From the NCBI RefSeq assembly GCF_003172875.1, contig NZ_QGKM01000005.1, forward strand, positions 179,087 to 243,086: DNA of 64,000 nt, given 5' to 3'. How positions within the stretch are numbered: the stretch's first letter is position 1; the number at the start of each line of letters is the position of its first letter. The position numbers and the translations under genes were made by a program. This DNA is from Leucothrix pacifica. Lineage in GTDB: Bacteria; Pseudomonadota; Gammaproteobacteria; Thiotrichales; Thiotrichaceae. Below the pieces are notes generated by a model. The model saw only the letters and a list, made by a program, of their open reading frames with translations. It was not told the origin of the DNA and did no database searches. Below are positions 1-64,000 of this stretch, one piece after another.

Positions 1-540
1 GTCGCTAACAGCTTAGACGCTTGCCTTGAAACTGTTGCTGGTGCAACCGTTGATGCCAAGGGCTGTGAAGTCGACACGGATAAAGACGGTGTGAAAGATA
101 GCGCTGATCAATGTCCTACATCTCCTGAAGGTGTGACAGTCAATGCTGAAGGCTGCCAGCTAGATGACGATGCAGACGGTGTGGTTAACGCACAAGACTC
201 ATGCCCAACGACTCCAGCTGGTGCTGAAGTTGATGCTAAAGGCTGTGAGTTGGATAACGACAACGACGGTGTTGCCAATAGCTTAGACGCTTGTCTGGAG
301 ACAGTTGCTGGCGCAACGGTTGACTCTAAGGGATGTGAGATCGACACAGATAAGGATGGCGTGAAAGACAGCGCTGACCAGTGCCCAACTTCTCCTGAAG
401 GTGTCACAGTGAATGCTCAGGGTTGTCAGTTAGATGACGATGCGGACGGTGTGGTTAACGCACAAGACGCTTGTTTGACAACACCAGCAGGTGCAAAAGT
501 TGACGACAAGGGTTGTGAGCTTGACTCTGATAATGACGGC
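1..540 (+). repeat. 270-bp higher-order tandem repeat within the type 3 repeat stalk
   Basis: Three consecutive 30-residue type 3 repeats form a 90-residue (270-bp) super-unit. The copy at 1-270 is largely repeated at 271-540 (compare the ANSLDACLETVAG segment starting at about 4 and 274), and the following repeats diverge. Synonymous differences between copies show the duplication is not brand new. The array probably continues upstream of the window. Confidence 0.8.
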
Positions 541-1137
541 GTAAAAGACAGCGTTGATCAGTGCCCTTCAACGGCTGCAGGTGCTGCAGTTTACTCAACA
601 GGTTGTGAGTTCGATACTGACAATGATGGCGTAGCGGACAGACTGGATCGTTGCCCAACATCAGCACCTGGTGAGAAAGTTGACACAACAGGTTGTGGCG
701 AGCCAGACGCAGATAATGATGGCGTAAAAGATGCTAGTGATCTTTGCCCAGACACTGCATCCGGTGACTCAGTGAATGAAGTAGGCTGTTCTGATATCCA
801 GAACATTACACTAGAAGGTGTAAACTTCAGAACTGGTTCAGCTCAACTAACTAATCAGTCACTACCGATCCTTAATGACGCAGCAGAGAAGCTTAACCGC
901 TTCCCTAACCTGAAGATTGAAGTTGGTGGTCACACTGATAGTGTTGGTGGAGCAGCTGCAAACCAGCGGTTATCACAACGTCGCGCTGAATCGGTTCGTA
1001 ATTACCTGATCAGCAAAAACGTTACTGCAGCAAACCTAACTGCAAAAGGTTACGGCGAAACGACTCCTGTCGCTAGCAATGCCAATGCAGCTGGTCGTGC
1101 GCAGAATCGCCGGGTTGAACTGAAGATCGTGCGGTAA
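1..1137 (+). CDS. OmpA-family protein with thrombospondin type 3 repeats (5' partial)
   Basis: The frame is open from the first base, so the N-terminus lies outside the window; 378 residues are visible. The first ~260 residues are tandem ~30-residue thrombospondin type 3 repeats with the pattern DxDxDGVxDxxDxCP...GxxVxxxGC, whose Asp-rich loops bind calcium in known family members. The last ~110 residues form an OmpA-like peptidoglycan-binding domain, with GGHTDSVG, a LSQRRAESVRNYL helix and a terminal NRRVEL. The protein probably links the outer membrane or a surface structure to peptidoglycan through a long calcium-stiffened stalk; whether a beta-barrel or lipid anchor precedes it cannot be seen. 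One repeat residue departs from consensus (CL in place of CP) in several units. A terminator follows directly. Confidence 0.9.
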   Translation, partial: VANSLDACLETVAGATVDAKGCEVDTDKDGVKDSADQCPTSPEGVTVNAEGCQLDDDADGVVNAQDSCPTTPAGAEVDAKGCELDNDNDGVANSLDACLETVAGATVDSKGCEIDTDKDGVKDSADQCPTSPEGVTVNAQGCQLDDDADGVVNAQDACLTTPAGAKVDDKGCELDSDNDGVKDSVDQCPSTAAGAAVYSTGCEFDTDNDGVADRLDRCPTSAPGEKVDTTGCGEPDADNDGVKDASDLCPDTASGDSVNEVGCSDIQNITLEGVNFRTGSAQLTNQSLPILNDAAEKLNRFPNLKIEVGGHTDSVGGAAANQRLSQRRAESVRNYLISKNVTAANLTAKGYGETTPVASNANAAGRAQNRRVELKIVR

Positions 1138-1157
1138 TTTACCCGCTAAACCACAAG

Positions 1158-1190
1158 AGCCTCTCCCTAACGGGGGAGGCTTCTTTATTT
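1158..1190 (+). terminator. Rho-independent terminator after the OmpA-like gene
   Basis: A 9-bp GC-rich stem (1159-1167 with 1172-1180, one G-T wobble) with a 4-base loop is followed by a T-rich run ending at 1190. Confidence 0.85.
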
Positions 1191-1206
1191 GTGCAGTACT
1201 AAAAAT

Positions 1207-1992
1207 ATGCCAAAACACCAAGCAAAAAAGCGCTTCGGACAACACTTTCTGAATGACGCTCACATAATCAACCTGTTGATTACTCATATAAACCCTAAAC
1301 AAGACGATCAAATGCTAGAGATTGGCCCGGGCCTCGGGGCATTAACCAAGCCGATCTTGCCACTTCTGGATCATCTGCAAGTGATCGAAATAGATCGAGA
1401 TGTCATCAATCATCTGAGCCACATTGGGGGAGATAAACTAACGATCCACAATGTCGATGCTCTGCGCGTTAATTTAGATGAAATCATTGATGTAAACCGC
1501 TCCTTGCGTGTCATCGGAAATTTACCGTACAACATCTCAACCCCTCTTATTTTTCATCTGCTGGAAACTGCACCTCGTATTACAGACATGCACTTCATGT
1601 TGCAAAAAGAAGTGATTGACCGGATTACTGCAGAGCCCGGCAATAAAGATTTCGGGCGACTCTCTGTAATGGTGCAGTATCGCTGTCAAACAGAATACCT
1701 GTTCTTTGTTGGGCCAGAATCATTTAGTCCGCCGCCTAAAGTCGACTCCGCTGTAGTGAAACTCACGCCCTGGCAAGAGAAACCATTTCAGGCCAGTGAT
1801 GAAAAGCTTTTCGCTCAGGTAGTTACCCAAGCATTCTCTCAACGCAGAAAAACACTCAGAAACACACTCAAAAAATTAATTTCTGCAGACGACCTGAATG
1901 CACTGAATATTGACCCGACGCGACGCGCTGAAACCTTATCCGTTGAGCAATTTGTCGCTATTAGTAACCGAATTAGCGAACTCAGCGAATGA
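1207..1992 (+). CDS. rsmA: 16S rRNA (adenine(1518)-N(6)/adenine(1519)-N(6))-dimethyltransferase
   Basis: The 261-residue product is the KsgA/RsmA enzyme that dimethylates two adjacent adenines near the 3' end of 16S rRNA using S-adenosylmethionine, late in 30S assembly. It starts with the family hallmark KKRFGQHFLND, has the SAM-binding EIGPGLGALT (about residues 38-47) and the adenine-binding NLPYNIST (about residues 106-113). I chose the ATG at 1207 because it gives a normal-length N-terminus; the frame extends to a TTG at 1189 inside the preceding terminator. The stop overlaps the start of hemW (ATGA), so the two are probably translationally coupled. The family's usual neighbours pdxA, apaG and apaH are absent here. 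Confidence 0.95.
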   Translation: MPKHQAKKRFGQHFLNDAHIINLLITHINPKQDDQMLEIGPGLGALTKPILPLLDHLQVIEIDRDVINHLSHIGGDKLTIHNVDALRVNLDEIIDVNRSLRVIGNLPYNISTPLIFHLLETAPRITDMHFMLQKEVIDRITAEPGNKDFGRLSVMVQYRCQTEYLFFVGPESFSPPPKVDSAVVKLTPWQEKPFQASDEKLFAQVVTQAFSQRRKTLRNTLKKLISADDLNALNIDPTRRAETLSVEQFVAISNRISELSE

Positions 1993-3122
1993 TTCCACTT
2001 AGCCTGTACATTCATGTCCCTTGGTGTATTCGCAAGTGTCCATATTGTGATTTTAACTCTCACCAAGCTCCGGATCAGTTGCCTGAGTCACGATACATAG
2101 AGGCTTTACTAACTGACCTTAAACAAGAGACCGATAAAACCGATGGCAGAAATATCGCCAGTATTTTTATTGGCGGTGGCACTCCGAGCTTGTTCAGTGC
2201 TGATTCGATTGCTCAGCTGATAGACGGGGTTAATCAACTCACGCCGATTGGTAATGATACTGAAATAACGCTTGAGGCAAATCCTGGCACTTTTGAGCAA
2301 CAACGATTTACTGACTACCGAAACACCGGGATAAATAGACTATCTATCGGCATTCAAAGCTACAACACCGCTCACCTCAAAGTACTTGGCCGTGTTCATG
2401 ACAGCAGTGAGGCACTGAATGCCGCCGCAATTGCTAAGCAAGCGGGGTTCAACAACTTTAATCTGGACTTAATGTTCGGCTTACCCGACCAATCTATTGA
2501 CGAAGCCTTAGCTGACTTACAAACTGCGATCGATTGCTCGCCAAGCCATTTATCCTGGTATCAGCTCACTCTTGAGCCAAATACATTATTCCACCATCAA
2601 CGCCCTACACTTCCGGATCATGAAGTACTTTGGGAAATGCAAAATGCCGGACAAGCACGTCTAAGTAGCAACGACTACCAACAATACGAAGTATCGGCCT
2701 ATTCAAAACCAGAGAAACAATGTTTACATAACCGAAATTACTGGGAGTTTGGTGACTACATTGGAATTGGCGCAGGCGCACACGGTAAATTAACTAATCA
2801 CGACGGTTCCATCGTGCGCTATCAAAAATATCGTCAACCCAAGCAATATATGGAGATGGCACAAGCTGGCGAGTTTCGTACAGCAATCTCTGAGCTTGCC
2901 GCTAAAGACCTGCCTTTTGAGTTCATGCTGAATGCTTTGAGACTAAAAGGTGGAGTTCAAACATCACTGTATACAGAGCGCACAGGTCAACCCTGGGCTA
3001 GTATCGAGCCAAGGATTTTAGAAGCGGAGCGAAAAGGCTTACTGTGCAGGCAAAGTGATAAACTGAGCTGTAGTGAACAAGGGTGGCGTTTTCTAGACAA
3101 TACACTTTCCTTGTTTTTATAA
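1989..3122 (+). CDS. hemW: Radical SAM family heme chaperone HemW
   Basis: The 377-residue protein has the radical SAM cluster motif CIRKCPYC (Cys13, Cys17, Cys20) followed by Asp-Phe, not by the extra cysteine of true coproporphyrinogen dehydrogenases (HemN). That pattern, and the later HNRNYW and GIGAGAHG motifs, mark it as HemW, which binds heme and hands it to respiratory enzymes. Other radical SAM motifs are visible (GGGTPS around residue 64, EANPG, GLPDQS). It overlaps rsmA by four bases. A 150-bp stretch without genes follows, with no obvious terminator. Confidence 0.93.
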   Translation: MIPLSLYIHVPWCIRKCPYCDFNSHQAPDQLPESRYIEALLTDLKQETDKTDGRNIASIFIGGGTPSLFSADSIAQLIDGVNQLTPIGNDTEITLEANPGTFEQQRFTDYRNTGINRLSIGIQSYNTAHLKVLGRVHDSSEALNAAAIAKQAGFNNFNLDLMFGLPDQSIDEALADLQTAIDCSPSHLSWYQLTLEPNTLFHHQRPTLPDHEVLWEMQNAGQARLSSNDYQQYEVSAYSKPEKQCLHNRNYWEFGDYIGIGAGAHGKLTNHDGSIVRYQKYRQPKQYMEMAQAGEFRTAISELAAKDLPFEFMLNALRLKGGVQTSLYTERTGQPWASIEPRILEAERKGLLCRQSDKLSCSEQGWRFLDNTLSLFL

Positions 3123-3274
3123 GCTGAGACAAAAGGCGATAAATGCCAGACCAAGTTTGTCGTTCAAATTTTAGACTGCTAAAGCACACCATTTAACCAG
3201 ACCGAACTCTACGATCCACTCGTGGCGCCCTACGATTAATCCAGACTTAACGGATTATGAACAGGTAGGATGCC

Positions 3275-5392
3275 ATGGGAATGCTGGGGAAGTGTTTAAG
3301 TTTGTTTGCGGTGATTACATGCTTTTCAGGTGTTTTTGCGCATGATGAAACACACAAATTATGGACTGATAATGAGCAATTTGCAGCACGTGGGGCGCAG
3401 TCATTACTAATCACTCATGGAATTGAGGAGGCGCGCCAACTATCCCTAAACACCTCTGCAATGGAGGCCCTGCTACTAACACCAGCCCACTCCACTGAAT
3501 TTGCTGCACGTTCAAATGTCAGCATTAACATCGAATTACCGCTACCTGACGGTCAAAGCACGACTGTCACGATCACGCCAACTAAGCTGTTACCACCACT
3601 ACTCGCCGATAAATACCCGGCCATTCGCACTTACAAAGTCTCATCAGAGAACTCAGAAATCTTATCTGGTCGTCTTGATTACACTTCTCAGGGATTTCAT
3701 GCGATGTTGCTGAGTCGTCAAGGTGAAACAATACTCATCGACCCGAAAAGTAAGCATGGCGGTTCTGACTATCTTAGTTATTTAAAATCGGATCAGCACA
3801 CTGGCGACCATCCTCATCAGTGCAGTACACCAGAAGCACACGACCACAGCATCAGCGCGAACCTCCACAGTCGCTCATCACTGGCAGCACGAGGATCTAA
3901 TGGTCTCATGGAATATCGTATCGCAGTGGCAGCCACGGCAGAGTACACTGCAAGACAAGGCGGCACGGTTGAATCAACCCTCAGCGCGATCGTTACAACA
4001 CTTAGCCGTGTTAACCAAGTTTACGAGCAAAGCTTAGGAGTTCGCCTGCGCCTGGTTGAGAACAATGATCAGCTAATCTACACAGAATCCTCTACCGACC
4101 CTTATTCTAATTTCGACATCGAATCAATGCTGACCGCAAATCAGACTAATATCGATCGTATCATCGGTAACGATAATTACGATATTGGGCACGTATTTGG
4201 TACTTCAGGTGGTGGGCTGGCGTTTATTGGAAGCCTGTGTAACAACAGCAGAAAAGCCATGGCTGCTTCTGGTATTAATAGCCCTTATGGTGATAGTTTT
4301 GATATCGACTTTGTGGCCCATGAACTGGGGCATCAGTTTGGCGCTACACACACATTCAATGGTACTTTAGGCATTTGTACAAGTGGTGCGAGAACAGCAC
4401 GCTCTGCTTTTGAACCGGGCAGTGGCTCCAGTATTATGTCTTATGCGGGAGGTTGTGGTACTGATGATCTGCAACATAATGCTGATGCGATGTTTCACAG
4501 TGGCAACATCCAACAAATCCAGCTAAACCTGATGTCAGGGGTAGGCAGCACATGCGGCACCTATCACAGTAGTACCAACGTTCCACCTGTTATTTCTGCA
4601 GGTGCAGACTATACCATCCCTGCAAACACGCCATTTGAGCTTACAGCTACTGCAACTGATCCTGATGGTGACTCATTACTTTACAGCTGGGAGCAAGCCG
4701 ATACAGGTACCGCTGCTACACTAAAGACAGATACCGGTGACAATCCTTTATTTCGTATCTTTACGCCAAGTCAAAACCAGTCGAGAAGCTTTCCATCAAT
4801 GAAAACGCTGACCGGCCAGGAATATATCAGTGGAGAACTACTACCACAAAGTGATCGGGTGATGAAGTTTCAGGTAGCCGTTTATGATAACCACAACCCG
4901 GCAACCATCGATCAAACATTCATTACCGTTGCAAATAGTGGTGAATCGTTCTCTCTTGAGTCTCCGCCGATTGGATATCAGCAAGATAGTTACACCAATA
5001 TTCGGTGGAATACCGGCAACACACAATATGCACCGGTTAGCTGCCCTACTGTTGACCTGCACTTATCGACGGATAACGGCAATAACTTTGATTATGTGAT
5101 TGCAGAGGGCCTCAATAACAGTGGCTCTGCGATGGTGTATTTACCATCAAACCTACCAGACAGTACCACTGCCAGATTCAAACTCAGCTGTGCTAGCAAT
5201 ATTTTCTTTAGCGTTTCATCACAAAAGTTCTCCATTAGTCGGGAATTGGTACTACCGGCTGAAACACCTAGGAGCGACGAAATCACACTGAATGATCAAA
5301 ATTCATCACAAAGTGGCGGGGGAAGTGTAAACCCACTGCTACTTATCCTAATACTTTCGTTATTTTTGATTAATAAAAGACCATTTAGCTGA
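3275..5392 (+). CDS. Secreted reprolysin-like zinc metalloprotease with GlyGly-CTERM-like tail (copy 1)
   Basis: The 705-residue preproprotein begins with a signal peptide ending near FAHDE. A ~170-residue propeptide-like region precedes the catalytic domain. The metzincin zinc motif HELGHQFGATH is at residues 349-359 and the Met-turn SIMSYAG has its Met at 388. After the catalytic domain come Ig/cadherin-like segments (the first starts near DPDGDSLLYSW). The C-terminus is Gly-Gly-Gly-Ser, a hydrophobic stretch and Lys-Arg, resembling the GlyGly-CTERM signal that rhombosortase processes in other Gammaproteobacteria. RBS AGGTAGGA lies at 3263-3270; the in-frame ATG at 3281 is an equally good start by spacing. 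It is paralogous to the next gene. Its substrate is unknown. Confidence 0.87.
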   Translation: MGMLGKCLSLFAVITCFSGVFAHDETHKLWTDNEQFAARGAQSLLITHGIEEARQLSLNTSAMEALLLTPAHSTEFAARSNVSINIELPLPDGQSTTVTITPTKLLPPLLADKYPAIRTYKVSSENSEILSGRLDYTSQGFHAMLLSRQGETILIDPKSKHGGSDYLSYLKSDQHTGDHPHQCSTPEAHDHSISANLHSRSSLAARGSNGLMEYRIAVAATAEYTARQGGTVESTLSAIVTTLSRVNQVYEQSLGVRLRLVENNDQLIYTESSTDPYSNFDIESMLTANQTNIDRIIGNDNYDIGHVFGTSGGGLAFIGSLCNNSRKAMAASGINSPYGDSFDIDFVAHELGHQFGATHTFNGTLGICTSGARTARSAFEPGSGSSIMSYAGGCGTDDLQHNADAMFHSGNIQQIQLNLMSGVGSTCGTYHSSTNVPPVISAGADYTIPANTPFELTATATDPDGDSLLYSWEQADTGTAATLKTDTGDNPLFRIFTPSQNQSRSFPSMKTLTGQEYISGELLPQSDRVMKFQVAVYDNHNPATIDQTFITVANSGESFSLESPPIGYQQDSYTNIRWNTGNTQYAPVSCPTVDLHLSTDNGNNFDYVIAEGLNNSGSAMVYLPSNLPDSTTARFKLSCASNIFFSVSSQKFSISRELVLPAETPRSDEITLNDQNSSQSGGGSVNPLLLILILSLFLINKRPFS

Positions 5393-5507
5393 ACAAGCAT
5401 TCATAATGCGTTTTGCGTTTATTCAGTTTTCTTATGCTACGGTTGACTCAACAACAATAAATAACACCCCCGTTAATAATTAAAATAATTACAAGTAGAA
5501 GTCGAAT

Positions 5508-7940
5508 ATGCGCAAATTACTCTTGCTCCCCTGCTTATTTGTGTCACAAGCTTTAGTCGCTAATGAACTACTCTGGACTGACGTAGAGCCTGCTTACCAA
5601 TTCCGCAGCGCCAGTGCCAAAGTTGGTACTTACCACAAAGCCCGTAAACTAAAGCTAAACTCAGAAGCTCTCATAGAGCGGCTGACCAGTACGAGTAAGT
5701 CTCTACTTGAAGGGGATCTCATAGAGTTACCATTGGCTGACGGCACACAAATGATATTCAAGTTTGAGCCAAGCAATGTAATGGCTCCTGAATTAGCTGA
5801 GCGCTACCCAGACATTAAAACATGGCGTATCTATAACCCTGAGAACCCTGCGATAACTGGCAGAATCGATATCGGGCCTCAGGGGTTTCACGGCTTAATC
5901 AACACCGCTGACGGTGACAGAATATTTATTGATCCTGACGGAGATGATTCAGAGGAAATCTACACCAGTTTAAGTCGCCGCGCTAACGCAGACAGCATAA
6001 ACAATGATTTCCAATGTGAAGCTCACGAGAGTGCCGCTTCACTCCTTGCTAAACCTGAAATTGGTTCCCCTGAAACCACCAACAAAACACTTTCAAACCC
6101 AGCTGACTCTCTGTTGACCTATCGACTTGCGATCGCTGTTACCGGTGAATATACGCAACTATTTGGTGGCTCGAAATCAGAGGCGATGGCAGCAATCGTT
6201 ACTACCGTGAATCGTTTGAATCAGGTCTACGAGCGTGATTTAAGTATCCACCTCCAACTCGTTGCGAATAATGATGACCTTATTTACACCAACCCAAGTT
6301 CTGACCCCTACACAAATGAAGATGCATCGGCAATGGTCGATGAGAATATCATCAATATTAACTCAGTCATTGGAAACGGGAACTACGACATTGGGCATGT
6401 ATTCGGTACGGGTAATACAGGGGGATTGGCTTTTCTGAATTCAGCTTGTGGTACTTACAAAGCTGGCGGTGTTACTGGCTCTAACTCTCCATCTGGCGAT
6501 GCCTTTAATATCGACTATGTGGCTCATGAAATCGGTCATCAACTTGGTGCGTCGCATACCTTTAATGGTCACCAACTTAACTGTAGCGCGGGTAACAGAG
6601 CATCATCTACTGCCGTAGAACCCGGTAGCGGTAGCAGTATCATGGCGTATGCGGGAATCTGTGGCACAGACAACCTTCAGACACACTCTGATGCATTTTT
6701 TCACTCGACAAGCATTAATCAAATTTTCAATTACACGCGTAGCAGTGGTGGCTCTAGTTGTGGAGCAGTTTATGAGGCAGATAACAACAAACCGACAGTC
6801 GATGCGGGAATGGATTATACAATTCCAGCTTCCACCCCCTTCATGCTGACAGGACAAGCGTCTGATGCTGATGAAGATGCACTATTGCACTCTTGGGAGC
6901 AAAGCGATACAGGCTCTGCCGGAGGTTTATATACCGACCTTGGTAATAACCCATTATTTAGAATTTGGCCCCCTGTGCCTGAAACATCACGCTTTTTCCC
7001 TGCGCTCAAAGATGTTCTAAAGGGGAGCAGCAGTATCGGTGAAATACTGCCTACCACAACACGCACCATGAATTTCACCTTATTAACAAGGGATAACAAT
7101 GGTGGTGTTGCTCAAGACCAGATGAAAGTGAATGTTATCAATACAGGCATGCCTTTCGCTATCACTAGCCCTAATACGGATATGACATTGTCCTCCGGAC
7201 AATCATTGACCGTCAATTGGGACATTGCTGACACGAATGTTTCGCCTATTAACTGCTCATCGGTGACCATCAAACTCCTGGAAGATAATGGAAATATGAT
7301 TGAGTTAGTGGCCTCAACAGCAAATGATGGATCAGAAACAATTAACATTCCTGCAGAGGCTAACAGCCTTATCGATACTCATTTAATGGTAGCCTGTGAC
7401 AACAATATATTTTATGCACTTTCCCAAGGTAACATCCAGATACTTGGCGGCGCTCCCATACTCAGCGCGAACACGCCATCAATCACGGAGGAAGATAGTG
7501 GTACACGAAACCTGAGTTTTATCTTGTCACTGTCAGCAATAACCGACGAGAACGTGCTGATTAATTATGAAGTCACTGATAAATCGAGTGATGCAGTAAT
7601 ACAAAGAGGACAAACATTCATTGCCAGTGGATCCCGTAATGTCAGTATTCAGGTACCCGTTGCTGGTGATACATTATTCGAAGACAATCAAATCATTGAG
7701 CTGGCCATCAACAAACCAGCAAATGCTCAATTTGTTAATGGCTCCAATATATTGATTGCTCAGGGAATTATCATTGACGATGACACAGTGATTGCCGCTA
7801 ATCCTGATGCAACAAGCACGGTTCGCTCAGACACCAGTGAAACGACCAGTAGCGGCGGCGGAGGTTCAATGGGATTATTCTCGCTACCTGCACTGCTGTT
7901 ACTAATGATTCGTCGCCACGGATTAAGGATTAGATCATGA
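5508..7940 (+). CDS. Secreted reprolysin-like zinc metalloprotease with Calx-beta domain and GlyGly-CTERM tail (copy 2)
   Basis: The 810-residue paralogue of the preceding protease shares its architecture: signal peptide, a propeptide with the same blocks (LPLADG, PQGFHG, FIDP), the metzincin motif HEIGHQLGASH at residues 340-350, Met-turn SIMAYAG, and the same DYTIPASTPF Ig-like segment. It has an extra ~105-residue domain near residues 655-760 that resembles a Calx-beta repeat. The tail is SSGGGGSMG, hydrophobic helix, RR, a good match to the GlyGly-CTERM sorting signal. Its stop overlaps the start of a small lipoprotein by four bases. The 115-bp AT-rich spacer before it has no terminator, so it may be transcribed from its own promoter or with copy 1. 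Confidence 0.88.
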   Translation: MRKLLLLPCLFVSQALVANELLWTDVEPAYQFRSASAKVGTYHKARKLKLNSEALIERLTSTSKSLLEGDLIELPLADGTQMIFKFEPSNVMAPELAERYPDIKTWRIYNPENPAITGRIDIGPQGFHGLINTADGDRIFIDPDGDDSEEIYTSLSRRANADSINNDFQCEAHESAASLLAKPEIGSPETTNKTLSNPADSLLTYRLAIAVTGEYTQLFGGSKSEAMAAIVTTVNRLNQVYERDLSIHLQLVANNDDLIYTNPSSDPYTNEDASAMVDENIININSVIGNGNYDIGHVFGTGNTGGLAFLNSACGTYKAGGVTGSNSPSGDAFNIDYVAHEIGHQLGASHTFNGHQLNCSAGNRASSTAVEPGSGSSIMAYAGICGTDNLQTHSDAFFHSTSINQIFNYTRSSGGSSCGAVYEADNNKPTVDAGMDYTIPASTPFMLTGQASDADEDALLHSWEQSDTGSAGGLYTDLGNNPLFRIWPPVPETSRFFPALKDVLKGSSSIGEILPTTTRTMNFTLLTRDNNGGVAQDQMKVNVINTGMPFAITSPNTDMTLSSGQSLTVNWDIADTNVSPINCSSVTIKLLEDNGNMIELVASTANDGSETINIPAEANSLIDTHLMVACDNNIFYALSQGNIQILGGAPILSANTPSITEEDSGTRNLSFILSLSAITDENVLINYEVTDKSSDAVIQRGQTFIASGSRNVSIQVPVAGDTLFEDNQIIELAINKPANAQFVNGSNILIAQGIIIDDDTVIAANPDATSTVRSDTSETTSSGGGGSMGLFSLPALLLLMIRRHGLRIRS

Positions 7941-8368
7941 GATATCATATCGTGCTAAGCACTTTACTAGCTGCATTCCTTTTGCAAGCCTGTAATGCCG
8001 GACCAGAGGCAACGCGCCCATCTGCACCAACGTCATCTGCCAATTTATCAGCAGCAGATAACCACATTTCAGCTGAAGATCAGAAGTATGCGAAGGCACT
8101 TCAGGCTTTATCTATGCGCGACCCTCAACAAGAAGCACAGCAGGCTTTAGCGAACGGTGAGCGGGTATTACTTGGCTATTACAGCGGTAGAGCGGGACTA
8201 AAAACGCCCGGCCTGAGCGCTGATCAGCAAACGAGTCAGCGCTGTAAAATTAATACCGTGGATGGACTCGGTGACGTTATTTACGGTGAGAATCACTTGA
8301 AGTATCGTATCGCCATGCGAAATTTTGCGAAGGCATTTAATACACAAATGCTGAGCGTTTGCCTCTAA
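7937..8368 (+). CDS. Small lipoprotein of unknown function, coupled to protease copy 2
   Basis: The 143-residue product starts with a lipoprotein signal peptide (lipobox LLQAC, Cys19), so it should be lipid-anchored, probably in the outer membrane. The mature part has an Ala/Ser/Pro linker, a helical segment rich in Gln and Ala (DPQQEAQQALANGERV) and two more cysteines (in QRCKINTV and at the C-terminus, SVCL) that could form a disulfide. I do not recognise the family. The ATGA overlap with the protease gene suggests coupled translation and a shared role, for example in secretion, maturation or inhibition of the protease; that is inference. Confidence 0.75.
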   Translation: MRYHIVLSTLLAAFLLQACNAGPEATRPSAPTSSANLSAADNHISAEDQKYAKALQALSMRDPQQEAQQALANGERVLLGYYSGRAGLKTPGLSADQQTSQRCKINTVDGLGDVIYGENHLKYRIAMRNFAKAFNTQMLSVCL

Positions 8369-8405
8369 AAAATGGCCCCTGATGTAATATCAGGAGCCAT
8401 TTTAT
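8369..8405. terminator. Bidirectional terminator between the lipoprotein gene and prfC
   Basis: A long near-perfect inverted repeat (AATGGCCCCTGAT / ATCAGGAGCCATT) is flanked by A-runs on the left and T-runs on the right, so it can end transcription from both convergent genes. Confidence 0.85.
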
Positions 8406-8465
8406 CTTCTGTGTTAAGCCACTACTTATAACGTTACGCAAATCATTTAATACATCGCGCCCACA

Positions 8466-10073
8466 CTATTCGTATATGCCATGCTCGCGAGTACTTAAGA
8501 ATTGAATATCAGGCCATCTCTCAATAGCCATCTGCAGATTCACACGGGAAGGCGCGATGTAAACCAACTCATTTGCGTGGTCGTATGATAGGTTCGAAGC
8601 TGCTTTCGTTTTAAACTGATTTAGCATTTTCTCATCGTCACAGCTAATCCAGCGGGCTGTTTGTACATTTACCGCTTCAAATGAACAGTCCACGTTGTAT
8701 TCATCCTTAAGTCGCTGAGCAACTACCTCAAATTGCAGAATACCCACTGCGCCCAACACCAAATCATTATTACTCACTGGCTTGAATAGCTGCGTTGCAC
8801 CCTCTTCGCACAACTGACTCAGTCCTTTCTGTAGTTGCTTCATTTTCAACGGATCACGCAGCTGAGCCCGACGGAACAGCTCCGGCGCGAAATTAGGAAT
8901 TCCGGTAAAGTAAAGCTCCTCACCTTGCGTGAAGGTATCACCAATACGGATCGTTCCATGATTATGAATACCGATGATATCCCCTGGAAACGCATCATCC
9001 ACATGGCCACGATCCGATGCCATAAATGTCAAAGCGTCCGGAATTTTTACGTCTTTAGCGGTACGCACCTGGCGAAGCTTCATGCCCTTCTTGAACACGC
9101 CTGAGCATATCCGCATAAAAGCGATACGGTCACGGTGCTGAGGATCCATATTGGCCTGAATCTTGAAAACAAAGCCAGTAAATTTAGGCTCATCTGCAGC
9201 AACTTCACGGGTTGTCGTCGCTCGTGCCTGTGGACCCGGCGCATACTCAACAAAATCATTCAGTAACTCTGCAATACCAAAGTTGTTCACAGCAGAACCG
9301 AAGAACACCGGTGTTAGCTCACCACGCAAATACGCCTCTTTATCAAAGCTATTACTAGCGCCCTGTACTAACTCAATCTCCTCACGCAGATCAGCGATCT
9401 GATCACCTAGCAACTCATCAAGCCTTGGGTTATCGAGACCTTCAATAACCTCACCTTCCAGCACTTTACCAGCGTGGCGGGCATCAAACAGATGAACACT
9501 GTCGTTGTATAAGTGATAAACACCTTTCAGACTTTTCCCCATACCGATAGGCCAAGTAATAGGTGCGCAACGAATCTTCAGAACATCTTCCACTTCATCC
9601 ATCAAATCAATCGGGTCGCGACCTTCCCGATCAAGCTTGTTGATGAATGTCATGATCGGTGTGTCACGCAGACGACACACTTCCATTAACTTGATAGTTC
9701 GTGCCTCAACACCCTTCGCAACATCGATAACCATCAATGCAGAGTCGACCGCGGTTAATGTACGATACGTATCTTCGGAAAAATCCTCGTGCCCTGGCGT
9801 ATCCAACAGATTGACAATGTGGTCTTTGTACGGGAACTGCATCACCGAGGACGTGACTGAGATACCACGCTCTTTTTCCATGGCCATCCAGTCAGAAGTC
9901 GCGTGTCTTGCCGCTTTTCGCCCTTTAACCGAGCCAGCGAGCTGTATCGCTCCACCAAATAACAGCAACTTCTCTGTCATTGTGGTTTTACCCGCATCGG
10001 GGTGAGAGATAATCGCAAACGTTCTGCGTTTTTTTGCTTCTTCCTGTACTAACAATTCTGACATGAACGACAA
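8466..10073 (-). CDS. prfC: Peptide chain release factor 3
   Basis: The 535-residue GTPase recycles RF1 and RF2 from the ribosome after peptide release. GTPase motifs are complete: SHPDAGKTT (G1, about residues 19-27), DTPGHEDF (G3) and NKLD (G4). The length matches RF3 of Gammaproteobacteria. It is the last gene of an argD-argF-prfC run on the minus strand, 22 bp after argF, and ends before a bidirectional terminator. Confidence 0.96.
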
Positions 10074-10095
10074 CTTCCGGTTATTTTGGCGGTGC

Positions 10096-11022
10096 TTATT
10101 TCTGTATTAAGCCAGAGTGGATGGCAAGTGTTTCCATCAAGGCTTTTTGTGCATGTAGGCGGTTTTCTGCCTCATCCCACACTACACTCTGCTTACCTTC
10201 AAGCACTTCAGCGGTGACTTCTTCATCACGATGAGCAGGCAGACAATGCATAAACAAGGCGTCATCATGTGCACATGCCATTACCTCAGCATCCACACAA
10301 TAATCTTTAAATGCAGCCATACGGACGGCCTGCTCTTCCTCCTGCCCCATGCTAGCCCATACGTCTGTTGAGATTAAATCAGAACCCGCTGATGCTTCTT
10401 TAATATCCGTAATAATTTCTGCATGAGAACCAACTGCTTCCAGTAACGCAGCATCTGGCTCATAGCCCTTGGGACAAGCAATATTCAGTTTAAAATCAAA
10501 CTGACGTGCAGCGTTCATCCATGATTGGCACATATTATTACCATCACCGACCCACGTCACTGTCTTACCGGCGATACTGCCGCGGTACTCAACGTAAGTC
10601 ATAATGTCTGCAAGCAACTGGCATGGGTGGTAATCATCAGTCAATGCATTGATAACCGGCACTGAGGAGTATTCGGCAAACCGTAACAATTGCTCATGAT
10701 CAAAGGTTCTGACCATGATCATATCTACCATCCGAGAAATGACACGTGCACTGTCTTCCACTGGCTCACCACGGCCCAACTGAGTATCTCGTGGTGACAA
10801 GAAGAGTCCATGCCCACCTAACTGAGTAATACCGGTTTCAAAAGAAACACGGGTACGGGTAGATGATTTCTCAAAAATCATCGCCAAGGTACGTTGCTTT
10901 AACGGCTGAGTGACATCACCGCTTTTCCATTGTTGCTTCATCTGAATGGCGCGCTGAATTAGCTCAGATAACTCGCTCTGAGAAAAATCCATTAACGTCA
11001 TGAAGTGTCTTACATTTGACAT
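10096..11022 (-). CDS. argF: Ornithine carbamoyltransferase
   Basis: The 308-residue enzyme makes citrulline from ornithine and carbamoyl phosphate in arginine biosynthesis. The carbamoyl-phosphate loop SSTRTR (about residues 51-56), the HPCQ motif ([11 protein letters not shown]) and the ornithine-binding HCLPAHR are present. It lies 14 bp downstream of argD, so the two arginine genes are co-transcribed, with prfC behind them. Confidence 0.95.
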
Positions 11023-11036
11023 AGCTTTAGTCTTTC

Positions 11037-12209
11037 TTAATCTTGAACAAACGCACTTACCAGCGCACCCACAATCCTGGTGATTTCATCAGCCTGATCT
11101 TTTGTCAGTGTCAATGGTGGTAACAAACGAATCACATTACCGGCTGTTACATTGATTAACAGTCCATGCTCTAATGCCTGACCCACCAAAGCTCCACAAT
11201 CGCGATCCAGCACGATCCCCAACATCAGTCCTTTTGAGCGAATTGTTTTTACAGCCGCCACGCCAGACAATGTTTCTGCAAGTTGGGCATGTAAATACTG
11301 CCCCATCTCTGAAGCGTTCTTTTTAAGGCCACCTGACTCCATCGCATCCACAACTGCCAATGCCGCGCGCGTGGAAAGCGGATTACCACCAAAGGTAGAA
11401 CCGTGTGTGCCGGCTTTGAGCACATCTCTTACCTTATCTGCTGCCAGACATGCTCCAATTGGCACACCATTCCCTAACGCCTTGGCTAATGTCATGACAT
11501 CAGGCTTGATATTGGAGTGTTGAAAACCGAACCATTCACCCGTACGGCACATACCGGTTTGAATTTCATCCAGCATCAGTAACCAGTTATTCGCATCACA
11601 AATCTTACGCAGATTAGCAATGTAATCCGCGTCAGGAACGACAACACCGCCCTCACCCTGAACAGGCTCAACCAGAATCGCAACCACATCAGCATTGTGC
11701 TTGGCAGTACTCTCTACTGCTGCAATATCGTTGTAGGGCACTCTGACAAAGCCGGACAATAATGGCGAAAAGCCAGCCTGAACTTTGCGACTACCCGTAG
11801 CGGATAGTGTTGCCAGCGTACGGCCGTGGAAGCTGCCTTCCATCACTATGATATTCGGAGTCTCTATGCCGCGGCTTTTACCATACAGCCGGGCTAACTT
11901 GATTGCAGCCTCATTGGCTTCCGCGCCGGAATTACCAAAAAACACATTACTCATCCCGGATAGCTTGCACAGTTTTTCAGCCAACTTTTCCTGATTAGCA
12001 ATGTGATAAATATTCGATGTATGAATCAGTGTTCGCGCTTGATCACAAAGGGCGTCTGCTACACCTTCATGAGAATGCCCGAGACTCGTGACTGCGATAC
12101 CGCAGAGCGAATCCAAATACTTTTTACCTTCAGTATCATAAAGATATGCGCCCTCACCCCTTTCAAAGGTGATAGGTAGACTTGCATATGTCGACATCAG
12201 TGAGTTCAT
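11037..12209 (-). CDS. argD: Acetylornithine/succinyldiaminopimelate aminotransferase
   Basis: This class III PLP-dependent aminotransferase (390 residues) converts N-acetylglutamate semialdehyde to N-acetylornithine. The PLP lysine is in [14 protein letters not shown], and the family motifs [17 protein letters not shown] and [14 protein letters not shown] are clear. I placed the start at the ATG at 12209, which has GGAG about eight bases upstream; the frame stays open to a TTG at 12287 but that extension runs close to the sodB terminator and lacks family similarity. It is the first gene of argD-argF-prfC. Confidence 0.93.
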
Positions 12210-12293
12210 AGAATTGGCTCCAAATCTTTCAACCCCCGCCCACTTAACAACACGACTAACTATTGGCAACAAATGGGCTAATTGCAATAAAAT

Positions 12294-12327
12294 AAAAAAG
12301 GGTGACTATAAAGTCACCCTTTTTTAG
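12294..12327 (-). terminator. Terminator of sodB
   Basis: A 12-14 bp inverted repeat (AAAAAAGGGTGACT / AGTCACCCTTTTTT) with a very short loop has A- and T-runs on both sides and sits 50 bp after sodB, before argD on the same strand. Confidence 0.85.
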
Positions 12328-12377
12328 GCAAGTTATTGATTTTGTCAGATTAACTTTGCCCGGTCAATCCAATAAAA

Positions 12378-12962
12378 TTAAGCTGCGAAGTTACCCGCAA
12401 CGAAATCCCAATTGATGACTTCCCAGAATGATTCAACGTAAGCAGGACGAGCGTTACGCTTATCGACATAGTAAGCGTGCTCCCATACGTCAATTGTTAA
12501 CAATGGCGTTAAACCAGCTGTTAGAGGACAACCTGCATTTGCAGTGTTAACGATTTCCAGAGCGCCGTCAGCATTCTTAACCAACCACGTCCAACCAGAA
12601 CCGAAGTTTGTCACAGCAGATGTTGAGAACTTCTCTTTAAAATCTGCGAAAGAACCGAACGTTTCAGTGATAGCATCCGCGAGTGCACCTGTTGGCTCAC
12701 CACCAGCGTCAGGACCCATGCAGTTGAAGTAAAAAGTATGGTTCCAAACCTGAGCCGCATTGTTGAAGATGCCGCCAGCAGGAGCTGAAGTAACGATCTC
12801 TTCAAGAGACTTATCTTCAAACTCAGTACCCGGAATCAGGTTGTTTAAGTTAGTCACGTAAGCAGCATGGTGCTTGTCGTGGTGATACTCAAATGTTTCT
12901 GCAGAGATGTGTGGCTCTAGTGCGTCTTTAGCGAAAGGCAAAGCGGGTAAAGTATGTGCCAT
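12378..12962 (-). CDS. sodB: Superoxide dismutase [Fe]
   Basis: The 194-residue cytoplasmic enzyme dismutates superoxide. Metal ligands expected for Fe/Mn SODs are visible: His in EYHHDKHH, His in WNHTFYF, and Asp and His in DVWEHAYY. Length and FNNAAQVWNHTFYF favour the iron type, though Fe and Mn forms cannot be separated with certainty by eye. The gene is monocistronic, with its own downstream terminator. The 169 bp upstream hold its promoter; I could not pick out convincing hexamers. Confidence 0.94.
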   Translation of the reverse strand: MAHTLPALPFAKDALEPHISAETFEYHHDKHHAAYVTNLNNLIPGTEFEDKSLEEIVTSAPAGGIFNNAAQVWNHTFYFNCMGPDAGGEPTGALADAITETFGSFADFKEKFSTSAVTNFGSGWTWLVKNADGALEIVNTANAGCPLTAGLTPLLTIDVWEHAYYVDKRNARPAYVESFWEVINWDFVAGNFAA

Positions 12963-13131
12963 GTTAGTGTGCTCCTAACGTGTTTAGAAAATTTTAGTGG
13001 AGCTAGAGTAATCAAGACGCCCAGACAACGCAATAGCACCAACCTTTTATGCGAGAATTATTTAGTGATCACCCTAACCGTCTCACTGAAGTGACAGTTA
13101 CTTTGTCACTACAGCAGCCTGAGTGATGAGA

Positions 13132-14622
13132 TTAGTGAGGCAGATAGAGTCGAACCCGGGCACCAACTTGCGGAGATGCTTTTAACTCGATACGTCCACC
13201 AACGGCTTCAACCAATTCAGCACTAATAGCCAAGCCGATTCCCTGACCCTCAGTTTTACTATCATCACGCATTCCGCGCTTCAGTAGCTCACTTGGACTA
13301 TCAACACCAAAGCCCATGCCATCGTCGTCGATATCCACCACTAAGAAGTTAGTTTCATTCTTCGCGCTAATTTCAACCACTTCACTACAGAAGCGACAGG
13401 CATTATTGATCAGGTTTCCAAACAGCTCAATCAAGTCATCCGACTCCAGACGAACCTTGTCATATTCATCTACATTAATAATGATTTCAAAGCTCTTCTC
13501 GTGATAGACCTTATAAAGTGACTCTCTGAGTCTGAACAATACAGGTCGTAACGCCACCTGCTCTACCATGGCATTGGGTGCCCGCACCACAGCACGCTTT
13601 AACTGATACGCCACGATATCCGACATATGCCGGATCTCATTCATCAAGTCCGTCTGATCATCATCTTTCATTTTATATTTTGACTGCGCAGTAGCCAACA
13701 ATGCGCTAAGAGGGGTTTTCAGGCTGTGCGCCAAGTTCTCTAATGATTCGCGATAACGTTGCTTCTGACCTTTCTCAACATTGATCAGCGTATTAATCGC
13801 ACTTTTCACTTCCATCAACTCTACCGGATAAGCTTTTTCTATGGCCTTTTGGGCACCGGCTTCAATTTGGCGAACTTCACCCTCGAAGTCGCGAATCGGT
13901 GTGATGATAAAATAATTACTAATAAGCTGGGACACTAACACTAACGCTAAGGTGCAAAAGAAAAGTGCAATGATATTCTTCTGAACATGATCTGAGTCGC
14001 TCGCCATGCCTCTTGCAGACTTAGCAACCACCACGCGAACTATTTCATCACCCGCAGTTACCAGCTGTGAATACACGGCAAACTTCAGGTTAGTCGTCTG
14101 ATCTTCTTGATATGGACGAAGATAGCGCTCCTTCAGCTGTGCTTTACCAACCTCAAGATCATCCTTAATATCAAACTGTTTCACCGCTTCCGCGTACGAG
14201 AAAGAGCCCGTTGGGTTAGGCACTTCGTTAGGAAACTTACTTTGCCAGCGAAGCTCACCGGTTTTAGCATTTTCAACATAAGCATAGTATTCATGTTTTG
14301 TGCCATCGTCATCGAATCCACGGCTGAACTTGTATTGCGACATCAACTTGTTCAGCTCGAAAGTGTCTGCCTTGGTATCAATGGTGTCGTCAGAGAAAAT
14401 CGGCACACTCAGAAGCATCGCATTAGCGACATCTCCTTGTTCCGACATCATTTGGTTTTTCAAACGTGTATCGTAAAGACTGAGATAACCACCGCCCAAT
14501 AGTGAAACACCAAGCGCAACCAATACCAACATACTGATCATTTGCCGCATGCGCAGTGAATTCATGCCGAATTTATTAAAAAGGGAGGATGAGCCCATTG
14601 TGGAGATTAGAGAATTTGTCAT
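13132..14622 (-). CDS. PhoQ-like membrane sensor histidine kinase (no adjacent regulator)
   Basis: The 496-residue protein has an N-terminal membrane helix (ISMLVLVALGVSLLGG), a ~170-residue periplasmic sensor region, a second helix (IIALFFCTLALVLVSQL), a HAMP-like linker and a kinase core. The H-box LAHSLKTPLS (His299) is the form seen in PhoQ. The ATPase has N-box NLINNACRF, DIDDDGMGFG and GQGIGLAIS. No response regulator gene lies on either side, although PhoQ is normally downstream of phoP. The start is uncertain: the frame opens at a TTG (14664), ATGs follow at 14622, 14598 and 14565, and none has a clear RBS. The signal sensed is unknown; acidic patches in the periplasmic part (FSRGFDDDGTKHE) could bind divalent cations as in PhoQ. 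Confidence 0.85.
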   Translation of the reverse strand: MTNSLISTMGSSSLFNKFGMNSLRMRQMISMLVLVALGVSLLGGGYLSLYDTRLKNQMMSEQGDVANAMLLSVPIFSDDTIDTKADTFELNKLMSQYKFSRGFDDDGTKHEYYAYVENAKTGELRWQSKFPNEVPNPTGSFSYAEAVKQFDIKDDLEVGKAQLKERYLRPYQEDQTTNLKFAVYSQLVTAGDEIVRVVVAKSARGMASDSDHVQKNIIALFFCTLALVLVSQLISNYFIITPIRDFEGEVRQIEAGAQKAIEKAYPVELMEVKSAINTLINVEKGQKQRYRESLENLAHSLKTPLSALLATAQSKYKMKDDDQTDLMNEIRHMSDIVAYQLKRAVVRAPNAMVEQVALRPVLFRLRESLYKVYHEKSFEIIINVDEYDKVRLESDDLIELFGNLINNACRFCSEVVEISAKNETNFLVVDIDDDGMGFGVDSPSELLKRGMRDDSKTEGQGIGLAISAELVEAVGGRIELKASPQVGARVRLYLPH

Positions 14623-15003
14623 GTCTATATTTTTTTTATAATCGCAGCCCCTGAGTCCCACCAATCCATGACTAGCTCAGTCTTTAACGATTTTTTAACT
14701 CAATGTTCTACGTTGCCGGATCTGTCTTTCCCCCTGACCGACCTGAGTAGAAGCCCCTACATTTAGTTAAGTAACGATCAACACGAATAACTTTGTATGT
14801 CGTCTTGGTAATATTATTTTTTTATAAAACACAGATTCAAGAAGTATTTTCCGACACGGAGTTCGCCGAAATTGTAATCTGCCGAATACTTAACCTTGAC
14901 TGAGTATATGCTGAATTATTATTCAGGGAAAGTGCTTTTTGCTCAAAATAAAAAAGCCCGTCATGCGGCTAAACATGACGGGCTTGAGTTAGTGAATAGT
15001 GAA
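14623..15003. other. Gene-free spacer with an inverted repeat
   Basis: This ~380-bp AT-rich stretch between the kinase and a small secreted-protein gene has no credible coding frame. It contains the secreted-protein terminator (14940-14985), a short palindrome CTGAAT-TATT-ATTCAG at 14911-14926, and a TTGACT a few bases before the palindrome that could be a plus-strand -35 element, without a convincing -10. Promoters for the kinase should be in the left part. Confidence 0.5.
14940..14985 (-). terminator. Terminator of the small secreted-protein gene
   Basis: On the minus strand, AAGCCCGTCATG and CATGACGGGCTT form a perfect 12-bp stem followed by seven T and an AT-rich tail. It lies 19 bp after the stop of the gene at 15004-15336. 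Confidence 0.9.
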
Positions 15004-15336
15004 CTATCGTGTCAACATAGTTAGTTCAGTGTTACCTTTACTGCAGTTAAAGGTAACGCGTTTTAGCTCGCCTTTGTACATAAAGCGTGCGTTATAGCAA
15101 TTAGGATACATCGGCGAAGGCTTCGGTGTAATACGGGGGACAACACCCTTATAGCCTCTGCGAACTGCAACAGCAACCTGAGCTTTACTGACCTTTCCAT
15201 TATGAGCAGCGATCTTAAAATCCTTGATACCGTGTGCTGCCGTTGATGACACTGCATAAGTGAAACCTGTCATATTAAGAGCAGCAGCTACAACCGTAGC
15301 AGTCGCTACAACTTTAACAGTCTTAAATATTTTCAT
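15004..15336 (-). CDS. Small secreted protein of unknown function
   Basis: The 110-residue product has a clear signal peptide (MKIFKTVKVVATATVVAAA, cleavage near TYA-VSS). The mature ~80 residues are basic, with two cysteines (YPNCYNARF and FNCSKGN) that could pair, and a Pro-rich segment (PRITPKPSPMYP). I chose the ATG at 15336 because AGGAAGAG lies just upstream and the signal peptide begins there; the frame extends to 15471 but that part looks non-coding. It has its own strong terminator, so it is a single-gene unit. I do not recognise the family; periplasmic or secreted location is the only safe inference. Confidence 0.75.
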   Translation of the reverse strand: MKIFKTVKVVATATVVAAALNMTGFTYAVSSTAAHGIKDFKIAAHNGKVSKAQVAVAVRRGYKGVVPRITPKPSPMYPNCYNARFMYKGELKRVTFNCSKGNTELTMLTR

Positions 15337-15696
15337 TGAACTCTTCCTTATTAAATCGCCTTCTAAAACTTCCGAAAGCGGTGCATGTCGATGATCAACA
15401 AGCACGTTCCATTGGTTATGCATGGCTCGCGCATTCGCCATAAAGTTCCATCTAATGGCGTTAACGGACAAAATATATACATAAATACTTTATCTAGGAT
15501 TGCAGTATAGACCAGCACTCCGCACAATGACAATACAATATTTCTATAAGTAACTGAATCTTAACCATTTATTACACCTATCAGGCTGATTCAGCTAGCT
15601 TATGGGCAAATTATCAACGCATAACTCTGTTCTAGCATATGCGCTTTATTCTGACATAATGGTTCTTTATTTTTAAAAAACTTAAGTGTATTCAAT
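15337..15696. other. Gene-free spacer between divergent genes
   Basis: About 360 bp separate the divergent small secreted-protein gene and the asparagine-synthase-like gene. It should hold both promoters. It is AT-rich, especially near 15475-15550 and 15600-15690, but I see no hexamer pair good enough to call, no repeat and no conserved RNA motif. Confidence 0.5.
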
Positions 15697-17469
15697 ATGT
15701 GTGGAATTTGTGGTGAATATCGGCTAGACGGAAGCCATCCTCAGCTAAGCAATATACATTCAATGATGGATAAGCTGGAAAAGCGGGGTCCGGATAGCTC
15801 AGGAAGCTACTCAGACGGCCCTCTCGCTTTTGGACATCGCCGCCTGTCGATTCTGGATCTCACAGAGAAAGGCAACCAACCCATGGTCGACTCACACCTG
15901 GGTCTGGCGCTGGTTTTCAACGGCACTATCTACAACCATCCTGAACTGCGCGAGCAATTAACAGCACGAGGTCACCGCTTCTTCTCAACCGGTGACACTG
16001 AAGTTATCCTTAAAGCTTACGCAGAGTGGGGAAAAGACTGTGTAAAGCGATTCCTGGGTATGTTCGCAATCGCCATTTGGGATCTTAAGAAAAAAACCTT
16101 GTTCATGGCACGTGATCGCATGGGCATAAAACCGCTCTACTACAGTTTTGGCAAGCAAGGAATTCGCTTCGCTTCAACCATGCCTGCACTACTGGATACA
16201 CCTGATATCGACACGAGCCTTGATCCTGCAGCACTGCATAATCTCTTTACCTTACACGCAGTTGTTCCGGCGCCACGTACTATTCTAAACGGGGTAAGAA
16301 AACTGCAGCCAGCCCATAGCCTGACGATTCATGAAAATGGCGAGCACACACTGGAACGCTATTGGGAGCTTGACGCTACACGGCCTGAAACGGATAAGAG
16401 CGAGGATGAATGGATTGAAGAAATCCATGAAGCATTACGTGTAGCGGTTAGACGCCGTAATAATATTTCTGATGTCCCGGTTGGTGTACTCCTTTCCGGC
16501 GGCCTTGATTCAAGCTTGCTAGTCGGATTACTGGACGAAATAGGCATAGAAGATATCCGCACATTCACCATTGGTTTTGATGACCAACCGGAAGAAAAAG
16601 GGAGCGAATATGAATACTCAGACGCAGTCGTTGAGCGATTCAATACCAATCACCACAAGTTCCATATACCCAATGAGCAAACGCTAACACGCCTACCTGA
16701 AGCAATCGCGAATATGTCTGAGCCGATGTTCGGACAGGATGCTATTGGCTTTTACTTGCTGTCTGAACAAGTCTCGAAGCATGTAAAGGTTGTTCAGTCA
16801 GGACAAGGGGCTGATGAAGTATTCGGCGGCTATTTCTGGTATCCACAAATGCACGACGCTAAAGGCTCTGCACTGGAACGCTTCAGCCCATACTATTTTG
16901 ACCGTGACCATAATGAAATGGCTGACATGCTGACACCTCAGTATATCAGCCGTGACTTCACGTCAGAACTCATGAAAGATCTATTAGAAGCCCCTAAGGC
17001 CGATGAATTTATTGATTCGGTGTTACGCGCAGATACCACCACCTTGATCGTAGATGATCCTGTAAAACGGGTAGATAACATGACGATGGCATGGGGATTA
17101 GAAGCCCGAGTTCCCTTTCTTGATCATGAATTAGTTGAGTTAGCCGCCAGAATGCCTCCAGAGCTTAAGTTAAGAGATGGTGGAAAATATGCACTGAAAA
17201 AGATCTCTCGCGGGGTAGTTCCCGACAGTGTGATTGACCGTCCGAAAGGTTACTTCCCAGTACCGGCACTAAAGTTTGTTCGCGGTGAGTTTCTTGAGTT
17301 TATGCAAGATACTCTGCACTCGCAGGCGTGTCGTGAACGTGGTTTATACCAGAGTAGTTATGTCGAGAAGTTGCTTGCTCAACCGGATAAATACCTAACG
17401 CGCATTCAAGGTAGCAAAATTTGGCATCTTACGTTACTTGAGCATTGGCTACAGACGCACAATATTTGA
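15697..17469 (+). CDS. N-acetylglutaminylglutamine amidotransferase (asparagine synthase family)
   Basis: The 590-residue enzyme has an N-terminal class II glutaminase domain (Cys2 nucleophile in MCGICGEYR, then RRLSILDL and FNGTIYN) and a C-terminal ATP-pyrophosphatase domain with LLSGGLDSS (about residues 267-275). Length and stretches such as EYEYSDAVVERF, SEPMFGQDAIGFYLLSE and VVQSGQGADEVFGGY match the subfamily that amidates N-acetylglutaminylglutamine to NAGGN, a dipeptide osmolyte, not ordinary AsnB. The partner synthase (acetyltransferase/ligase) is normally adjacent but is not in this window. A general asparagine synthetase is the alternative. It is monocistronic with a terminator right behind it. 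Confidence 0.82.
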   Translation: MCGICGEYRLDGSHPQLSNIHSMMDKLEKRGPDSSGSYSDGPLAFGHRRLSILDLTEKGNQPMVDSHLGLALVFNGTIYNHPELREQLTARGHRFFSTGDTEVILKAYAEWGKDCVKRFLGMFAIAIWDLKKKTLFMARDRMGIKPLYYSFGKQGIRFASTMPALLDTPDIDTSLDPAALHNLFTLHAVVPAPRTILNGVRKLQPAHSLTIHENGEHTLERYWELDATRPETDKSEDEWIEEIHEALRVAVRRRNNISDVPVGVLLSGGLDSSLLVGLLDEIGIEDIRTFTIGFDDQPEEKGSEYEYSDAVVERFNTNHHKFHIPNEQTLTRLPEAIANMSEPMFGQDAIGFYLLSEQVSKHVKVVQSGQGADEVFGGYFWYPQMHDAKGSALERFSPYYFDRDHNEMADMLTPQYISRDFTSELMKDLLEAPKADEFIDSVLRADTTTLIVDDPVKRVDNMTMAWGLEARVPFLDHELVELAARMPPELKLRDGGKYALKKISRGVVPDSVIDRPKGYFPVPALKFVRGEFLEFMQDTLHSQACRERGLYQSSYVEKLLAQPDKYLTRIQGSKIWHLTLLEHWLQTHNI

Positions 17470-17484
17470 GTGATCTTCAACCGA

Positions 17485-17516
17485 CTAAAAACGGGGCTCA
17501 AAGCTCCGTTTTTTTA
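17485..17516 (+). terminator. Terminator of the amidotransferase gene
   Basis: AAAAACGGGGCT and AGCTCCGTTTTTTT form a stem with a 3-base loop (one G-T pair), followed by a run of seven T, 15 bp after the stop. Confidence 0.88.
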
Positions 17517-17599
17517 TGCGAATTAACCATTGAAATTGCTATACGATAAATCATTGGCGCAGACAATATACCTGCCAACGAGGCATATTCTGAATGGCA

Positions 17600-18580
17600 T
17601 CAATACTGATCACGTGCCTGTTCCAACAGCTTCTCAACTTTCTCATTAAGCACACTTTCTGACTGCTCAAGGAAGTCACTCACTTCCATTGTTTTTTTCA
17701 AACGAATATCCAGCGAACTTAAGCTTTTATTGTAATTTGGCATCGGCGTGAAACCACTGCGGTTGGACATCTGATCAACCATATCAGAGATAAAAAAGGC
17801 AGTGACAGGCATAGTAACTAACACAGCGATACCAATAGCAGAAATAACGCGTATGTAGTGGACACGTGTCAGATATAAGATGAGCAATATAGGGAGTAAT
17901 AAAAACTCAGTAGAATGCTTGAGTATTGTGGATGGCCAATCGGTCGTTAACAAATAATCTAAGAACTGACCGATATATTCAAATACTAACGGTAATAACA
18001 AAAATAACGAGGCAATACTCAATGCAGGAACAAATGCCCAGCGGTGCGCTGAGAGTCTACTCACACTCGCAATCAGTAACGCAAGAGCAAGCATCAACAA
18101 CATTGCGGGAAGCACTTTACTGAGATACATCAAAGAATCTTGCGACACTGGTGTGCTGATGTATTTTCCGGCAGCAATGGCTATCGCGGTGATGATAACA
18201 AAGAAACCCGCCCAATAAGGATTACTCAGAAAGGAGAACCAACCGTTACTGGCAGACTTTATACGGGTAGGCGCCACTTCTGCAGTTGGCGACAATATTC
18301 GTCCTTTGAAGTCCCCCAACCTGACTTCTGCCGGGATACTTAAACTCTGAGGACTCTCTGACAACGGCACGTCATTCAGCTTGGTACCATTTTCTGAGGA
18401 TAAGTTTTGAATTTCAAAGCCATCTTCAAGTCGGTCAATCTTCAGATGTGTGGGTGACACGGTGACATCTGAAATAATGACATCACTGTCAAACCCTCTT
18501 CCAATAATGACCGGAAATTTTTCTAATTTATGATAAGACTTAACACCACGTTGCGTTGTTTCGAGAATTAGTTTTTCCAC
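17600..18580 (-). CDS. FHA-domain protein with multiple membrane segments
   Basis: Residues 1-95 form a forkhead-associated domain, a phosphothreonine-binding module, with the canonical IGRGFDSD, SPTHLKI and NLSSENGT motifs. Residues ~115-275 contain about five hydrophobic segments, and the last ~45 residues are charged and probably helical. The start is a GTG at 18580, with GGTGGAG nine bases upstream, and it overlaps the end of the protease gene by 13 bp, so the two are translationally coupled. The FHA domain should face the cytoplasm and the partner protease the periplasm, which suggests a membrane relay, but no Ser/Thr kinase or phosphatase is encoded nearby. Function unknown. Confidence 0.85.
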   Translation of the reverse strand: MEKLILETTQRGVKSYHKLEKFPVIIGRGFDSDVIISDVTVSPTHLKIDRLEDGFEIQNLSSENGTKLNDVPLSESPQSLSIPAEVRLGDFKGRILSPTAEVAPTRIKSASNGWFSFLSNPYWAGFFVIITAIAIAAGKYISTPVSQDSLMYLSKVLPAMLLMLALALLIASVSRLSAHRWAFVPALSIASLFLLLPLVFEYIGQFLDYLLTTDWPSTILKHSTEFLLLPILLILYLTRVHYIRVISAIGIAVLVTMPVTAFFISDMVDQMSNRSGFTPMPNYNKSLSSLDIRLKKTMEVSDFLEQSESVLNEKVEKLLEQARDQY

Positions 18581-19824
18581 TGAAATGACTCCACCATTTT
18601 CTTGAACAAGCCATAGGCCGCCTTGTGGTTCGTTCCCGTCACATCAAGATTAAACACTCCCCCTTCTGCAGGATGCCCAACGAGCACGGTACTAAACAGC
18701 ATGTCGCTGAGTCCTTTGTATTTCAGGTAATCGCGACGACACACCGTGGTTTTAAAGTCTTGCCCGGCTGTCTTGGTAAAGCCGGTATGGCACGCAAAAT
18801 TCGTCACATCAGACTTATCAACATCGCTCTCGATGAAGCTACTATTCATCTTCTCGTAGCGCGTGTAGAACCTTGCCGGAATCAATTTTTCCGTATCCAT
18901 CCAGACATATTCGTAATTGATCATCCCCAGAGATAAGTTCTTAGACAGATAGGTATTCTTTTGATTAGAGCATTGCGTGAGAAAGGACCGGAATAAATCA
19001 TCTTTTTTAGGCACACGGCTTAAGTCCCAGCAACGCATGGATTTATCCAACTCTGCAGGTACCAAAAACTTGCCAATTTGTGTGGTTCCCCAGTCATTGC
19101 CAGACAGTCGTTCAATGGTTCGCTCTGAGTTTGCGATTAACTGCTCTGAGATACGTGCAAAACGATCTTTTACGGGCAAAAAGTCATTGTCAGCCAAACG
19201 ATCCAAAATCACAGAAAGATATTTAGCAGGCACTAAGAAACCGAGTGCATTACCTTGGGTGGCAACATTCACACCAATGACCTTGCCAGACTCATCCAGT
19301 GCAGGGCCACCACTCATGCCACCATTCAAGTTACCGGAGAACAGGATATTTCCGTCCTGATCCTGCGTCATAATGCCATTATTGGTACCGGTAACGATGG
19401 AGAACCCCAAGTCCAGCGGATTACCCAATGAATACAAGCGGGCCCCTTTTTCCGGAACAGCAGAAATCTCCAACGGCTTGCCCATTGGTTTCGTGCTTTT
19501 GACGACGGCCAGATCATGTATCACGTCAAGATCTAATAACTCTAATGGACCTGTTTCTCCATCGGTCGACAGATATTCCAGTTTGAATACATCTGAGCCA
19601 TTCACATATTCACTGACTACGTGATAATTGGTCGCGAGAATATTGTCTTGTTGAACCACAAAACCGGAGCCAATAGCGACTTTCTTACCGGTTTCATTGT
19701 TTATCACTCTGATTTGATAGACAGATGATTCCACTTCCTCATAAATACTCGAGGTATCTGTGAGCGCCACAGCAACCTGAGTCACACTACTGAATAATAC
19801 CAGTAGCAATATATACCTTATCAT
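18568..19824 (-). CDS. Periplasmic trypsin-like serine protease
   Basis: The 418-residue protein has a signal peptide (MIRYILLLVLFSSVTQVAVA) and a trypsin-like protease domain with a complete triad: His68 (ATNYHVV), Asp104 (HDLAVVK) and Ser171 (GGMSGGPAL). It resembles the protease part of DegP/HtrA but has no PDZ domain. Residues ~215-418 are a separate region of unknown fold with at least four cysteines, which suggests disulfides and a periplasmic location. It is the first gene of a two-gene unit with the FHA/membrane protein. The substrate is unknown. Confidence 0.87.
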   Translation of the reverse strand: MIRYILLLVLFSSVTQVAVALTDTSSIYEEVESSVYQIRVINNETGKKVAIGSGFVVQQDNILATNYHVVSEYVNGSDVFKLEYLSTDGETGPLELLDLDVIHDLAVVKSTKPMGKPLEISAVPEKGARLYSLGNPLDLGFSIVTGTNNGIMTQDQDGNILFSGNLNGGMSGGPALDESGKVIGVNVATQGNALGFLVPAKYLSVILDRLADNDFLPVKDRFARISEQLIANSERTIERLSGNDWGTTQIGKFLVPAELDKSMRCWDLSRVPKKDDLFRSFLTQCSNQKNTYLSKNLSLGMINYEYVWMDTEKLIPARFYTRYEKMNSSFIESDVDKSDVTNFACHTGFTKTAGQDFKTTVCRRDYLKYKGLSDMLFSTVLVGHPAEGGVFNLDVTGTNHKAAYGLFKKMVESFQWKN

Positions 19825-19950
19825 TCCGTGAATATCTCCTTTATTCTCATGAGCCTGAAAGACCGTTTGTCCGTCGCTATCCTAGCCAAACGTACACAGA
19901 TTCACCAGTAATCCGAAGTAATTCACGAATATTACGGTCATTAGGTAATT

Positions 19951-21027
19951 TTAATCAAGTTTTTCAACATGTTGCCGGATTGCCCAGTTTATGTGCTCTA
20001 CAACCATTTCACTAGCATTTGGCTGCTGAGACTCAAGTGCTTTAACGATATTTGGGTGATAAGGCGCATTGCCGAGTGCGATTGCTATGTTACGTTGCCA
20101 ACGGTCAAATTGGATTCGTCGGATCGGTGAGCCTTGCATTTTTTCCAAAAATTCAGCCTCTGACCATGAAAACAGCACCAGTAATTGTTCACTATCCAAA
20201 CCATTTCTCACTTGATAATCGTTCTCCACCGTTTCCTGAGCAAAGCGATTCCATGGACAGATCAATTGGCAGTCATCACAGCCATAAATTCGGTTACCCA
20301 TTGCCTTACGGAATTCTATGGGAATAGCACCTTTTAGTTCGATGGTGAGGTATGAGATACAACGTCTCGCATCTACATCATAGGGCGCGACAATCGCTTG
20401 AGTCGGACAGACATCGAGGCAAGCCGTACAACTGCCGCAATGCTCTTGTACTGAACCGGTTTCAGGCAATTCAAGATCCGTATAAATCTCCCCCAAAAAG
20501 AACCAGGAACCCGCATCGCGATTGAGGATATTACTGTGTTTACCAACCCAACCCAGACCTGCTTTTACAGCTATTGGCTTCTCAAGAACGGGGGCACTGT
20601 CAACAAACACCCGATAACCAAACTCTCCAATCTCGTGTTGGATTTTATTGGCTAAACGCTGAAGACGCTTTTTTAATACTTTGTGATAGTCACGACCAAG
20701 TGCATAACGGGAGATGTAGCCGAGCTCGGGATGATTCAGAACCATTTCTGCATCAGCGCTTTGCGGTGGCAGATAGTCCATTCGTACACTAATAATACTG
20801 CGTGTGTTGGGTTCTAATAAGTCAGGACGACTTCGTTTCAGACCGTGTGAGGACATCCACGTCATTTCGCCATGGTGCTGTTGATCAATCCAGTTCCACA
20901 GCTGTGATTCGGCATCGCTCAAATCAACATTACTCACACCAAGTTGTTGAAAACCAAGTTCATGCCCCCACTCTTCAAGTTGCCTGACAAAGGCCGCTTG
21001 CGCTTGGTGTGACGTGAATTTAGCCAT
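19951..21027 (-). CDS. queG: Epoxyqueuosine reductase
   Basis: The 358-residue cobalamin-dependent iron-sulfur enzyme performs the last step of queuosine synthesis on tRNA, reducing epoxyqueuosine to queuosine. Two [4Fe-4S] cluster motifs are visible: CGSCTACLDVCPT (about residues 188-200) and CDDCQLICPWN (about residues 238-248, plus an upstream Cys). The active-site region RYALGRDYHKVLKKRL and the HEAT-like C-terminus match the family. It is divergent from tsaE with only 45 bp between the starts, which therefore must share a promoter region; queG and tsaE both serve tRNA modification. Confidence 0.95.
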   Translation of the reverse strand: MAKFTSHQAQAAFVRQLEEWGHELGFQQLGVSNVDLSDAESQLWNWIDQQHHGEMTWMSSHGLKRSRPDLLEPNTRSIISVRMDYLPPQSADAEMVLNHPELGYISRYALGRDYHKVLKKRLQRLANKIQHEIGEFGYRVFVDSAPVLEKPIAVKAGLGWVGKHSNILNRDAGSWFFLGEIYTDLELPETGSVQEHCGSCTACLDVCPTQAIVAPYDVDARRCISYLTIELKGAIPIEFRKAMGNRIYGCDDCQLICPWNRFAQETVENDYQVRNGLDSEQLLVLFSWSEAEFLEKMQGSPIRRIQFDRWQRNIAIALGNAPYHPNIVKALESQQPNASEMVVEHINWAIRQHVEKLD

Positions 21028-21072
21028 GCAAATCTCGAACCCATTAAAATTTCGCGCTAGTATGAAGCATCA

Positions 21073-21549
21073 ATGTCCAGATACCAAGCCATGAACAATT
21101 CCAATACACACAAAATTGAACCTCCTTGTACGCTTCATATCACTGATGAGCAGGCAATGATGGAACTTGGCGGCCAGATTGCTTGTCTGTTAGCGCGAGG
21201 TGGTGTGGTGTTATTGCACGGAAATCTTGGTGCGGGCAAGACTACGCTGGTGAGAGGGCTGCTTCGATCGTTGGGTTTTGAAGGAACGGTTAAGAGTCCG
21301 ACCTATACTCTGGTTGAGCCTTACCATGTGGCCGGACGGGATATATACCATTTCGATTTGTATCGGTTGGCTGACCCTGAAGAGCTGGAATACCTAGGTG
21401 TTCGTGACTATTTTCGAGATGATACACTCTGCCTCATCGAGTGGCCACAACAAGCCGATGGTTTTTTACCCAAAGCAGATCTGGAAGTTACCCTATTGCA
21501 TGATGGAAGTGCCAGAATTGCCCAATTAAAAACACCGCATAATCATTAA
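21073..21549 (+). CDS. tsaE: tRNA threonylcarbamoyladenosine biosynthesis protein TsaE
   Basis: The 158-residue P-loop ATPase works with TsaB and TsaD to make t6A37 in ANN-decoding tRNAs. The Walker A motif is GNLGAGKTT, and SPTYTLVEPY, YHFDLYRL and LIEWPQ are family hallmarks. The first ATG is at 21073; a second at 21091 gives a more typical N-terminus, and neither has a strong RBS. An amidase gene follows 106 bp downstream, an arrangement (tsaE then amiB/C) common in Gammaproteobacteria. Confidence 0.94.
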   Translation: MSRYQAMNNSNTHKIEPPCTLHITDEQAMMELGGQIACLLARGGVVLLHGNLGAGKTTLVRGLLRSLGFEGTVKSPTYTLVEPYHVAGRDIYHFDLYRLADPEELEYLGVRDYFRDDTLCLIEWPQQADGFLPKADLEVTLLHDGSARIAQLKTPHNH

Positions 21550-21655
21550 CAAACAAAGACTTATAGTTTTTTTATAAAATCTACTTGATATTAGTAAGCT
21601 AATCCGTTTATCTTATATAGCGTAGATCAGGCAATACAAATTAAGAGCGTTCCAA

Positions 21656-22903
21656 ATGGAAGTAAACAATCAGAAAAGAAGGGACTTCGTTCTGAAACTG
21701 GCGAAGTTAGCAGGAGCATTAAGTGCTGTTGTTTATGCGCCTCAAGTCATTGCAAAGAACGGCAGTGCGCTTATTAAATCAATCGCCATTAATAGTGGCA
21801 GAAATCAACAACGAGTCGTGATTGAACTCGATAGCTCTATTGAGCACAAGCTCTTCACACTCAGTGCACCCGAGCGTATTGTCCTTGACCTTAAAAAAGC
21901 ACGCACGGCCGGAACAATCAAATTAAATCCAAACCGCCCTAAAACTCTTATCAGCAAGCTGCGTTACGCAACACGTAATGAGAACGATCTGCGTATTGTG
22001 TTGGATATGGCTCACAAGACGAAGGCAACCACTAAGCTGACTAAGGCTAACGGTAAATATCGCCTTGAAGTTATTTTGGTGGATAACGGTGCTAAAGCAG
22101 CTGTAGTGGCAGCAAAGCCTGCTCAAAAGAGAGTAACCAGCAGCAAAGCGGTTGGACGATCTCGTCGCAAGTTTGTGGTTGCTATCGACCCGGGACATGG
22201 CGGACATGACTCTGGTGCTGTTGGTAAGAACGGTACCTATGAGAAAGACGTTGTCCTCCAGATTGCCCGTCGTCTGAAAAAGCGTGTGGACTCTACTAAA
22301 GGTATGGAAGCGTTTTTGACACGAGACAGTGATAAGTACCTGACACTTCGTAAACGCATTGAAAAAGCACGTGCAAACAACGCAGATTTATTTATCTCAG
22401 TTCATGCGGATGCCAATAAAAACAATTCTGTCAGAGGCTCATCGGTATACATCTTGTCTGAAAAAGGCGCATCGAGTGAGATGGCTTACTGGCTGGCGAA
22501 AAACGAAAATGAAACAGACGTTCGCATGGCGGGTGCTACGCTGGACACGGACAACCGCGTCTTATCGCAGGTACTTTTAGATCTCACACAATCAGCAGCC
22601 ATTGACGACAGTCTCGGTTTGGCTCAGGAAGTACTTTCAGAGCTGGGTTCGGTAAATCGTCTTGCCCGTAAAGGTGTTGAAAGTGCCAATTTTGGTGTGC
22701 TTCGCTCACCTGATATTCCTTCCATGCTAGTCGAGACTGCTTTTATCTCCAATCCACAGGAAGAGAAAAAACTGAGAACCGCAAAGTACCAAAACCAATT
22801 GGCAGAAGCGGTTTACCGTGGCATTCGTCGCTACAAAGTAGCACTAGAGCAACGCGACCCACGCTATGCTGACCTGAATGCTGATGAAGTATCAATGAGC
22901 TAG
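21656..22903 (+). CDS. amiC: N-acetylmuramoyl-L-alanine amidase with AMIN domain
   Basis: The 415-residue periplasmic zinc amidase cleaves the peptide from MurNAc and splits septal peptidoglycan during cell separation. The N-terminus NQKRRDFVLKLA matches a twin-arginine signal, as in E. coli AmiC. An AMIN domain (about residues 38-145) for septal localisation is followed by an Amidase_3 domain from ~172, with zinc ligands His181 (IDPGHGGHD), Glu196 and the His in SVHADANK, and the catalytic Glu in LVETAFISN. There is no C-terminal LysM, so AmiC is a better name than AmiB. A basic, Lys-rich linker joins the domains. A terminator follows. Confidence 0.92.
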   Translation: MEVNNQKRRDFVLKLAKLAGALSAVVYAPQVIAKNGSALIKSIAINSGRNQQRVVIELDSSIEHKLFTLSAPERIVLDLKKARTAGTIKLNPNRPKTLISKLRYATRNENDLRIVLDMAHKTKATTKLTKANGKYRLEVILVDNGAKAAVVAAKPAQKRVTSSKAVGRSRRKFVVAIDPGHGGHDSGAVGKNGTYEKDVVLQIARRLKKRVDSTKGMEAFLTRDSDKYLTLRKRIEKARANNADLFISVHADANKNNSVRGSSVYILSEKGASSEMAYWLAKNENETDVRMAGATLDTDNRVLSQVLLDLTQSAAIDDSLGLAQEVLSELGSVNRLARKGVESANFGVLRSPDIPSMLVETAFISNPQEEKKLRTAKYQNQLAEAVYRGIRRYKVALEQRDPRYADLNADEVSMS

Positions 22904-22941
22904 AATTTATACCCTGAAAGTTAAAGCTTCGATGTGACTTG

Positions 22942-22966
22942 GCCGCGGTTATCGCGGCTCTTTTTT
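22942..22966 (+). terminator. Terminator of the amidase gene
   Basis: GCCGCG and CGCGGC pair around a 5-base loop, followed by TCTTTTTT. The hairpin starts 38 bp after the stop. Confidence 0.85.
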
Positions 22967-23105
22967 GCCTGATAATTTCTACCTCTAATCTGTTGCTAAA
23001 CCACTTATCCAGCCAATCTGTGCCAGATGTCTGCTTCGGTGATATAGTTTTTGAAACATTATAAACATATCCCCGATAACAATAATAAAGATAAGGGTTA
23101 GACTT

Positions 23106-25043
23106 ATGTCCCTGACACAAACAACACTCAAATTAGCACTCCCGCTCGCGATATCTTTGGCGCTAGCGGCCTGCGGCGGTTCAGACACAAGCAACAATAG
23201 TCATGGCATTGGGTTTGGCTCAAGCACAGACACGACCACAGAAGAAACGACGACCGACACATCAGCTGATGATACAACGACCGATGATTCAACGACTGAT
23301 GACACGACCACTGACGATGCCAGCGCTCAGCCTGAAGTTGCTTCACTCATCGTTTATGCCAGCTCACGCACATTGTTGAGTGATGCTGATGCCGATGACA
23401 GTACAGAAGGTTCTGAACCTGTCACTATTTATATGATGGCGAAGGATTCGAATAACATTGCATTAAGCGGTGTGACCTTTAGTCCATCTGTCGATAATGA
23501 CGCCACCCTATTCCCCGGTACTGTTAGTGAAGATGGCATACTCACAACCTGGCGCTTAGTGCCGGGTGAGCCACGTAATCAGACAGTTAATGTGAGTGTA
23601 ACCACCGGCGATATTACCGAAACACTAAGTATCGATGTTACGGGCACTAGCATTCAAATTGACGGTGCTGAAAGTATTTCGATGGACAAGCCAACCACAT
23701 ACACCGTTAAACTTAAGGATGCAGCAGGTAATGGCCTGCCACTCGAAGTTGTTACTATCAGCTCAGACCTGATCAACCAAACACTAACAACAGACAGTGA
23801 AGGTGAAGCCCAATTTGAGCTTCAACCAAGTACAGGTGGTTCATACTCGATTCAAGCGGATGCACTAGGCTCAACGACTCACAAGACAATTAATGTTTCT
23901 CCAAATGCGTTTAATCTCAACGCATCCATTGATGAGATACCCGTGAATACCAGACAAACCATCGTATTATCCTGGACTGCAGACGGTGTGCCTCAGGTTG
24001 GCAAAACAATTCACCTGAGTGCTACTCGCGGCAGTATTACAGTCGGTGGCGTCAGCAGTGGACAAGTAGTCACAGATTCAAATGGTAATGCCAGCTTTGA
24101 AATAGAATCACCAACAGCGGGCGGAACCGTTGTCACAGCGACCGACAACACCACTTACTTAACGACAAGCCTGCCTTTGGAATATGTTGCGACCGAACCG
24201 CATTATATGAATATTCAGGCAGATCCATCGCTGATCGCATCGCTAGGAACAAGCACGATTCAAGCTCAGGTCCGGGATATCAATGATAACCCTGTAAAGA
24301 ACCAAGTTGTTGTCTTTAATTTGAATGATACGGTAGACGGAACGCTGAGTAGCTCTAAAGCAGAGACCGACTCATCAGGTCAGGCAAGTGTGGTTTATAC
24401 AGCCGGTAAAACAACCAGTGCTAAAGATGGTGTTGTTATCACGTCACATATTGAAGGTTCTTCAACTATTACCGACACAACTAGCCTGACAGTTGGCGGT
24501 AAAGCGACACGCATTGTCTTTGGTCATGATGAAGTTCTTGCAGAGAACCCACCATTCTATACCAAGGCTCTGGGGGTTATCGTCACTGATAATGCCGGAA
24601 ATCCTGTCTCGGGTAAGCAAGTAGACTTTACGGTTAAACCAACACAGTACTCAAAGGGTGTGCTTTATTTTGACGGAGTTGCCTGGAATAAAAACAGTGA
24701 CGACCCTGTCTGCCCTTCAGAAGATTTAGATGATGATGGTCAACTGGATGTAGGAGAGGACTTTAACAACAGCGGCACACTTGAGCCGACTCACTCAACA
24801 ACCATCACAGGCAGTGGTACAACTGATGAGGCCGGGCAGTTGATAGCCAACATTACCTACCCTCAGAACCATGCATGGTGGGAGACCGTTGAAATCACAG
24901 CGCAAGTATCTGTCAATGGTACAGAGTACATAGAAAAAATCGAAATGACGTTACACGCGCTGAATTCTGATATGACCAGTGAAGGTCAGCCACCAAACTA
25001 TTACAGCCCATATGGTATCGGTGCCTGTAGCGCAGCGCCATAA
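23106..25043 (+). CDS. Lipoprotein with tandem bacterial Ig-like (Big_1) domains
   Basis: The 645-residue protein has a lipoprotein signal peptide (lipobox LAAC, Cys23) and a ~50-residue linker of Asp, Thr and Glu. It then has about five Ig-like modules of ~95 residues with the Big_1 pattern (ITDSxGxAxFxLxSPTAG, KDAAGNGLP, VRDINDNPVKNQVV), as in intimin-type stalks. An insert near residue 540 with Asp-x-Asp-x-Asp-Gly character (DLDDDGQLD) resembles a calcium-binding loop. The start has AAGGG about eight bases upstream. It is likely an outer-membrane-anchored surface stalk. It stands alone, between two terminators, with no partner barrel protein beside it. Confidence 0.85.
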   Translation: MSLTQTTLKLALPLAISLALAACGGSDTSNNSHGIGFGSSTDTTTEETTTDTSADDTTTDDSTTDDTTTDDASAQPEVASLIVYASSRTLLSDADADDSTEGSEPVTIYMMAKDSNNIALSGVTFSPSVDNDATLFPGTVSEDGILTTWRLVPGEPRNQTVNVSVTTGDITETLSIDVTGTSIQIDGAESISMDKPTTYTVKLKDAAGNGLPLEVVTISSDLINQTLTTDSEGEAQFELQPSTGGSYSIQADALGSTTHKTINVSPNAFNLNASIDEIPVNTRQTIVLSWTADGVPQVGKTIHLSATRGSITVGGVSSGQVVTDSNGNASFEIESPTAGGTVVTATDNTTYLTTSLPLEYVATEPHYMNIQADPSLIASLGTSTIQAQVRDINDNPVKNQVVVFNLNDTVDGTLSSSKAETDSSGQASVVYTAGKTTSAKDGVVITSHIEGSSTITDTTSLTVGGKATRIVFGHDEVLAENPPFYTKALGVIVTDNAGNPVSGKQVDFTVKPTQYSKGVLYFDGVAWNKNSDDPVCPSEDLDDDGQLDVGEDFNNSGTLEPTHSTTITGSGTTDEAGQLIANITYPQNHAWWETVEITAQVSVNGTEYIEKIEMTLHALNSDMTSEGQPPNYYSPYGIGACSAAP

Positions 25044-25069
25044 GCTCAGCTTTATATTACAGATCAATC

Positions 25070-25096
25070 AAGCCTCCACACTCTGGAGGCTTTTTT
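25070..25096 (+). terminator. Terminator of the Ig-repeat lipoprotein gene
   Basis: AAGCCTCCA and TGGAGGCTT form a 9-bp stem with a 5-base loop, followed by six T. Confidence 0.9.
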
Positions 25097-25184
25097 CATG
25101 CTGTTCTGTAGGTTTTATCCCATGTCTGTTTAAAAAGCATTATCATTAGAACCACTAAATAACGACAGCGAATAACGCCTGCAT

Positions 25185-27230
25185 ATGAAAAATTATCTAC
25201 TAGACACATCAACGCTTCCTGCTTTCAGTAAAATCTCTGCCAGTGATGTAGAACCAGCGCTGGACCTTTGCTTAAAGGAAAATCGTGAACTGCTGAAGAA
25301 CCTTATAGCCGACACAACAAGCCCAACATGGGAGAACTTCATTCAACCCTTGGAAAAGGCTGAAAACCGCCTCAGTCGCATCTGGTCTCCGGTAAGTCAT
25401 ATGAATGCGGTCGTGAATACTCCAGAGTTGCGGGATGCTTACAACAACTGCCTCCCAAAGCTGAGTGAGTACAGTTCTGAAATGGGCCAGAATAAAGACT
25501 TCTTTAAAGCCATGCAGTCGATTCAGGACCGACAGGATGAGCTTAGCTTAAATAACGCTCAACGTAAGAACCTGAATGATGCGCTGCTAGACTTTAAACG
25601 TTCTGGCATCGATCTGGACGAAGAGAATCAGGCACGCTTTAAGGAAATCAATCAAACACTATCGCAATTGTCTTCGAAGTTCTCTGATAATGTTTTAGAT
25701 GCGACAACAGACTGGACATTGCAAATTAGCGATATCGACGCACTAAAAGGCATGCCTGAAAGTGCGCTAAACGCTGCCGCGCAGAGTGCTAAACAACGTG
25801 ATATGGATGGTTGGCTGCTAACACTGGAATTCCCGTCTTTTCATGCTGTTATGACGTATGCGGATGATAGAGCGCTCCGTGAAAAGGTCTACACTGCCTT
25901 TACCACACGCGCCTCTGACCAAGCTGACAATACCAGTTTTGATAACAGTCAAACGATGGCTGAGATTCTCAAACTACGTCAGGAAGAAGCTCAGTTATTA
26001 GGTTTCAAACATTACGCCGACTACTCAGTTGATGTAAAGATGGCGGAGTCTCCGCAGCAAATTATTACATTCCTTGAGGAGCTAGCAGAAAAATCGCATC
26101 CACACGCAGTCCGTGAGTTCGCGGAGCTAACTGAGTTTGCAAAAGCAGAGCTAGGTATTAGCGAGTTAAAAGCATGGGATGTCGGCTATGCCAGTGACAA
26201 ATTAAAACAAAAACTATTCAACTTCAGTAGCGAGGACCTTAAACCCTATTTTCCGGCAGATCATGTACTGAAAGGTCTCTTTGAACTTGTCGAATCGCTT
26301 TACAACATTAAGATTAAGCAAAAAACCGACTTCGACACCTGGCATCCTGATGTGCGGTTTTATGAAATTCTGAATAAAGACGGCGATGTACAAGCACAGT
26401 TCTATCTTGATCTCTATGCGCGTCAACACAAACGTGGCGGGGCATGGATGGCGGACTGCTGTGGCCGTTTCCGTAGCGATGAGGGTTTACAAATTCCGGT
26501 AGCCTTTATGACATGTAACTCTTCATCTCCGACTGGCGACAAACCAGCCTTATTTACACATGATGAAGTGATTACACTGTTCCATGAATTTGGACACGGC
26601 TTACATCACATGCTCACTGAAGTGGATTACTTAGGTATTTCCGGCATTAGCGGCGTGGAATGGGATGCGGTAGAGCTACCCAGTCAATTCATGGAAAACT
26701 GGTGCTGGCAACGTGAAGGTCTTGATTTAATCACTGCACACTACGAAACAGGTGAAAAAATGCCTGACGAGTTATTCGAAAAAATCAAAGCCGCACAACA
26801 CTTTCAAAGTGCAATGGCAATGGTCAGACAACTTGAGTTTTCTCTATTTGATTTACGTATTCATATGGATACCTCCATTGAAACACCTGAGCAAATCCAA
26901 CAAGTTCTTAATGATACGCGCCAGCAAGTTTCCGTGGTACCGGCACCAGAGTCAAACCGCTTTCAGAATGGTTTTACCCATATTTTTGCAGGTGGCTATG
27001 CTGCCGGATACTACAGCTACAAATGGGCAGAAGTATTATCCGCTGACGCCTTTGCACGTTTTGAAGAAGAAGGTTTATTCTCACCCGAAGTCGGTAATGA
27101 CTTCCTTAGCCACGTTCTGCAACAAGGTGGCTCACGCCCTGCTATGGAATCGTTCGTGGCGTTCAGGGGCCGTGAGCCAAGCGTAGATGCTTTATTACGT
27201 CATAACGGCTTAACTGAGGATGCGGCATGA
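25185..27230 (+). CDS. prlC: Oligopeptidase A (M3 family)
   Basis: The 681-residue cytoplasmic zinc peptidase degrades short peptides, including cleaved signal peptides. The zinc site HEFGHGLHHM begins at residue 467. The N-terminal helical region and the C-terminal motif (FTHIFAGGYAAGYYSYKWAEV) match the thimet-oligopeptidase family, and the length equals E. coli PrlC. The stop overlaps the start of xthA by four bases, so the two form a coupled pair. Confidence 0.95.
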   Translation: MKNYLLDTSTLPAFSKISASDVEPALDLCLKENRELLKNLIADTTSPTWENFIQPLEKAENRLSRIWSPVSHMNAVVNTPELRDAYNNCLPKLSEYSSEMGQNKDFFKAMQSIQDRQDELSLNNAQRKNLNDALLDFKRSGIDLDEENQARFKEINQTLSQLSSKFSDNVLDATTDWTLQISDIDALKGMPESALNAAAQSAKQRDMDGWLLTLEFPSFHAVMTYADDRALREKVYTAFTTRASDQADNTSFDNSQTMAEILKLRQEEAQLLGFKHYADYSVDVKMAESPQQIITFLEELAEKSHPHAVREFAELTEFAKAELGISELKAWDVGYASDKLKQKLFNFSSEDLKPYFPADHVLKGLFELVESLYNIKIKQKTDFDTWHPDVRFYEILNKDGDVQAQFYLDLYARQHKRGGAWMADCCGRFRSDEGLQIPVAFMTCNSSSPTGDKPALFTHDEVITLFHEFGHGLHHMLTEVDYLGISGISGVEWDAVELPSQFMENWCWQREGLDLITAHYETGEKMPDELFEKIKAAQHFQSAMAMVRQLEFSLFDLRIHMDTSIETPEQIQQVLNDTRQQVSVVPAPESNRFQNGFTHIFAGGYAAGYYSYKWAEVLSADAFARFEEEGLFSPEVGNDFLSHVLQQGGSRPAMESFVAFRGREPSVDALLRHNGLTEDAA

Positions 27231-28006
27231 AGATTGCCAGTTGGAATGTTAACTCATTAAGAGTACGGCTCGGTCATGTTTTGCAATGGCTGGAGTCAGC
27301 CCAACCCGATATTCTAGTCCTTCAGGAAACCAAGATGACGGATGATCAGTTCCCGGCAGAAGAGATTAGAGCTGCTGGATATGACGTCGTTTATAGCGGG
27401 CAGAAGACATATAACGGCGTAGCTATACTCAGTAAAGTTGCTGCTGAAAATGTATTGTTTGATCTACCGGGCCTTGAAGATCCGCAACGACGCATCGTTG
27501 CTGCACAGATTGGAGATATTCAGGTACTCGACCTGTATGTTGTTAACGGGTCTGAGGTAGGTTCTGAAAAGTTTGCCTACAAACTGGATTGGTTAGAAAA
27601 AGTTACCGCATGGGTTGAGTCTCAGCTGGATAAACATAAAAAGTTCATTATTCTTGGTGATTTCAATATCGCGCCAACCGATCGTGATGTGCACAACCCA
27701 AAGTCATGGCATGAGAAAATTCTTTGCTCTACCCCTGAACGAAATGCGTTGAAAAAACTACTTGATCTTGGCTTTGTTGACTCTTTTAGAATGTTTGAGC
27801 AAGACGATGAGATCTGGAGCTGGTGGGACTATCGAAGCGGTGGTCTGGAAAACAATAAAGGCTTACGCATTGATCTGATTCTGTCAAGCTACTTGCTCGC
27901 TGAACAATGTACGGCTTGCTATGTTGATAAAGTTCCGCGTACCTGGGAACGGCCTTCTGATCACGCACCAGTGGTTGCGGAATATAGAAATATTTCGTTG
28001 TCATAA
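27227..28006 (+). CDS. xthA: Exodeoxyribonuclease III
   Basis: The 259-residue AP endonuclease / 3'-5' exonuclease acts in base-excision repair. Active-site motifs are complete: SWNVNSLR (Asn7), LQETK (Glu), GDFNIAPTDRDVHNP, and a terminal RPSDHAPV with the catalytic His. The length fits XthA. It is translationally coupled to prlC. No terminator is evident in the 160 bp behind it, which hold only a weak hairpin at 28067-28084. Confidence 0.95.
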   Translation: MKIASWNVNSLRVRLGHVLQWLESAQPDILVLQETKMTDDQFPAEEIRAAGYDVVYSGQKTYNGVAILSKVAAENVLFDLPGLEDPQRRIVAAQIGDIQVLDLYVVNGSEVGSEKFAYKLDWLEKVTAWVESQLDKHKKFIILGDFNIAPTDRDVHNPKSWHEKILCSTPERNALKKLLDLGFVDSFRMFEQDDEIWSWWDYRSGGLENNKGLRIDLILSSYLLAEQCTACYVDKVPRTWERPSDHAPVVAEYRNISLS

Positions 28007-28169
28007 AACTTACCGCAAGTCTAATTTAGTACGATTATTGGCCAGTTTCATTGCTAACGATTTTGCACCATGTTAAAGCATGGTATAAAGCAGTTATCTC
28101 AGTGGCAATAAATATCTGGTATGCGCCCGTTATTGCTAGTGAGGATTTGGGCACCCGGGGGGATACACC

Positions 28170-28421
28170 ATGAAACAACTAAGGCCATTACTTTTCGCGG
28201 CTCTCGTAACTGTCAGCACGTCTACATATGCTAAGAGCGACTTTTACTATAGCCAAGGGTTAGACATCGACTTTGCGCTCGCAGAGGATAATGAAACGAT
28301 GAAAACGACGCTTGAGCGTCTTATAAATCGTTTGTATAAATTCATTAACCCGTCTGAAGAAGATGGAGTCTTCATCAATTTTGATTACTACACAGATATG
28401 GGAAGAGATGTAGACGAGTAA
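28170..28421 (+). CDS. Tiny secreted acidic protein of unknown function
   Basis: The 83-residue product has a signal peptide (MKQLRPLLFAALVTVSTSTYA) and a mature ~62-residue acidic chain rich in Asp, Glu and Tyr, with a central amphipathic helix (ETMKTTLERLINRLYKF). It contains no cysteines. A GGGGGGA run just upstream of the ATG can act as RBS, and a strong bidirectional terminator follows, so expression is plausible. I do not recognise a family. Confidence 0.65.
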   Translation: MKQLRPLLFAALVTVSTSTYAKSDFYYSQGLDIDFALAEDNETMKTTLERLINRLYKFINPSEEDGVFINFDYYTDMGRDVDE

Positions 28422-28432
28422 ATTGACCACCC

Positions 28433-28468
28433 ACAAAAAAACCCGGTACTAGCCGGGTTTTTTTGTGC
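28433..28468. terminator. Bidirectional terminator between the small secreted-protein gene and soxA
   Basis: ACAAAAAAACCCGG and CCGGGTTTTTTTGT form a perfect inverted repeat with a 6-base loop. It has A- and T-runs on both arms and separates convergent genes. Confidence 0.92.
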
Positions 28469-28484
28469 CTGTCATATGCACTGT

Positions 28485-29330
28485 TTACTTACGTGCACCG
28501 GGGCCATTAAATGCCAATCCGTTTGACATGAACGTTTGGAAATACTCCAAAGCTTTGTACTCATCACTTTGAGCTTTAAAGCCCTTAGCACGAATATTCT
28601 CATTACAACCAGCATATCGACGGTGTAATGTACCCATGTTGCCCCACTTAGAACGATACACGGGGAAATGGGTTGGATGACCTAATGCCGGACTTAATGT
28701 CTCAGAGCGTGCCATACGACCAGAATAATAAACGTGGCAATCTGCACACGCCATATTCAACTGACCGCGTTTAGCATAAAAGAACGTCTTTCCTTTCTCA
28801 TACCATGCAATCTCTTTCTCAGACTCAGGTAATTTCACATTGACAGGAGCATCACGTCCTTCATAAGCGATATAAGAAGACAAGTCTGCAATCGCTCCTT
28901 TCTTCCAGCCAAACGGCTTTTCACCATTTGCGGTACGACATTTATTAATATCGTCTTCTAAGGTAGCAATAGTGTCATTCTCAGCGTCATAATGTGGATA
29001 TTTGGCACGAACAGCCGTGACATCTTCGCCGAAACAGTCAGCATATGTCTTACCATTTGTGAATGCTGTATTCCAAAGCTCTTCACCACGCTCAACGGCA
29101 ATCTCATAAGGAGGGAAATCTTCGATTTCTTCCCATTGCTTACGCGATTCCGGGTGAATGGAGTAAATGCCATTCTTATAATCTGAAAACTCAGTATCTT
29201 TAAAACGCTTCTTAAAAAATTCCTGAAACGACTTCTGGTCTTCCATCGGTGAAGCATTTGCAGCTGAACTCAATAGTGTTCCTGCTCCAAACGTAAGCAA
29301 TGCAATTGCTGTAATTACATGTTTTTTCAT
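28485..29330 (-). CDS. soxA: L-cysteine S-thiosulfotransferase subunit SoxA (monoheme type)
   Basis: The 281-residue periplasmic c-type cytochrome pairs with SoxX to couple thiosulfate to the SoxY cysteine. It has a signal peptide (ending near ANASP) and one heme site, CADCH at residues 195-199, with the conserved catalytic Cys242 (RRYAGCNENIRAKG). The N-terminal half has no CxxCH; Cys99 and Cys131 stand where diheme SoxA proteins bind their first heme and could form a disulfide. I chose the ATG at 29330, six bases after GAGGAGG; a TTG two codons upstream is less likely. It is the last gene of soxX-Y-Z-A. Confidence 0.93.
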   Translation of the reverse strand: MKKHVITAIALLTFGAGTLLSSAANASPMEDQKSFQEFFKKRFKDTEFSDYKNGIYSIHPESRKQWEEIEDFPPYEIAVERGEELWNTAFTNGKTYADCFGEDVTAVRAKYPHYDAENDTIATLEDDINKCRTANGEKPFGWKKGAIADLSSYIAYEGRDAPVNVKLPESEKEIAWYEKGKTFFYAKRGQLNMACADCHVYYSGRMARSETLSPALGHPTHFPVYRSKWGNMGTLHRRYAGCNENIRAKGFKAQSDEYKALEYFQTFMSNGLAFNGPGARK

Positions 29331-29361
29331 AAACAACCTCCTCAGTGTCTATTACAGGCGA

Positions 29362-29676
29362 TTACTTTACCTTCTTCTCAGCATCACCTTTATTACCCTG
29401 ATTATCTGTCCATGATAGCTTAACAGCATCACCGGACGCACCTGCATAATCAAATGAGATGTAAGGATCTTTTGAAACTGCCCCACCCCAATTTGCTGTC
29501 ATAACTACTTTATCATTCGCAGTCACGACCACTTCATTAATGTAATGAGCAGGTATTTTGTCGCCATTTTTGTCTTTAGTCAGGCCTGTCAACATCGGAT
29601 GTGAGATCAGCGCCTTCACATTGACGATACCCTTTTTCTCTTTAACCTTCAGACGTGTTTTATACTTACTAGCCAT
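29362..29676 (-). CDS. soxZ: Thiosulfate oxidation carrier complex protein SoxZ
   Basis: The 104-residue protein is the non-covalent partner of SoxY in the carrier that holds sulfur intermediates during periplasmic thiosulfate oxidation. It has the SoxZ Ig-like fold pattern (VNVKALISHPMLTG, PAHYINEVVV, ANWGGAVSKDPYISF). It has no signal peptide, as is normal, since SoxZ is exported with SoxY. The ATG at 29676 has AGGAGA seven bases upstream; the frame extends eight codons further but overlaps the end of soxY. Confidence 0.95.
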   Translation of the reverse strand: MASKYKTRLKVKEKKGIVNVKALISHPMLTGLTKDKNGDKIPAHYINEVVVTANDKVVMTANWGGAVSKDPYISFDYAGASGDAVKLSWTDNQGNKGDAEKKVK

Positions 29677-29687
29677 TTCAATCTCCT

Positions 29688-30158
29688 TTAACCGCCACAA
29701 CCGCCCAGTGTTACTTTAACTGACCGCTTACCACTGTAATACTTATCACCCACTTTAGCGATACCAATTACATCTGAGGTTTTACCCATCTTGAAACGAC
29801 ACTTAACGAGTGCATTGGAGCCTTCACCCATTGTGAACTTTGCCGCATAAGGTGTTGGGTTCTCAGCAATCAGAATGGTGATTTCTTCAGTGCCTTCAAT
29901 ATCCGAAGCAACACCGATGGGAACAACCGCACCGTTTTCAGCTATCTCAGGTGCCGTTATAGCAATCTTGTCGCTTTCTTCAACGCCTGAGATACCTGCC
30001 GCCTTAAGTGCATCATCAAAACTTGAGGCCTGGAATGGGTCAGCTTTTTCAGCATGTGAATCCGCAACCGCTACCCCTGGTGCTACCAGAGCGGTGCCTA
30101 AGGCAGTACCGGTTGCGCTAGCGACTAAGGTGTTTTTCAAAAACGTTCTACGCTTCAT
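29688..30158 (-). CDS. soxY: Thiosulfate oxidation carrier protein SoxY
   Basis: The 156-residue protein carries sulfur intermediates on the cysteine of its C-terminal swinging arm, here GGCGG at the very end. The N-terminus MKRRTFLKNTLVAS is a twin-arginine signal, by which the SoxYZ complex is exported. I prefer the ATG at 30158, eight bases after AAAGGA; the ATG at 30167 overlaps that RBS. It lies between soxX and soxZ with short spacers, consistent with one operon. Confidence 0.95.
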   Translation of the reverse strand: MKRRTFLKNTLVASATGTALGTALVAPGVAVADSHAEKADPFQASSFDDALKAAGISGVEESDKIAITAPEIAENGAVVPIGVASDIEGTEEITILIAENPTPYAAKFTMGEGSNALVKCRFKMGKTSDVIGIAKVGDKYYSGKRSVKVTLGGCGG

Positions 30159-30184
30159 TCTTGTCATCCTTTAATCAATTTAAC

Positions 30185-30541
30185 TTATAGAGTGTGAATA
30201 TACGCCACGACTTTATCAATTTCGTCGTCCGTCAAAATACCGTGCGCACCGAACGGAGGCATTATCGTATTAGGGTTCATTTCACGAGAGTCTGCAATTT
30301 GTGCTCTTAGTTTCGCCACATCCGGGAAGCGAGCTTTCATTGCGATAAGAGGGGGGCCAATATTACCGGGCATTTCACCGCCCATAATCATGTGGCAAGC
30401 CAGGCAATTACCTTTCTTCGTATCGAAGGAAATTTTCTTTCCTTCTTCTATCATCTTAGCATCATCCGCAACAGCAGCCATTGGCACTAACAAGACACCA
30501 AATACAGCAGCTACAGACAACATACGTCGTATGTTAAGCAT
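30185..30541 (-). CDS. soxX: Sulfur oxidation c-type cytochrome SoxX
   Basis: The 118-residue periplasmic monoheme cytochrome has a signal peptide (ending near AAVADD), a heme site CLACH at residues 46-50 and a distal methionine in NPNTIMPPFG. It forms the SoxAX complex with the product of soxA at the other end of the operon. GGAGG lies ten bases before the ATG. It is the first gene of soxX-Y-Z-A; the promoter should be in 30542-30650. Confidence 0.94.
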   Translation of the reverse strand: MLNIRRMLSVAAVFGVLLVPMAAVADDAKMIEEGKKISFDTKKGNCLACHMIMGGEMPGNIGPPLIAMKARFPDVAKLRAQIADSREMNPNTIMPPFGAHGILTDDEIDKVVAYIHTL

Positions 30542-30708
30542 TATGTTGTTTCCTCCAGTTCGTTATTTTTATGGACTGTCGTAGTATACAGAATATGTAC
30601 GCCAGTCTTCAAAAATACCCACTTTAGAATAGCGGATTTGATACCACCATCAATATATCCCGTGCGAGGTATGATAGAGCTAAGACGCCATTAATTTAAG
30701 TATAACTA

Positions 30709-32121
30709 CTATTTTTTAAAGCGTTTTGCCCGATAAATGGCTTGCTGCATTTGCTGCCTTTCGTAAGGAGTATTGTTCTGAACTTTTAACGCCTGATCCA
30801 ATTGGATCAAAGCATGACGGTACTCTCCGATGCGTATATTCCGTTCAGCAATAGATAAATAAGCCTGCCCTAACTTACCGGCAAGCTGTGCAATTTCTTG
30901 CCTGGACTCCAGGAACTCAAGACTGGTTTGCTCAGTTAACGGAATTCTACCCATGACTTGCCAGGCTTCTGCCGTGCGTTTTAAACCAATCAGAGCATCC
31001 GCATATGGCAGAATAAGGCTCTCCTCCGCAGGATAGCGCTGCACTAAAGGCTGTAGAATCTGTAAAGCTTTCTGATACTGCCTTAGCTGCACATAACTCT
31101 TCGCAAGTAATGATGCTTCAGGAACTTGCTGAGTATTCGCAGCTAACAGACGAGTAGCTTGAGTAGCATTTCCTTGCTGGAAAGCCTGCATAGCCTGCCC
31201 ATAACGCCTGACCATTGTCGTTGGCTTGCCACCTGATGTAGCAGATCGGGTCAATACCCTCAGTTTTTCCTGCATATAGGCATAACTGATATTTTCTTTT
31301 CCCTGATATTTACCATAACGTAACGCTAGCTGGCCCACATCATTTACACGCTGAGATGATAAAGGATGACTTGTTAAATACTGGCTGATGTCAGCGTAAC
31401 GAGGATCCACACCATCATTTAGTTTACGCAAAAAGCGAGTCATTCCGTTCGGATCAAAGCGCGCGTTGGCTAAGATTCTCAAGCCCTCGCGGTCAGCCTC
31501 TGTTTCAGCGGAGCGACTAAATGATAAGCCACGATGAGCGTCCACTGCTAACGCTGATGCAACAATTGCCTGCCCAGCAGCTGGATCTTTTGACCCGACT
31601 AACAATCCGGCAACCACCGCAGCGGTATTTCCAAAAACATTCCGCTCACTGTTGGCAATCATGCGCTCTATATGTTGTTGTGTTATGTGAGCAACCTCAT
31701 GTGCCATGACCGCAGCCAACTCACTTTCCGAGCTTGATCGCAAAATCAGCCCTGAGTTAATCACAATAAGACCACCCTGAGTAGCATACGCGTTAACATC
31801 ATTATCTTTGACAATCACAAAATAGAACGGTCGATTGGCATAGCTGGTTTGTGCTTGCAGCTTGCGCCCCAATCCACGAATCCATGCGTTTAATTCAGGA
31901 TCTTCCACAGTGGTTGAGCGCCGCCTGACGCTACGTAAGCGCTTCAAACCAACACTACTGAAATTAACCGGCATACTCTGGACCGCACTACCACCATTGA
32001 CGGTGGTTAGAGTATCCGGTATCTCCAGATTAAGTTCGGCTTGCACGCCTATAAAAAGTCCAAGGCAAGCTGTCGCAATAAGCGTTTTAATGTTCAAAGC
32101 ATGAAACCTCGTTTGTGTCAT
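30709..32121 (-). CDS. bepA: BepA-like periplasmic M48 metalloprotease with TPR repeats
   Basis: The 470-residue protein has a signal peptide, an M48 peptidase domain with the zinc motif HEVAH (MAHEVAHITQQHIERM) and a downstream acidic ligand region (SFSRSAETEADREGL). Residues ~310-470 are helical TPR-like repeats. This architecture matches BepA (YfgC), which degrades or rescues stalled outer-membrane proteins such as LptD. It is monocistronic, divergent from a rhodanese gene with 128 bp between. Confidence 0.92.
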   Translation of the reverse strand: MTQTRFHALNIKTLIATACLGLFIGVQAELNLEIPDTLTTVNGGSAVQSMPVNFSSVGLKRLRSVRRRSTTVEDPELNAWIRGLGRKLQAQTSYANRPFYFVIVKDNDVNAYATQGGLIVINSGLILRSSSESELAAVMAHEVAHITQQHIERMIANSERNVFGNTAAVVAGLLVGSKDPAAGQAIVASALAVDAHRGLSFSRSAETEADREGLRILANARFDPNGMTRFLRKLNDGVDPRYADISQYLTSHPLSSQRVNDVGQLALRYGKYQGKENISYAYMQEKLRVLTRSATSGGKPTTMVRRYGQAMQAFQQGNATQATRLLAANTQQVPEASLLAKSYVQLRQYQKALQILQPLVQRYPAEESLILPYADALIGLKRTAEAWQVMGRIPLTEQTSLEFLESRQEIAQLAGKLGQAYLSIAERNIRIGEYRHALIQLDQALKVQNNTPYERQQMQQAIYRAKRFKK

Positions 32122-32249
32122 ACAATGTTAAGTTAATACATTCCTTAGCACTAGCGCATTAATCTTTAGTAAACCTTAGCCATAAGGGCTGTTGACTAGC
32201 CCAATACCCAGCGATAACATCTCAGCCAATCATTTAACAGGTAAACAGC

Positions 32250-32576
32250 ATGTCCATGATCGAAGAAATCGATGCCCCAGAGTTATACAACCGACTGGCA
32301 AGCGATGAGAAAATCCGGCTGATTGATGTTCGTTCAGATATGGAATACAAGCAAGGCATTATCGAAGGTGGCGAGTTTATGCCTCTTCATACCGTACCAC
32401 TCAATATTGACGACATTTCAAATGATGTGACCAATATTATTTACTGCCGCAGTGGTCAGCGTTCTGCTCAGGCTTGCATGTTTTTAGAGCAACAAGCGGG
32501 CATTAAAGCAATCAATTTACGTGGCGGCATTATCTCATGGGGACAATCAGGCCTCCCCATTGTTCGTCCCGCTTAA
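32250..32576 (+). CDS. Rhodanese-like domain protein
   Basis: The 108-residue single-domain rhodanese has the active-site cysteine Cys66 in the loop CRSGQRS, preceded by the usual LIDVRSDMEY motif. It has no signal peptide, so it is cytoplasmic. Such proteins (GlpE/PspE-like) pass sulfane sulfur to thiol acceptors. It ends two bases from tamB on the opposite strand, with no room for a separate terminator. A link to the sox operon 2 kb away is possible but not shown. Confidence 0.9.
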   Translation: MSMIEEIDAPELYNRLASDEKIRLIDVRSDMEYKQGIIEGGEFMPLHTVPLNIDDISNDVTNIIYCRSGQRSAQACMFLEQQAGIKAINLRGGIISWGQSGLPIVRPA

Positions 32577-32578
32577 CC

Positions 32579-35500
32579 TCAGTCTTTTTCGTATTCGTAT
32601 ATCAGATCCAGACTCTGCTCCTCACCGACCTGAGCTTCAATATTAAGATACTTGTTAATCTTGTAGTCCACCGCAATGCGATGAGCAGAGTCAAATAGTC
32701 CGACCAGATAACGCACATAAAGTTTTGAGCCTAGCTTCTTTCCGAGCTGCAACTCACTCTCTCTGAAGTCTTCCTGCGTCACAATACTTAGATCATCCAA
32801 ACCCAGTGACTTACCAAGTCGCGAAATCAACCCTTCACTTCCGTCAATGCCTAAGCCGCGAACTGCCTGCATCAGTAAGGCAGTTTCACGTCCTGTTGCT
32901 GAGGTCAGGCTTTGACCTGTGATTAGGTAACTTAGTGCCTCTGTTTCCTGCATCACAGGATCAGAGAAAATAGAGGACTTGAGCTTTTGCATTGTGCCAG
33001 TAAGGTGAATTCCCACCTCACCACTATCAACCTCGCGGATCGCACGTACATCAACACCCACATTTTTAGGTGGCCCGTTGAAGACTAATCGGCCATTATC
33101 AATTTTAAGGTCTTGTCCATACGCTTCATAACGCCCCTCAAGAATGTACATGGACCCGTTAGTCACAATAGTATTTCGACTATTCGTAACACGAACACCA
33201 CCCACTAGTCGTGTACGGAAACCAAATCCTTTAAACCGAACATTATTACCCAGCCTCACCTGAATGTTAGGCTGCAGACGAACGGCAGTGATCGATTCAC
33301 CCGGCGCTCTTTCACCAATAACTATCACATCCTCAGACTCATCAATACTGAACTCAGGCAAATCTTTGAGGTTGATATCAGCTGTGGGGATGTCAATAGT
33401 TCCGCGAATAACCACTGCTTGCGGATTAGCATCGATTTGTAGGTTCGGACTCATATAGGCTGTTGCCTCATGAGTGTCGACAAACTTGATATTGTCACCT
33501 GTCAGACTAAGCTTAGCCGTCCAGTTTTTCACATCATTGATCGACAAACTTCCGTTAGCTTTGATAACCCCGCCACCAGAGTTGATACTACCAACAATCG
33601 TTGCCTGATTCGCTTGATTCGCCTGAATGCTGAGGTTGATGTCTGACAGCTCTGTACCCACTTGCGGTAATCGCAAATAACCATCAGACATAGAAATTTG
33701 TCCTGTTACGCGAGGCTTGGAGACGATACCAGCAAAGCTAACCTTCCCGACAACCTTACCCCTCAAGCCCCGACTATACGGAACATAAGGCTGTGCCCAA
33801 TAGATATTAGGGATATCTACTTCTGCTACCCCGTTTATACTCGGCTCACCGTTCTCTCTCAGGACAATTTGCGCCCGTGCACTCATATCACCCTTGCCTT
33901 TAAAGGTGAGGTTACTATCTACATTAATTCGGTCGCCATCGATCGTGGTATTCAAGATACCTTGCTCGTACGCAAATGCCTTTTTATCGCCGGAAGCTGT
34001 TTCAATCACAAAGTAGCTATTGGGCAGACTGAGATTCACATTCCCCGCCAGCTTTCCGCCATTCTGACTCAGCTTATAAGTGCCATTCACTTGTCCCGGA
34101 AAAGCAAAGTCTTCAGAAACATAGGGCTCCAACAAAGCCAGAGGAACCGATACCAACTTCCCTTCGACGTTAATACGATGGGATGCTGCACTAGCGCCAA
34201 GAACAATGTTGGCATTACCATCGATAACACCACCATCTTTGAGCGCAATACGCGTATCAGCCACTATGGATTTACCATTAACCGTTGCGTTGAGCTGGCT
34301 GGTTTCATACTCGAAAGTCTGCGTTTCTCCGTCACCCGTATCGATCGTAAAACTACTGGCGGGTAGCGTCAGTTGCAGTTTACCTTGCTGTCCTCCTGTC
34401 TGACTGAGCTGATAGCTACCTTGAGCTACTCCTTTAAACGTCATCGGCACGGGAAGATATGGCTGAGCGAGTGACAGTGGAAACGCATCGAAACTGCCCT
34501 CACCTTCAAAGGCAAACAAGTTATTCGCTTGCGATAAATCCAGACGGCCCTTGGTACTGAATGACCCACCATCCATCAATGCGAACTTAATATCCGTTGC
34601 AACTTTATCGCCGTCAATATCAGCGATAACTTCAGCGCTACGGTACCGGTAAGACTGCGCTGGATTAGTACCGTCGTCATAGCTTAATGAGCTGGCTGGC
34701 AGTGTGAGTTTGACCTTGCCTTTTAGTTTGCCATTTTGTTCAACATCATATTCACCATTAATTCGACCGTTTAACACTAACCCTTCTGGCAGATAGGCTT
34801 TGGCAAGCGCCATCGGCATATCCCTAACAGTACCTTGCGCAGTAAATATGGGGTCTTTATCAAATGAAGATATATCAGCACTCGACTTGGTGTTCAGGAT
34901 ACCACCATCGCTAAGTTCTAAGCCCACATCAGCCAGTAATTTATCACCCTGAACCGTTGCCTGAACCTGAGCCGTTCGATACTGATAACGTTGCTCTGCA
35001 GCGCCCTCCTCTTTGTATGAGAAGCGTCCACCATTACTGATTAGATTGACTCGCCCTACAGGCTCACCAGCTTGTTGACTAACGCTGTATTCACCGCTAA
35101 TCAAGCCATCAACATCAATCTCTTTAGGCAGATAAGGTCGAAGTAATGCCAATGGCATAGACTCAATCTTACCCTCAGCATTCACCGCTTTCATCATATC
35201 CGGATTGCTGAGATCAACCGTGGCGCGGCCATTAAAACGACCACCGTCTTTTAAATCAAAATCGACATTTCCATCGATATTATCGCCCCGGATACTCCCC
35301 TGAATTTTTGCGGAGTTATAAGCATATTGCTGGGCTTGCTCACCACTGGGTTGATACTTAAAGAAGCCATTGCTAGCCAGTAGGTCCACCTCACCCACCG
35401 GCTGACCACCCTCTTGCTGAACCTTAAAATTACCACTCACCGTACCATCAAGATCAAATTCTTTTGGCAAATACGGCCGCACCATAGCAAGCGGGACTGC

Positions 35501-38224
35501 TTCAAGTTTCCCTTCCGCAGCGATGGATTTTGTTAGATCAGGATTGCTGAGGTCCACTGTGGCACTTGCATTCAAGCGACCACCATTTTTCAAATCAAGA
35601 TCGACATTTCCATCGATATCATCGCCGCGAATATTGGCCTGAATTTTTGCGGCATTATAAGCGTATTGCTGGGCACGCTCGCCTTCAGGCTTGTAGTCAA
35701 AGAAGCCATTACTCGCGACTAAATCAACTTGCCCAACCGGTACGCCTGCATCCTGGCGGATATTAAACTCCCCACTGACCAAACCTCCCATATCGAACTC
35801 ACTAGGAAGATAGGGGCGAGCGAGTGCGAGTGGCATTGATTTAACCTCACCTTCAGCCACGACTGACTTCATTATGTCAGGCTGCGATAAATCAACGGTC
35901 GCCCGTGCATCCAAGCTTCCACCTGTGACTAAGCTCAGTTGTGTATCTGCCTGAAGTTGATCGCCTTGCAAGGTTGCATCAACATTCACTTGATTAAATT
36001 GGTAGCGCTGTGGACCTGCTGTTTGGTCGGAATAGACAAAGTCCATATTGCGACTGTTTAGTAATAGTTTCCCGCTGCGGTCATCACCAATTTGCTTGGC
36101 GCTAAATGAACCACTAGCCAACCCGCTTAAGCCAATTTCGGGAGGCAAAAACTTTTGCCCCAAGGCAAGTGGGATCGACTTAAACTCGCCCTCAGCGTCA
36201 ATCTGATGCTTCCCATCATCAGGCGATAGCTGTAGGTCAGCTTTGGCATTGATGAGTCCGTCACCTACCAGATTGAAACGAGTCTCGGCCTTAATATCAT
36301 TGCCATTCACATCTGCCTTAAGGACTCCACCAGTGTAAGCAATACGCTGAGTTTTACCGTCCTGAGAGACATTCACTTCACCCGCACTAAAATTGAGCTC
36401 AGCTCGACCTTTGAGGTCAGGGTTAAGCGTGACGGCGTAGTCGCCACCGACGCGCCCATTAACAGTAATTCCGGCAGGAATTAATGGATTCAACACCTGA
36501 AGTGGTGCATTCACTAATTGACCTTGAGTACTAAAACCATCTTGCTGTGTATAGTTCAACGCGGAACACGCAGAGCCATCGGCACCTACTAAGCACAATT
36601 CATCCGCCACAACCCCTGCGGTTGATACCGTCACATTCGCAGGCTGTTTTAACGCCCACTGACCAAACGTGCGATCATTAATATTGACGTCCTGTAGTGT
36701 TCCGCTCCAACGTTGACCATCCCACTCACCATCAACCGCCGCACTGACTTTGGCCTGAGTATGGTCTGCTGTTATTGATAAGCTATGCTTATCAACATCC
36801 CCTTTTCCACTAAGGGTTGCATTGCGCACACGCTCACCATTGACCGTCAAACCTTGTAAACGACCGTCCACTTGGAATTGACCGTCAACTGTTTTAATTT
36901 CCAGATTTCCGGCGTTGAGTTTATTGCCCTGAAATGAGAGGCGAGTGGTATCTAGCTTTCCGTTGATAATCGGTAGATCCATTGTTCCGGTCAATGCGCC
37001 TCTGGCACTAACCCGACCTGCTAGTCCCGGTGCAATGCTGGATAAATCGTTTCCTCTGATATCCCAGTTCAGATCAAATGGCTCACTGCCTCTTCCGTCA
37101 ACTTTGAGGACGTTATTAGAAGACTTGAACTCCAGTTGATCAAAGATCAACTCATCATTCAACATGGATACTTGCCCGCTTCCGGTCAGTGGGTATCCTC
37201 GTAAGGTGCCATTGAGCGATTCAATATCTAGTCCACCGCGCAATTTACCATTTTGCTCGCTGGCTTTCAGACTCAACTCTCCGGTGAGATCCGCTGGCCA
37301 CTCCGGCACAAACTGAGCCGTTTTTAAATTACTGGCAATCAAGTCAAGATCAACTGATAAATTCGGAACCCACGCAATTTCACCATCCGCTTTCAGACTT
37401 CCACTATCTCCTCCCAGAGTCAAGACCTCGATATCCAGAAAATCAAAATCGCCCTTTGCCTCTAAACCAAAGCTTTGTGTGCCCAGTTCGGAGTGAAGAA
37501 TGTCGCCGTCTGCATTCAGCACGTATGATTGCAGTAAGCCATCGGCGACTAGTGCACCTTTAATGTCACCAATATCAGGGTGCTGCCAATCAAATGATGC
37601 CTTAAGATTTATCTCATGCGGCGCTAGCATGTCCATAGTTGCTTCAGAGATCGTGAGCGAAATGGCATTCGGCTCCATCTGCATGTCGGCTGACACGTCT
37701 TTAAGTAACAACTTATCGTCGGTTACCGCAGTGCCATCCAGCACGACATCATCTAACTGAAAAAGGTTTTCATCCTGCTCCTTAACGATAAACTGCGCTA
37801 GTTTGCCGGACTCAATCAATAAGTTAACCGGAGATGTGCCAAAGTCGCCAATATCAACCAACTCACCACGCTTACGTGGATTGTCAGTTGCAGCAAGGTC
37901 GATGATGAGTGACTCAACAGAGAGCGCTTCGATTGGCAATAAATTAGTACTGAAATCAGGCCGTCCAGGCTCAAGGCTGATTTTGTTAAGTGTTGTTACG
38001 TCACCAGAGCGCCACTCTACTTTATCCACATCAATGCGGCTCAGCAAACTCCCGCTGACTCCCTCAATGGTTAACTCTTTAACAAAAGTATTAGCCGCCC
38101 ACGCTCCTAACAATGGCCCCAAAGGAGTTAGCACCAGCGCGAGCAAGGTGAGGAGTAAGAAAAGAATTATTATCTGAATCCAGACCAGAGGCGAAAACAG
38201 ATAATCGCTAACAGGCGTCTTCAC
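32579..38224 (-). CDS. tamB: Translocation and assembly module subunit TamB, expanded
   Basis: The 1881-residue AsmA/TamB-type protein spans the periplasm from an N-terminal membrane helix (IQIIILFLLLTLLALVLTPLG). Its long beta-taco body is thought to conduct phospholipids, or help insert outer-membrane proteins, with TamA. The conserved C-terminal TamB domain occupies about residues 1500-1881. E. coli TamB has ~1259 residues; the extra length comes largely from about eight tandem ~113-residue repeats at residues ~680-1490. The start is a GTG that overlaps the tamA stop (GTGA), so TamA and TamB are coupled. The family assignment is firm. Confidence 0.94.
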   Translation of the reverse strand: MKTPVSDYLFSPLVWIQIIILFLLLTLLALVLTPLGPLLGAWAANTFVKELTIEGVSGSLLSRIDVDKVEWRSGDVTTLNKISLEPGRPDFSTNLLPIEALSVESLIIDLAATDNPRKRGELVDIGDFGTSPVNLLIESGKLAQFIVKEQDENLFQLDDVVLDGTAVTDDKLLLKDVSADMQMEPNAISLTISEATMDMLAPHEINLKASFDWQHPDIGDIKGALVADGLLQSYVLNADGDILHSELGTQSFGLEAKGDFDFLDIEVLTLGGDSGSLKADGEIAWVPNLSVDLDLIASNLKTAQFVPEWPADLTGELSLKASEQNGKLRGGLDIESLNGTLRGYPLTGSGQVSMLNDELIFDQLEFKSSNNVLKVDGRGSEPFDLNWDIRGNDLSSIAPGLAGRVSARGALTGTMDLPIINGKLDTTRLSFQGNKLNAGNLEIKTVDGQFQVDGRLQGLTVNGERVRNATLSGKGDVDKHSLSITADHTQAKVSAAVDGEWDGQRWSGTLQDVNINDRTFGQWALKQPANVTVSTAGVVADELCLVGADGSACSALNYTQQDGFSTQGQLVNAPLQVLNPLIPAGITVNGRVGGDYAVTLNPDLKGRAELNFSAGEVNVSQDGKTQRIAYTGGVLKADVNGNDIKAETRFNLVGDGLINAKADLQLSPDDGKHQIDAEGEFKSIPLALGQKFLPPEIGLSGLASGSFSAKQIGDDRSGKLLLNSRNMDFVYSDQTAGPQRYQFNQVNVDATLQGDQLQADTQLSLVTGGSLDARATVDLSQPDIMKSVVAEGEVKSMPLALARPYLPSEFDMGGLVSGEFNIRQDAGVPVGQVDLVASNGFFDYKPEGERAQQYAYNAAKIQANIRGDDIDGNVDLDLKNGGRLNASATVDLSNPDLTKSIAAEGKLEAVPLAMVRPYLPKEFDLDGTVSGNFKVQQEGGQPVGEVDLLASNGFFKYQPSGEQAQQYAYNSAKIQGSIRGDNIDGNVDFDLKDGGRFNGRATVDLSNPDMMKAVNAEGKIESMPLALLRPYLPKEIDVDGLISGEYSVSQQAGEPVGRVNLISNGGRFSYKEEGAAEQRYQYRTAQVQATVQGDKLLADVGLELSDGGILNTKSSADISSFDKDPIFTAQGTVRDMPMALAKAYLPEGLVLNGRINGEYDVEQNGKLKGKVKLTLPASSLSYDDGTNPAQSYRYRSAEVIADIDGDKVATDIKFALMDGGSFSTKGRLDLSQANNLFAFEGEGSFDAFPLSLAQPYLPVPMTFKGVAQGSYQLSQTGGQQGKLQLTLPASSFTIDTGDGETQTFEYETSQLNATVNGKSIVADTRIALKDGGVIDGNANIVLGASAASHRINVEGKLVSVPLALLEPYVSEDFAFPGQVNGTYKLSQNGGKLAGNVNLSLPNSYFVIETASGDKKAFAYEQGILNTTIDGDRINVDSNLTFKGKGDMSARAQIVLRENGEPSINGVAEVDIPNIYWAQPYVPYSRGLRGKVVGKVSFAGIVSKPRVTGQISMSDGYLRLPQVGTELSDINLSIQANQANQATIVGSINSGGGVIKANGSLSINDVKNWTAKLSLTGDNIKFVDTHEATAYMSPNLQIDANPQAVVIRGTIDIPTADINLKDLPEFSIDESEDVIVIGERAPGESITAVRLQPNIQVRLGNNVRFKGFGFRTRLVGGVRVTNSRNTIVTNGSMYILEGRYEAYGQDLKIDNGRLVFNGPPKNVGVDVRAIREVDSGEVGIHLTGTMQKLKSSIFSDPVMQETEALSYLITGQSLTSATGRETALLMQAVRGLGIDGSEGLISRLGKSLGLDDLSIVTQEDFRESELQLGKKLGSKLYVRYLVGLFDSAHRIAVDYKINKYLNIEAQVGEEQSLDLIYEYEKD
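33770..36190 (-). repeat. About eight tandem ~338-bp repeats inside tamB
   Basis: Each unit carries a PLALxRPYLPxE block, then VSGxFxVxQxxGxPVGxVxL, a short aromatic strand (NGFFxYxPxG), AQQYAYNxAKIQ, and DLKxGGRxNxxATVDLSNPD. The PLAL blocks begin at about 36136, 35797, 35455, 35116, 34777, 34444, 34108 and 33770, a period of 333-342 bp. The units at 35.1-35.8 kb are the most alike at DNA level, suggesting recent duplication or gene conversion; outer units are diverged. Confidence 0.88.
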
Positions 38225-39978
38225 AAATCAGGACCAACACTTAAATGAAAAGTAGCGTCCCCAAACTTACCGTCAGGAAAGCCAATATCGACCCGCACCG
38301 GGCCGATTGGTGATCGATAACGGATGCCACCACCGACACCGTATTGCAGGTCCATATTTCCCCAATCATCGAAAGCATCACCTGCATCAAGGAATACAGC
38401 GGCACTCCACTCATCTTTTATCGGGTGCTCATACTCAACCGAGCCTACCAGCAGATTTTTACCACCGATAATAGAACCAGCACTATTCTCTTCACCGATC
38501 GACTCATAATCATACCCACGAACACTCGCGCCACCACCAGCGAAGAAACGTAGCTTCTTAGGTAAATCTTCAAGACTACCTGCGTTTGTCACTCCCACAT
38601 CCAAGCGATTAACCAAACGACCTTTTCCAACAGGGAAAATATACTTTGTATTTACTTCAAGCTGAGCAACACTCTGATCACTGAGTAGATTATCAACTGC
38701 ACCCTGCCCCTTAAGCTTGATATTCCAACCAGAAGTTGCAAAGTTTTCATTGTTCGTTTGAGTTTTGGAAAGACGCCCACCGACTAACGTCAAGATTGAA
38801 TTATCTGGCTCACCACCGTCAGCTGTCGTGCGATCAATCAAGGTATTAATAAATAAGCCTTGCTCCCAGCCCGAATCCACCTTTCGGGTGTAATCCGCAC
38901 CAAACTCAAAAGACATACTATCGACATCATTTGAAGTGTCATATGTCCAGTCTATGATATAAGCCAGATTGTCGTAGTCCGGATTCTCTCTTGGCTCAAT
39001 CAGCTCAAATTTAACCTCTGACAACGTCTGCGCCCATTGGGCAGAGGCTTCGATTTTTCGTCCTTTATCTCCGGTCCATCGTCGTTGTAATTCGGCCCTA
39101 ACACGTGGCCCCGTGTCGGTACCATAACCAACCTTATAGCGATATCTGTCTCGTTTCGCCCGTGTAAGTTTGATAGTTACTGGTATTTGTTGGTTCTTGG
39201 CATTTTTAATATCAACATTGACTTCAACCAGTGAGTAATACCCACTGCGCTGAAATGACTGCTGCTGATCAATCACGCGCTCAGTACTGAACGGTGTACC
39301 CGGTTTTATTTTGATAAAACGTGTAATCAGATCATCACCCAGCACATCTTGCTCAACAGTGATATCGCCAAAGGTGTATCGAGGCCCCGTGTTCAGAACC
39401 AAATTTACACGAGCCTGATAAGCCACTGGGTCTACTGTGACTGTTTTTTGCTCATAAACAGCATCAAGATAGCCGAGTGTTTCGGCTGTTTCAGTTAATT
39501 GGGTTTTAAAATCATCGTATAACTGATGATTCAGAATATCGCCTTGCTGATAAGGAGGTGATTGCATCACTTGGCGGAAGCGAGTCTCATTAGAACCCTG
39601 GCCTTTAACTTCAATAAATTGACTCACTACCCTAACTGGCTGTCCCGGATCAATCCCCAGTGTCATTTCCCAGCAATTGTTGACCTCCTTACCACCGGAC
39701 GTAAATTCAGCATCATAATAGCCCAGTGCTCGCGCACCTTTACGCAAACTCGTTTTGAGAGATTGAAAGTAATCTGTCACCTCAGACTTAGCGGCATTAC
39801 ACTCAGGCTGACTCACCGGTAAATGCTTTTCAAGCGCTGCTTTTAGCTCACCACTTACGCCTGAAATGGTCAGTTTTGCTAGTGGTGCGTCATCTGCCGC
39901 GGACACACTGATTGTGCTGGCACAATAAAGTAGCACACCTGTTATAAGACAACTGAGTGTCTGTTTAGATACTGCCAT
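38221..39978 (-). CDS. tamA: Autotransporter assembly complex protein TamA (Omp85 family)
   Basis: The 585-residue outer-membrane protein has a signal peptide (ending near SVSAADD), three POTRA-like modules to about residue 265, and a C-terminal 16-strand Omp85 barrel. The Omp85 motifs FAGGGASVRGYDYES and GGIRYRSPIGPVRVDI are clear. I placed the start at the ATG at 39978, nine bases after AAGGGG; the TTG three codons upstream is less likely. It overlaps tamB by four bases and follows dacB by ~35 bp. Confidence 0.94.
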   Translation of the reverse strand: MAVSKQTLSCLITGVLLYCASTISVSAADDAPLAKLTISGVSGELKAALEKHLPVSQPECNAAKSEVTDYFQSLKTSLRKGARALGYYDAEFTSGGKEVNNCWEMTLGIDPGQPVRVVSQFIEVKGQGSNETRFRQVMQSPPYQQGDILNHQLYDDFKTQLTETAETLGYLDAVYEQKTVTVDPVAYQARVNLVLNTGPRYTFGDITVEQDVLGDDLITRFIKIKPGTPFSTERVIDQQQSFQRSGYYSLVEVNVDIKNAKNQQIPVTIKLTRAKRDRYRYKVGYGTDTGPRVRAELQRRWTGDKGRKIEASAQWAQTLSEVKFELIEPRENPDYDNLAYIIDWTYDTSNDVDSMSFEFGADYTRKVDSGWEQGLFINTLIDRTTADGGEPDNSILTLVGGRLSKTQTNNENFATSGWNIKLKGQGAVDNLLSDQSVAQLEVNTKYIFPVGKGRLVNRLDVGVTNAGSLEDLPKKLRFFAGGGASVRGYDYESIGEENSAGSIIGGKNLLVGSVEYEHPIKDEWSAAVFLDAGDAFDDWGNMDLQYGVGGGIRYRSPIGPVRVDIGFPDGKFGDATFHLSVGPDL

Positions 39979-40013
39979 TAGGTTCAACCCCTTAATCTAC
40001 CGGTACTTCTAGC

Positions 40014-41519
40014 CTACTGCTCGAAAGCCCAGCGTAATATTTCGTCTTGAATTTTTCCGCCCCGTGCCGACGTAGCACGGGAACCATTGTGCTGTACCAC
40101 AATGACTAAACGCCTTCCTTTACGATTCAACATATAACCCGCAATTGCAGTGACGCTATTCAACGTACCTGTTTTTAAGTGACTCCGGCCTTTTTGATCA
40201 TCACTTTTAAAACGAGAAGCCAATGTCCCATCCAGCCCCGGCAAGGACATTGATGACATAAACTCAGGCATATAAGCATCCCGATAGGCGACTTCCAGCA
40301 ATTGTGACATTTGTCGTGCAGAAACTCTCGCTTTTCTCGACAAGCCGGAACCGTTATCCACCACCATATTGGTCGTATCAACACCTTGTTTTTTTAAAGT
40401 TTCGAGAACTGCGTCCCGACCTTTGTCTAGCGTTGCCGGTGCACCGAAGCGATTAGCCCCGATTGTGAGTAATAGCTGACGAGTCATCACGTTATTACTC
40501 CATTTATTGATTAAGCGGATTTGTTCACCTAGTGTTGGTGAGCTGTACGAATGAAAAAGTTCGTCATCTCCATTTACTTGACCAGCTTTTAATCCACCGT
40601 GTAATTTGCCACCTAGTTCTGTCCAAAAATGTTTGAATGCATCAAAAGCGTGCTGAGTAGGATCAGACAAATTACGCATAAGATATCGGGGTTTACAGCT
40701 CACCGAGAACTGTCCTTTGACGATCAATTGCTTTTCCGGACTCCAGCTAAGTTTCGGGCGTCCGTGCTGGCGTTTACACCGTCCTTTCACTAACGCGACT
40801 TGATTATCGATAGTCAGAGCAGATGATGGAGGAAAAGGAATGATATCCGCCAATGTTGCAGCCTCATCCTCAGGCGGTTTAATCATCAACCGGGTCGCCT
40901 GAAAGTTAAACATTAACGGAGACGCACCCGCATTGTACACCCGGAAACCTTGACCATCGAATGCATCATTATCGTGATCCGGTAAGTCATAGTAGCTGTT
41001 ATCTATGATTACATTCCCTGTAATTTCTCTCAGCCCTTTGTCATGCAGCTCATGAACAAACTTCCAATACCGTTCGTAGACCATAAACGGATCACCATGC
41101 CCCTTGAGGATCAGATCACCCTTTAATATGCCGTTTTCAATATCTCCACGATGCCATGCCTCTGTTCGCCAGGCATAGTTTGGCCCTAACTGCTTTAATG
41201 CTGCAAAGGTCGTAATAAGCTTCACAGTTGATGCCGGTGAACGCATGATATCAACATTATGCTCCAGCAGCGGCTGCTTCGAATTCAGATCACGCACATA
41301 GATACTCAGGTTATCAGCGGGGACTTTATTCTTGCTTAACAAGGCAATCAGAGACTCAGGCAATGAGTCCATCGGCACATCTTCGACGACCCTATGCTCA
41401 ATCGCTAGCGCAGGTGCTGGTAAGTTGTCCTCATCAGCATTCACCGAAATCGCAATAGACATGACGATGATCGCAGTGGACAAATACCCAAACACAAGAC
41501 TAGCACGGGCAAATCTCAT
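40014..41519 (-). CDS. dacB: D-alanyl-D-alanine carboxypeptidase/endopeptidase (PBP4)
   Basis: The 501-residue periplasmic enzyme trims and cleaves peptidoglycan cross-links. It has a signal peptide (ending near VNADED) and the class C penicillin-binding motifs: SxxK in RSPASTVKL, SxN in INKWSNNVM and KTG in HLKTGTLNS. The large insertion between SxxK and SxN is typical of the PBP4 family. It starts three bases after the trmO stop and precedes tamA, in a probable trmO-dacB-tamA-tamB operon. Confidence 0.93.
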   Translation of the reverse strand: MRFARASLVFGYLSTAIIVMSIAISVNADEDNLPAPALAIEHRVVEDVPMDSLPESLIALLSKNKVPADNLSIYVRDLNSKQPLLEHNVDIMRSPASTVKLITTFAALKQLGPNYAWRTEAWHRGDIENGILKGDLILKGHGDPFMVYERYWKFVHELHDKGLREITGNVIIDNSYYDLPDHDNDAFDGQGFRVYNAGASPLMFNFQATRLMIKPPEDEAATLADIIPFPPSSALTIDNQVALVKGRCKRQHGRPKLSWSPEKQLIVKGQFSVSCKPRYLMRNLSDPTQHAFDAFKHFWTELGGKLHGGLKAGQVNGDDELFHSYSSPTLGEQIRLINKWSNNVMTRQLLLTIGANRFGAPATLDKGRDAVLETLKKQGVDTTNMVVDNGSGLSRKARVSARQMSQLLEVAYRDAYMPEFMSSMSLPGLDGTLASRFKSDDQKGRSHLKTGTLNSVTAIAGYMLNRKGRRLVIVVQHNGSRATSARGGKIQDEILRWAFEQ

Positions 41520-41522
41520 TAT

Positions 41523-42242
41523 TCATTCTTCCTTGATTGATAACTCGATAACTTCGACAATATCATCTGCTAAGTACCGCCAACGTAAGTTAAAATCACA
41601 CAGATGAGTGGCATATATCCTATCGCCTTGTTGAGCGGAATGGTAGGAAGGACGAGGGTCTAGTGCTAATATTTGACGAATCAGCTCCTCAACATCTCGG
41701 GCAAGCCTGATTGATGATAATTCGCACTCTCTGGCAGCCTGCAAAGTGAAACAAACTTTGTATTTTGCATTAGGTGGCGTGTCAGCAAACCCGCCTGATG
41801 CATCCGAAATACTGTCCACATAGGGAATGTAAGGTTTGATATCTAACACCGGAGTACCATCCAATAAATCGCAGCCATCGAGTACTAATGACACCTGCCC
41901 CTCGCTAATCTTTATGTCTGATAAGCGCACCACTGACAGGCCAATTGGATTTGGTCTATGCGTAGATCGCGTGGCAAAGACACCTGTCCGTTGATTACCT
42001 CCCAGACGTGGCGGTCTGACTGTCGGTTTCCATTGCCCTATTGGTACCGCATGGAAAGCAAAAATGATCCATATGTGAGAAAAGCCCTCAAGACCACGGA
42101 CAATTTCCGGAATTGAGTAATTATCAAGTAAAATGAGTTCTGCGGTTGCTGCAGGCACTAACCCCGGTTGACGAGGAATAGTAAATTTTTCCTTAAAGCA
42201 GGAGTTGATTTTACCAACAGTTGAAAAGTTAAAATTATTCAT
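41523..42242 (-). CDS. trmO: tRNA (N6-threonylcarbamoyladenosine(37)-N6)-methyltransferase TrmO
   Basis: The 239-residue TsaA-like protein methylates t6A37 in tRNAThr. It shows the family pattern IWIIFAFHA, RPPRLGGNQRTGVFATRSTHRPNPIGLS and LDIKPYIPYVDS. The product also carries the C-terminal extension typical of the E. coli protein (SYHSAQQGDRIYATHLCDFNLRW). It heads the trmO-dacB-tamA-tamB run and is divergent from apaG, with only 24 bp between the two start codons. Confidence 0.93.
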   Translation of the reverse strand: MNNFNFSTVGKINSCFKEKFTIPRQPGLVPAATAELILLDNYSIPEIVRGLEGFSHIWIIFAFHAVPIGQWKPTVRPPRLGGNQRTGVFATRSTHRPNPIGLSVVRLSDIKISEGQVSLVLDGCDLLDGTPVLDIKPYIPYVDSISDASGGFADTPPNAKYKVCFTLQAARECELSSIRLARDVEELIRQILALDPRPSYHSAQQGDRIYATHLCDFNLRWRYLADDIVEVIELSIKEE

Positions 42243-42266
42243 TGAAACGTATTATACTTCACAGCT

Positions 42267-42650
42267 ATGACTGAAATAAAACAATACGACATCCGTGTTC
42301 ACGTAAAGACGGAATATCTACCCTCAGAGTCTGATGAAGACAATGACAGGTTTGTCTTTGCCTATACGATTACGGTCGAAAATCATGGTTCTGAACCAGC
42401 AAAGCTTTTGTCTAGGCATTGGATAATTACCGATGCGGAGAATCGGGTTCAGGAGGTCAAAGGCAAAGGCGTTATCGGTGAGCAGCCGCACCTGAAAGAA
42501 GGTGAGTCTTTTAGTTATACCAGTGGCACGATGATTGAAACTAAGGTGGGTTCAATGCAGGGAACTTACCAAATGATTGCGGATGATGGCCACACATTTA
42601 ATGCCGAAATCAAACCATTCACATTAGCAATTCCGGGTATCCTTCACTGA
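42267..42650 (+). CDS. apaG: ApaG protein
   Basis: The 127-residue single-domain Ig-like protein matches ApaG, long linked to Co2+/Mg2+ resistance and still without a defined mechanism. Hallmarks are FAYTITVENHGSEPAKLLSRHWIITDA, the GEQPHLKEGESFSYTSG block (GxGVxGxxP) and GTYQM. It is usually in an operon with ksgA and apaH, but here they lie 41 kb upstream and 15 kb downstream. It starts 24 bp from divergent trmO. Confidence 0.95.
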   Translation: MTEIKQYDIRVHVKTEYLPSESDEDNDRFVFAYTITVENHGSEPAKLLSRHWIITDAENRVQEVKGKGVIGEQPHLKEGESFSYTSGTMIETKVGSMQGTYQMIADDGHTFNAEIKPFTLAIPGILH

Positions 42651-42663
42651 GAACTTACTATCC

Positions 42664-42696
42664 CAAAGAAAAGAGGGGACATCCGAAGATGCCCCC
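42664..42696 (-). terminator. Orphan minus-strand terminator with UUCG tetraloop
   Basis: On the minus strand, GGGGGCATC-TTCG-GATGTCCCC forms a 9-bp stem (one G-T pair) capped by the very stable UUCG loop and followed by TCTTTTCTTT. On the plus strand no T-run follows, so it does not serve apaG. No minus-strand gene lies upstream for more than 6 kb. A short CCCC-CTGG-GGGG hairpin just before it would compete with the stem. Confidence 0.85.
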
Positions 42697-42930
42697 CAGG
42701 GGGATTGCAGACATCAAATCCATATGAGTATCCACAAGCTTGACAGGCTAGCGGTGTCGCAACACTAGCCACGTCCGCAGAATAGTTGACCAAGGGCCGT
42801 TCTTCTAGGGGTAAACGGAGCAACGGCACTAATTCAGAGACAGAGCCATTCGTCTATTGGTACTGGTCAAAAGTCGACCGACAGCATAAGCTCAGAGTAC
42901 ATACGACTCTGGTTTAATCCAGACAATAAT
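42664..42930 (-). ncRNA. Candidate structured small RNA (minus strand)
   Basis: The 370-bp gap between apaG and the transglycosylase gene has no credible coding frame but ends, read on the minus strand, in a strong terminator. Upstream on that strand are several local hairpins: TCTGG/CCAGA near 42920, AGAGT/ACTCT near 42900, GCCGTT/AACGGC at about 42797-42828, and GGCTAG/CTAGCC at about 42745-42769. A longer pairing (TTGACCA with TGGTCAA, about 42870 with 42787) encloses some of them. A TATAAG element at 42936-42941 could be the -10, giving an RNA of about 265 nt, but its -35 is poor. It does not show the signature motifs of RNase P RNA, tmRNA or SRP RNA that I know. The 5' end is a guess. 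Confidence 0.42.
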
Positions 42931-43020
42931 AAAAACTTATATAGGAAGTTTGCACTTCTACGAACTCAACAGCCCCCTGCTATTCTGTGGCTAACCAGAG
43001 TGCGAACGTGTCAGTGACTC
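42697..43020. other. Gene-free spacer holding the candidate RNA and the promoter of the next gene
   Basis: The part nearest 43020 (about 42945-43020) must contain the promoter and leader of the lytic transglycosylase gene on the plus strand. No Shine-Dalgarno sequence is obvious before its ATG. The rest is the candidate minus-strand RNA. Confidence 0.5.
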
Positions 43021-43722
43021 ATGAAATTATCTCTCCCTTTTTTATCGGGTCTGTTTGGACTGGTTTTCTGTAATATTTACTTAACAAGCACTGTCAATGC
43101 AGATGTCTATGCATATCATGGCGCTAATGGTGAGCGAATCCTGACGGACAAGCGAATACATAATAAACATTATCGTTTGGTCAAAACCTACAAAACGCGT
43201 AGCAAGTCAAAGCCAGCCAAAAAGAAGGCTGTGACTAAACCAAAGCTTGCTAAGACCACAAAAAAGAGCGCTACCTCAAAAGCAAATGTTTTCCAATGTG
43301 GCAACACCGCTTTCATTTCAAAGCAACAAAAGGCTTACAAGAATATCATCCGGTCTTATGCTGCCAAGTACGGTGTCGAAGAAGCGTTGATTTATTCCGT
43401 AGTGAAGCAGGAGTCATGCTTTAATGAAAAGGCTTTATCGCGTGCTGGCGCTATCGGCCTCATGCAATTGATGCCTGCTACCGCTTCCTACCTGAAGATT
43501 AAGAACCCATGGAATCCGGAACAAAATATCCATGGCGGCGTGATGTACTTATCCCGCATGCTAAAGCGCTTTAAGGGCAACAAAAAGTATGCGTTAGCAG
43601 CCTACAATGCAGGCCCCGGAAAGGTTGAACGTTATGGCGGCATCCCTCCTTACAGAGAAACGCAACATTACGTGAAGAAAATTATGGCCGATTACACGCG
43701 CATGAAGAGTATGGGGCTTTAA
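43021..43722 (+). CDS. Lytic transglycosylase (SLT domain) with N-terminal DUF4124-like segment
   Basis: The 233-residue protein has a signal peptide (ending near TVNADV), a short segment resembling DUF4124 (VYAYHGANGERILTDKR), a Lys/Ala-rich basic linker and a C-terminal goose-type lysozyme/SLT domain from about residue 115. The catalytic glutamate is in VVKQESCFNEKALS, followed by GAIGLMQLMPATA and AYNAGPGKVERY. It cleaves peptidoglycan glycan strands with formation of 1,6-anhydroMurNAc. A hairpin overlaps the stop codon (43710-43735) but lacks a T-run. Confidence 0.92.
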   Translation: MKLSLPFLSGLFGLVFCNIYLTSTVNADVYAYHGANGERILTDKRIHNKHYRLVKTYKTRSKSKPAKKKAVTKPKLAKTTKKSATSKANVFQCGNTAFISKQQKAYKNIIRSYAAKYGVEEALIYSVVKQESCFNEKALSRAGAIGLMQLMPATASYLKIKNPWNPEQNIHGGVMYLSRMLKRFKGNKKYALAAYNAGPGKVERYGGIPPYRETQHYVKKIMADYTRMKSMGL

Positions 43723-43765
43723 TATTGGCCCCGTATTAAGATAGAGTTAGCCGATCTGAAGGTGT

Positions 43766-44704
43766 ATGCTTTGGAGTCGTTTTAACTGCTTCTTATTTAT
43801 GACTCAGTACCTACACCCGAAATACTGGCTTAGCTGGATTGGCATTGGCTTTTTATGGCTAAGTAGCCAACTTCCCTGGCGTTGGCAAATGCGAGTCGGT
43901 GGAAGCATTGGCTCATTACTTCACGCACTCCTAGTTAAACGCCGCAAGGTTTGCCTTACCAATCTGAGAATTGCGTTTCCTGAGAAATCTGAGTCCGAAC
44001 ACGAGTCTCTATGTAAAGCTCATTTTGTGTCGCTAGGCAAAGGACTCTTCGACGCTTCTTTTAGCTGGTGGGGTCGCAGTGAAGCATTACGACCATTATC
44101 GCACATCGAGGGGCTCGAAAACCTTGAGAATGCGTTATCTAAAAACCGTCCAATTATTTTTCTGAGTAGTCACTTCACCAGCCTTGAGGTCAGTGGGAGT
44201 ATCATCGCTGATCGTCTTGATTCCTGCTTTGTATTTCGCCCACATCAAAATGCATTACTCAACCATATAAGCATTAAACGACGTGAAGCACGCTTTGGAA
44301 GAACCATTGCCAAAGACAGTATTAAAGATATGATCAGAGTGCTCAAGCAAGGGATTGCTGTCTGGTATGCACCAGATCAAAACTTTCGTGGCAAGAACCA
44401 CATTATGACTCCCTTCTTTGGGGTAGACGCACCGACCAACCCTGCCACCCCTCGACTTGCAAAACTCTCGAATGCCTTAGTCATTCCTATTTTTTGCACA
44501 CGCAGTGAGGCTGATCCACGTCCAGGCTATACATTACATATCATGCAGGCTTTAGAAAATTTTCCGGGGGATGATATTAATGATGATACAATTCGCACAA
44601 ACAAGATTGTCGAGCAGCAAATACTAGCCTATCCTGATCAATACTTGTGGACACATAAGCGCTATAAAGGCTGCAAAATCGATGGTGTCGATATTTATCA
44701 ATAG
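43766..44704 (+). CDS. lpxL: Lipid A late acyltransferase (LpxL/HtrB type)
   Basis: The 312-residue inner-membrane enzyme adds a secondary acyl chain to lipid A. The N-terminal membrane segment (WLSWIGIGFLWLSSQLPW) aligns with the start of E. coli LpxL, and the catalytic HX4E motif is at HFTSLE (preceded by IIFLSS). GIAVWYAPDQNFRGKN is another family block. The ATG at 43766 has GAAGG just upstream; the ATG at 43799 fits homologue length better. LpxM or LpxP specificity cannot be excluded. lptF-lptG follow 25 bp downstream, so lipid A modification and LPS export appear linked. Confidence 0.9.
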   Translation: MLWSRFNCFLFMTQYLHPKYWLSWIGIGFLWLSSQLPWRWQMRVGGSIGSLLHALLVKRRKVCLTNLRIAFPEKSESEHESLCKAHFVSLGKGLFDASFSWWGRSEALRPLSHIEGLENLENALSKNRPIIFLSSHFTSLEVSGSIIADRLDSCFVFRPHQNALLNHISIKRREARFGRTIAKDSIKDMIRVLKQGIAVWYAPDQNFRGKNHIMTPFFGVDAPTNPATPRLAKLSNALVIPIFCTRSEADPRPGYTLHIMQALENFPGDDINDDTIRTNKIVEQQILAYPDQYLWTHKRYKGCKIDGVDIYQ

Positions 44705-44729
44705 CGCCATGCAACGCTGACCTCATTTA

Positions 44730-45797
44730 ATGATACTTAACCGTTACCTGATCAAAGAAATCCTTCAGGCATTTATTGCTACCTTGTTGATCTTATTATT
44801 GATCATTGTTGGCAACACCGTCGCACGCCTGCTCGGTGATGTCAGTTCCGGTCAATTGCCAAGTGATGCTTTAGCGGTTTTGGTATTTATTGGATCCGTA
44901 AAGGGCGCAATTCAACTTGCCCCAATCGCACTGTTGATTGGGATGATGCTGGCTTTCGGACGGATGTATCGCGACAACGAAGTCTCCGCATTACACGCCT
45001 CGGGAGTAGGCCCGGGACAGTTTTTTAAAGCCATATTCCTACTACTCTTTCCACTGACTGTCTTACTGTCCGTGCTTGTATTACACACCCTCCCCTTACT
45101 TGAATCATCGCGACAAAATATCACCAATGAAATAAAGCAAAGACCAGAAGCATCTGGCATTCCGGTTGGTGAGTTTATGCACAGCCGTTCTGGCAACCGA
45201 AGCTTCACTATTTTTGTTGAAACATTAGACGAAAAAAATGTCGTAATGAAGAAATTCTTCATGCAGACAGAAAATGATAATGAAACTCAGGTAATGATGG
45301 CTGAGCAAGCCCTTTTGTTTATCGATAAGGGCAGTGGCGAACGGGTGCTTCAGATTAATAACGGCAGTCGTTACGATCAAAAAAAGTCCGATGATTCTTT
45401 TACCGTTTTTACATTCTCGGAGCATGGCATCCGTGTGCCATCTCTGGCAACAAACACTAGTCAAAAGCTGAGTGCCGAACCGACATTATCATTATTCAAG
45501 TCTACCGATATTGAGGAGCAAGCTGAGCTTCATTGGCGGTTCGGCATCATCCTATCAGCGCCAATCATGGCACTGTTAGCATTTCCATTAAGCTATACCA
45601 CTCCCAGACAAGGGCGCTTTGGCAAGTTGGCTATCGGAATATTACTGTATGCGATTTACGCTAACCTGTTGATTACCGGTAAATCAATGCTGGAAGATGA
45701 GAAAATCCCCGGCATGTTAGGTCTCTGGTGGGTGCATATTCCGTTCGTTTTGGTCGCTTTAGTGATGGTTTGGCGACGATATGGAGGCTTGCGATGA
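44730..45797 (+). CDS. lptF: LPS export ABC transporter permease LptF
   Basis: The 355-residue inner-membrane protein is one of two permease subunits of LptB2FG, which extracts LPS from the inner membrane. Three N-terminal membrane segments, a periplasmic beta-jellyroll region (about residues 130-260) and three C-terminal segments match the family, with the motif SALHASGVGPGQF. It overlaps lptG by four bases (ATGA). The partners LptA, LptB and LptC are not in this window. Confidence 0.94.
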   Translation: MILNRYLIKEILQAFIATLLILLLIIVGNTVARLLGDVSSGQLPSDALAVLVFIGSVKGAIQLAPIALLIGMMLAFGRMYRDNEVSALHASGVGPGQFFKAIFLLLFPLTVLLSVLVLHTLPLLESSRQNITNEIKQRPEASGIPVGEFMHSRSGNRSFTIFVETLDEKNVVMKKFFMQTENDNETQVMMAEQALLFIDKGSGERVLQINNGSRYDQKKSDDSFTVFTFSEHGIRVPSLATNTSQKLSAEPTLSLFKSTDIEEQAELHWRFGIILSAPIMALLAFPLSYTTPRQGRFGKLAIGILLYAIYANLLITGKSMLEDEKIPGMLGLWWVHIPFVLVALVMVWRRYGGLR

Positions 45798-46861
45798 ATA
45801 TTCTGGATCGCTATCTCTGGAAGTCAACACTAAGCGGACTACTCATGGCTTGGTTCGCGCTCACCATTCTTGTAATCTTTTTTGACTTTATCAGTGAGTC
45901 CGGAGACGTTAATGAAAATTATAGTAGTCTGCAAGCACTACTCTATCTGAGCTACTCCATCCCAAGCAGGCTTTATGAGTTATTTCCAACTGCCATGCTG
46001 CTCGGCACATTACTAGGACTCGGTAACCTTGCTGCGAACTCTGAGTTTATCGCGATGCGAGCCGCGGGTATTTCAATCGGTAATATTATCTTCTCAGTGC
46101 TGAAATTAGGCTTATTTATTGTATTAGGTATCTTTTTCTTTGGTGAATATGTCGTTCCTAAATCTGACTTAGCTGGGCGCAACTTTAAATCATCATTAAG
46201 CAATAAGAATGTGGTGATGGTCAGCGGTGCAAGCCTCTGGGTTAAGGATAAGAATCGCATTATTCATATTGGACAAGTTTGGTCCGAAGAAAAGCTGACT
46301 GATGTCAATATCTACACCATTAAGGAGAATTACAGCAGCTTGGAGTCGCAAACTCATATTGAGACGATTCATAAAGTCGCGGAAGGATGGGAAGTTAATT
46401 CACTGAGCAAAAGTACTTTTAGTGATGAAGGGGTAACGAAAGCATTTATCGAGAAGGACATTGATCCTGATCTTATAAATCCAACATTCATAGGCATAGC
46501 GTCTGTCAAACCCGAACAATTATCCATCGCAGAACTGTCAGATCTGATACAATATCAGCGTTCAAATAATCTTAACGCGGATAAGTTTGAACTGGCTTAT
46601 TGGAAAAGGTTTTCTGCCCCGCTCTCGGCCTTGGTTATGCTGGTGTTGGCGATGCCGTTTTTGTTTGGGTCGCAACGTGGGGGTGGTGCAGGACAGCGGG
46701 TTTTTATTGGAATTATCGCTGGGATAGCGTTCTTTCTAATTAATAAGGTTTTAAATCAGTTGGGAGTGGTTTATGGTGTTTCTGCGATAGTAAGTGCTTT
46801 TTCGCCTCCAGCATTAGTTCTAGCGATCAGCTTGCTGTCGCTTTCTCGTAAAAACACTTAA
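45794..46861 (+). CDS. lptG: LPS export ABC transporter permease LptG
   Basis: The 355-residue partner of LptF has the same topology: membrane helices, periplasmic jellyroll, then helices, with the motif EFIAMRAAGISIGNI and the start MNILDRYLWKSTLSG typical of LptG. I chose the ATG at 45794, which overlaps the lptF stop; the frame is open upstream to 45728 within lptF but that is not needed. The last residues (FSPPALVLAISLLSLSRKN) complete the final helix. Confidence 0.94.
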   Translation: MNILDRYLWKSTLSGLLMAWFALTILVIFFDFISESGDVNENYSSLQALLYLSYSIPSRLYELFPTAMLLGTLLGLGNLAANSEFIAMRAAGISIGNIIFSVLKLGLFIVLGIFFFGEYVVPKSDLAGRNFKSSLSNKNVVMVSGASLWVKDKNRIIHIGQVWSEEKLTDVNIYTIKENYSSLESQTHIETIHKVAEGWEVNSLSKSTFSDEGVTKAFIEKDIDPDLINPTFIGIASVKPEQLSIAELSDLIQYQRSNNLNADKFELAYWKRFSAPLSALVMLVLAMPFLFGSQRGGGAGQRVFIGIIAGIAFFLINKVLNQLGVVYGVSAIVSAFSPPALVLAISLLSLSRKNT

Positions 46862-46992
46862 CTAATTAATGCTTACAACTGGAACATACTAAGGCAATTG
46901 CCAGATTCACTCGACATCACACTCCAGCTTTTTTACAGAGTATTTGACCAAAAGATAAACTGAACACTCTTACAGGGCTATAGAGCACAGAA

Positions 46993-48057
46993 ATGCGTAT
47001 GAATACGAATAAATTTACTCGTTTATTGGTAATTGGGAAGCGAGGAGGTATTTTACAATGGTATGAGCACCTAATAGATGCAGGGGAAAGTTTAAATGGT
47101 GTCGAGGTTAAAGGTTTTGCCTTAAACCACAATAATTTTTATGAGCGCGCAATCAAGAAAATAGCTGGGTGGATAAGCCCATGTGCTAAAGCGAATATAA
47201 CAAAAAAAAGGCTAATTCGAGTTTTAGATAACTACAAACCACAGTTAATAATTATTGCTGACCTGTTCTACTTTTCTGATGATCTCATTTCTGCCTTAAT
47301 CACATATCGCCAAGATTGTTTCTTCACTCACTGGATTGGAGACTTCTACACCTCAGAGATCCTCCACTCGAAACCTCTAATTCACCACTTCTTTTTTACG
47401 GATACAGCTCTTGTTAACCACGCTAAGTCCTTAGGATTAGACAACTCTAGCTACCTCCCACTTGCCTATAACCCTAGAGTTTTCACCCCTCCTGAAACCA
47501 ATAAAAAACGTTCTAACTTACTTTTGTTTGTAGGAGCTTGGTCTAAAAACCGTGAACGAATCATAAATGATATTGATTACCCTATGCTCGTTATAGGAAA
47601 AGGCTGGAGGAAAAAGTTAAATAGAGAGAACCACAAAGTAGTTAGTAAAAATATTAATCAAGAGGAGCTAGCGAAACTCTACCAAGAATTTAACTATGTA
47701 CTAAACATCATAAACACTGAGAACATTAAAAATGGTCTTAACATGAGATGCTTTGAAGCGCCAGGCTGTAAGGCTTTATTAGTGACTGATGACGTAAAAG
47801 ACCTACCTTATTGTTATACTGAGAATCTTGATGTACTCGTATATGATACAGCGTGCCAAATTCCTACCTTATTAGCTTCTCAAAATAAAAAATCACAAAC
47901 TGCAACTATCGAAAATGGACATAAAAAAGCTCAGGAAATGCATACTTACAAGGTGAGAATTCAAAGCATAATAAATATTTCTAGTCTTACAAACAAACAC
48001 GAAAGCCTTTCAGAAAAAAGTCCTACAATAATTAACATATACGAGGTAGTTACATGA
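46993..48057 (+). CDS. CgeB-like glycosyltransferase
   Basis: The 354-residue GT-B-type protein resembles the CgeB/Glyco_trans_1_2 family: a C-terminal donor-binding block GLNMRCFEAPGCKALLVTDD (about residues 248-267), preceded by LYQEFNYVLNIIN. It has no membrane segment and should act in the cytoplasm on a polysaccharide, LPS core or protein acceptor. It is clearly more AT-rich than the lptFG genes just before it, which suggests acquired DNA. It overlaps the following methyltransferase gene by four bases. Confidence 0.82.
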   Translation: MRMNTNKFTRLLVIGKRGGILQWYEHLIDAGESLNGVEVKGFALNHNNFYERAIKKIAGWISPCAKANITKKRLIRVLDNYKPQLIIIADLFYFSDDLISALITYRQDCFFTHWIGDFYTSEILHSKPLIHHFFFTDTALVNHAKSLGLDNSSYLPLAYNPRVFTPPETNKKRSNLLLFVGAWSKNRERIINDIDYPMLVIGKGWRKKLNRENHKVVSKNINQEELAKLYQEFNYVLNIINTENIKNGLNMRCFEAPGCKALLVTDDVKDLPYCYTENLDVLVYDTACQIPTLLASQNKKSQTATIENGHKKAQEMHTYKVRIQSIINISSLTNKHESLSEKSPTIINIYEVVT

Positions 48058-48953
48058 ATCGAAAAGATTTTTTATTAAAATATACATCGAAAGAGTCTTC
48101 AGGACTAGAGATTGGCCCAAGCCATAACCCAACTGCCTCTAAATCTGCAGGGTATAATGTTGAAATTATTGACCATACAACGAAAGAAGGCCTAATAGAA
48201 AAATATCAGAATGATGCGAGTGTTGATACAAGTAAAATAGAAGATGTTGATTATGTATGGGAAGGACAACCCTACAAAGAGCTTACCAAAAAAAGTAAGC
48301 ACTATGACTGGATTATTGCTTCTCATGTTATCGAACATACTCCAGATATAATTCGATTCATAAATGACTGTAACGGACTACTGGCGGATAACGGTAAGTT
48401 AATTTTAGCAATCCCTGATTATCGCTATTGCTTCGATCAATACCGTGCAATCACAGGTCTATCAAAGGTGATCGATGCTCATCTGAATAAAAATGTTCTA
48501 CACTCAGCAGGCACTATAGCTGAATTTTACTTGAATGCATCTAAGAGAAACGGACAAGTCGCTTGGGGAGAAAACCATATTGGCCATAGCGAACTACTCT
48601 GGGACAAAAATACAGCGTTAGAGCAATTTACTTCAGCCAAGAGAGGGGAGTTTTATATTGATGCACATGCTTGGTGTTTTACTCCGAACTCATTTCGATT
48701 AATTATGCATGATCTAGAAAACTTAGGATTAACAGAACTACAAGAAGTTGACAGCTTTACTCCTGGTGGCAGTGAGTTTTTTTGCGTACTGAGCCGAAAA
48801 GAAACTACCGCTCACTTTGACCGACTAAAAGTATTAGAAGCTATACAAAATGAAATCGCTGCAGGGCGTCCACTGAAGAGACACCAACGTACCTATAACA
48901 AATGGCGAAGGTCAATCAAAAAAAGATTCAACAGAAATAACGCTCACCTGTAA
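48054..48953 (+). CDS. SAM-dependent methyltransferase
   Basis: The 299-residue class I methyltransferase has the SAM-binding motif GLEIGPSHNP near the N-terminus and WIIASHVIEHTPD as the acidic/post-II region, followed by LLADNGKLILAIPDYRY. The C-terminal ~150 residues include a basic tail (RHQRTYNKWRRSIKKRF). Its coupling to a glycosyltransferase suggests it methylates a sugar residue on a surface glycan. It is AT-rich like its neighbour. A 124-bp AT-rich gap, with no clear terminator, separates it from the convergent cluster. Confidence 0.8.
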   Translation: MNRKDFLLKYTSKESSGLEIGPSHNPTASKSAGYNVEIIDHTTKEGLIEKYQNDASVDTSKIEDVDYVWEGQPYKELTKKSKHYDWIIASHVIEHTPDIIRFINDCNGLLADNGKLILAIPDYRYCFDQYRAITGLSKVIDAHLNKNVLHSAGTIAEFYLNASKRNGQVAWGENHIGHSELLWDKNTALEQFTSAKRGEFYIDAHAWCFTPNSFRLIMHDLENLGLTELQEVDSFTPGGSEFFCVLSRKETTAHFDRLKVLEAIQNEIAAGRPLKRHQRTYNKWRRSIKKRFNRNNAHL

Positions 48954-49077
48954 GATAAAAAACACTCGATTTTGAAACTCGGGTTCTATATAGGTAATAT
49001 TAATAGGCATAGTTACTTGTCGTACTTGTTACTTCAAAAGCGAAGATCATTATAATCATTGTTTAAAGATAAAAATC

Positions 49078-49884
49078 CTAAATGGTATATTTTTTCTTAA
49101 GACTCTTATGAAGATTTAAAATTTTATTATTATTAAAAAGTGCCATTAATATTCTTGAGGAGGACACATAAAAACGTGAGCACATTGCTTGAATAACTTG
49201 TGGTTGCTTTCTACGTCTGGAAAGATTCATGAAATCCATTTGGACTGCGTTATAACTTTCGTCAGCATTCCCCCCGCTCTTATGTCTAAGGTGAAAATCT
49301 ATCACATAACAACTATAACCAAGATACTCTGCATTTTGACAAAGATCAGTTGCATACAAATGAAACCCTTTCATCTGACCAGAGCAAGATATAGGGTTCT
49401 TTCTGTTGATCACTAAGAAATTCTCATCCACCGTCATTACTCGCCCGGGCAGAACACCTAAGGTTATATTATCCGCATTAGGGTCTGTAATTCTTGCTAT
49501 TGGCAAACTATTATGTGCTTTTCCCGCATTTCCCAGAATGGCCCACATGGGGTCAATTTTATTAATTTCCCTAATTCTTTCCTCTAAAACTTCTCTTCGA
49601 TCAAATTCAAACAAGATATCCTGATGACAGTAAACAATATATTGACCCTCAGCTTCAAGTAGGAATCGGTTGTAACCAGAAAATCCATCACATAAGTTCT
49701 CGTTAGAGTTATCAATATACAAAAACTCAACATCATCACCATCAAATCCTGCTTGTTTAGCACTAGCAATCATTTCATGATATTCATCAATACGCGTTAC
49801 CAACGAGCAGAAGCTGAATTTTACTTTGTAGTTATTTCTACTCTCATCAATACTTCTTATATTTAACAAGTTAGACCCCTTCAA
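49078..49884 (-). CDS. Glycosyltransferase-like protein (GT2-type, PF13712-like)
   Basis: The 268-residue protein has a single-domain GT-A-like pattern: FSFCSLVTRIDEYHEMI, EFLYIDNSN, YIVYCHQDILF (a His-Gln-Asp in place of a classic DxD) and GFHLYATDLCQNAEYLGY, features of the 'glycosyltransferase-like' family PF13712. A putative TTG start at 49884 has TGAGG a few bases upstream; no ATG occurs before residue 38. It is the last gene of the minus-strand surface polysaccharide operon. The acceptor is unknown. Confidence 0.75.
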   Translation of the reverse strand: MKGSNLLNIRSIDESRNNYKVKFSFCSLVTRIDEYHEMIASAKQAGFDGDDVEFLYIDNSNENLCDGFSGYNRFLLEAEGQYIVYCHQDILFEFDRREVLEERIREINKIDPMWAILGNAGKAHNSLPIARITDPNADNITLGVLPGRVMTVDENFLVINRKNPISCSGQMKGFHLYATDLCQNAEYLGYSCYVIDFHLRHKSGGNADESYNAVQMDFMNLSRRRKQPQVIQAMCSRFYVSSSRILMALFNNNKILNLHKSLKKKYTI

Positions 49885-49897
49885 TGGTAAACCTCAG

Positions 49898-50551
49898 CTA
49901 CTTATTTGTAGAATATTTAACACAAAAACCAAATTGCAAATGTAATGTATCTTTCCCCAGAGCCTTAATCGTAATAATTTTAGCTATTTTTTTTAGTGAT
50001 GAAGGCTTGAAAGATATACTATTAATTCCTTCGAATTTATTGATAATAAAGTCATGACGAGCAAATGTTTGGATAATACTTTTCTCAGTAAAAAAACGCA
50101 GATGCGTACGATCTAAAACCCCCTCATCTTGATACTCCCAATCTTTATCAAAGATTAATGACAATAGGTTGGGGAAAAATCTGACATTAGGAATCGAACC
50201 AACAATATAAGAATCCTTTTTCATCTTACTCTTTATGTCAGAAAAGAACTTATCATGATCCACCATATGCTCGATCACATCATTACAAATAACCAAGTCG
50301 AAGTAGTCATTTGGTAAACTATCAGCAACTTCCTCATAAGTACCGTGCACTACTTTATCAAGTACCTTAGAAGCTGTTTCGTACGATGGTGTAAATGGTT
50401 CTACCCCCCAATACTCACAATCTTCCTCCAAATTAGAACGAAAAGCACCGTCACCACAACCAACTTCCAACACTCTTGAATAAGAATCTGGTAGGAAGGC
50501 CGCCATATTCGACCTAGTACCGCTGTAGTATATATCTGATTTATTGCTCAT
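49898..50551 (-). CDS. SAM-dependent methyltransferase
   Basis: The 217-residue class I methyltransferase has VLEVGCGDGAFRSNL (SAM binding), then LVICNDVIEHMVDHDKFF and SIPNVRFF blocks seen in polysaccharide-locus methyltransferases. It shares four bases with the stop of the upstream ELM1-family gene. Its likely substrate is a sugar or a lipid-linked glycan, by context only. Confidence 0.82.
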   Translation of the reverse strand: MSNKSDIYYSGTRSNMAAFLPDSYSRVLEVGCGDGAFRSNLEEDCEYWGVEPFTPSYETASKVLDKVVHGTYEEVADSLPNDYFDLVICNDVIEHMVDHDKFFSDIKSKMKKDSYIVGSIPNVRFFPNLLSLIFDKDWEYQDEGVLDRTHLRFFTEKSIIQTFARHDFIINKFEGINSISFKPSSLKKIAKIITIKALGKDTLHLQFGFCVKYSTNK

Positions 50552-51567
50552 AGCCCTAGCTCATTTAATATCATATTGGGGATCAATGATTGATCTTTGT
50601 TAGCTTTTAACTTTACAGGTTGAAAATTTTGCAAAATATCGCCAATGCACATCCTTTTCATACTACCTACATTACTTAGTCTTTGCACTAGTTGAAGGTG
50701 ACCGCCATCTGGCTCCCCAATCATTTCAGAATGTAAGGACACTAGAGGCAAGCCTGCTGCTACAACTTCACTCAACATGGAAGTACTATCCTCTGTGACA
50801 AAAGCATAGCTCGATAAACCTAGAAAAGCAGACAGACACTTTTCTGGCTTTTGATTATAAAAAACAGAATAGGTAATACTCGGGTTAGATCTTAATAACT
50901 GCGAAAGAGCTTCTTCAACTTTAGCAGGTGTACGACGAGATGTACTAACAAGCCACTTCACTGAATACTTATCAGCTAGTTCATTCATCGCTACAACTAG
51001 TTCCTCCCAATCTTTTTTGGTGTACTTATAATAATGTGTAGGCCCGCCAATCAATAAACTCCAGTAAACATAATTTGGGTTCAGGCGCCTCTCAGTCAGA
51101 AATTCTCTCGCAGCTGCCCTCATTCCAACCTTGTCAAACCTTTGTGGCATTACATCTACAACCAAATTATTTTTCTCTGCACCAAGGGAAGCGGTAGAAA
51201 CCACAAGCGAAAAATCTGCAAGACTATACCCTTTAGGGGTTCCAAGAAATATATTTTTGGTTTGGAATGTTCTGGCTAATAATACACTGCTAGCACATGT
51301 GTACCCGCCAGACGAAACAATCAAATCCGGTCTTACGTCAATTTTTTTGGAATATTTAACTAAGCACAGATTTAAGATATTACCAAGGTAGCTATTTCTT
51401 TTAACAAAGAAATTTATCAAAGGCCTTAATACTTTTAATCTATAACTAATATCAACAACTTCCTCAGTTATACTGCGCTCTTTCTTTAAAGACTCAACTA
51501 TTCCAAAAGATTGGTTAACATGTCCTGGTCTACCGTCATTAATTATCAACACATGGATATTCATCAC
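50548..51567 (-). CDS. ELM1/GtrOC1-family putative glycosyltransferase (copy 1)
   Basis: The 339-residue protein belongs to the ELM1 family (formerly DUF1022), with DGRPGHVNQSFGI near the N-terminus, LIGGPTHYY, SRRTPAKVEEAL and VTEDSTSMLSEVVAAGLPL. Bacterial members have a GT-B-like layout and often lie in LPS loci; the eukaryotic namesake is a plant mitochondrial fission factor. It is paralogous to the gene at 54524-55438. It overlaps the GT4 upstream by four bases and the methyltransferase downstream by four bases. Its reaction is not known to me. Confidence 0.82.
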   Translation of the reverse strand: MMNIHVLIINDGRPGHVNQSFGIVESLKKERSITEEVVDISYRLKVLRPLINFFVKRNSYLGNILNLCLVKYSKKIDVRPDLIVSSGGYTCASSVLLARTFQTKNIFLGTPKGYSLADFSLVVSTASLGAEKNNLVVDVMPQRFDKVGMRAAAREFLTERRLNPNYVYWSLLIGGPTHYYKYTKKDWEELVVAMNELADKYSVKWLVSTSRRTPAKVEEALSQLLRSNPSITYSVFYNQKPEKCLSAFLGLSSYAFVTEDSTSMLSEVVAAGLPLVSLHSEMIGEPDGGHLQLVQRLSNVGSMKRMCIGDILQNFQPVKLKANKDQSLIPNMILNELGL

Positions 51568-52586
51568 CCGCTCATTAAACTAAAGTCATACTGCTTTAGT
51601 ATCTGGTCAATCATATTATTCAAAGACGTATTCTCTTGCGCCCATCGAAAAGCATTTTCAAGTTTTTCTTTATTAGCCTCAGGGTCATCAATTTGCTTAC
51701 GTATTGAAGCATAAAGAGCCTCCATATCTCCTACAGGCACTACGTTTTCAGCCGGAAGAATTAATGATGCATCCGAGACATCAGTCGAAACTACAGGAAT
51801 ATGCAGCCTTAAAGACTCTACCAAAGTATATGGAAACCCTTCCCTGTCAGAGCAAATAACAAATAAATCTGAAGCCGACATCAATTCAATATTGTCGTCG
51901 CGATGGCCCAAGAAAAAAACATTATTGAGTTTCTTCTTTTTCACTTCGCTCTCTAGCTGCCCCCGCAATTTACCCTCACCGACAATAAGCACATCACAAT
52001 CATGCAGACGACCGGCAATGCTAATCAATAAATCAAAACGCTTAACTTCCACTAAACGCCCCATAACCAATATCTTTTTATTCGAGAGCTGTTCCGTTTG
52101 CTGAAGAAAGTCCCGAGAACGAATCCTCCTCATATCAACATCAACACCGTTATAGATAACGACTTTATTGTTGTTTGTAACACTATTCAACACACGGTGA
52201 GAAACACCGATCACAGTATCAAAGCTGCTAAACCCCTTTGTATTACGCTTTTCACTATGTATAGTTGCTATCTTGGAGCAAGAAAAGCCTAACCAAGGAT
52301 AAATTGTAGAAATAAGCGATGCTGCCTTATTAGCATGTGCATGAATAACATCTGGTTGTATGGACCTTAATAAATTTACTAACTTATAAAGTAGAATAGG
52401 ATTCTTTCTACTTTTGGTAGCATCTAGAGCGTGAAATGATGCTGTAGTTACATCATTACGAAAACGATCAGGAGCGATAAGATGAACCTGATATTTTTCA
52501 TTAATTAAAGGGTTATTGGCCAATGTCAGCACATGGTTTTCCAATCCACCACTTTCATCACTAGCGAGCACTAAACAAAGGATCAT
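51564..52586 (-). CDS. Family 4 glycosyltransferase (copy 1)
   Basis: The 340-residue GT-B retaining glycosyltransferase starts with SDESGGLENHV (the glycine-rich acceptor loop), has ILVMGRLVEVKRFDLLISI, and the donor motif SDREGFPYTLVESLRLHIPVV, with the E-x7-E pattern of the family. It is cytoplasmic and probably transfers an activated sugar to a growing surface polysaccharide. Four-base overlaps link it to the polysaccharide deacetylase before it and the ELM1 gene after it. Confidence 0.88.
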   Translation of the reverse strand: MILCLVLASDESGGLENHVLTLANNPLINEKYQVHLIAPDRFRNDVTTASFHALDATKSRKNPILLYKLVNLLRSIQPDVIHAHANKAASLISTIYPWLGFSCSKIATIHSEKRNTKGFSSFDTVIGVSHRVLNSVTNNNKVVIYNGVDVDMRRIRSRDFLQQTEQLSNKKILVMGRLVEVKRFDLLISIAGRLHDCDVLIVGEGKLRGQLESEVKKKKLNNVFFLGHRDDNIELMSASDLFVICSDREGFPYTLVESLRLHIPVVSTDVSDASLILPAENVVPVGDMEALYASIRKQIDDPEANKEKLENAFRWAQENTSLNNMIDQILKQYDFSLMSG

Positions 52587-53428
52587 TTGAATAAGCCTCG
52601 CTTTCCAGTTCTCATTTTTTGATAAAACGCGTAAAAACCATCTTTTCCACTGATAGTGATCCGACTAATTTCACACGGATGCTCAGTTAATCTGTGGTCG
52701 ATTCCAGTATTAACCGTGGTGGCTGTTGTATACCCAGCCTTTTTAACCAACTCTACCTCTTCCATCCCATATAAACCAAATGGATAACAAAAAGCCTTAC
52801 AGTCAATATCGAAATCAGATCTAATTTTACTTCTGGAGTCATGAATTTCTTTACGCTTATTCTGACCATCTAAGCTCATCAAATTATCATGCGTTAAAGT
52901 ATGTGAACCAATTTCAATAACACCCGAAGCCAACATTTCTTTGACTTGGTCATCACTCAGTTTTGGTTCTAACAGAAGCCCTGCCCCCTGATTTTTCTCT
53001 TTACGTTTACCAGACCAGTCACGGTCATGCCTATCAACAACCAGATAGATAGTCGCCTTAGCATTATATTTTTTGATTATTGGAAATGCATTGATGAAAT
53101 TATCTTCATACCCATCATCAAACGTTATCGCTACTGATTTTTCAGCGAGTAAACCTTTTTCAGCCAATTCGTGAAGCTCAGTTATTGTGTGAAACGTCCA
53201 CCCCTTTTCATTCAAATATTTCAATTGTCGGTCAAACATTTCAGGAGACACGCGCAAGCCATTAAATTTAGCGTCGGGTATTCCGTCCCGAATCATGTGA
53301 TACATCAAAACTCGTGGCGACTCATAAGATACTGTAGGTCGCCACCATCCATAACGGACTGAAAAGTAAACACTCCCTATTGCTGCCAAAACAAAAATCA
53401 CCCAATAGACCTCAGTCAACATAGACAC
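52583..53428 (-). CDS. Polysaccharide deacetylase (NodB-type), membrane-anchored
   Basis: The 281-residue protein has an N-terminal membrane helix (YWVIFVLAAIGSVYFSV) and a carbohydrate esterase 4 domain with TFDDGYEDN (catalytic Asp and metal Asp), SHTLTHDNL (metal His pair) and CYPFGLYG. It should deacetylate N-acetyl or O-acetyl groups on a glycan at the outer face of the inner membrane. The ORF opens at a GTG (53428) with an ATG two codons later at 53422; neither has a strong RBS. Its end overlaps the next gene's start by four bases. Confidence 0.88.
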   Translation of the reverse strand: MSMLTEVYWVIFVLAAIGSVYFSVRYGWWRPTVSYESPRVLMYHMIRDGIPDAKFNGLRVSPEMFDRQLKYLNEKGWTFHTITELHELAEKGLLAEKSVAITFDDGYEDNFINAFPIIKKYNAKATIYLVVDRHDRDWSGKRKEKNQGAGLLLEPKLSDDQVKEMLASGVIEIGSHTLTHDNLMSLDGQNKRKEIHDSRSKIRSDFDIDCKAFCYPFGLYGMEEVELVKKAGYTTATTVNTGIDHRLTEHPCEISRITISGKDGFYAFYQKMRTGKRGLFK

Positions 53429-54527
53429 TCAATTCACCGTTTAGCATATCTTTTTTAGAGTACTGAGTAATTGCAGACTGAGGAGGCAGTAAGCTTCCAT
53501 CATGTAATGCAACGATTCTTTCGCTTACAGCTGCCAAATCATCTAACGGAACCAAACCTACCGGATATAATTGCGACAAGGTTTCCCCTACACCACCATG
53601 ATCATAACCTACCACTGCTCGCCCCAAGCTAATCGCCTCAACTACTGTTCTTCCAAACGACTCGGGCTTGCTCGATAACGAGAGCACCATATCAGATATT
53701 GCGTAAATATCTTTCATGTCACTTCTATAACCGGTAAAGGTAATAAATTCTTCAAGCCCTCTATCCTTCACTTCTTTATAAAGCCCTTCTGCGTAGCTCA
53801 TCCGTTTGGGATCCTCACTACCTACAATGACCGCGTGTATTTCGGGTATTTGCTCCTTTAGCCCATCAATGACACGAATCAAGTCATGATGACCTTTTAA
53901 TCGAGTCAGGCGACCGGGCAAAGTAACAATAAATTTGCCTTTTGTGTTTGGGAACCTTTCAAACCAAGCTAACTTCCAAGACTCTGCTGGTTGATAAGCA
54001 AATGGAAACTCAAGTGGATCAATTCCTCTCGGAATAACAACAATTTTATCCTGTTTCACTCCTTTATAATTTGCGGTGATGTACTCTTTGACAGTACTTG
54101 ATACCGCTACTACAGCCTCACCATAGGTCATAATTTTACTGTACGCGCTCACCGAGTTCAGACCATGAACAGTAGTGATAAAACGAGGGCGATTCTGCTT
54201 TGGCATTCCACGCCATGCTAACCACGCAACCCAGGCAGGCATACGCGAACGCGCATGAAGGACATCAACATCACTTTCAACCAACCATTGCCTTAGTTTT
54301 CGGTATCGCAAAAAAGTGGTTAAAGATTTTTTTCCCAAATCCCAATTAACGTGAGTCGCACCCGTTTTTTCCAGCTCACCGACTAGTCGCCCTCCAGCAG
54401 AAATAACCAGCGCTTTATGCCCACTATCGACCAACGCTTTGGCAACTTCAATAGTGCCCTTTTCAACCCCCCCACTATCTAATGCGGGAATTATTTGCAG
54501 AACTGTTAAGGGCTTTTTTTGATTCAT
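53412..54527 (-). CDS. Family 4 glycosyltransferase (copy 2)
   Basis: The 371-residue GT-B retaining glycosyltransferase has PALDSGGVEKGTIEVAKAL at the N-terminus, LPGRLTRLKGH and the donor motif LSSKPESFGRTVVEAISLGRAVVGYDHGG. It resembles glycosyltransferases of LPS core and O-antigen synthesis. It overlaps the deacetylase by 17 bp and the second ELM1-family gene by four bases, so the same GT4 plus ELM1 arrangement occurs twice in this operon. Confidence 0.88.
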   Translation of the reverse strand: MNQKKPLTVLQIIPALDSGGVEKGTIEVAKALVDSGHKALVISAGGRLVGELEKTGATHVNWDLGKKSLTTFLRYRKLRQWLVESDVDVLHARSRMPAWVAWLAWRGMPKQNRPRFITTVHGLNSVSAYSKIMTYGEAVVAVSSTVKEYITANYKGVKQDKIVVIPRGIDPLEFPFAYQPAESWKLAWFERFPNTKGKFIVTLPGRLTRLKGHHDLIRVIDGLKEQIPEIHAVIVGSEDPKRMSYAEGLYKEVKDRGLEEFITFTGYRSDMKDIYAISDMVLSLSSKPESFGRTVVEAISLGRAVVGYDHGGVGETLSQLYPVGLVPLDDLAAVSERIVALHDGSLLPPQSAITQYSKKDMLNGELSVYVD

Positions 54528-55438
54528 ATGGTATACCCCTTCTCAACCATCCGTGCCATAACAATATCAGCGCACCTTGTCGCTTCATCCAAAGCAATAA
54601 GTGCCTGCGTATTTGAGCCATCATTTTTAGTCTCAAGAGTCGTTAAGTCTGAAACTCGACCCTCACTCAATAAACGCGCCACTTCCCGACTCACCCGATT
54701 AGGCTTAGTCTTATCTAGCTTCAGCACACCTACCCTAGCCCCGGCAGTCATCGCTTCAAAAACCATTGAAATGCTATCCTCTGTCACCCAAATATGACCA
54801 ATTCGACTTAGTTGATCCAACATCCATTCAGCGCCCACATCAGCGTAATTAAAAAAAGGTAGTATTATCTGACTGCTATGCAATACCGACTCAATATCGG
54901 CGGATGTGCGTCTTGAATTAGCTATACGCCATTCAACATCTGGATAACTCTCCAATAAGGTTTTAATTTGAGCTACTACAGTACCTGACGACCAATTAAA
55001 ATGAGAGGAGAGCCCACCCAGTAAAATAAGCCCCTGTGATTGTTCGAGACTGCTAGAAGGACGAATACGGTTAATAGCACCATCCGTTACAACCGTATTA
55101 GGCATTTCAGAAACTCTATCGTGCCTTGGAATGAAGCATAGATTAAAGGCTGACCGAGGTAAGCTAGGCTTCATAAGAACAACACTGTATGCACCAAAAA
55201 TAAAGCGCATAATCAATGCATATTTGTGTGTTCGGTGCCCCGCGGCAACCACTAATTTTGCGGGCGTATCAAACTGGCTAACTTTACGAATAAATCCAAC
55301 CAAGCCGATAGAAATATCGATCGTTCTAACCGATGTATTAACTTTTCTTTGAATAGCTTCAACTAGCCCTTTCACTTGGTTCACATGACCAGGCTTGCCA
55401 TCAACTATTTCAATAATGTTTAAACACTTCTGCGACAT
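54524..55438 (-). CDS. ELM1/GtrOC1-family putative glycosyltransferase (copy 2)
   Basis: The 304-residue paralogue of the gene at 50548-51567 has the same ordered motifs: DGKPGHVNQVKGL, VVAAGHRTHKY, LILLGGLSSHF, ANSRRTSADIESVL and VTEDSISMVFEAMTAGARV. Its short N-terminus and conserved C-terminal half argue for the same fold and reaction type. It starts four bases after the nucleotide-sugar dehydrogenase stop. Confidence 0.82.
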   Translation of the reverse strand: MSQKCLNIIEIVDGKPGHVNQVKGLVEAIQRKVNTSVRTIDISIGLVGFIRKVSQFDTPAKLVVAAGHRTHKYALIMRFIFGAYSVVLMKPSLPRSAFNLCFIPRHDRVSEMPNTVVTDGAINRIRPSSSLEQSQGLILLGGLSSHFNWSSGTVVAQIKTLLESYPDVEWRIANSRRTSADIESVLHSSQIILPFFNYADVGAEWMLDQLSRIGHIWVTEDSISMVFEAMTAGARVGVLKLDKTKPNRVSREVARLLSEGRVSDLTTLETKNDGSNTQALIALDEATRCADIVMARMVEKGYTI

Positions 55439-55442
55439 TGAC

Positions 55443-56726
55443 TTAGAGTCTTAGGTCAGAGTCTTGTTTATCCAATATATACTTTAGGTCAAATACGATG
55501 TGATCAGGTTTACCAAAGTTTCTTACATCACTGGTAAGGCTTTTAAACTCATCATGTGAAACAGCCACAACAACCGCATCATAGGCACTCTTCTCAGGAT
55601 TTACACAAACATCCACACCGTATTTATCTTTAGCCTCATCTCCATCTACCCAAGGGTCATGAATATCAACATTCATGTCGTAGTCATTTAGCTCTCGGAT
55701 CACATCAATAACTCTGGTATTTCGAATATCGGGGCAGTTCTCTTTAAAACTGAGACCCAAAACCAACACTCGACTGCCAACTACCTCAATTTTTTTCTTC
55801 ACCATTGCTTTAATGAGTCGCTCAACAATGAATTTACCCATTCCATTATTAATGCGTCGCCCAGCCAAAATCACATCAGGATAATAACCAAGTGCTTGAG
55901 CCTTGTAGGTTAAGTAATATGGATCTACACCAATACAATGCCCACCGACTAAACCAGGCCTAAATGGCATGAAATTCCATTTAGTACCAGCTGCCTGAAG
56001 AACATCTTCAGTATCTATATCCATGTGACTAAAAATGATTGCTAGCTCATTAATAAGCGCAATATTTAAATCCCGCTGAGTATTTTCAATGACCTTAGAC
56101 GCCTCGGCGACTCGAATGCTTTGTGCTAGATGGGTACCCGCTTTAATTATACTTAAGTAAAGATCATTCACATATTGAGCGACCTCAGGTGTGGAGCCAG
56201 AAGTCACTTTTTTGATCGTCGAAATTCTATTCTTTTTATCACCCGGATTTATTCTTTCTGGTGAGTAGCCCACATAGAAATCCGAATTCATCTTCAGTCC
56301 AGAGACTCGTTCAAGCTCAGGAACGCAAACCTCTTCAGTGGCTCCGGGGTAGACTGTAGACTCATAGATGATCACATCTCCAGCCTTTAAAACAGTGCCA
56401 ATCGCTTGACTAGCTTTTATCAATGGCTGAAGATCAGGTTGGTTACTAGCGTCGACCGGAGTAGGTACAGTAATGATAATAACGTTACTACTAGCTAAGT
56501 CTTCAACCTGATCGGTGTAACTCAGACTTTTCGTTTCAGCTAACTCCCGAGCACTTACTTCCAGAGTTGCATCATGCCCTTCATTTAGTTGTGTGATTCG
56601 TTCCGAGTTAAGATCGAAGCCAATGGTCTGGTATTTTTTACCCAGCTCAACAGCTAATGGAAGCCCTACGTACCCTAACCCCAATACCGCAACCCTTGTT
56701 TGATCAGGTACTTCGAATGTATTCAT
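55443..56726 (-). CDS. Nucleotide-sugar dehydrogenase (TviB/WbpA type)
   Basis: The 427-residue NAD-dependent enzyme oxidises a UDP-sugar, probably UDP-GlcNAc or UDP-GalNAc, to its uronic acid. The N-terminal GLGYVGLPLAVELGKKY (NAD binding), TVPTPVD and GGHCIGVDPYYLT (catalytic Cys in the last) are complete, and the block DATLEVSARELAETKSLSYT is typical of the TviB branch as opposed to UDP-glucose dehydrogenase. No C4-epimerase partner (TviC/WbpP) is in the window. It probably supplies uronic-acid precursor to the downstream glycosyltransferases. Confidence 0.9.
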   Translation of the reverse strand: MNTFEVPDQTRVAVLGLGYVGLPLAVELGKKYQTIGFDLNSERITQLNEGHDATLEVSARELAETKSLSYTDQVEDLASSNVIIITVPTPVDASNQPDLQPLIKASQAIGTVLKAGDVIIYESTVYPGATEEVCVPELERVSGLKMNSDFYVGYSPERINPGDKKNRISTIKKVTSGSTPEVAQYVNDLYLSIIKAGTHLAQSIRVAEASKVIENTQRDLNIALINELAIIFSHMDIDTEDVLQAAGTKWNFMPFRPGLVGGHCIGVDPYYLTYKAQALGYYPDVILAGRRINNGMGKFIVERLIKAMVKKKIEVVGSRVLVLGLSFKENCPDIRNTRVIDVIRELNDYDMNVDIHDPWVDGDEAKDKYGVDVCVNPEKSAYDAVVVAVSHDEFKSLTSDVRNFGKPDHIVFDLKYILDKQDSDLRL

Positions 56727-56755
56727 AAAGTGTGCCTTTAAATTATTATTAGTAG

Positions 56756-57406
56756 CTACAAAAAAACCTTCAATAACATAACCACCAACACAACAATCAC
56801 CCCTGCAATAAACACAGACTGAAGATTGACCTCACCATCATCTTCATCGTCTTCATCGCTGCCCAACTCAAAGTCCACCATTAACTCCGCAGTTCGGCGT
56901 AACTTCTCAACATGCTGCTCGATGGGCAATCCTTCACCCGCCCCTTCATACTCAGCATCGCCCCCCCTGATGTTAATCAGAGGAATCAACACATCAATAT
57001 TGGCACGAGCGACCAAAGCATTCTTCGTAGCCGTTCGATAAGCCCCTTCTGTTTCAATCACCAAAGGGTCAGTAGTCGTTCGGAAGTTACGATAGATGGA
57101 CTGCATCTTCTCAAAACTTTGCCCCATCATTTCGCGATTACGCTCTAGAGAACGCTTCAACTCGGGCACCCCAACACCATGGGCAGGCTTCATCAGCCTC
57201 AAGTTATACTCGACATCACGAACATAAACCTTTACCGAGCCATTCGCTGAAATGACGGTAACATTGGTCTTTTCCAAACTAGTTATTCCCGACTCTGCGT
57301 CATCTTCCGCCATTGAATCACCCGCAGACTCGACTGGTTCATCATTTAAAGGTGGCTTCCCTTTGCTCAACCAAGCAAAAATCCCTAAGACACTTGTCGG
57401 TTTCAT
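56756..57406 (-). CDS. Unrecognised C-tail-anchored protein
   Basis: The 216-residue protein has no signal peptide. It has an acidic N-terminal region, a central helical segment (about residues 80-120: LKRSLERNREMMGQSFEKMQ) and a strongly acidic segment (GSDEDDEDDGE) just before a C-terminal membrane helix (SVFIAGVIVVLVVMLLKVF) and almost no tail. This topology suggests a cytoplasmic domain tethered to the inner membrane by its C-terminus. It lies between apaH (8-bp gap) and the nucleotide-sugar dehydrogenase (29-bp gap), in the same operon. I know of no family for it; a scaffold or regulator of the polysaccharide machinery is a guess. Confidence 0.75.
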   Translation of the reverse strand: MKPTSVLGIFAWLSKGKPPLNDEPVESAGDSMAEDDAESGITSLEKTNVTVISANGSVKVYVRDVEYNLRLMKPAHGVGVPELKRSLERNREMMGQSFEKMQSIYRNFRTTTDPLVIETEGAYRTATKNALVARANIDVLIPLINIRGGDAEYEGAGEGLPIEQHVEKLRRTAELMVDFELGSDEDDEDDGEVNLQSVFIAGVIVVLVVMLLKVFL

Positions 57407-57414
57407 AACAAAGC

Positions 57415-58224
57415 CTACTTACAAGCAACCTGAATCGGCTTGATTATATCACTATCCAAACGAACAGCGGTAAGTTTTCGACCCCAAACACAGCCCGTAT
57501 CCAAGCCTAACACCTGACTATCATTATGAAATCCCAGAGCCGCCCAATGCCCAAAGACTACTTTCTTCGGCAGTAGCGTCCTTGAAGGTAAATTAAACCA
57601 CGGATACAAGCCCTTTGCCTGATGATCTTTCACCGTTCCAGCCGTTGAAAAGCTGAGTGAACCATTAGGATTACAACCCCTCATTCGCGTAAACGCATTA
57701 AGAATAAAACGATGCCTGTCATAAGATTGCAACCCATCACTCCACTGGCTTGGCTCATCCCCGTAAACCTCTTTTAACCAACGTTGCGCGGTAGCACCCC
57801 GAAGTGGCACTTGGACTTCTCTTGCAAACTTCTGTGCCTGATTCAAATTCCAGTGGGGGTAAATACCTGCATGAGCCATGCAATACCCCAAGTCTTCATC
57901 CACATGTAGCAATGGCTTTTGCCGTAACCAGTCGATTAACTCATACCGGTCATCGGCCTTCATAATATTTTCCAAGGTAGGATGTGGCCTAATAACCTTG
58001 TAATGTGCTGCAATCAAACTGATATCGTGATTACCTAGCACAACAACAGCCGAGTCACCCAAACGCTTGATGAAACGTAGTGTTTCCAGTGATTTATTAC
58101 CACGACAAACCAAATCACCCGCAAACCAGATCACATCTTTTTCAGGTGAAAAATCCACCTTTTTTAACAAGCGCTGTAAAGCACCGTAACACCCCTGAAC
58201 ATCACCAATAGCATAAACAGCCAT
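57415..58224 (-). CDS. apaH: Bis(5'-nucleosyl)-tetraphosphatase, symmetrical
   Basis: The 269-residue metallophosphatase hydrolyses diadenosine tetraphosphate to two ADP. The PPP-family motifs are GDVQGCYGAL, GDLVCRGNKS and GNHD. I chose the ATG at 58224 because MAVYAIGDVQGC is the canonical N-terminus; the frame extends 14 codons to a GTG at 58266. It is normally in the ksgA-apaG-apaH operon, but here it appears to be first in a polysaccharide operon and is divergent from a helicase gene. Confidence 0.94.
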   Translation of the reverse strand: MAVYAIGDVQGCYGALQRLLKKVDFSPEKDVIWFAGDLVCRGNKSLETLRFIKRLGDSAVVVLGNHDISLIAAHYKVIRPHPTLENIMKADDRYELIDWLRQKPLLHVDEDLGYCMAHAGIYPHWNLNQAQKFAREVQVPLRGATAQRWLKEVYGDEPSQWSDGLQSYDRHRFILNAFTRMRGCNPNGSLSFSTAGTVKDHQAKGLYPWFNLPSRTLLPKKVVFGHWAALGFHNDSQVLGLDTGCVWGRKLTAVRLDSDIIKPIQVACK

Positions 58225-58394
58225 AATGAAAATTACACCCTTTAGCCCTGTGGTGCCAAATGACACGGTCGGAAATTTGAAATTCTACCTTTGATCGCCT
58301 TTGTGTTAAAATTTGGCAGCGACTCTTAAAGGTTGCGAGCAAATGCTACTAACATAAAACATCCCGGCTAATGCCGAGAGGACCAAACCAAAAT

Positions 58395-60389
58395 ATGGCA
58401 CTGATAATACCAGAAGATTCACTAACTGCCAGCTACCCGGGCCCCGAGCTTCACGAAAGCGTGCAACAGCTATCTGAAGAATTTGTGGCCAGACAGCAAT
58501 TATCATCCGACATCAATGTGACAGGTCTCCGGTATTGGGTCAGTCATGACAAGCGATCAGTGTTGATAGCAACTCTACCCGAAGAAACATTCGGGACAAG
58601 CTTTGTAGATCATCAGCTACTACACCAACACCCTTTGGTATTCGAGCTTATTCAAGAGCGCAATGCCCTACTCCCCGAACTCCTTCAGGAACACGCAAGT
58701 CGTTTGCTACCAATACTCCTGATTTTACCGGATAATTTGAAAATAAAGCAGACGATTCAGCTCAAGGAACAAGGCCTTCTGGCAATCGGTGGTATTGCCC
58801 TCGAAGGTGCTTTACCGGCAGTGCTAAGCAAATATATCGGCATGGCTGCATCAGAACAGGTCAACAAAATCATTCGCAGCCGCTTTAACCCGCAACTACG
58901 CTTAGACAAACAACAAAAGCAGACTGAAGAAAACAAATTAGCTACATTACTCCCTGATGTTGAGCAAGAACTCAGCATGACAAGTGACTGGGATATTACG
59001 ACTAGTAGTCTCCCCTATTCGCTTCGGTTAATTCTGGGATCATCAGGTAGCGGTAAGAGCACAGTACTGATCAATCGTGCCGCGATGCTGGTGGACAAGT
59101 ATCCCCGTGCAAAAATTCTGGTGCTGACTCACAATAAAGCGATCAGCAATGAGCTCAAACAACAGCTGACTAACATCGGCAAAAAAACTCATGGCATCCA
59201 ATGCCTACCCTTCTTAGAGTGGTGCCGAAAGCTACTAGGCGGGACACGCCAGTTCGTCTACGAAGATCAAGAAACCGAGCTTTTTGACCTGATGATCAAA
59301 CGGCATTTTGAGGAGACGGGCCTTAGCAGATTCGGCTTAATCAAAGAAATAAACTTCATCAAAGACCGCATGATTGAAACCGAAGCGGAGTATCTGGCTA
59401 CTCTACGCTCAGGGCAAAGCTTAGCCCTTTCAAACCCGGTCAGAAAGCGCATATGGCAAGCAATGGTGGAAGTCGATACCCATCTTAAAGACCGCAACAG
59501 CCACTTATGGGCAGACGCTCCGGCAATCCTGCTTAAAGAATTTGAGGAAGGCAAAACCTTCGAGCCGTTTCAACATATCCTGATTGATGAAGCACAATAT
59601 TTCGCACCATCTTGGATAAAAGTCATCAAACATGCGCTGGCGAATGAATCCCAGTTATTCCTAACTTCAGACCCTGATCAAGGCTTCTACAACCGTAGTT
59701 TGGAGTGGAAAGAGACCGGTCTCGATTTTCGAGGCAGAACTATCCGTTTGAAGCATCATTATCGTTGTAGCCCCGCGATATCAAGGGTCGTGGATACCCT
59801 ATGGCTACACCGACTAATGGAACAAGCCCAACATCCACTCTACTCCATTAATCATATTGACCCGATTCAACCGGAAGATCATCCGCAACTTTTGCACTTC
59901 CCTACTCAGGAGGATCAAAAAACGCGTCTGTTTAGCGAGATTAATCAGCTCCTCAAGCAAGATTATAAACCCGGAGATATTTTGGTGCTAAATGCAGACA
60001 AGCAGAGCACGCGCTTTATGGCGCAAGACATTCGCGAAGCGCTCAATATAAAAGCCACAACATTGACCGGCAGTATGTCAATGGACACTGAGAACCTGAG
60101 ATTGTGTGACTTAGAAGCTGCCACCGGTATAGAAAGCAAAATCGTCTTCATAACCGGGCTAGAGAAACTGTTCGACATGGAGGCGGATAATAAGGTGAGT
60201 GAACGTGAGCGTCACAGCCTTAGAATTACCAATACGCACCTATTACACATGGCAATGACGCGTGCATCAGAAAAACTGTATTTATTACTGACAACAAACA
60301 CTATTCCGGAAGCATTCAATATCGAAGGGCTGGATATTCCGACTCTGTCTACCACTGACCGGGCGCCCGTAATGTATATAAATCAGTAA
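58395..60389 (+). CDS. Superfamily I DNA/RNA helicase (UvrD-like), unclassified
   Basis: The 664-residue protein has Walker A GSSGSGKST (residues 215-223), Walker B with DEAQ (398-401), motif IV-like LKHHYRCSP, motif V around TGIESKIVFITGLE and motif VI MAMTRASEKLYLL. Residues 1-200 are a separate N-terminal region, which I cannot match to a nuclease-related (NERD) domain by its motifs; it may be a divergent one. The ATG at 58395 is preceded by AGAGGA, 12 bases away; an upstream ATG at 58371 lacks an RBS. It is encoded alone. A role in repair or replication restart is only generic. Confidence 0.85.
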   Translation: MALIIPEDSLTASYPGPELHESVQQLSEEFVARQQLSSDINVTGLRYWVSHDKRSVLIATLPEETFGTSFVDHQLLHQHPLVFELIQERNALLPELLQEHASRLLPILLILPDNLKIKQTIQLKEQGLLAIGGIALEGALPAVLSKYIGMAASEQVNKIIRSRFNPQLRLDKQQKQTEENKLATLLPDVEQELSMTSDWDITTSSLPYSLRLILGSSGSGKSTVLINRAAMLVDKYPRAKILVLTHNKAISNELKQQLTNIGKKTHGIQCLPFLEWCRKLLGGTRQFVYEDQETELFDLMIKRHFEETGLSRFGLIKEINFIKDRMIETEAEYLATLRSGQSLALSNPVRKRIWQAMVEVDTHLKDRNSHLWADAPAILLKEFEEGKTFEPFQHILIDEAQYFAPSWIKVIKHALANESQLFLTSDPDQGFYNRSLEWKETGLDFRGRTIRLKHHYRCSPAISRVVDTLWLHRLMEQAQHPLYSINHIDPIQPEDHPQLLHFPTQEDQKTRLFSEINQLLKQDYKPGDILVLNADKQSTRFMAQDIREALNIKATTLTGSMSMDTENLRLCDLEAATGIESKIVFITGLEKLFDMEADNKVSERERHSLRITNTHLLHMAMTRASEKLYLLLTTNTIPEAFNIEGLDIPTLSTTDRAPVMYINQ

Positions 60390-60433
60390 CTTCAAAAGAG
60401 TCATTAAAAATCTGATATCATACCCCCGCCAAA

Positions 60434-60831
<398 letters not shown>

Positions 60832-60855
60832 GTAATACCGGAGATACTTACTATA

Positions 60856-62151
60856 ATGAAAAAGATTATCTTGCCCATTCTGCTCGGTCTACTCTTTCCG
60901 GCGCTTGCTTTTGCTGATGAGCCATTGGTCAATGGCGCAAATACCGCATGGATCCTCACCTCAACAGCCTTAGTACTGTTTATGACACTACCAGGCTTAG
61001 CATTGTTTTATGGTGGCTTGGTTAAAAGCCGTAACGTGCTTTCCATCTTAATGCAGTGTTTTGCTATTGCCGGAATCGCTTCGGTATTCTGGCTAGTTGC
61101 GGGCTACAGCCTGGCATTCAGTGGTGATGGCGCATTTATCGGTAACTTCTCTAAGTTTTTATTTAGTGGCGTAACGGAAGGCTCTGTATCTGGTGATATC
61201 CCTGAATCACTGTTCGCACTATTCCAAATGACATTTGCAATCATTACACCTGCACTGATTATTGGTGCATTCGCTGAGCGGATTAAGTTCTCCGCAGTAT
61301 TGCTATTCAGCATCATCTGGTTGGCGTTTGTTTATGTGCCGATTACTCACTGGGTATGGGGTGGCGGCTGGCTGCAGAACATGGGTCTGCTCGACTTCGC
61401 AGGTGGTACGGTCGTACACATCACTGCTGGTGTCGCAGCATTGGTGACTGCCATTATGATCGGCCCACGTAAAAGCTTTGTTCGTGGAAATGCAGCCCCA
61501 CATAATATGACCATGACCATCACCGGTGCAGGTATGCTGTGGGTAGGCTGGTTCGGGTTTAACGGTGGCTCTGCGCTTGCAGCTAACGGTGATGCAGCGA
61601 TGGCAATGCTGGTTACGCACATTTCAGCAGCAACTGGTGCACTCACCTGGATGTTCTATGAATGGAAGAAGTACGGTAAGCCAACAGCTCTTGGTACCGT
61701 CACAGGTATGGTTGCCGGACTTGGAACGATTACACCAGCATCCGGCTTTGTCGGTCCTGCAGGTGCTTTAATCATTGGTTTACTAGCGGGTATCGTTTGT
61801 TTTAACGCGACGCTGTTGATCAAGCAAAAGTACAAAATCGATGACTCTCTGGATGTTTTTCCTGTTCACGGCGTGGGCGGTATTCTGGGTACATTCCTCG
61901 CGGGTATTTTCGCTTCAACAAATCTGGGTGTATTCAGCGGACAAGGCTTTGCGGATGGCATCGAGAGCATGGCGGGACAAGTTGGTGTGCAGCTAGTGGG
62001 TATCGTTTCAACATTCATCTATACCGCTATCGTGACTTTCTTAATCTTCAAAGTGGTTGGAATGATCACCAATGGAGTCCGTGTTTCTGATGATGAAGAA
62101 GCACAAGGTCTGGACATTGTGGATCATGAAGAGCGTGGTTACGATATCTAA
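60856..62151 (+). CDS. amtB: Ammonium transporter AmtB
   Basis: The 431-residue protein has a signal peptide (ending near AFADEP) and about 11 membrane helices. Its pore signature includes FMTLPGLALFYGGLVKSRNVLS, the His of THWVWGGGW and the His of FPVHGVGG, which line the ammonium channel. Its C-terminal cytoplasmic tail (VSDDEEAQGLDIVDHEERGYDI) is the part that contacts GlnK. It is the second gene of glnK-amtB and is followed by a terminator. Confidence 0.96.
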   Translation: MKKIILPILLGLLFPALAFADEPLVNGANTAWILTSTALVLFMTLPGLALFYGGLVKSRNVLSILMQCFAIAGIASVFWLVAGYSLAFSGDGAFIGNFSKFLFSGVTEGSVSGDIPESLFALFQMTFAIITPALIIGAFAERIKFSAVLLFSIIWLAFVYVPITHWVWGGGWLQNMGLLDFAGGTVVHITAGVAALVTAIMIGPRKSFVRGNAAPHNMTMTITGAGMLWVGWFGFNGGSALAANGDAAMAMLVTHISAATGALTWMFYEWKKYGKPTALGTVTGMVAGLGTITPASGFVGPAGALIIGLLAGIVCFNATLLIKQKYKIDDSLDVFPVHGVGGILGTFLAGIFASTNLGVFSGQGFADGIESMAGQVGVQLVGIVSTFIYTAIVTFLIFKVVGMITNGVRVSDDEEAQGLDIVDHEERGYDI

Positions 62152-62172
62152 TCGTTGCTAGTCAGCTCTTCC

Positions 62173-62210
62173 AAAGTCGGGATATGGGCAAACCTGTCCC
62201 GACTTTTTTA
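62173..62210 (+). terminator. Terminator of amtB
   Basis: AAAGTCGGGA and TCCCGACTTT form a 10-bp stem around a 14-base loop, with a T-run after it. The end of the convergent acyl-CoA ligase gene touches it. Confidence 0.82.
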
Positions 62211-63887
62211 TGACAACTCTGTTCGCACCTTTTTCCGTAATTCAAACTTTTGAATTTTTCCGGTAGATGTTCTCGGGATTGCCTCAAACACAAACTGCTT
62301 CGGCACTTTAAAGCCTGCTAAACGCTCCCGGCACCAACTCTGCAATTCATCCGCAGTGGCCTCACAATCACTATTGAGCTCGACAAACGCACAAGGCACT
62401 TCACCCCATTTGTCATCAGGCAGTGCAACGACGGCAGCTACTGCAACCGCAGAATGACTAAACAACACGTCCTCAATCTCAATCGAAGAAATATTCTCTC
62501 CACCAGAAATAATAATATCCTTCGAGCGGTCTTTTAATTGGATATAACCATCGGGATGAATTACGCCCAAGTCACCAGAGTGAAACCAATCTCCAGCAAA
62601 TGCTTCGTTAGTAGCTTTAGGATTTTTGAAGTAACCTTTCATGACGACATTTCCGCGAAACATTACCTCACCAATCGTCTCACCATCATGAGGAACAGAT
62701 ACCATGGTTTCCGGATCCATCACATCCAAGCCTTCAAGCGGTGTATAGCACACACCTTGGCGTGCTTTGAGCTTGGCTTGTGTCGCTGCATCTAAGTCAT
62801 TCCACTGATCATGCCACTCGTTGACCACGGCAGGACCATAAACTTCAGTCAGACCATACAAATGAGTCACCTCAAAACCTGCTGTTTTCATATCAGCCAA
62901 CAGAGATTCTGGTGGTGGCGCAGCCGCAGTGAAGAACTCGACTGTCCGACCTAATTCACGTTTCACGCTCTCCGGAGCATCATTAATCAGGGACATCACA
63001 ATCGGAGCACCACATAAATGGGTCACGTTGTGCTCATCGAGCGCTTGCCAAATCGGCTCATCGCGAACTTGTCTCAGGCATACATGCGTACCGACAACCG
63101 CCGACATCGTCCACGGAAAACACCAGCCGTTGCAATGAAACATCGGTAGCGTCCACAAGTAAATTGAATGCTTTGGCATCGAGGCAATCAGCGCGTTACC
63201 TTGCGCCAATAAATATGCACCACGATGGTGGTAAACCACACCCTTGGGATCACCGGTTGTACCCGAGGTATAGTTAATCGAAATTGCATCCCATTCATCA
63301 AGAGGCATTAACCAATCAAATTGCGGGTTACCCTCTGCCAGAAATTCTTCATAATCAGAGCATTGAGGAGTTAGTGTTGTTTCCGATGCCACTCCAGACT
63401 GAGAGTCTGCTGCCACTTGAGGAGAAAAACCACCACATTCAAGATCGCGGTATTCAATCAGATAAGGAGTGGCTTCGGTTAACGCTAAGGCTTCCTGCAT
63501 CAGAGGTATCAATTCCGCATCAACCACCACCACTTTAGCTTCAGCATGATCCAACTGAAACGCAATCACCTTGGCATCCAGGCGCGTATTGATAGAGTGT
63601 AATACAGCGCCAGACATCGGCACACCATAATGGCACTCCAACATCGCCGGCGTATTCATTAGCATCACTGACACCGTATCGCCTCGTCCAATTCCTAACC
63701 CCGCCAAACTGGAAGCTAAACGAACCGAACGCTCATAGAAGTCTTTGTAAGTACGCCGCAGCGATCCATGAATAATCGCGGTGTGTTCCGGAAAAACCGT
63801 CGCCATTCGCCTAAGAAAACTAAGCGGAGTCAAAGGCTGATGATTCGCAGGATTCCTATCTAAATGCGTGTTATACGGATTTTCCAT
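62208..63887 (-). CDS. Acyl-CoA synthetase (fatty-acid--CoA ligase type)
   Basis: The 559-residue ANL-superfamily adenylating enzyme activates a carboxylic acid with ATP and CoA. Motifs are complete: YTSGTTGDPKGV (P-loop), LYGLTEVYGP, the WFHSGDLGV region and GGENISSIEIEDVL, with the C-terminal lysine in STGKIQKFELR. The general shape resembles medium-chain or 3-methylmercaptopropionate ligases; the substrate cannot be fixed from sequence. AGGAGG lies eight bases before the ATG at 63887 (a GTG two codons upstream is unlikely). The preceding gene on the strand is an enoyl-CoA hydratase, suggesting a beta-oxidation-type pathway. Confidence 0.88.
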   Translation of the reverse strand: MENPYNTHLDRNPANHQPLTPLSFLRRMATVFPEHTAIIHGSLRRTYKDFYERSVRLASSLAGLGIGRGDTVSVMLMNTPAMLECHYGVPMSGAVLHSINTRLDAKVIAFQLDHAEAKVVVVDAELIPLMQEALALTEATPYLIEYRDLECGGFSPQVAADSQSGVASETTLTPQCSDYEEFLAEGNPQFDWLMPLDEWDAISINYTSGTTGDPKGVVYHHRGAYLLAQGNALIASMPKHSIYLWTLPMFHCNGWCFPWTMSAVVGTHVCLRQVRDEPIWQALDEHNVTHLCGAPIVMSLINDAPESVKRELGRTVEFFTAAAPPPESLLADMKTAGFEVTHLYGLTEVYGPAVVNEWHDQWNDLDAATQAKLKARQGVCYTPLEGLDVMDPETMVSVPHDGETIGEVMFRGNVVMKGYFKNPKATNEAFAGDWFHSGDLGVIHPDGYIQLKDRSKDIIISGGENISSIEIEDVLFSHSAVAVAAVVALPDDKWGEVPCAFVELNSDCEATADELQSWCRERLAGFKVPKQFVFEAIPRTSTGKIQKFELRKKVRTELS

Positions 63888-63939
63888 GAGCACTTCCTCC
63901 TAAAATTAAACAGCCCGAACATAAATAGCCCGCTGCGTT

Positions 63940-64000
63940 CTATTTATCCTGCCAATTCGCGCTGCGTTTTTCGATAAATGCCTGAATACCCTCTTCTGCA
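63940..64000 (-). CDS. Enoyl-CoA hydratase, C-terminal end (partial)
   Basis: On the minus strand the last ~60 bases read AEEGIQAFIEKRSANWQDK then a TAG stop, which is the typical C-terminus of crotonase-family enoyl-CoA hydratases (EGxxAFxEKRxPxW). Only about 19 residues are inside the window, so the substrate cannot be inferred. Its position 52 bp before the acyl-CoA ligase suggests a shared fatty-acid-like degradation operon. Confidence 0.75.
   Translation of the reverse strand, partial: AEEGIQAFIEKRSANWQDK

Follow-up and report, generated by a model that had tools for sequence, protein, structure and literature searches.

The window, i.e. the whole stretch of 64,000 nucleotides analysed here, contains a spacer flanked by two plus-strand genes that we take to be apaG and a lytic transglycosylase gene, slt; these names, and that of trmO, come from the earlier reader and not from a family search. 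On the minus strand of the spacer, beside apaG, lies a stand-alone, conserved small RNA (sRNA) gene that, judging by comparison among relatives, is almost certainly real. The features of the locus are listed below; g1, g3 and so on denote genera of the family, g1 being that of the window.

42267-42650, plus strand: apaG; the RNA tail ends at 42664, 13 nt short of its stop
43021-43722, plus strand: lytic transglycosylase gene (slt), on the other side of the spacer
42817-42840, minus strand: 24-bp upstream box TCTCTGAATTAGTGCCGTTGCTCC, supported by a matrix scan on held-out g3
42779-42784, minus strand: putative -10 element TATTCT, a TANNNT at a fixed distance from the box
42664-42772, minus strand: predicted sRNA of about 109 nt, its 5' end placed from the -10 element; fold z -3.27
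42746-42770, minus strand: hairpin H1 at the predicted 5' end, from the fold; its loop varies between genera and is C-rich in g3 and g5
42705-42737, minus strand: hairpin H2, the conserved core, with a covarying outer stem
42719-42723, minus strand: AUGGA in the H2 loop (ANGGA, a CsrA/RsmE-type motif), in invariant alignment columns
42674-42697, minus strand: terminator hairpin H3 of 10 pairs with a UUCG loop (TTCG in the DNA)
42664-42673, minus strand: U-rich terminator tail CTTTTCTTTG, directly after H3

Comparative evidence bears out the original prediction of a minus-strand sRNA gene ending at a UUCG-capped terminator, while the gene appears to be shorter than had been proposed. From promoter to terminator it would occupy about 42840-42664 of the minus strand. 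The earlier interval, 42664-42935, is too long because the transcript probably starts near 42772, and the bases above about 42785 seem to be mainly promoter and slt upstream DNA, outside the transcript. As for the hairpins placed in the region of about 265 bases, the minus strand of the 272-nt interval indeed folds more stably than its shuffles (z -2.57), whereas folding of the plus-strand spacer is no better than that of its shuffles (z -0.75). The predicted 109-nt RNA of the window forms three hairpins with a z of -3.27, and its counterparts in 19 members range from 80 to 151 nt. The z calculated for each member (mean -0.87, n=37) comes from folds that truncate the last bases of H2, and is an unfair test either way.

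The terminator was described correctly as to its TTCG loop, its T-rich tail and its restriction to the minus strand, no T-run following the H3 hairpin on the plus strand; its stem, given as 9 pairs, has 10. Terminator-like sites in this stretch are near the chance number (5, versus 3.0 ± 1.5 in shuffles), and therefore the case for an sRNA rests on conservation. By a scripted search, 30 of the 37 genomes that carry H2 have, after it, a hairpin followed by 4 or more T in 8; one call, in G020, is doubtful, and a longer stem in G071 was missed. Within g3, H2 itself leads into a T-rich stretch in G026, G020, G015 and G008. The proposal that a C-run/G-run hairpin directly before the terminator could make termination conditional gains little support. 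Such a hairpin is able to form, yet its predicted energy is about -6 kcal/mol where that of the terminator is -16.5 kcal/mol, and of the 30 members with a scripted terminator 6 have a predicted competitor at least as stable as -2 kcal/mol, three of them in g1 (3/5).

The absence of a minus-strand gene upstream was also confirmed, in that all minus-strand open reading frames of at least 60 aa as far as 47500 overlap longer plus-strand frames. A 61-codon minus-strand frame (42829-42644) spans the RNA and begins before its predicted start. We rejected a coding reading on the grounds that four g1 relatives do not preserve this frame and that the frames over H2 differ between the five g1 members. 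No tRNA or tmRNA was found in the window, and the apaG-slt stretch gave no match among plasmids.

When pattern searches, models and inspection of the spacers are combined, 37 of the 63 family genomes carry H2, several of the genomes without it being fragmentary; a search at the level of the order drew the same number, 63 genomes. The counts per genus are 5/7 in g1, 6/9 in g8, 5/6 in g3, 3/12 in g5, 1/1 in g4, 8/9 in g6, 9/16 in g2 and 0/3 in g7. BLASTN of the spacer against 57 genomes gives alignable matches in G002 (309 nt, E 2.3e-14) and G003 (184 nt, E 8.5e-14), both of the same genus, and patches of 26-36 nt with E below 0.001 in G006, G013, G018 and G029; slt adjoins the match in all six, and apaG does so as well in G003, G006 and G013. 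An H2 pattern with at most one mismatch was found in 18 of the 63 genomes, and the reversed pattern in 4 of them. Of the 19 sites of the H2 pattern, two lie away from the RNA, namely the one in G004 and the second one in G015.

Covariance models extend this range. Model R1, trained on 18 sequences, matches 19 of the 63 genomes and adds a copy beside apaG in G008, with no match at the named Thiotrichaceae loci L063, L064 (Leucothrix mucor) and L065. Model R2, trained on 17 sequences of g2 and g6, matches 18 of 63, namely its 17 training genomes and G002. When R2 was run with filters off on chosen loci (77 kb, E<=1), H2 was recovered in 12 of 20 member genomes of other genera, 9 of them ranking before the first of the two other matches; the copy of the window was missed. 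Searched over whole genomes, the models match once per genome, G070 alone having a second, weak match (E 0.0017). Among 369 genomes from the class, the two models give nothing convincing outside the family, and both are narrow: the 369 include three genomes of the family, of which each model recovered one. The matches in G363 (E 0.041) and G166 (E 0.0036) outside the family, and the second match in G070, were taken as chance because none of six neighbour genes lies alongside. The sRNA gene appears to be conserved within one family, Thiotrichaceae.

The gene is absent or decayed at several loci. Six g2 genomes (G007, G075, G076, G080, G081 and G082) have the spacer without the RNA gene, and a seventh, G077, holds a decayed copy in its apaG-slt spacer (loci L181, L190, L192, L196, L197, L204 and L194). 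In six g5 genomes (L039, L041, L044, L049, L050 and L051) apaG and slt are adjacent with no H2 match, so presence is patchy within g5.

The most conserved part of the RNA among the relatives is H2, which reads UUGUGGAUACUCAUAUGGAUUUGAUGUCUGCAA in the window. Conserved helices in homologous spacers, the expectation attached to the original prediction, are present, and the outer stem of H2 shows compensatory changes. In a first set of 17 distinct sequences from g1, g3, g5 and g8, 98.0% of the cells of the outer helix are paired, with two-sided changes at three of six pairs. The covariation score over the 11 pairs is 0.291 versus 0.177 ± 0.023 in shuffles (0/500 as high) and at most 0.112 when the helix is slid; 94 of 500 shuffles had at least as many pairs with two-sided change. 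There is little variation in the inner helix, whose fourth pair is non-standard in 14 of 17 and whose UCA/UGA is almost invariant, i.e. more conserved than pairing or a CsrA site requires. A second set, from g2 and g6, gives 0.178 versus 0.131 ± 0.015 (0/500; at most 0.144 when slid), its further pair types not being above shuffles. G-U pairs favour the RNA strand in the first set (22 versus 2 on the other strand), and the same test on the g2 and g6 set is not in favour (9 versus 13). By comparison, H2 is under selection for its RNA structure.

A promoter could be delineated in a similar manner. The 24-bp box is probably an activator site centred near position -55 of the start. A matrix was built from 11 members of g1 and g8, with the box of G005 misplaced in it, and its best match in held-out g3 falls 81-89 nt before H2 in 5 of 5 members, with shuffle p of 0.000, 0.077, 0.023, 0.007 and 0.000 (0.023 or lower in four of five). 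With one genus left out at a time, the box scores above all 300 shuffles in 4/5 g1 and 6/6 g8 members. No consistent place was found in g2, g4 and g6, where two g6 matches fall below 0.05 at other distances; in g5, the matrix did not pick the boxes later chosen by eye. In g1, g8 and g3, all 16 of 16 members have a TANNNT 31-32 nt downstream of the box, a count that reaches at most 7 in 2000 mononucleotide shuffles, which ignore relatedness. The same distance is kept in 3/3 g5 members, giving 19 of 19 for the four genera, with four boxes picked by eye (G005 and the three of g5); it holds as well where the gene is inverted (3/3 copies). In the window, the box (42840-42817) and TATTCT (42784-42779) therefore place the start near 42772.

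A sigma-70 scan upstream of H2 in the window detects no clear site. In g2 the same scan yields TTGAWW, TTGGTA or TTGCTT, a spacer of N16-17 and TACACT, 21-31 nt before H2, and in 7 of 9 members this arrangement ranks within the top three sites. An activator bound at the 24-bp box would switch the sRNA gene on, and the box offers a way to trace the controlling signal. As a mark of a wider regulon in the 63 genomes, the box gave 15 matches, four of which are the RNA's own box, versus 15 for the reversed pattern, hence no sign of other sites at that stringency. The box does not appear to resemble the GacA palindrome.

The loop of H2 offers a clue to function. Among 32 aligned copies, the A, A, G, G and A of A-Y-A-N-G-G-A are invariant and N is any of the four bases; since the sets of g2, g4 and g6 were first found by a pattern requiring GGA, or by eye (G070), invariance of ANGGA in these genera is partly by selection. 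Of 37 predicted folds, 30 leave GGA unpaired. The global regulator CsrA has a gene in 53 of the 63 family genomes, some of them without the RNA, and in 33 of the 37 with H2, including that of the window; it was not found in G057, G061, G065 and G069, which are 85, 94, 69 and 67% complete. G016 and G059 have a second, weaker CsrA-family match. From the loop match and the presence of CsrA in these 33 genomes, we propose a CsrA-binding sRNA. H2 would present ANGGA to CsrA, and the RNA would either compete with mRNAs for the protein or bring it to partner mRNAs recognised through H1 or a C-run. We rate the chance that H2 binds CsrA as about even. As an account of the whole, an sRNA gene of Thiotrichaceae with its own promoter, acting in trans and presenting ANGGA on H2 to CsrA, is the explanation that we favour as reasonably probable on sequence grounds.

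The geometry of the loop in the window counts against this proposal. In the literature, a high-affinity Csr/Rsm site is described as an ANGGAX hexaloop directly on a stem (PMC4005645), ANGGAN loops with a variable N are described (PMC7652899), and extra bases between hexaloop and stem lowered affinity 10-fold in work on RsmE (PMC4005645). In the window, the predicted H2 loop is 8 nt long, two additional unpaired bases separating the ANGGAX hexaloop from the stem; the predicted loops are 6 nt on a paired stem in G035 and 4 nt in G002. Each predicted RNA contains one ANGGA in 16 of 19 cases and two in 3 of 19, which argues that the RNA is not a classical sponge. PMC7652899 notes one mRNA target with a single CsrA site, and names McaS and GadY as base-pairing sRNAs that antagonise CsrA.

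A possible but clearly less probable account is that the RNA is a base-pairing, Hfq-type sRNA in which H2 binds a protein other than CsrA or base-pairs with some conserved target, the GGA loop being no CsrA site. The gene has the attributes of such an sRNA, namely a promoter (in g1, g8, g3 and g5) and a terminator with a U-tail (30/37), and Hfq is encoded in the genome of the window. C-runs of 5 to 8 are found in the H1 loops of 5/5 g3 (L145-L148, L180) and 3/3 g5 members (L142, L143, L144), and a run of five C follows H2 in 3/5 g1 members. In the window, this run forms one arm of the competing hairpin that had been proposed before the terminator. These runs may be pairing regions, as they suit pairing with G-rich ribosome-binding sites, and the C-run is unpaired in the fold of the window, though paired in one longer fold of G006. 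The excess conservation of the inner-stem UCA/UGA also fits this account, but loop and linker sequences vary between genera whereas ANGGA does not. A kissing contact between the C-rich H1 loops and GGA, an idea obtained by eye, was dropped.

CsrA binding and pairing could also be combined in a two-headed sRNA. Its single, strictly conserved ANGGA hairpin would hold the CsrA dimer by one face, while its C-rich loop or linker pairs with ribosome-binding sites, so that selected mRNAs would receive CsrA and the protein would not be sequestered. We regard this version as doubtful.

The surroundings of the gene allow a role in cis to be weighed. H2 lies beside apaG and/or slt in 36 of its 37 copies: apaG is alongside in 31, slt only is seen in the fetched stretch in five (G002, G018, G029, G057 and G067), and neither is alongside in one (G024). 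That the RNA is a cis-acting antisense RNA or a transcription attenuator for apaG, trmO or slt is suggested by this position, by its antisense orientation to apaG in 29 of the 31, by its adjoining slt upstream DNA and by the weak competitor hairpin in the three g1 members, but we consider it very unlikely. The gene is inverted as a unit in G060 and G061 relative to apaG and in G057 relative to slt, and three g3 members (G020, G031 and G015, about 1.5 kb each) show no slt match on that side; the stretches without an slt match in G008 (about 0.8 kb) and G026 (about 0.35 kb) are too short to decide. Furthermore, the RNA does not overlap the apaG reading frame (tail end 42664, stop 42650). The earlier suggestion that the RNA tunes both apaG and trmO is thus not upheld, given that 13 nt separate the end of the RNA from the apaG stop and that three relatives carry the gene inverted. 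Its being turned round in these relatives points to action in trans, and the favoured CsrA-binding sRNA would work in that way.

A known class missed by Rfam, either a diverged 6S RNA or a multi-site sponge of the CsrB/RsmZ type, would fit the GGA hairpin and the length range, but is scarcely credible. As to the original questions of a covariance match and of 6S RNA, no Rfam family reached its cut-off, whether the window was searched at the gathering threshold or 42400-43300 and the equivalent DNA of seven relatives at a lax one; the lax search yielded weak eukaryotic or archaeal hits below the cut-off. The 6S gene is elsewhere in the same genome (sole RF00013 match on contig C113, E 1.8e-18), ruling out 6S identity; the single ANGGA in most of the RNAs also speaks against a multi-site sponge. 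Conservation at the DNA level only, as regulatory DNA or the terminator of another transcript and with no functional RNA, would agree with the near-chance number of terminator-like sites, but has next to no probability in view of the compensatory pair changes, the one-strand T-tails, the fixed promoter spacing and inversion as a unit.

The proposed CsrA-binding sRNA resembles CsrB, CsrC, RsmX, RsmY and RsmZ in its ANGGA stem-loop, intrinsic terminator, box before the -10 element and encoded CsrA. It differs from them in normally having one ANGGA where those have many, in lacking an Rfam match and in that CsrA binding is only predicted. Like 6S RNA it is small, structured and non-coding, unlike it in that a separate 6S gene exists in the same genome. 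It is also like McaS and GadY, as described in PMC7652899, in that a single short RNA would join a proposed CsrA site to a possible pairing region, a likeness of proposed organisation. In the open-access literature, we found no paper on a Thiothrix sRNA or CsrA, an apaG-transglycosylase intergenic sRNA or a Leucothrix sRNA, and among the matches listed for noncoding RNA and Rsm none names Thiotrichales. The locus contributes an RNA family whose promoter, structure and terminator were delimited comparatively. Should H2 bind CsrA, the family would represent Csr RNAs with normally one site each, and nature would have provided a way to ask whether an sRNA has to be a multi-site sponge in order to bind CsrA.

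On the slt side of the spacer, positions 42842-42950 of the window contain the genus-conserved blocks TGGTACTGGTCA and AATAATAAAAACTTATATAGGAAGTT (plus strand), which are perhaps the promoter and leader of slt. Similar blocks persist in G004, a genome of the same genus (69% complete) in which the slt-side DNA is kept and the sRNA body is absent.
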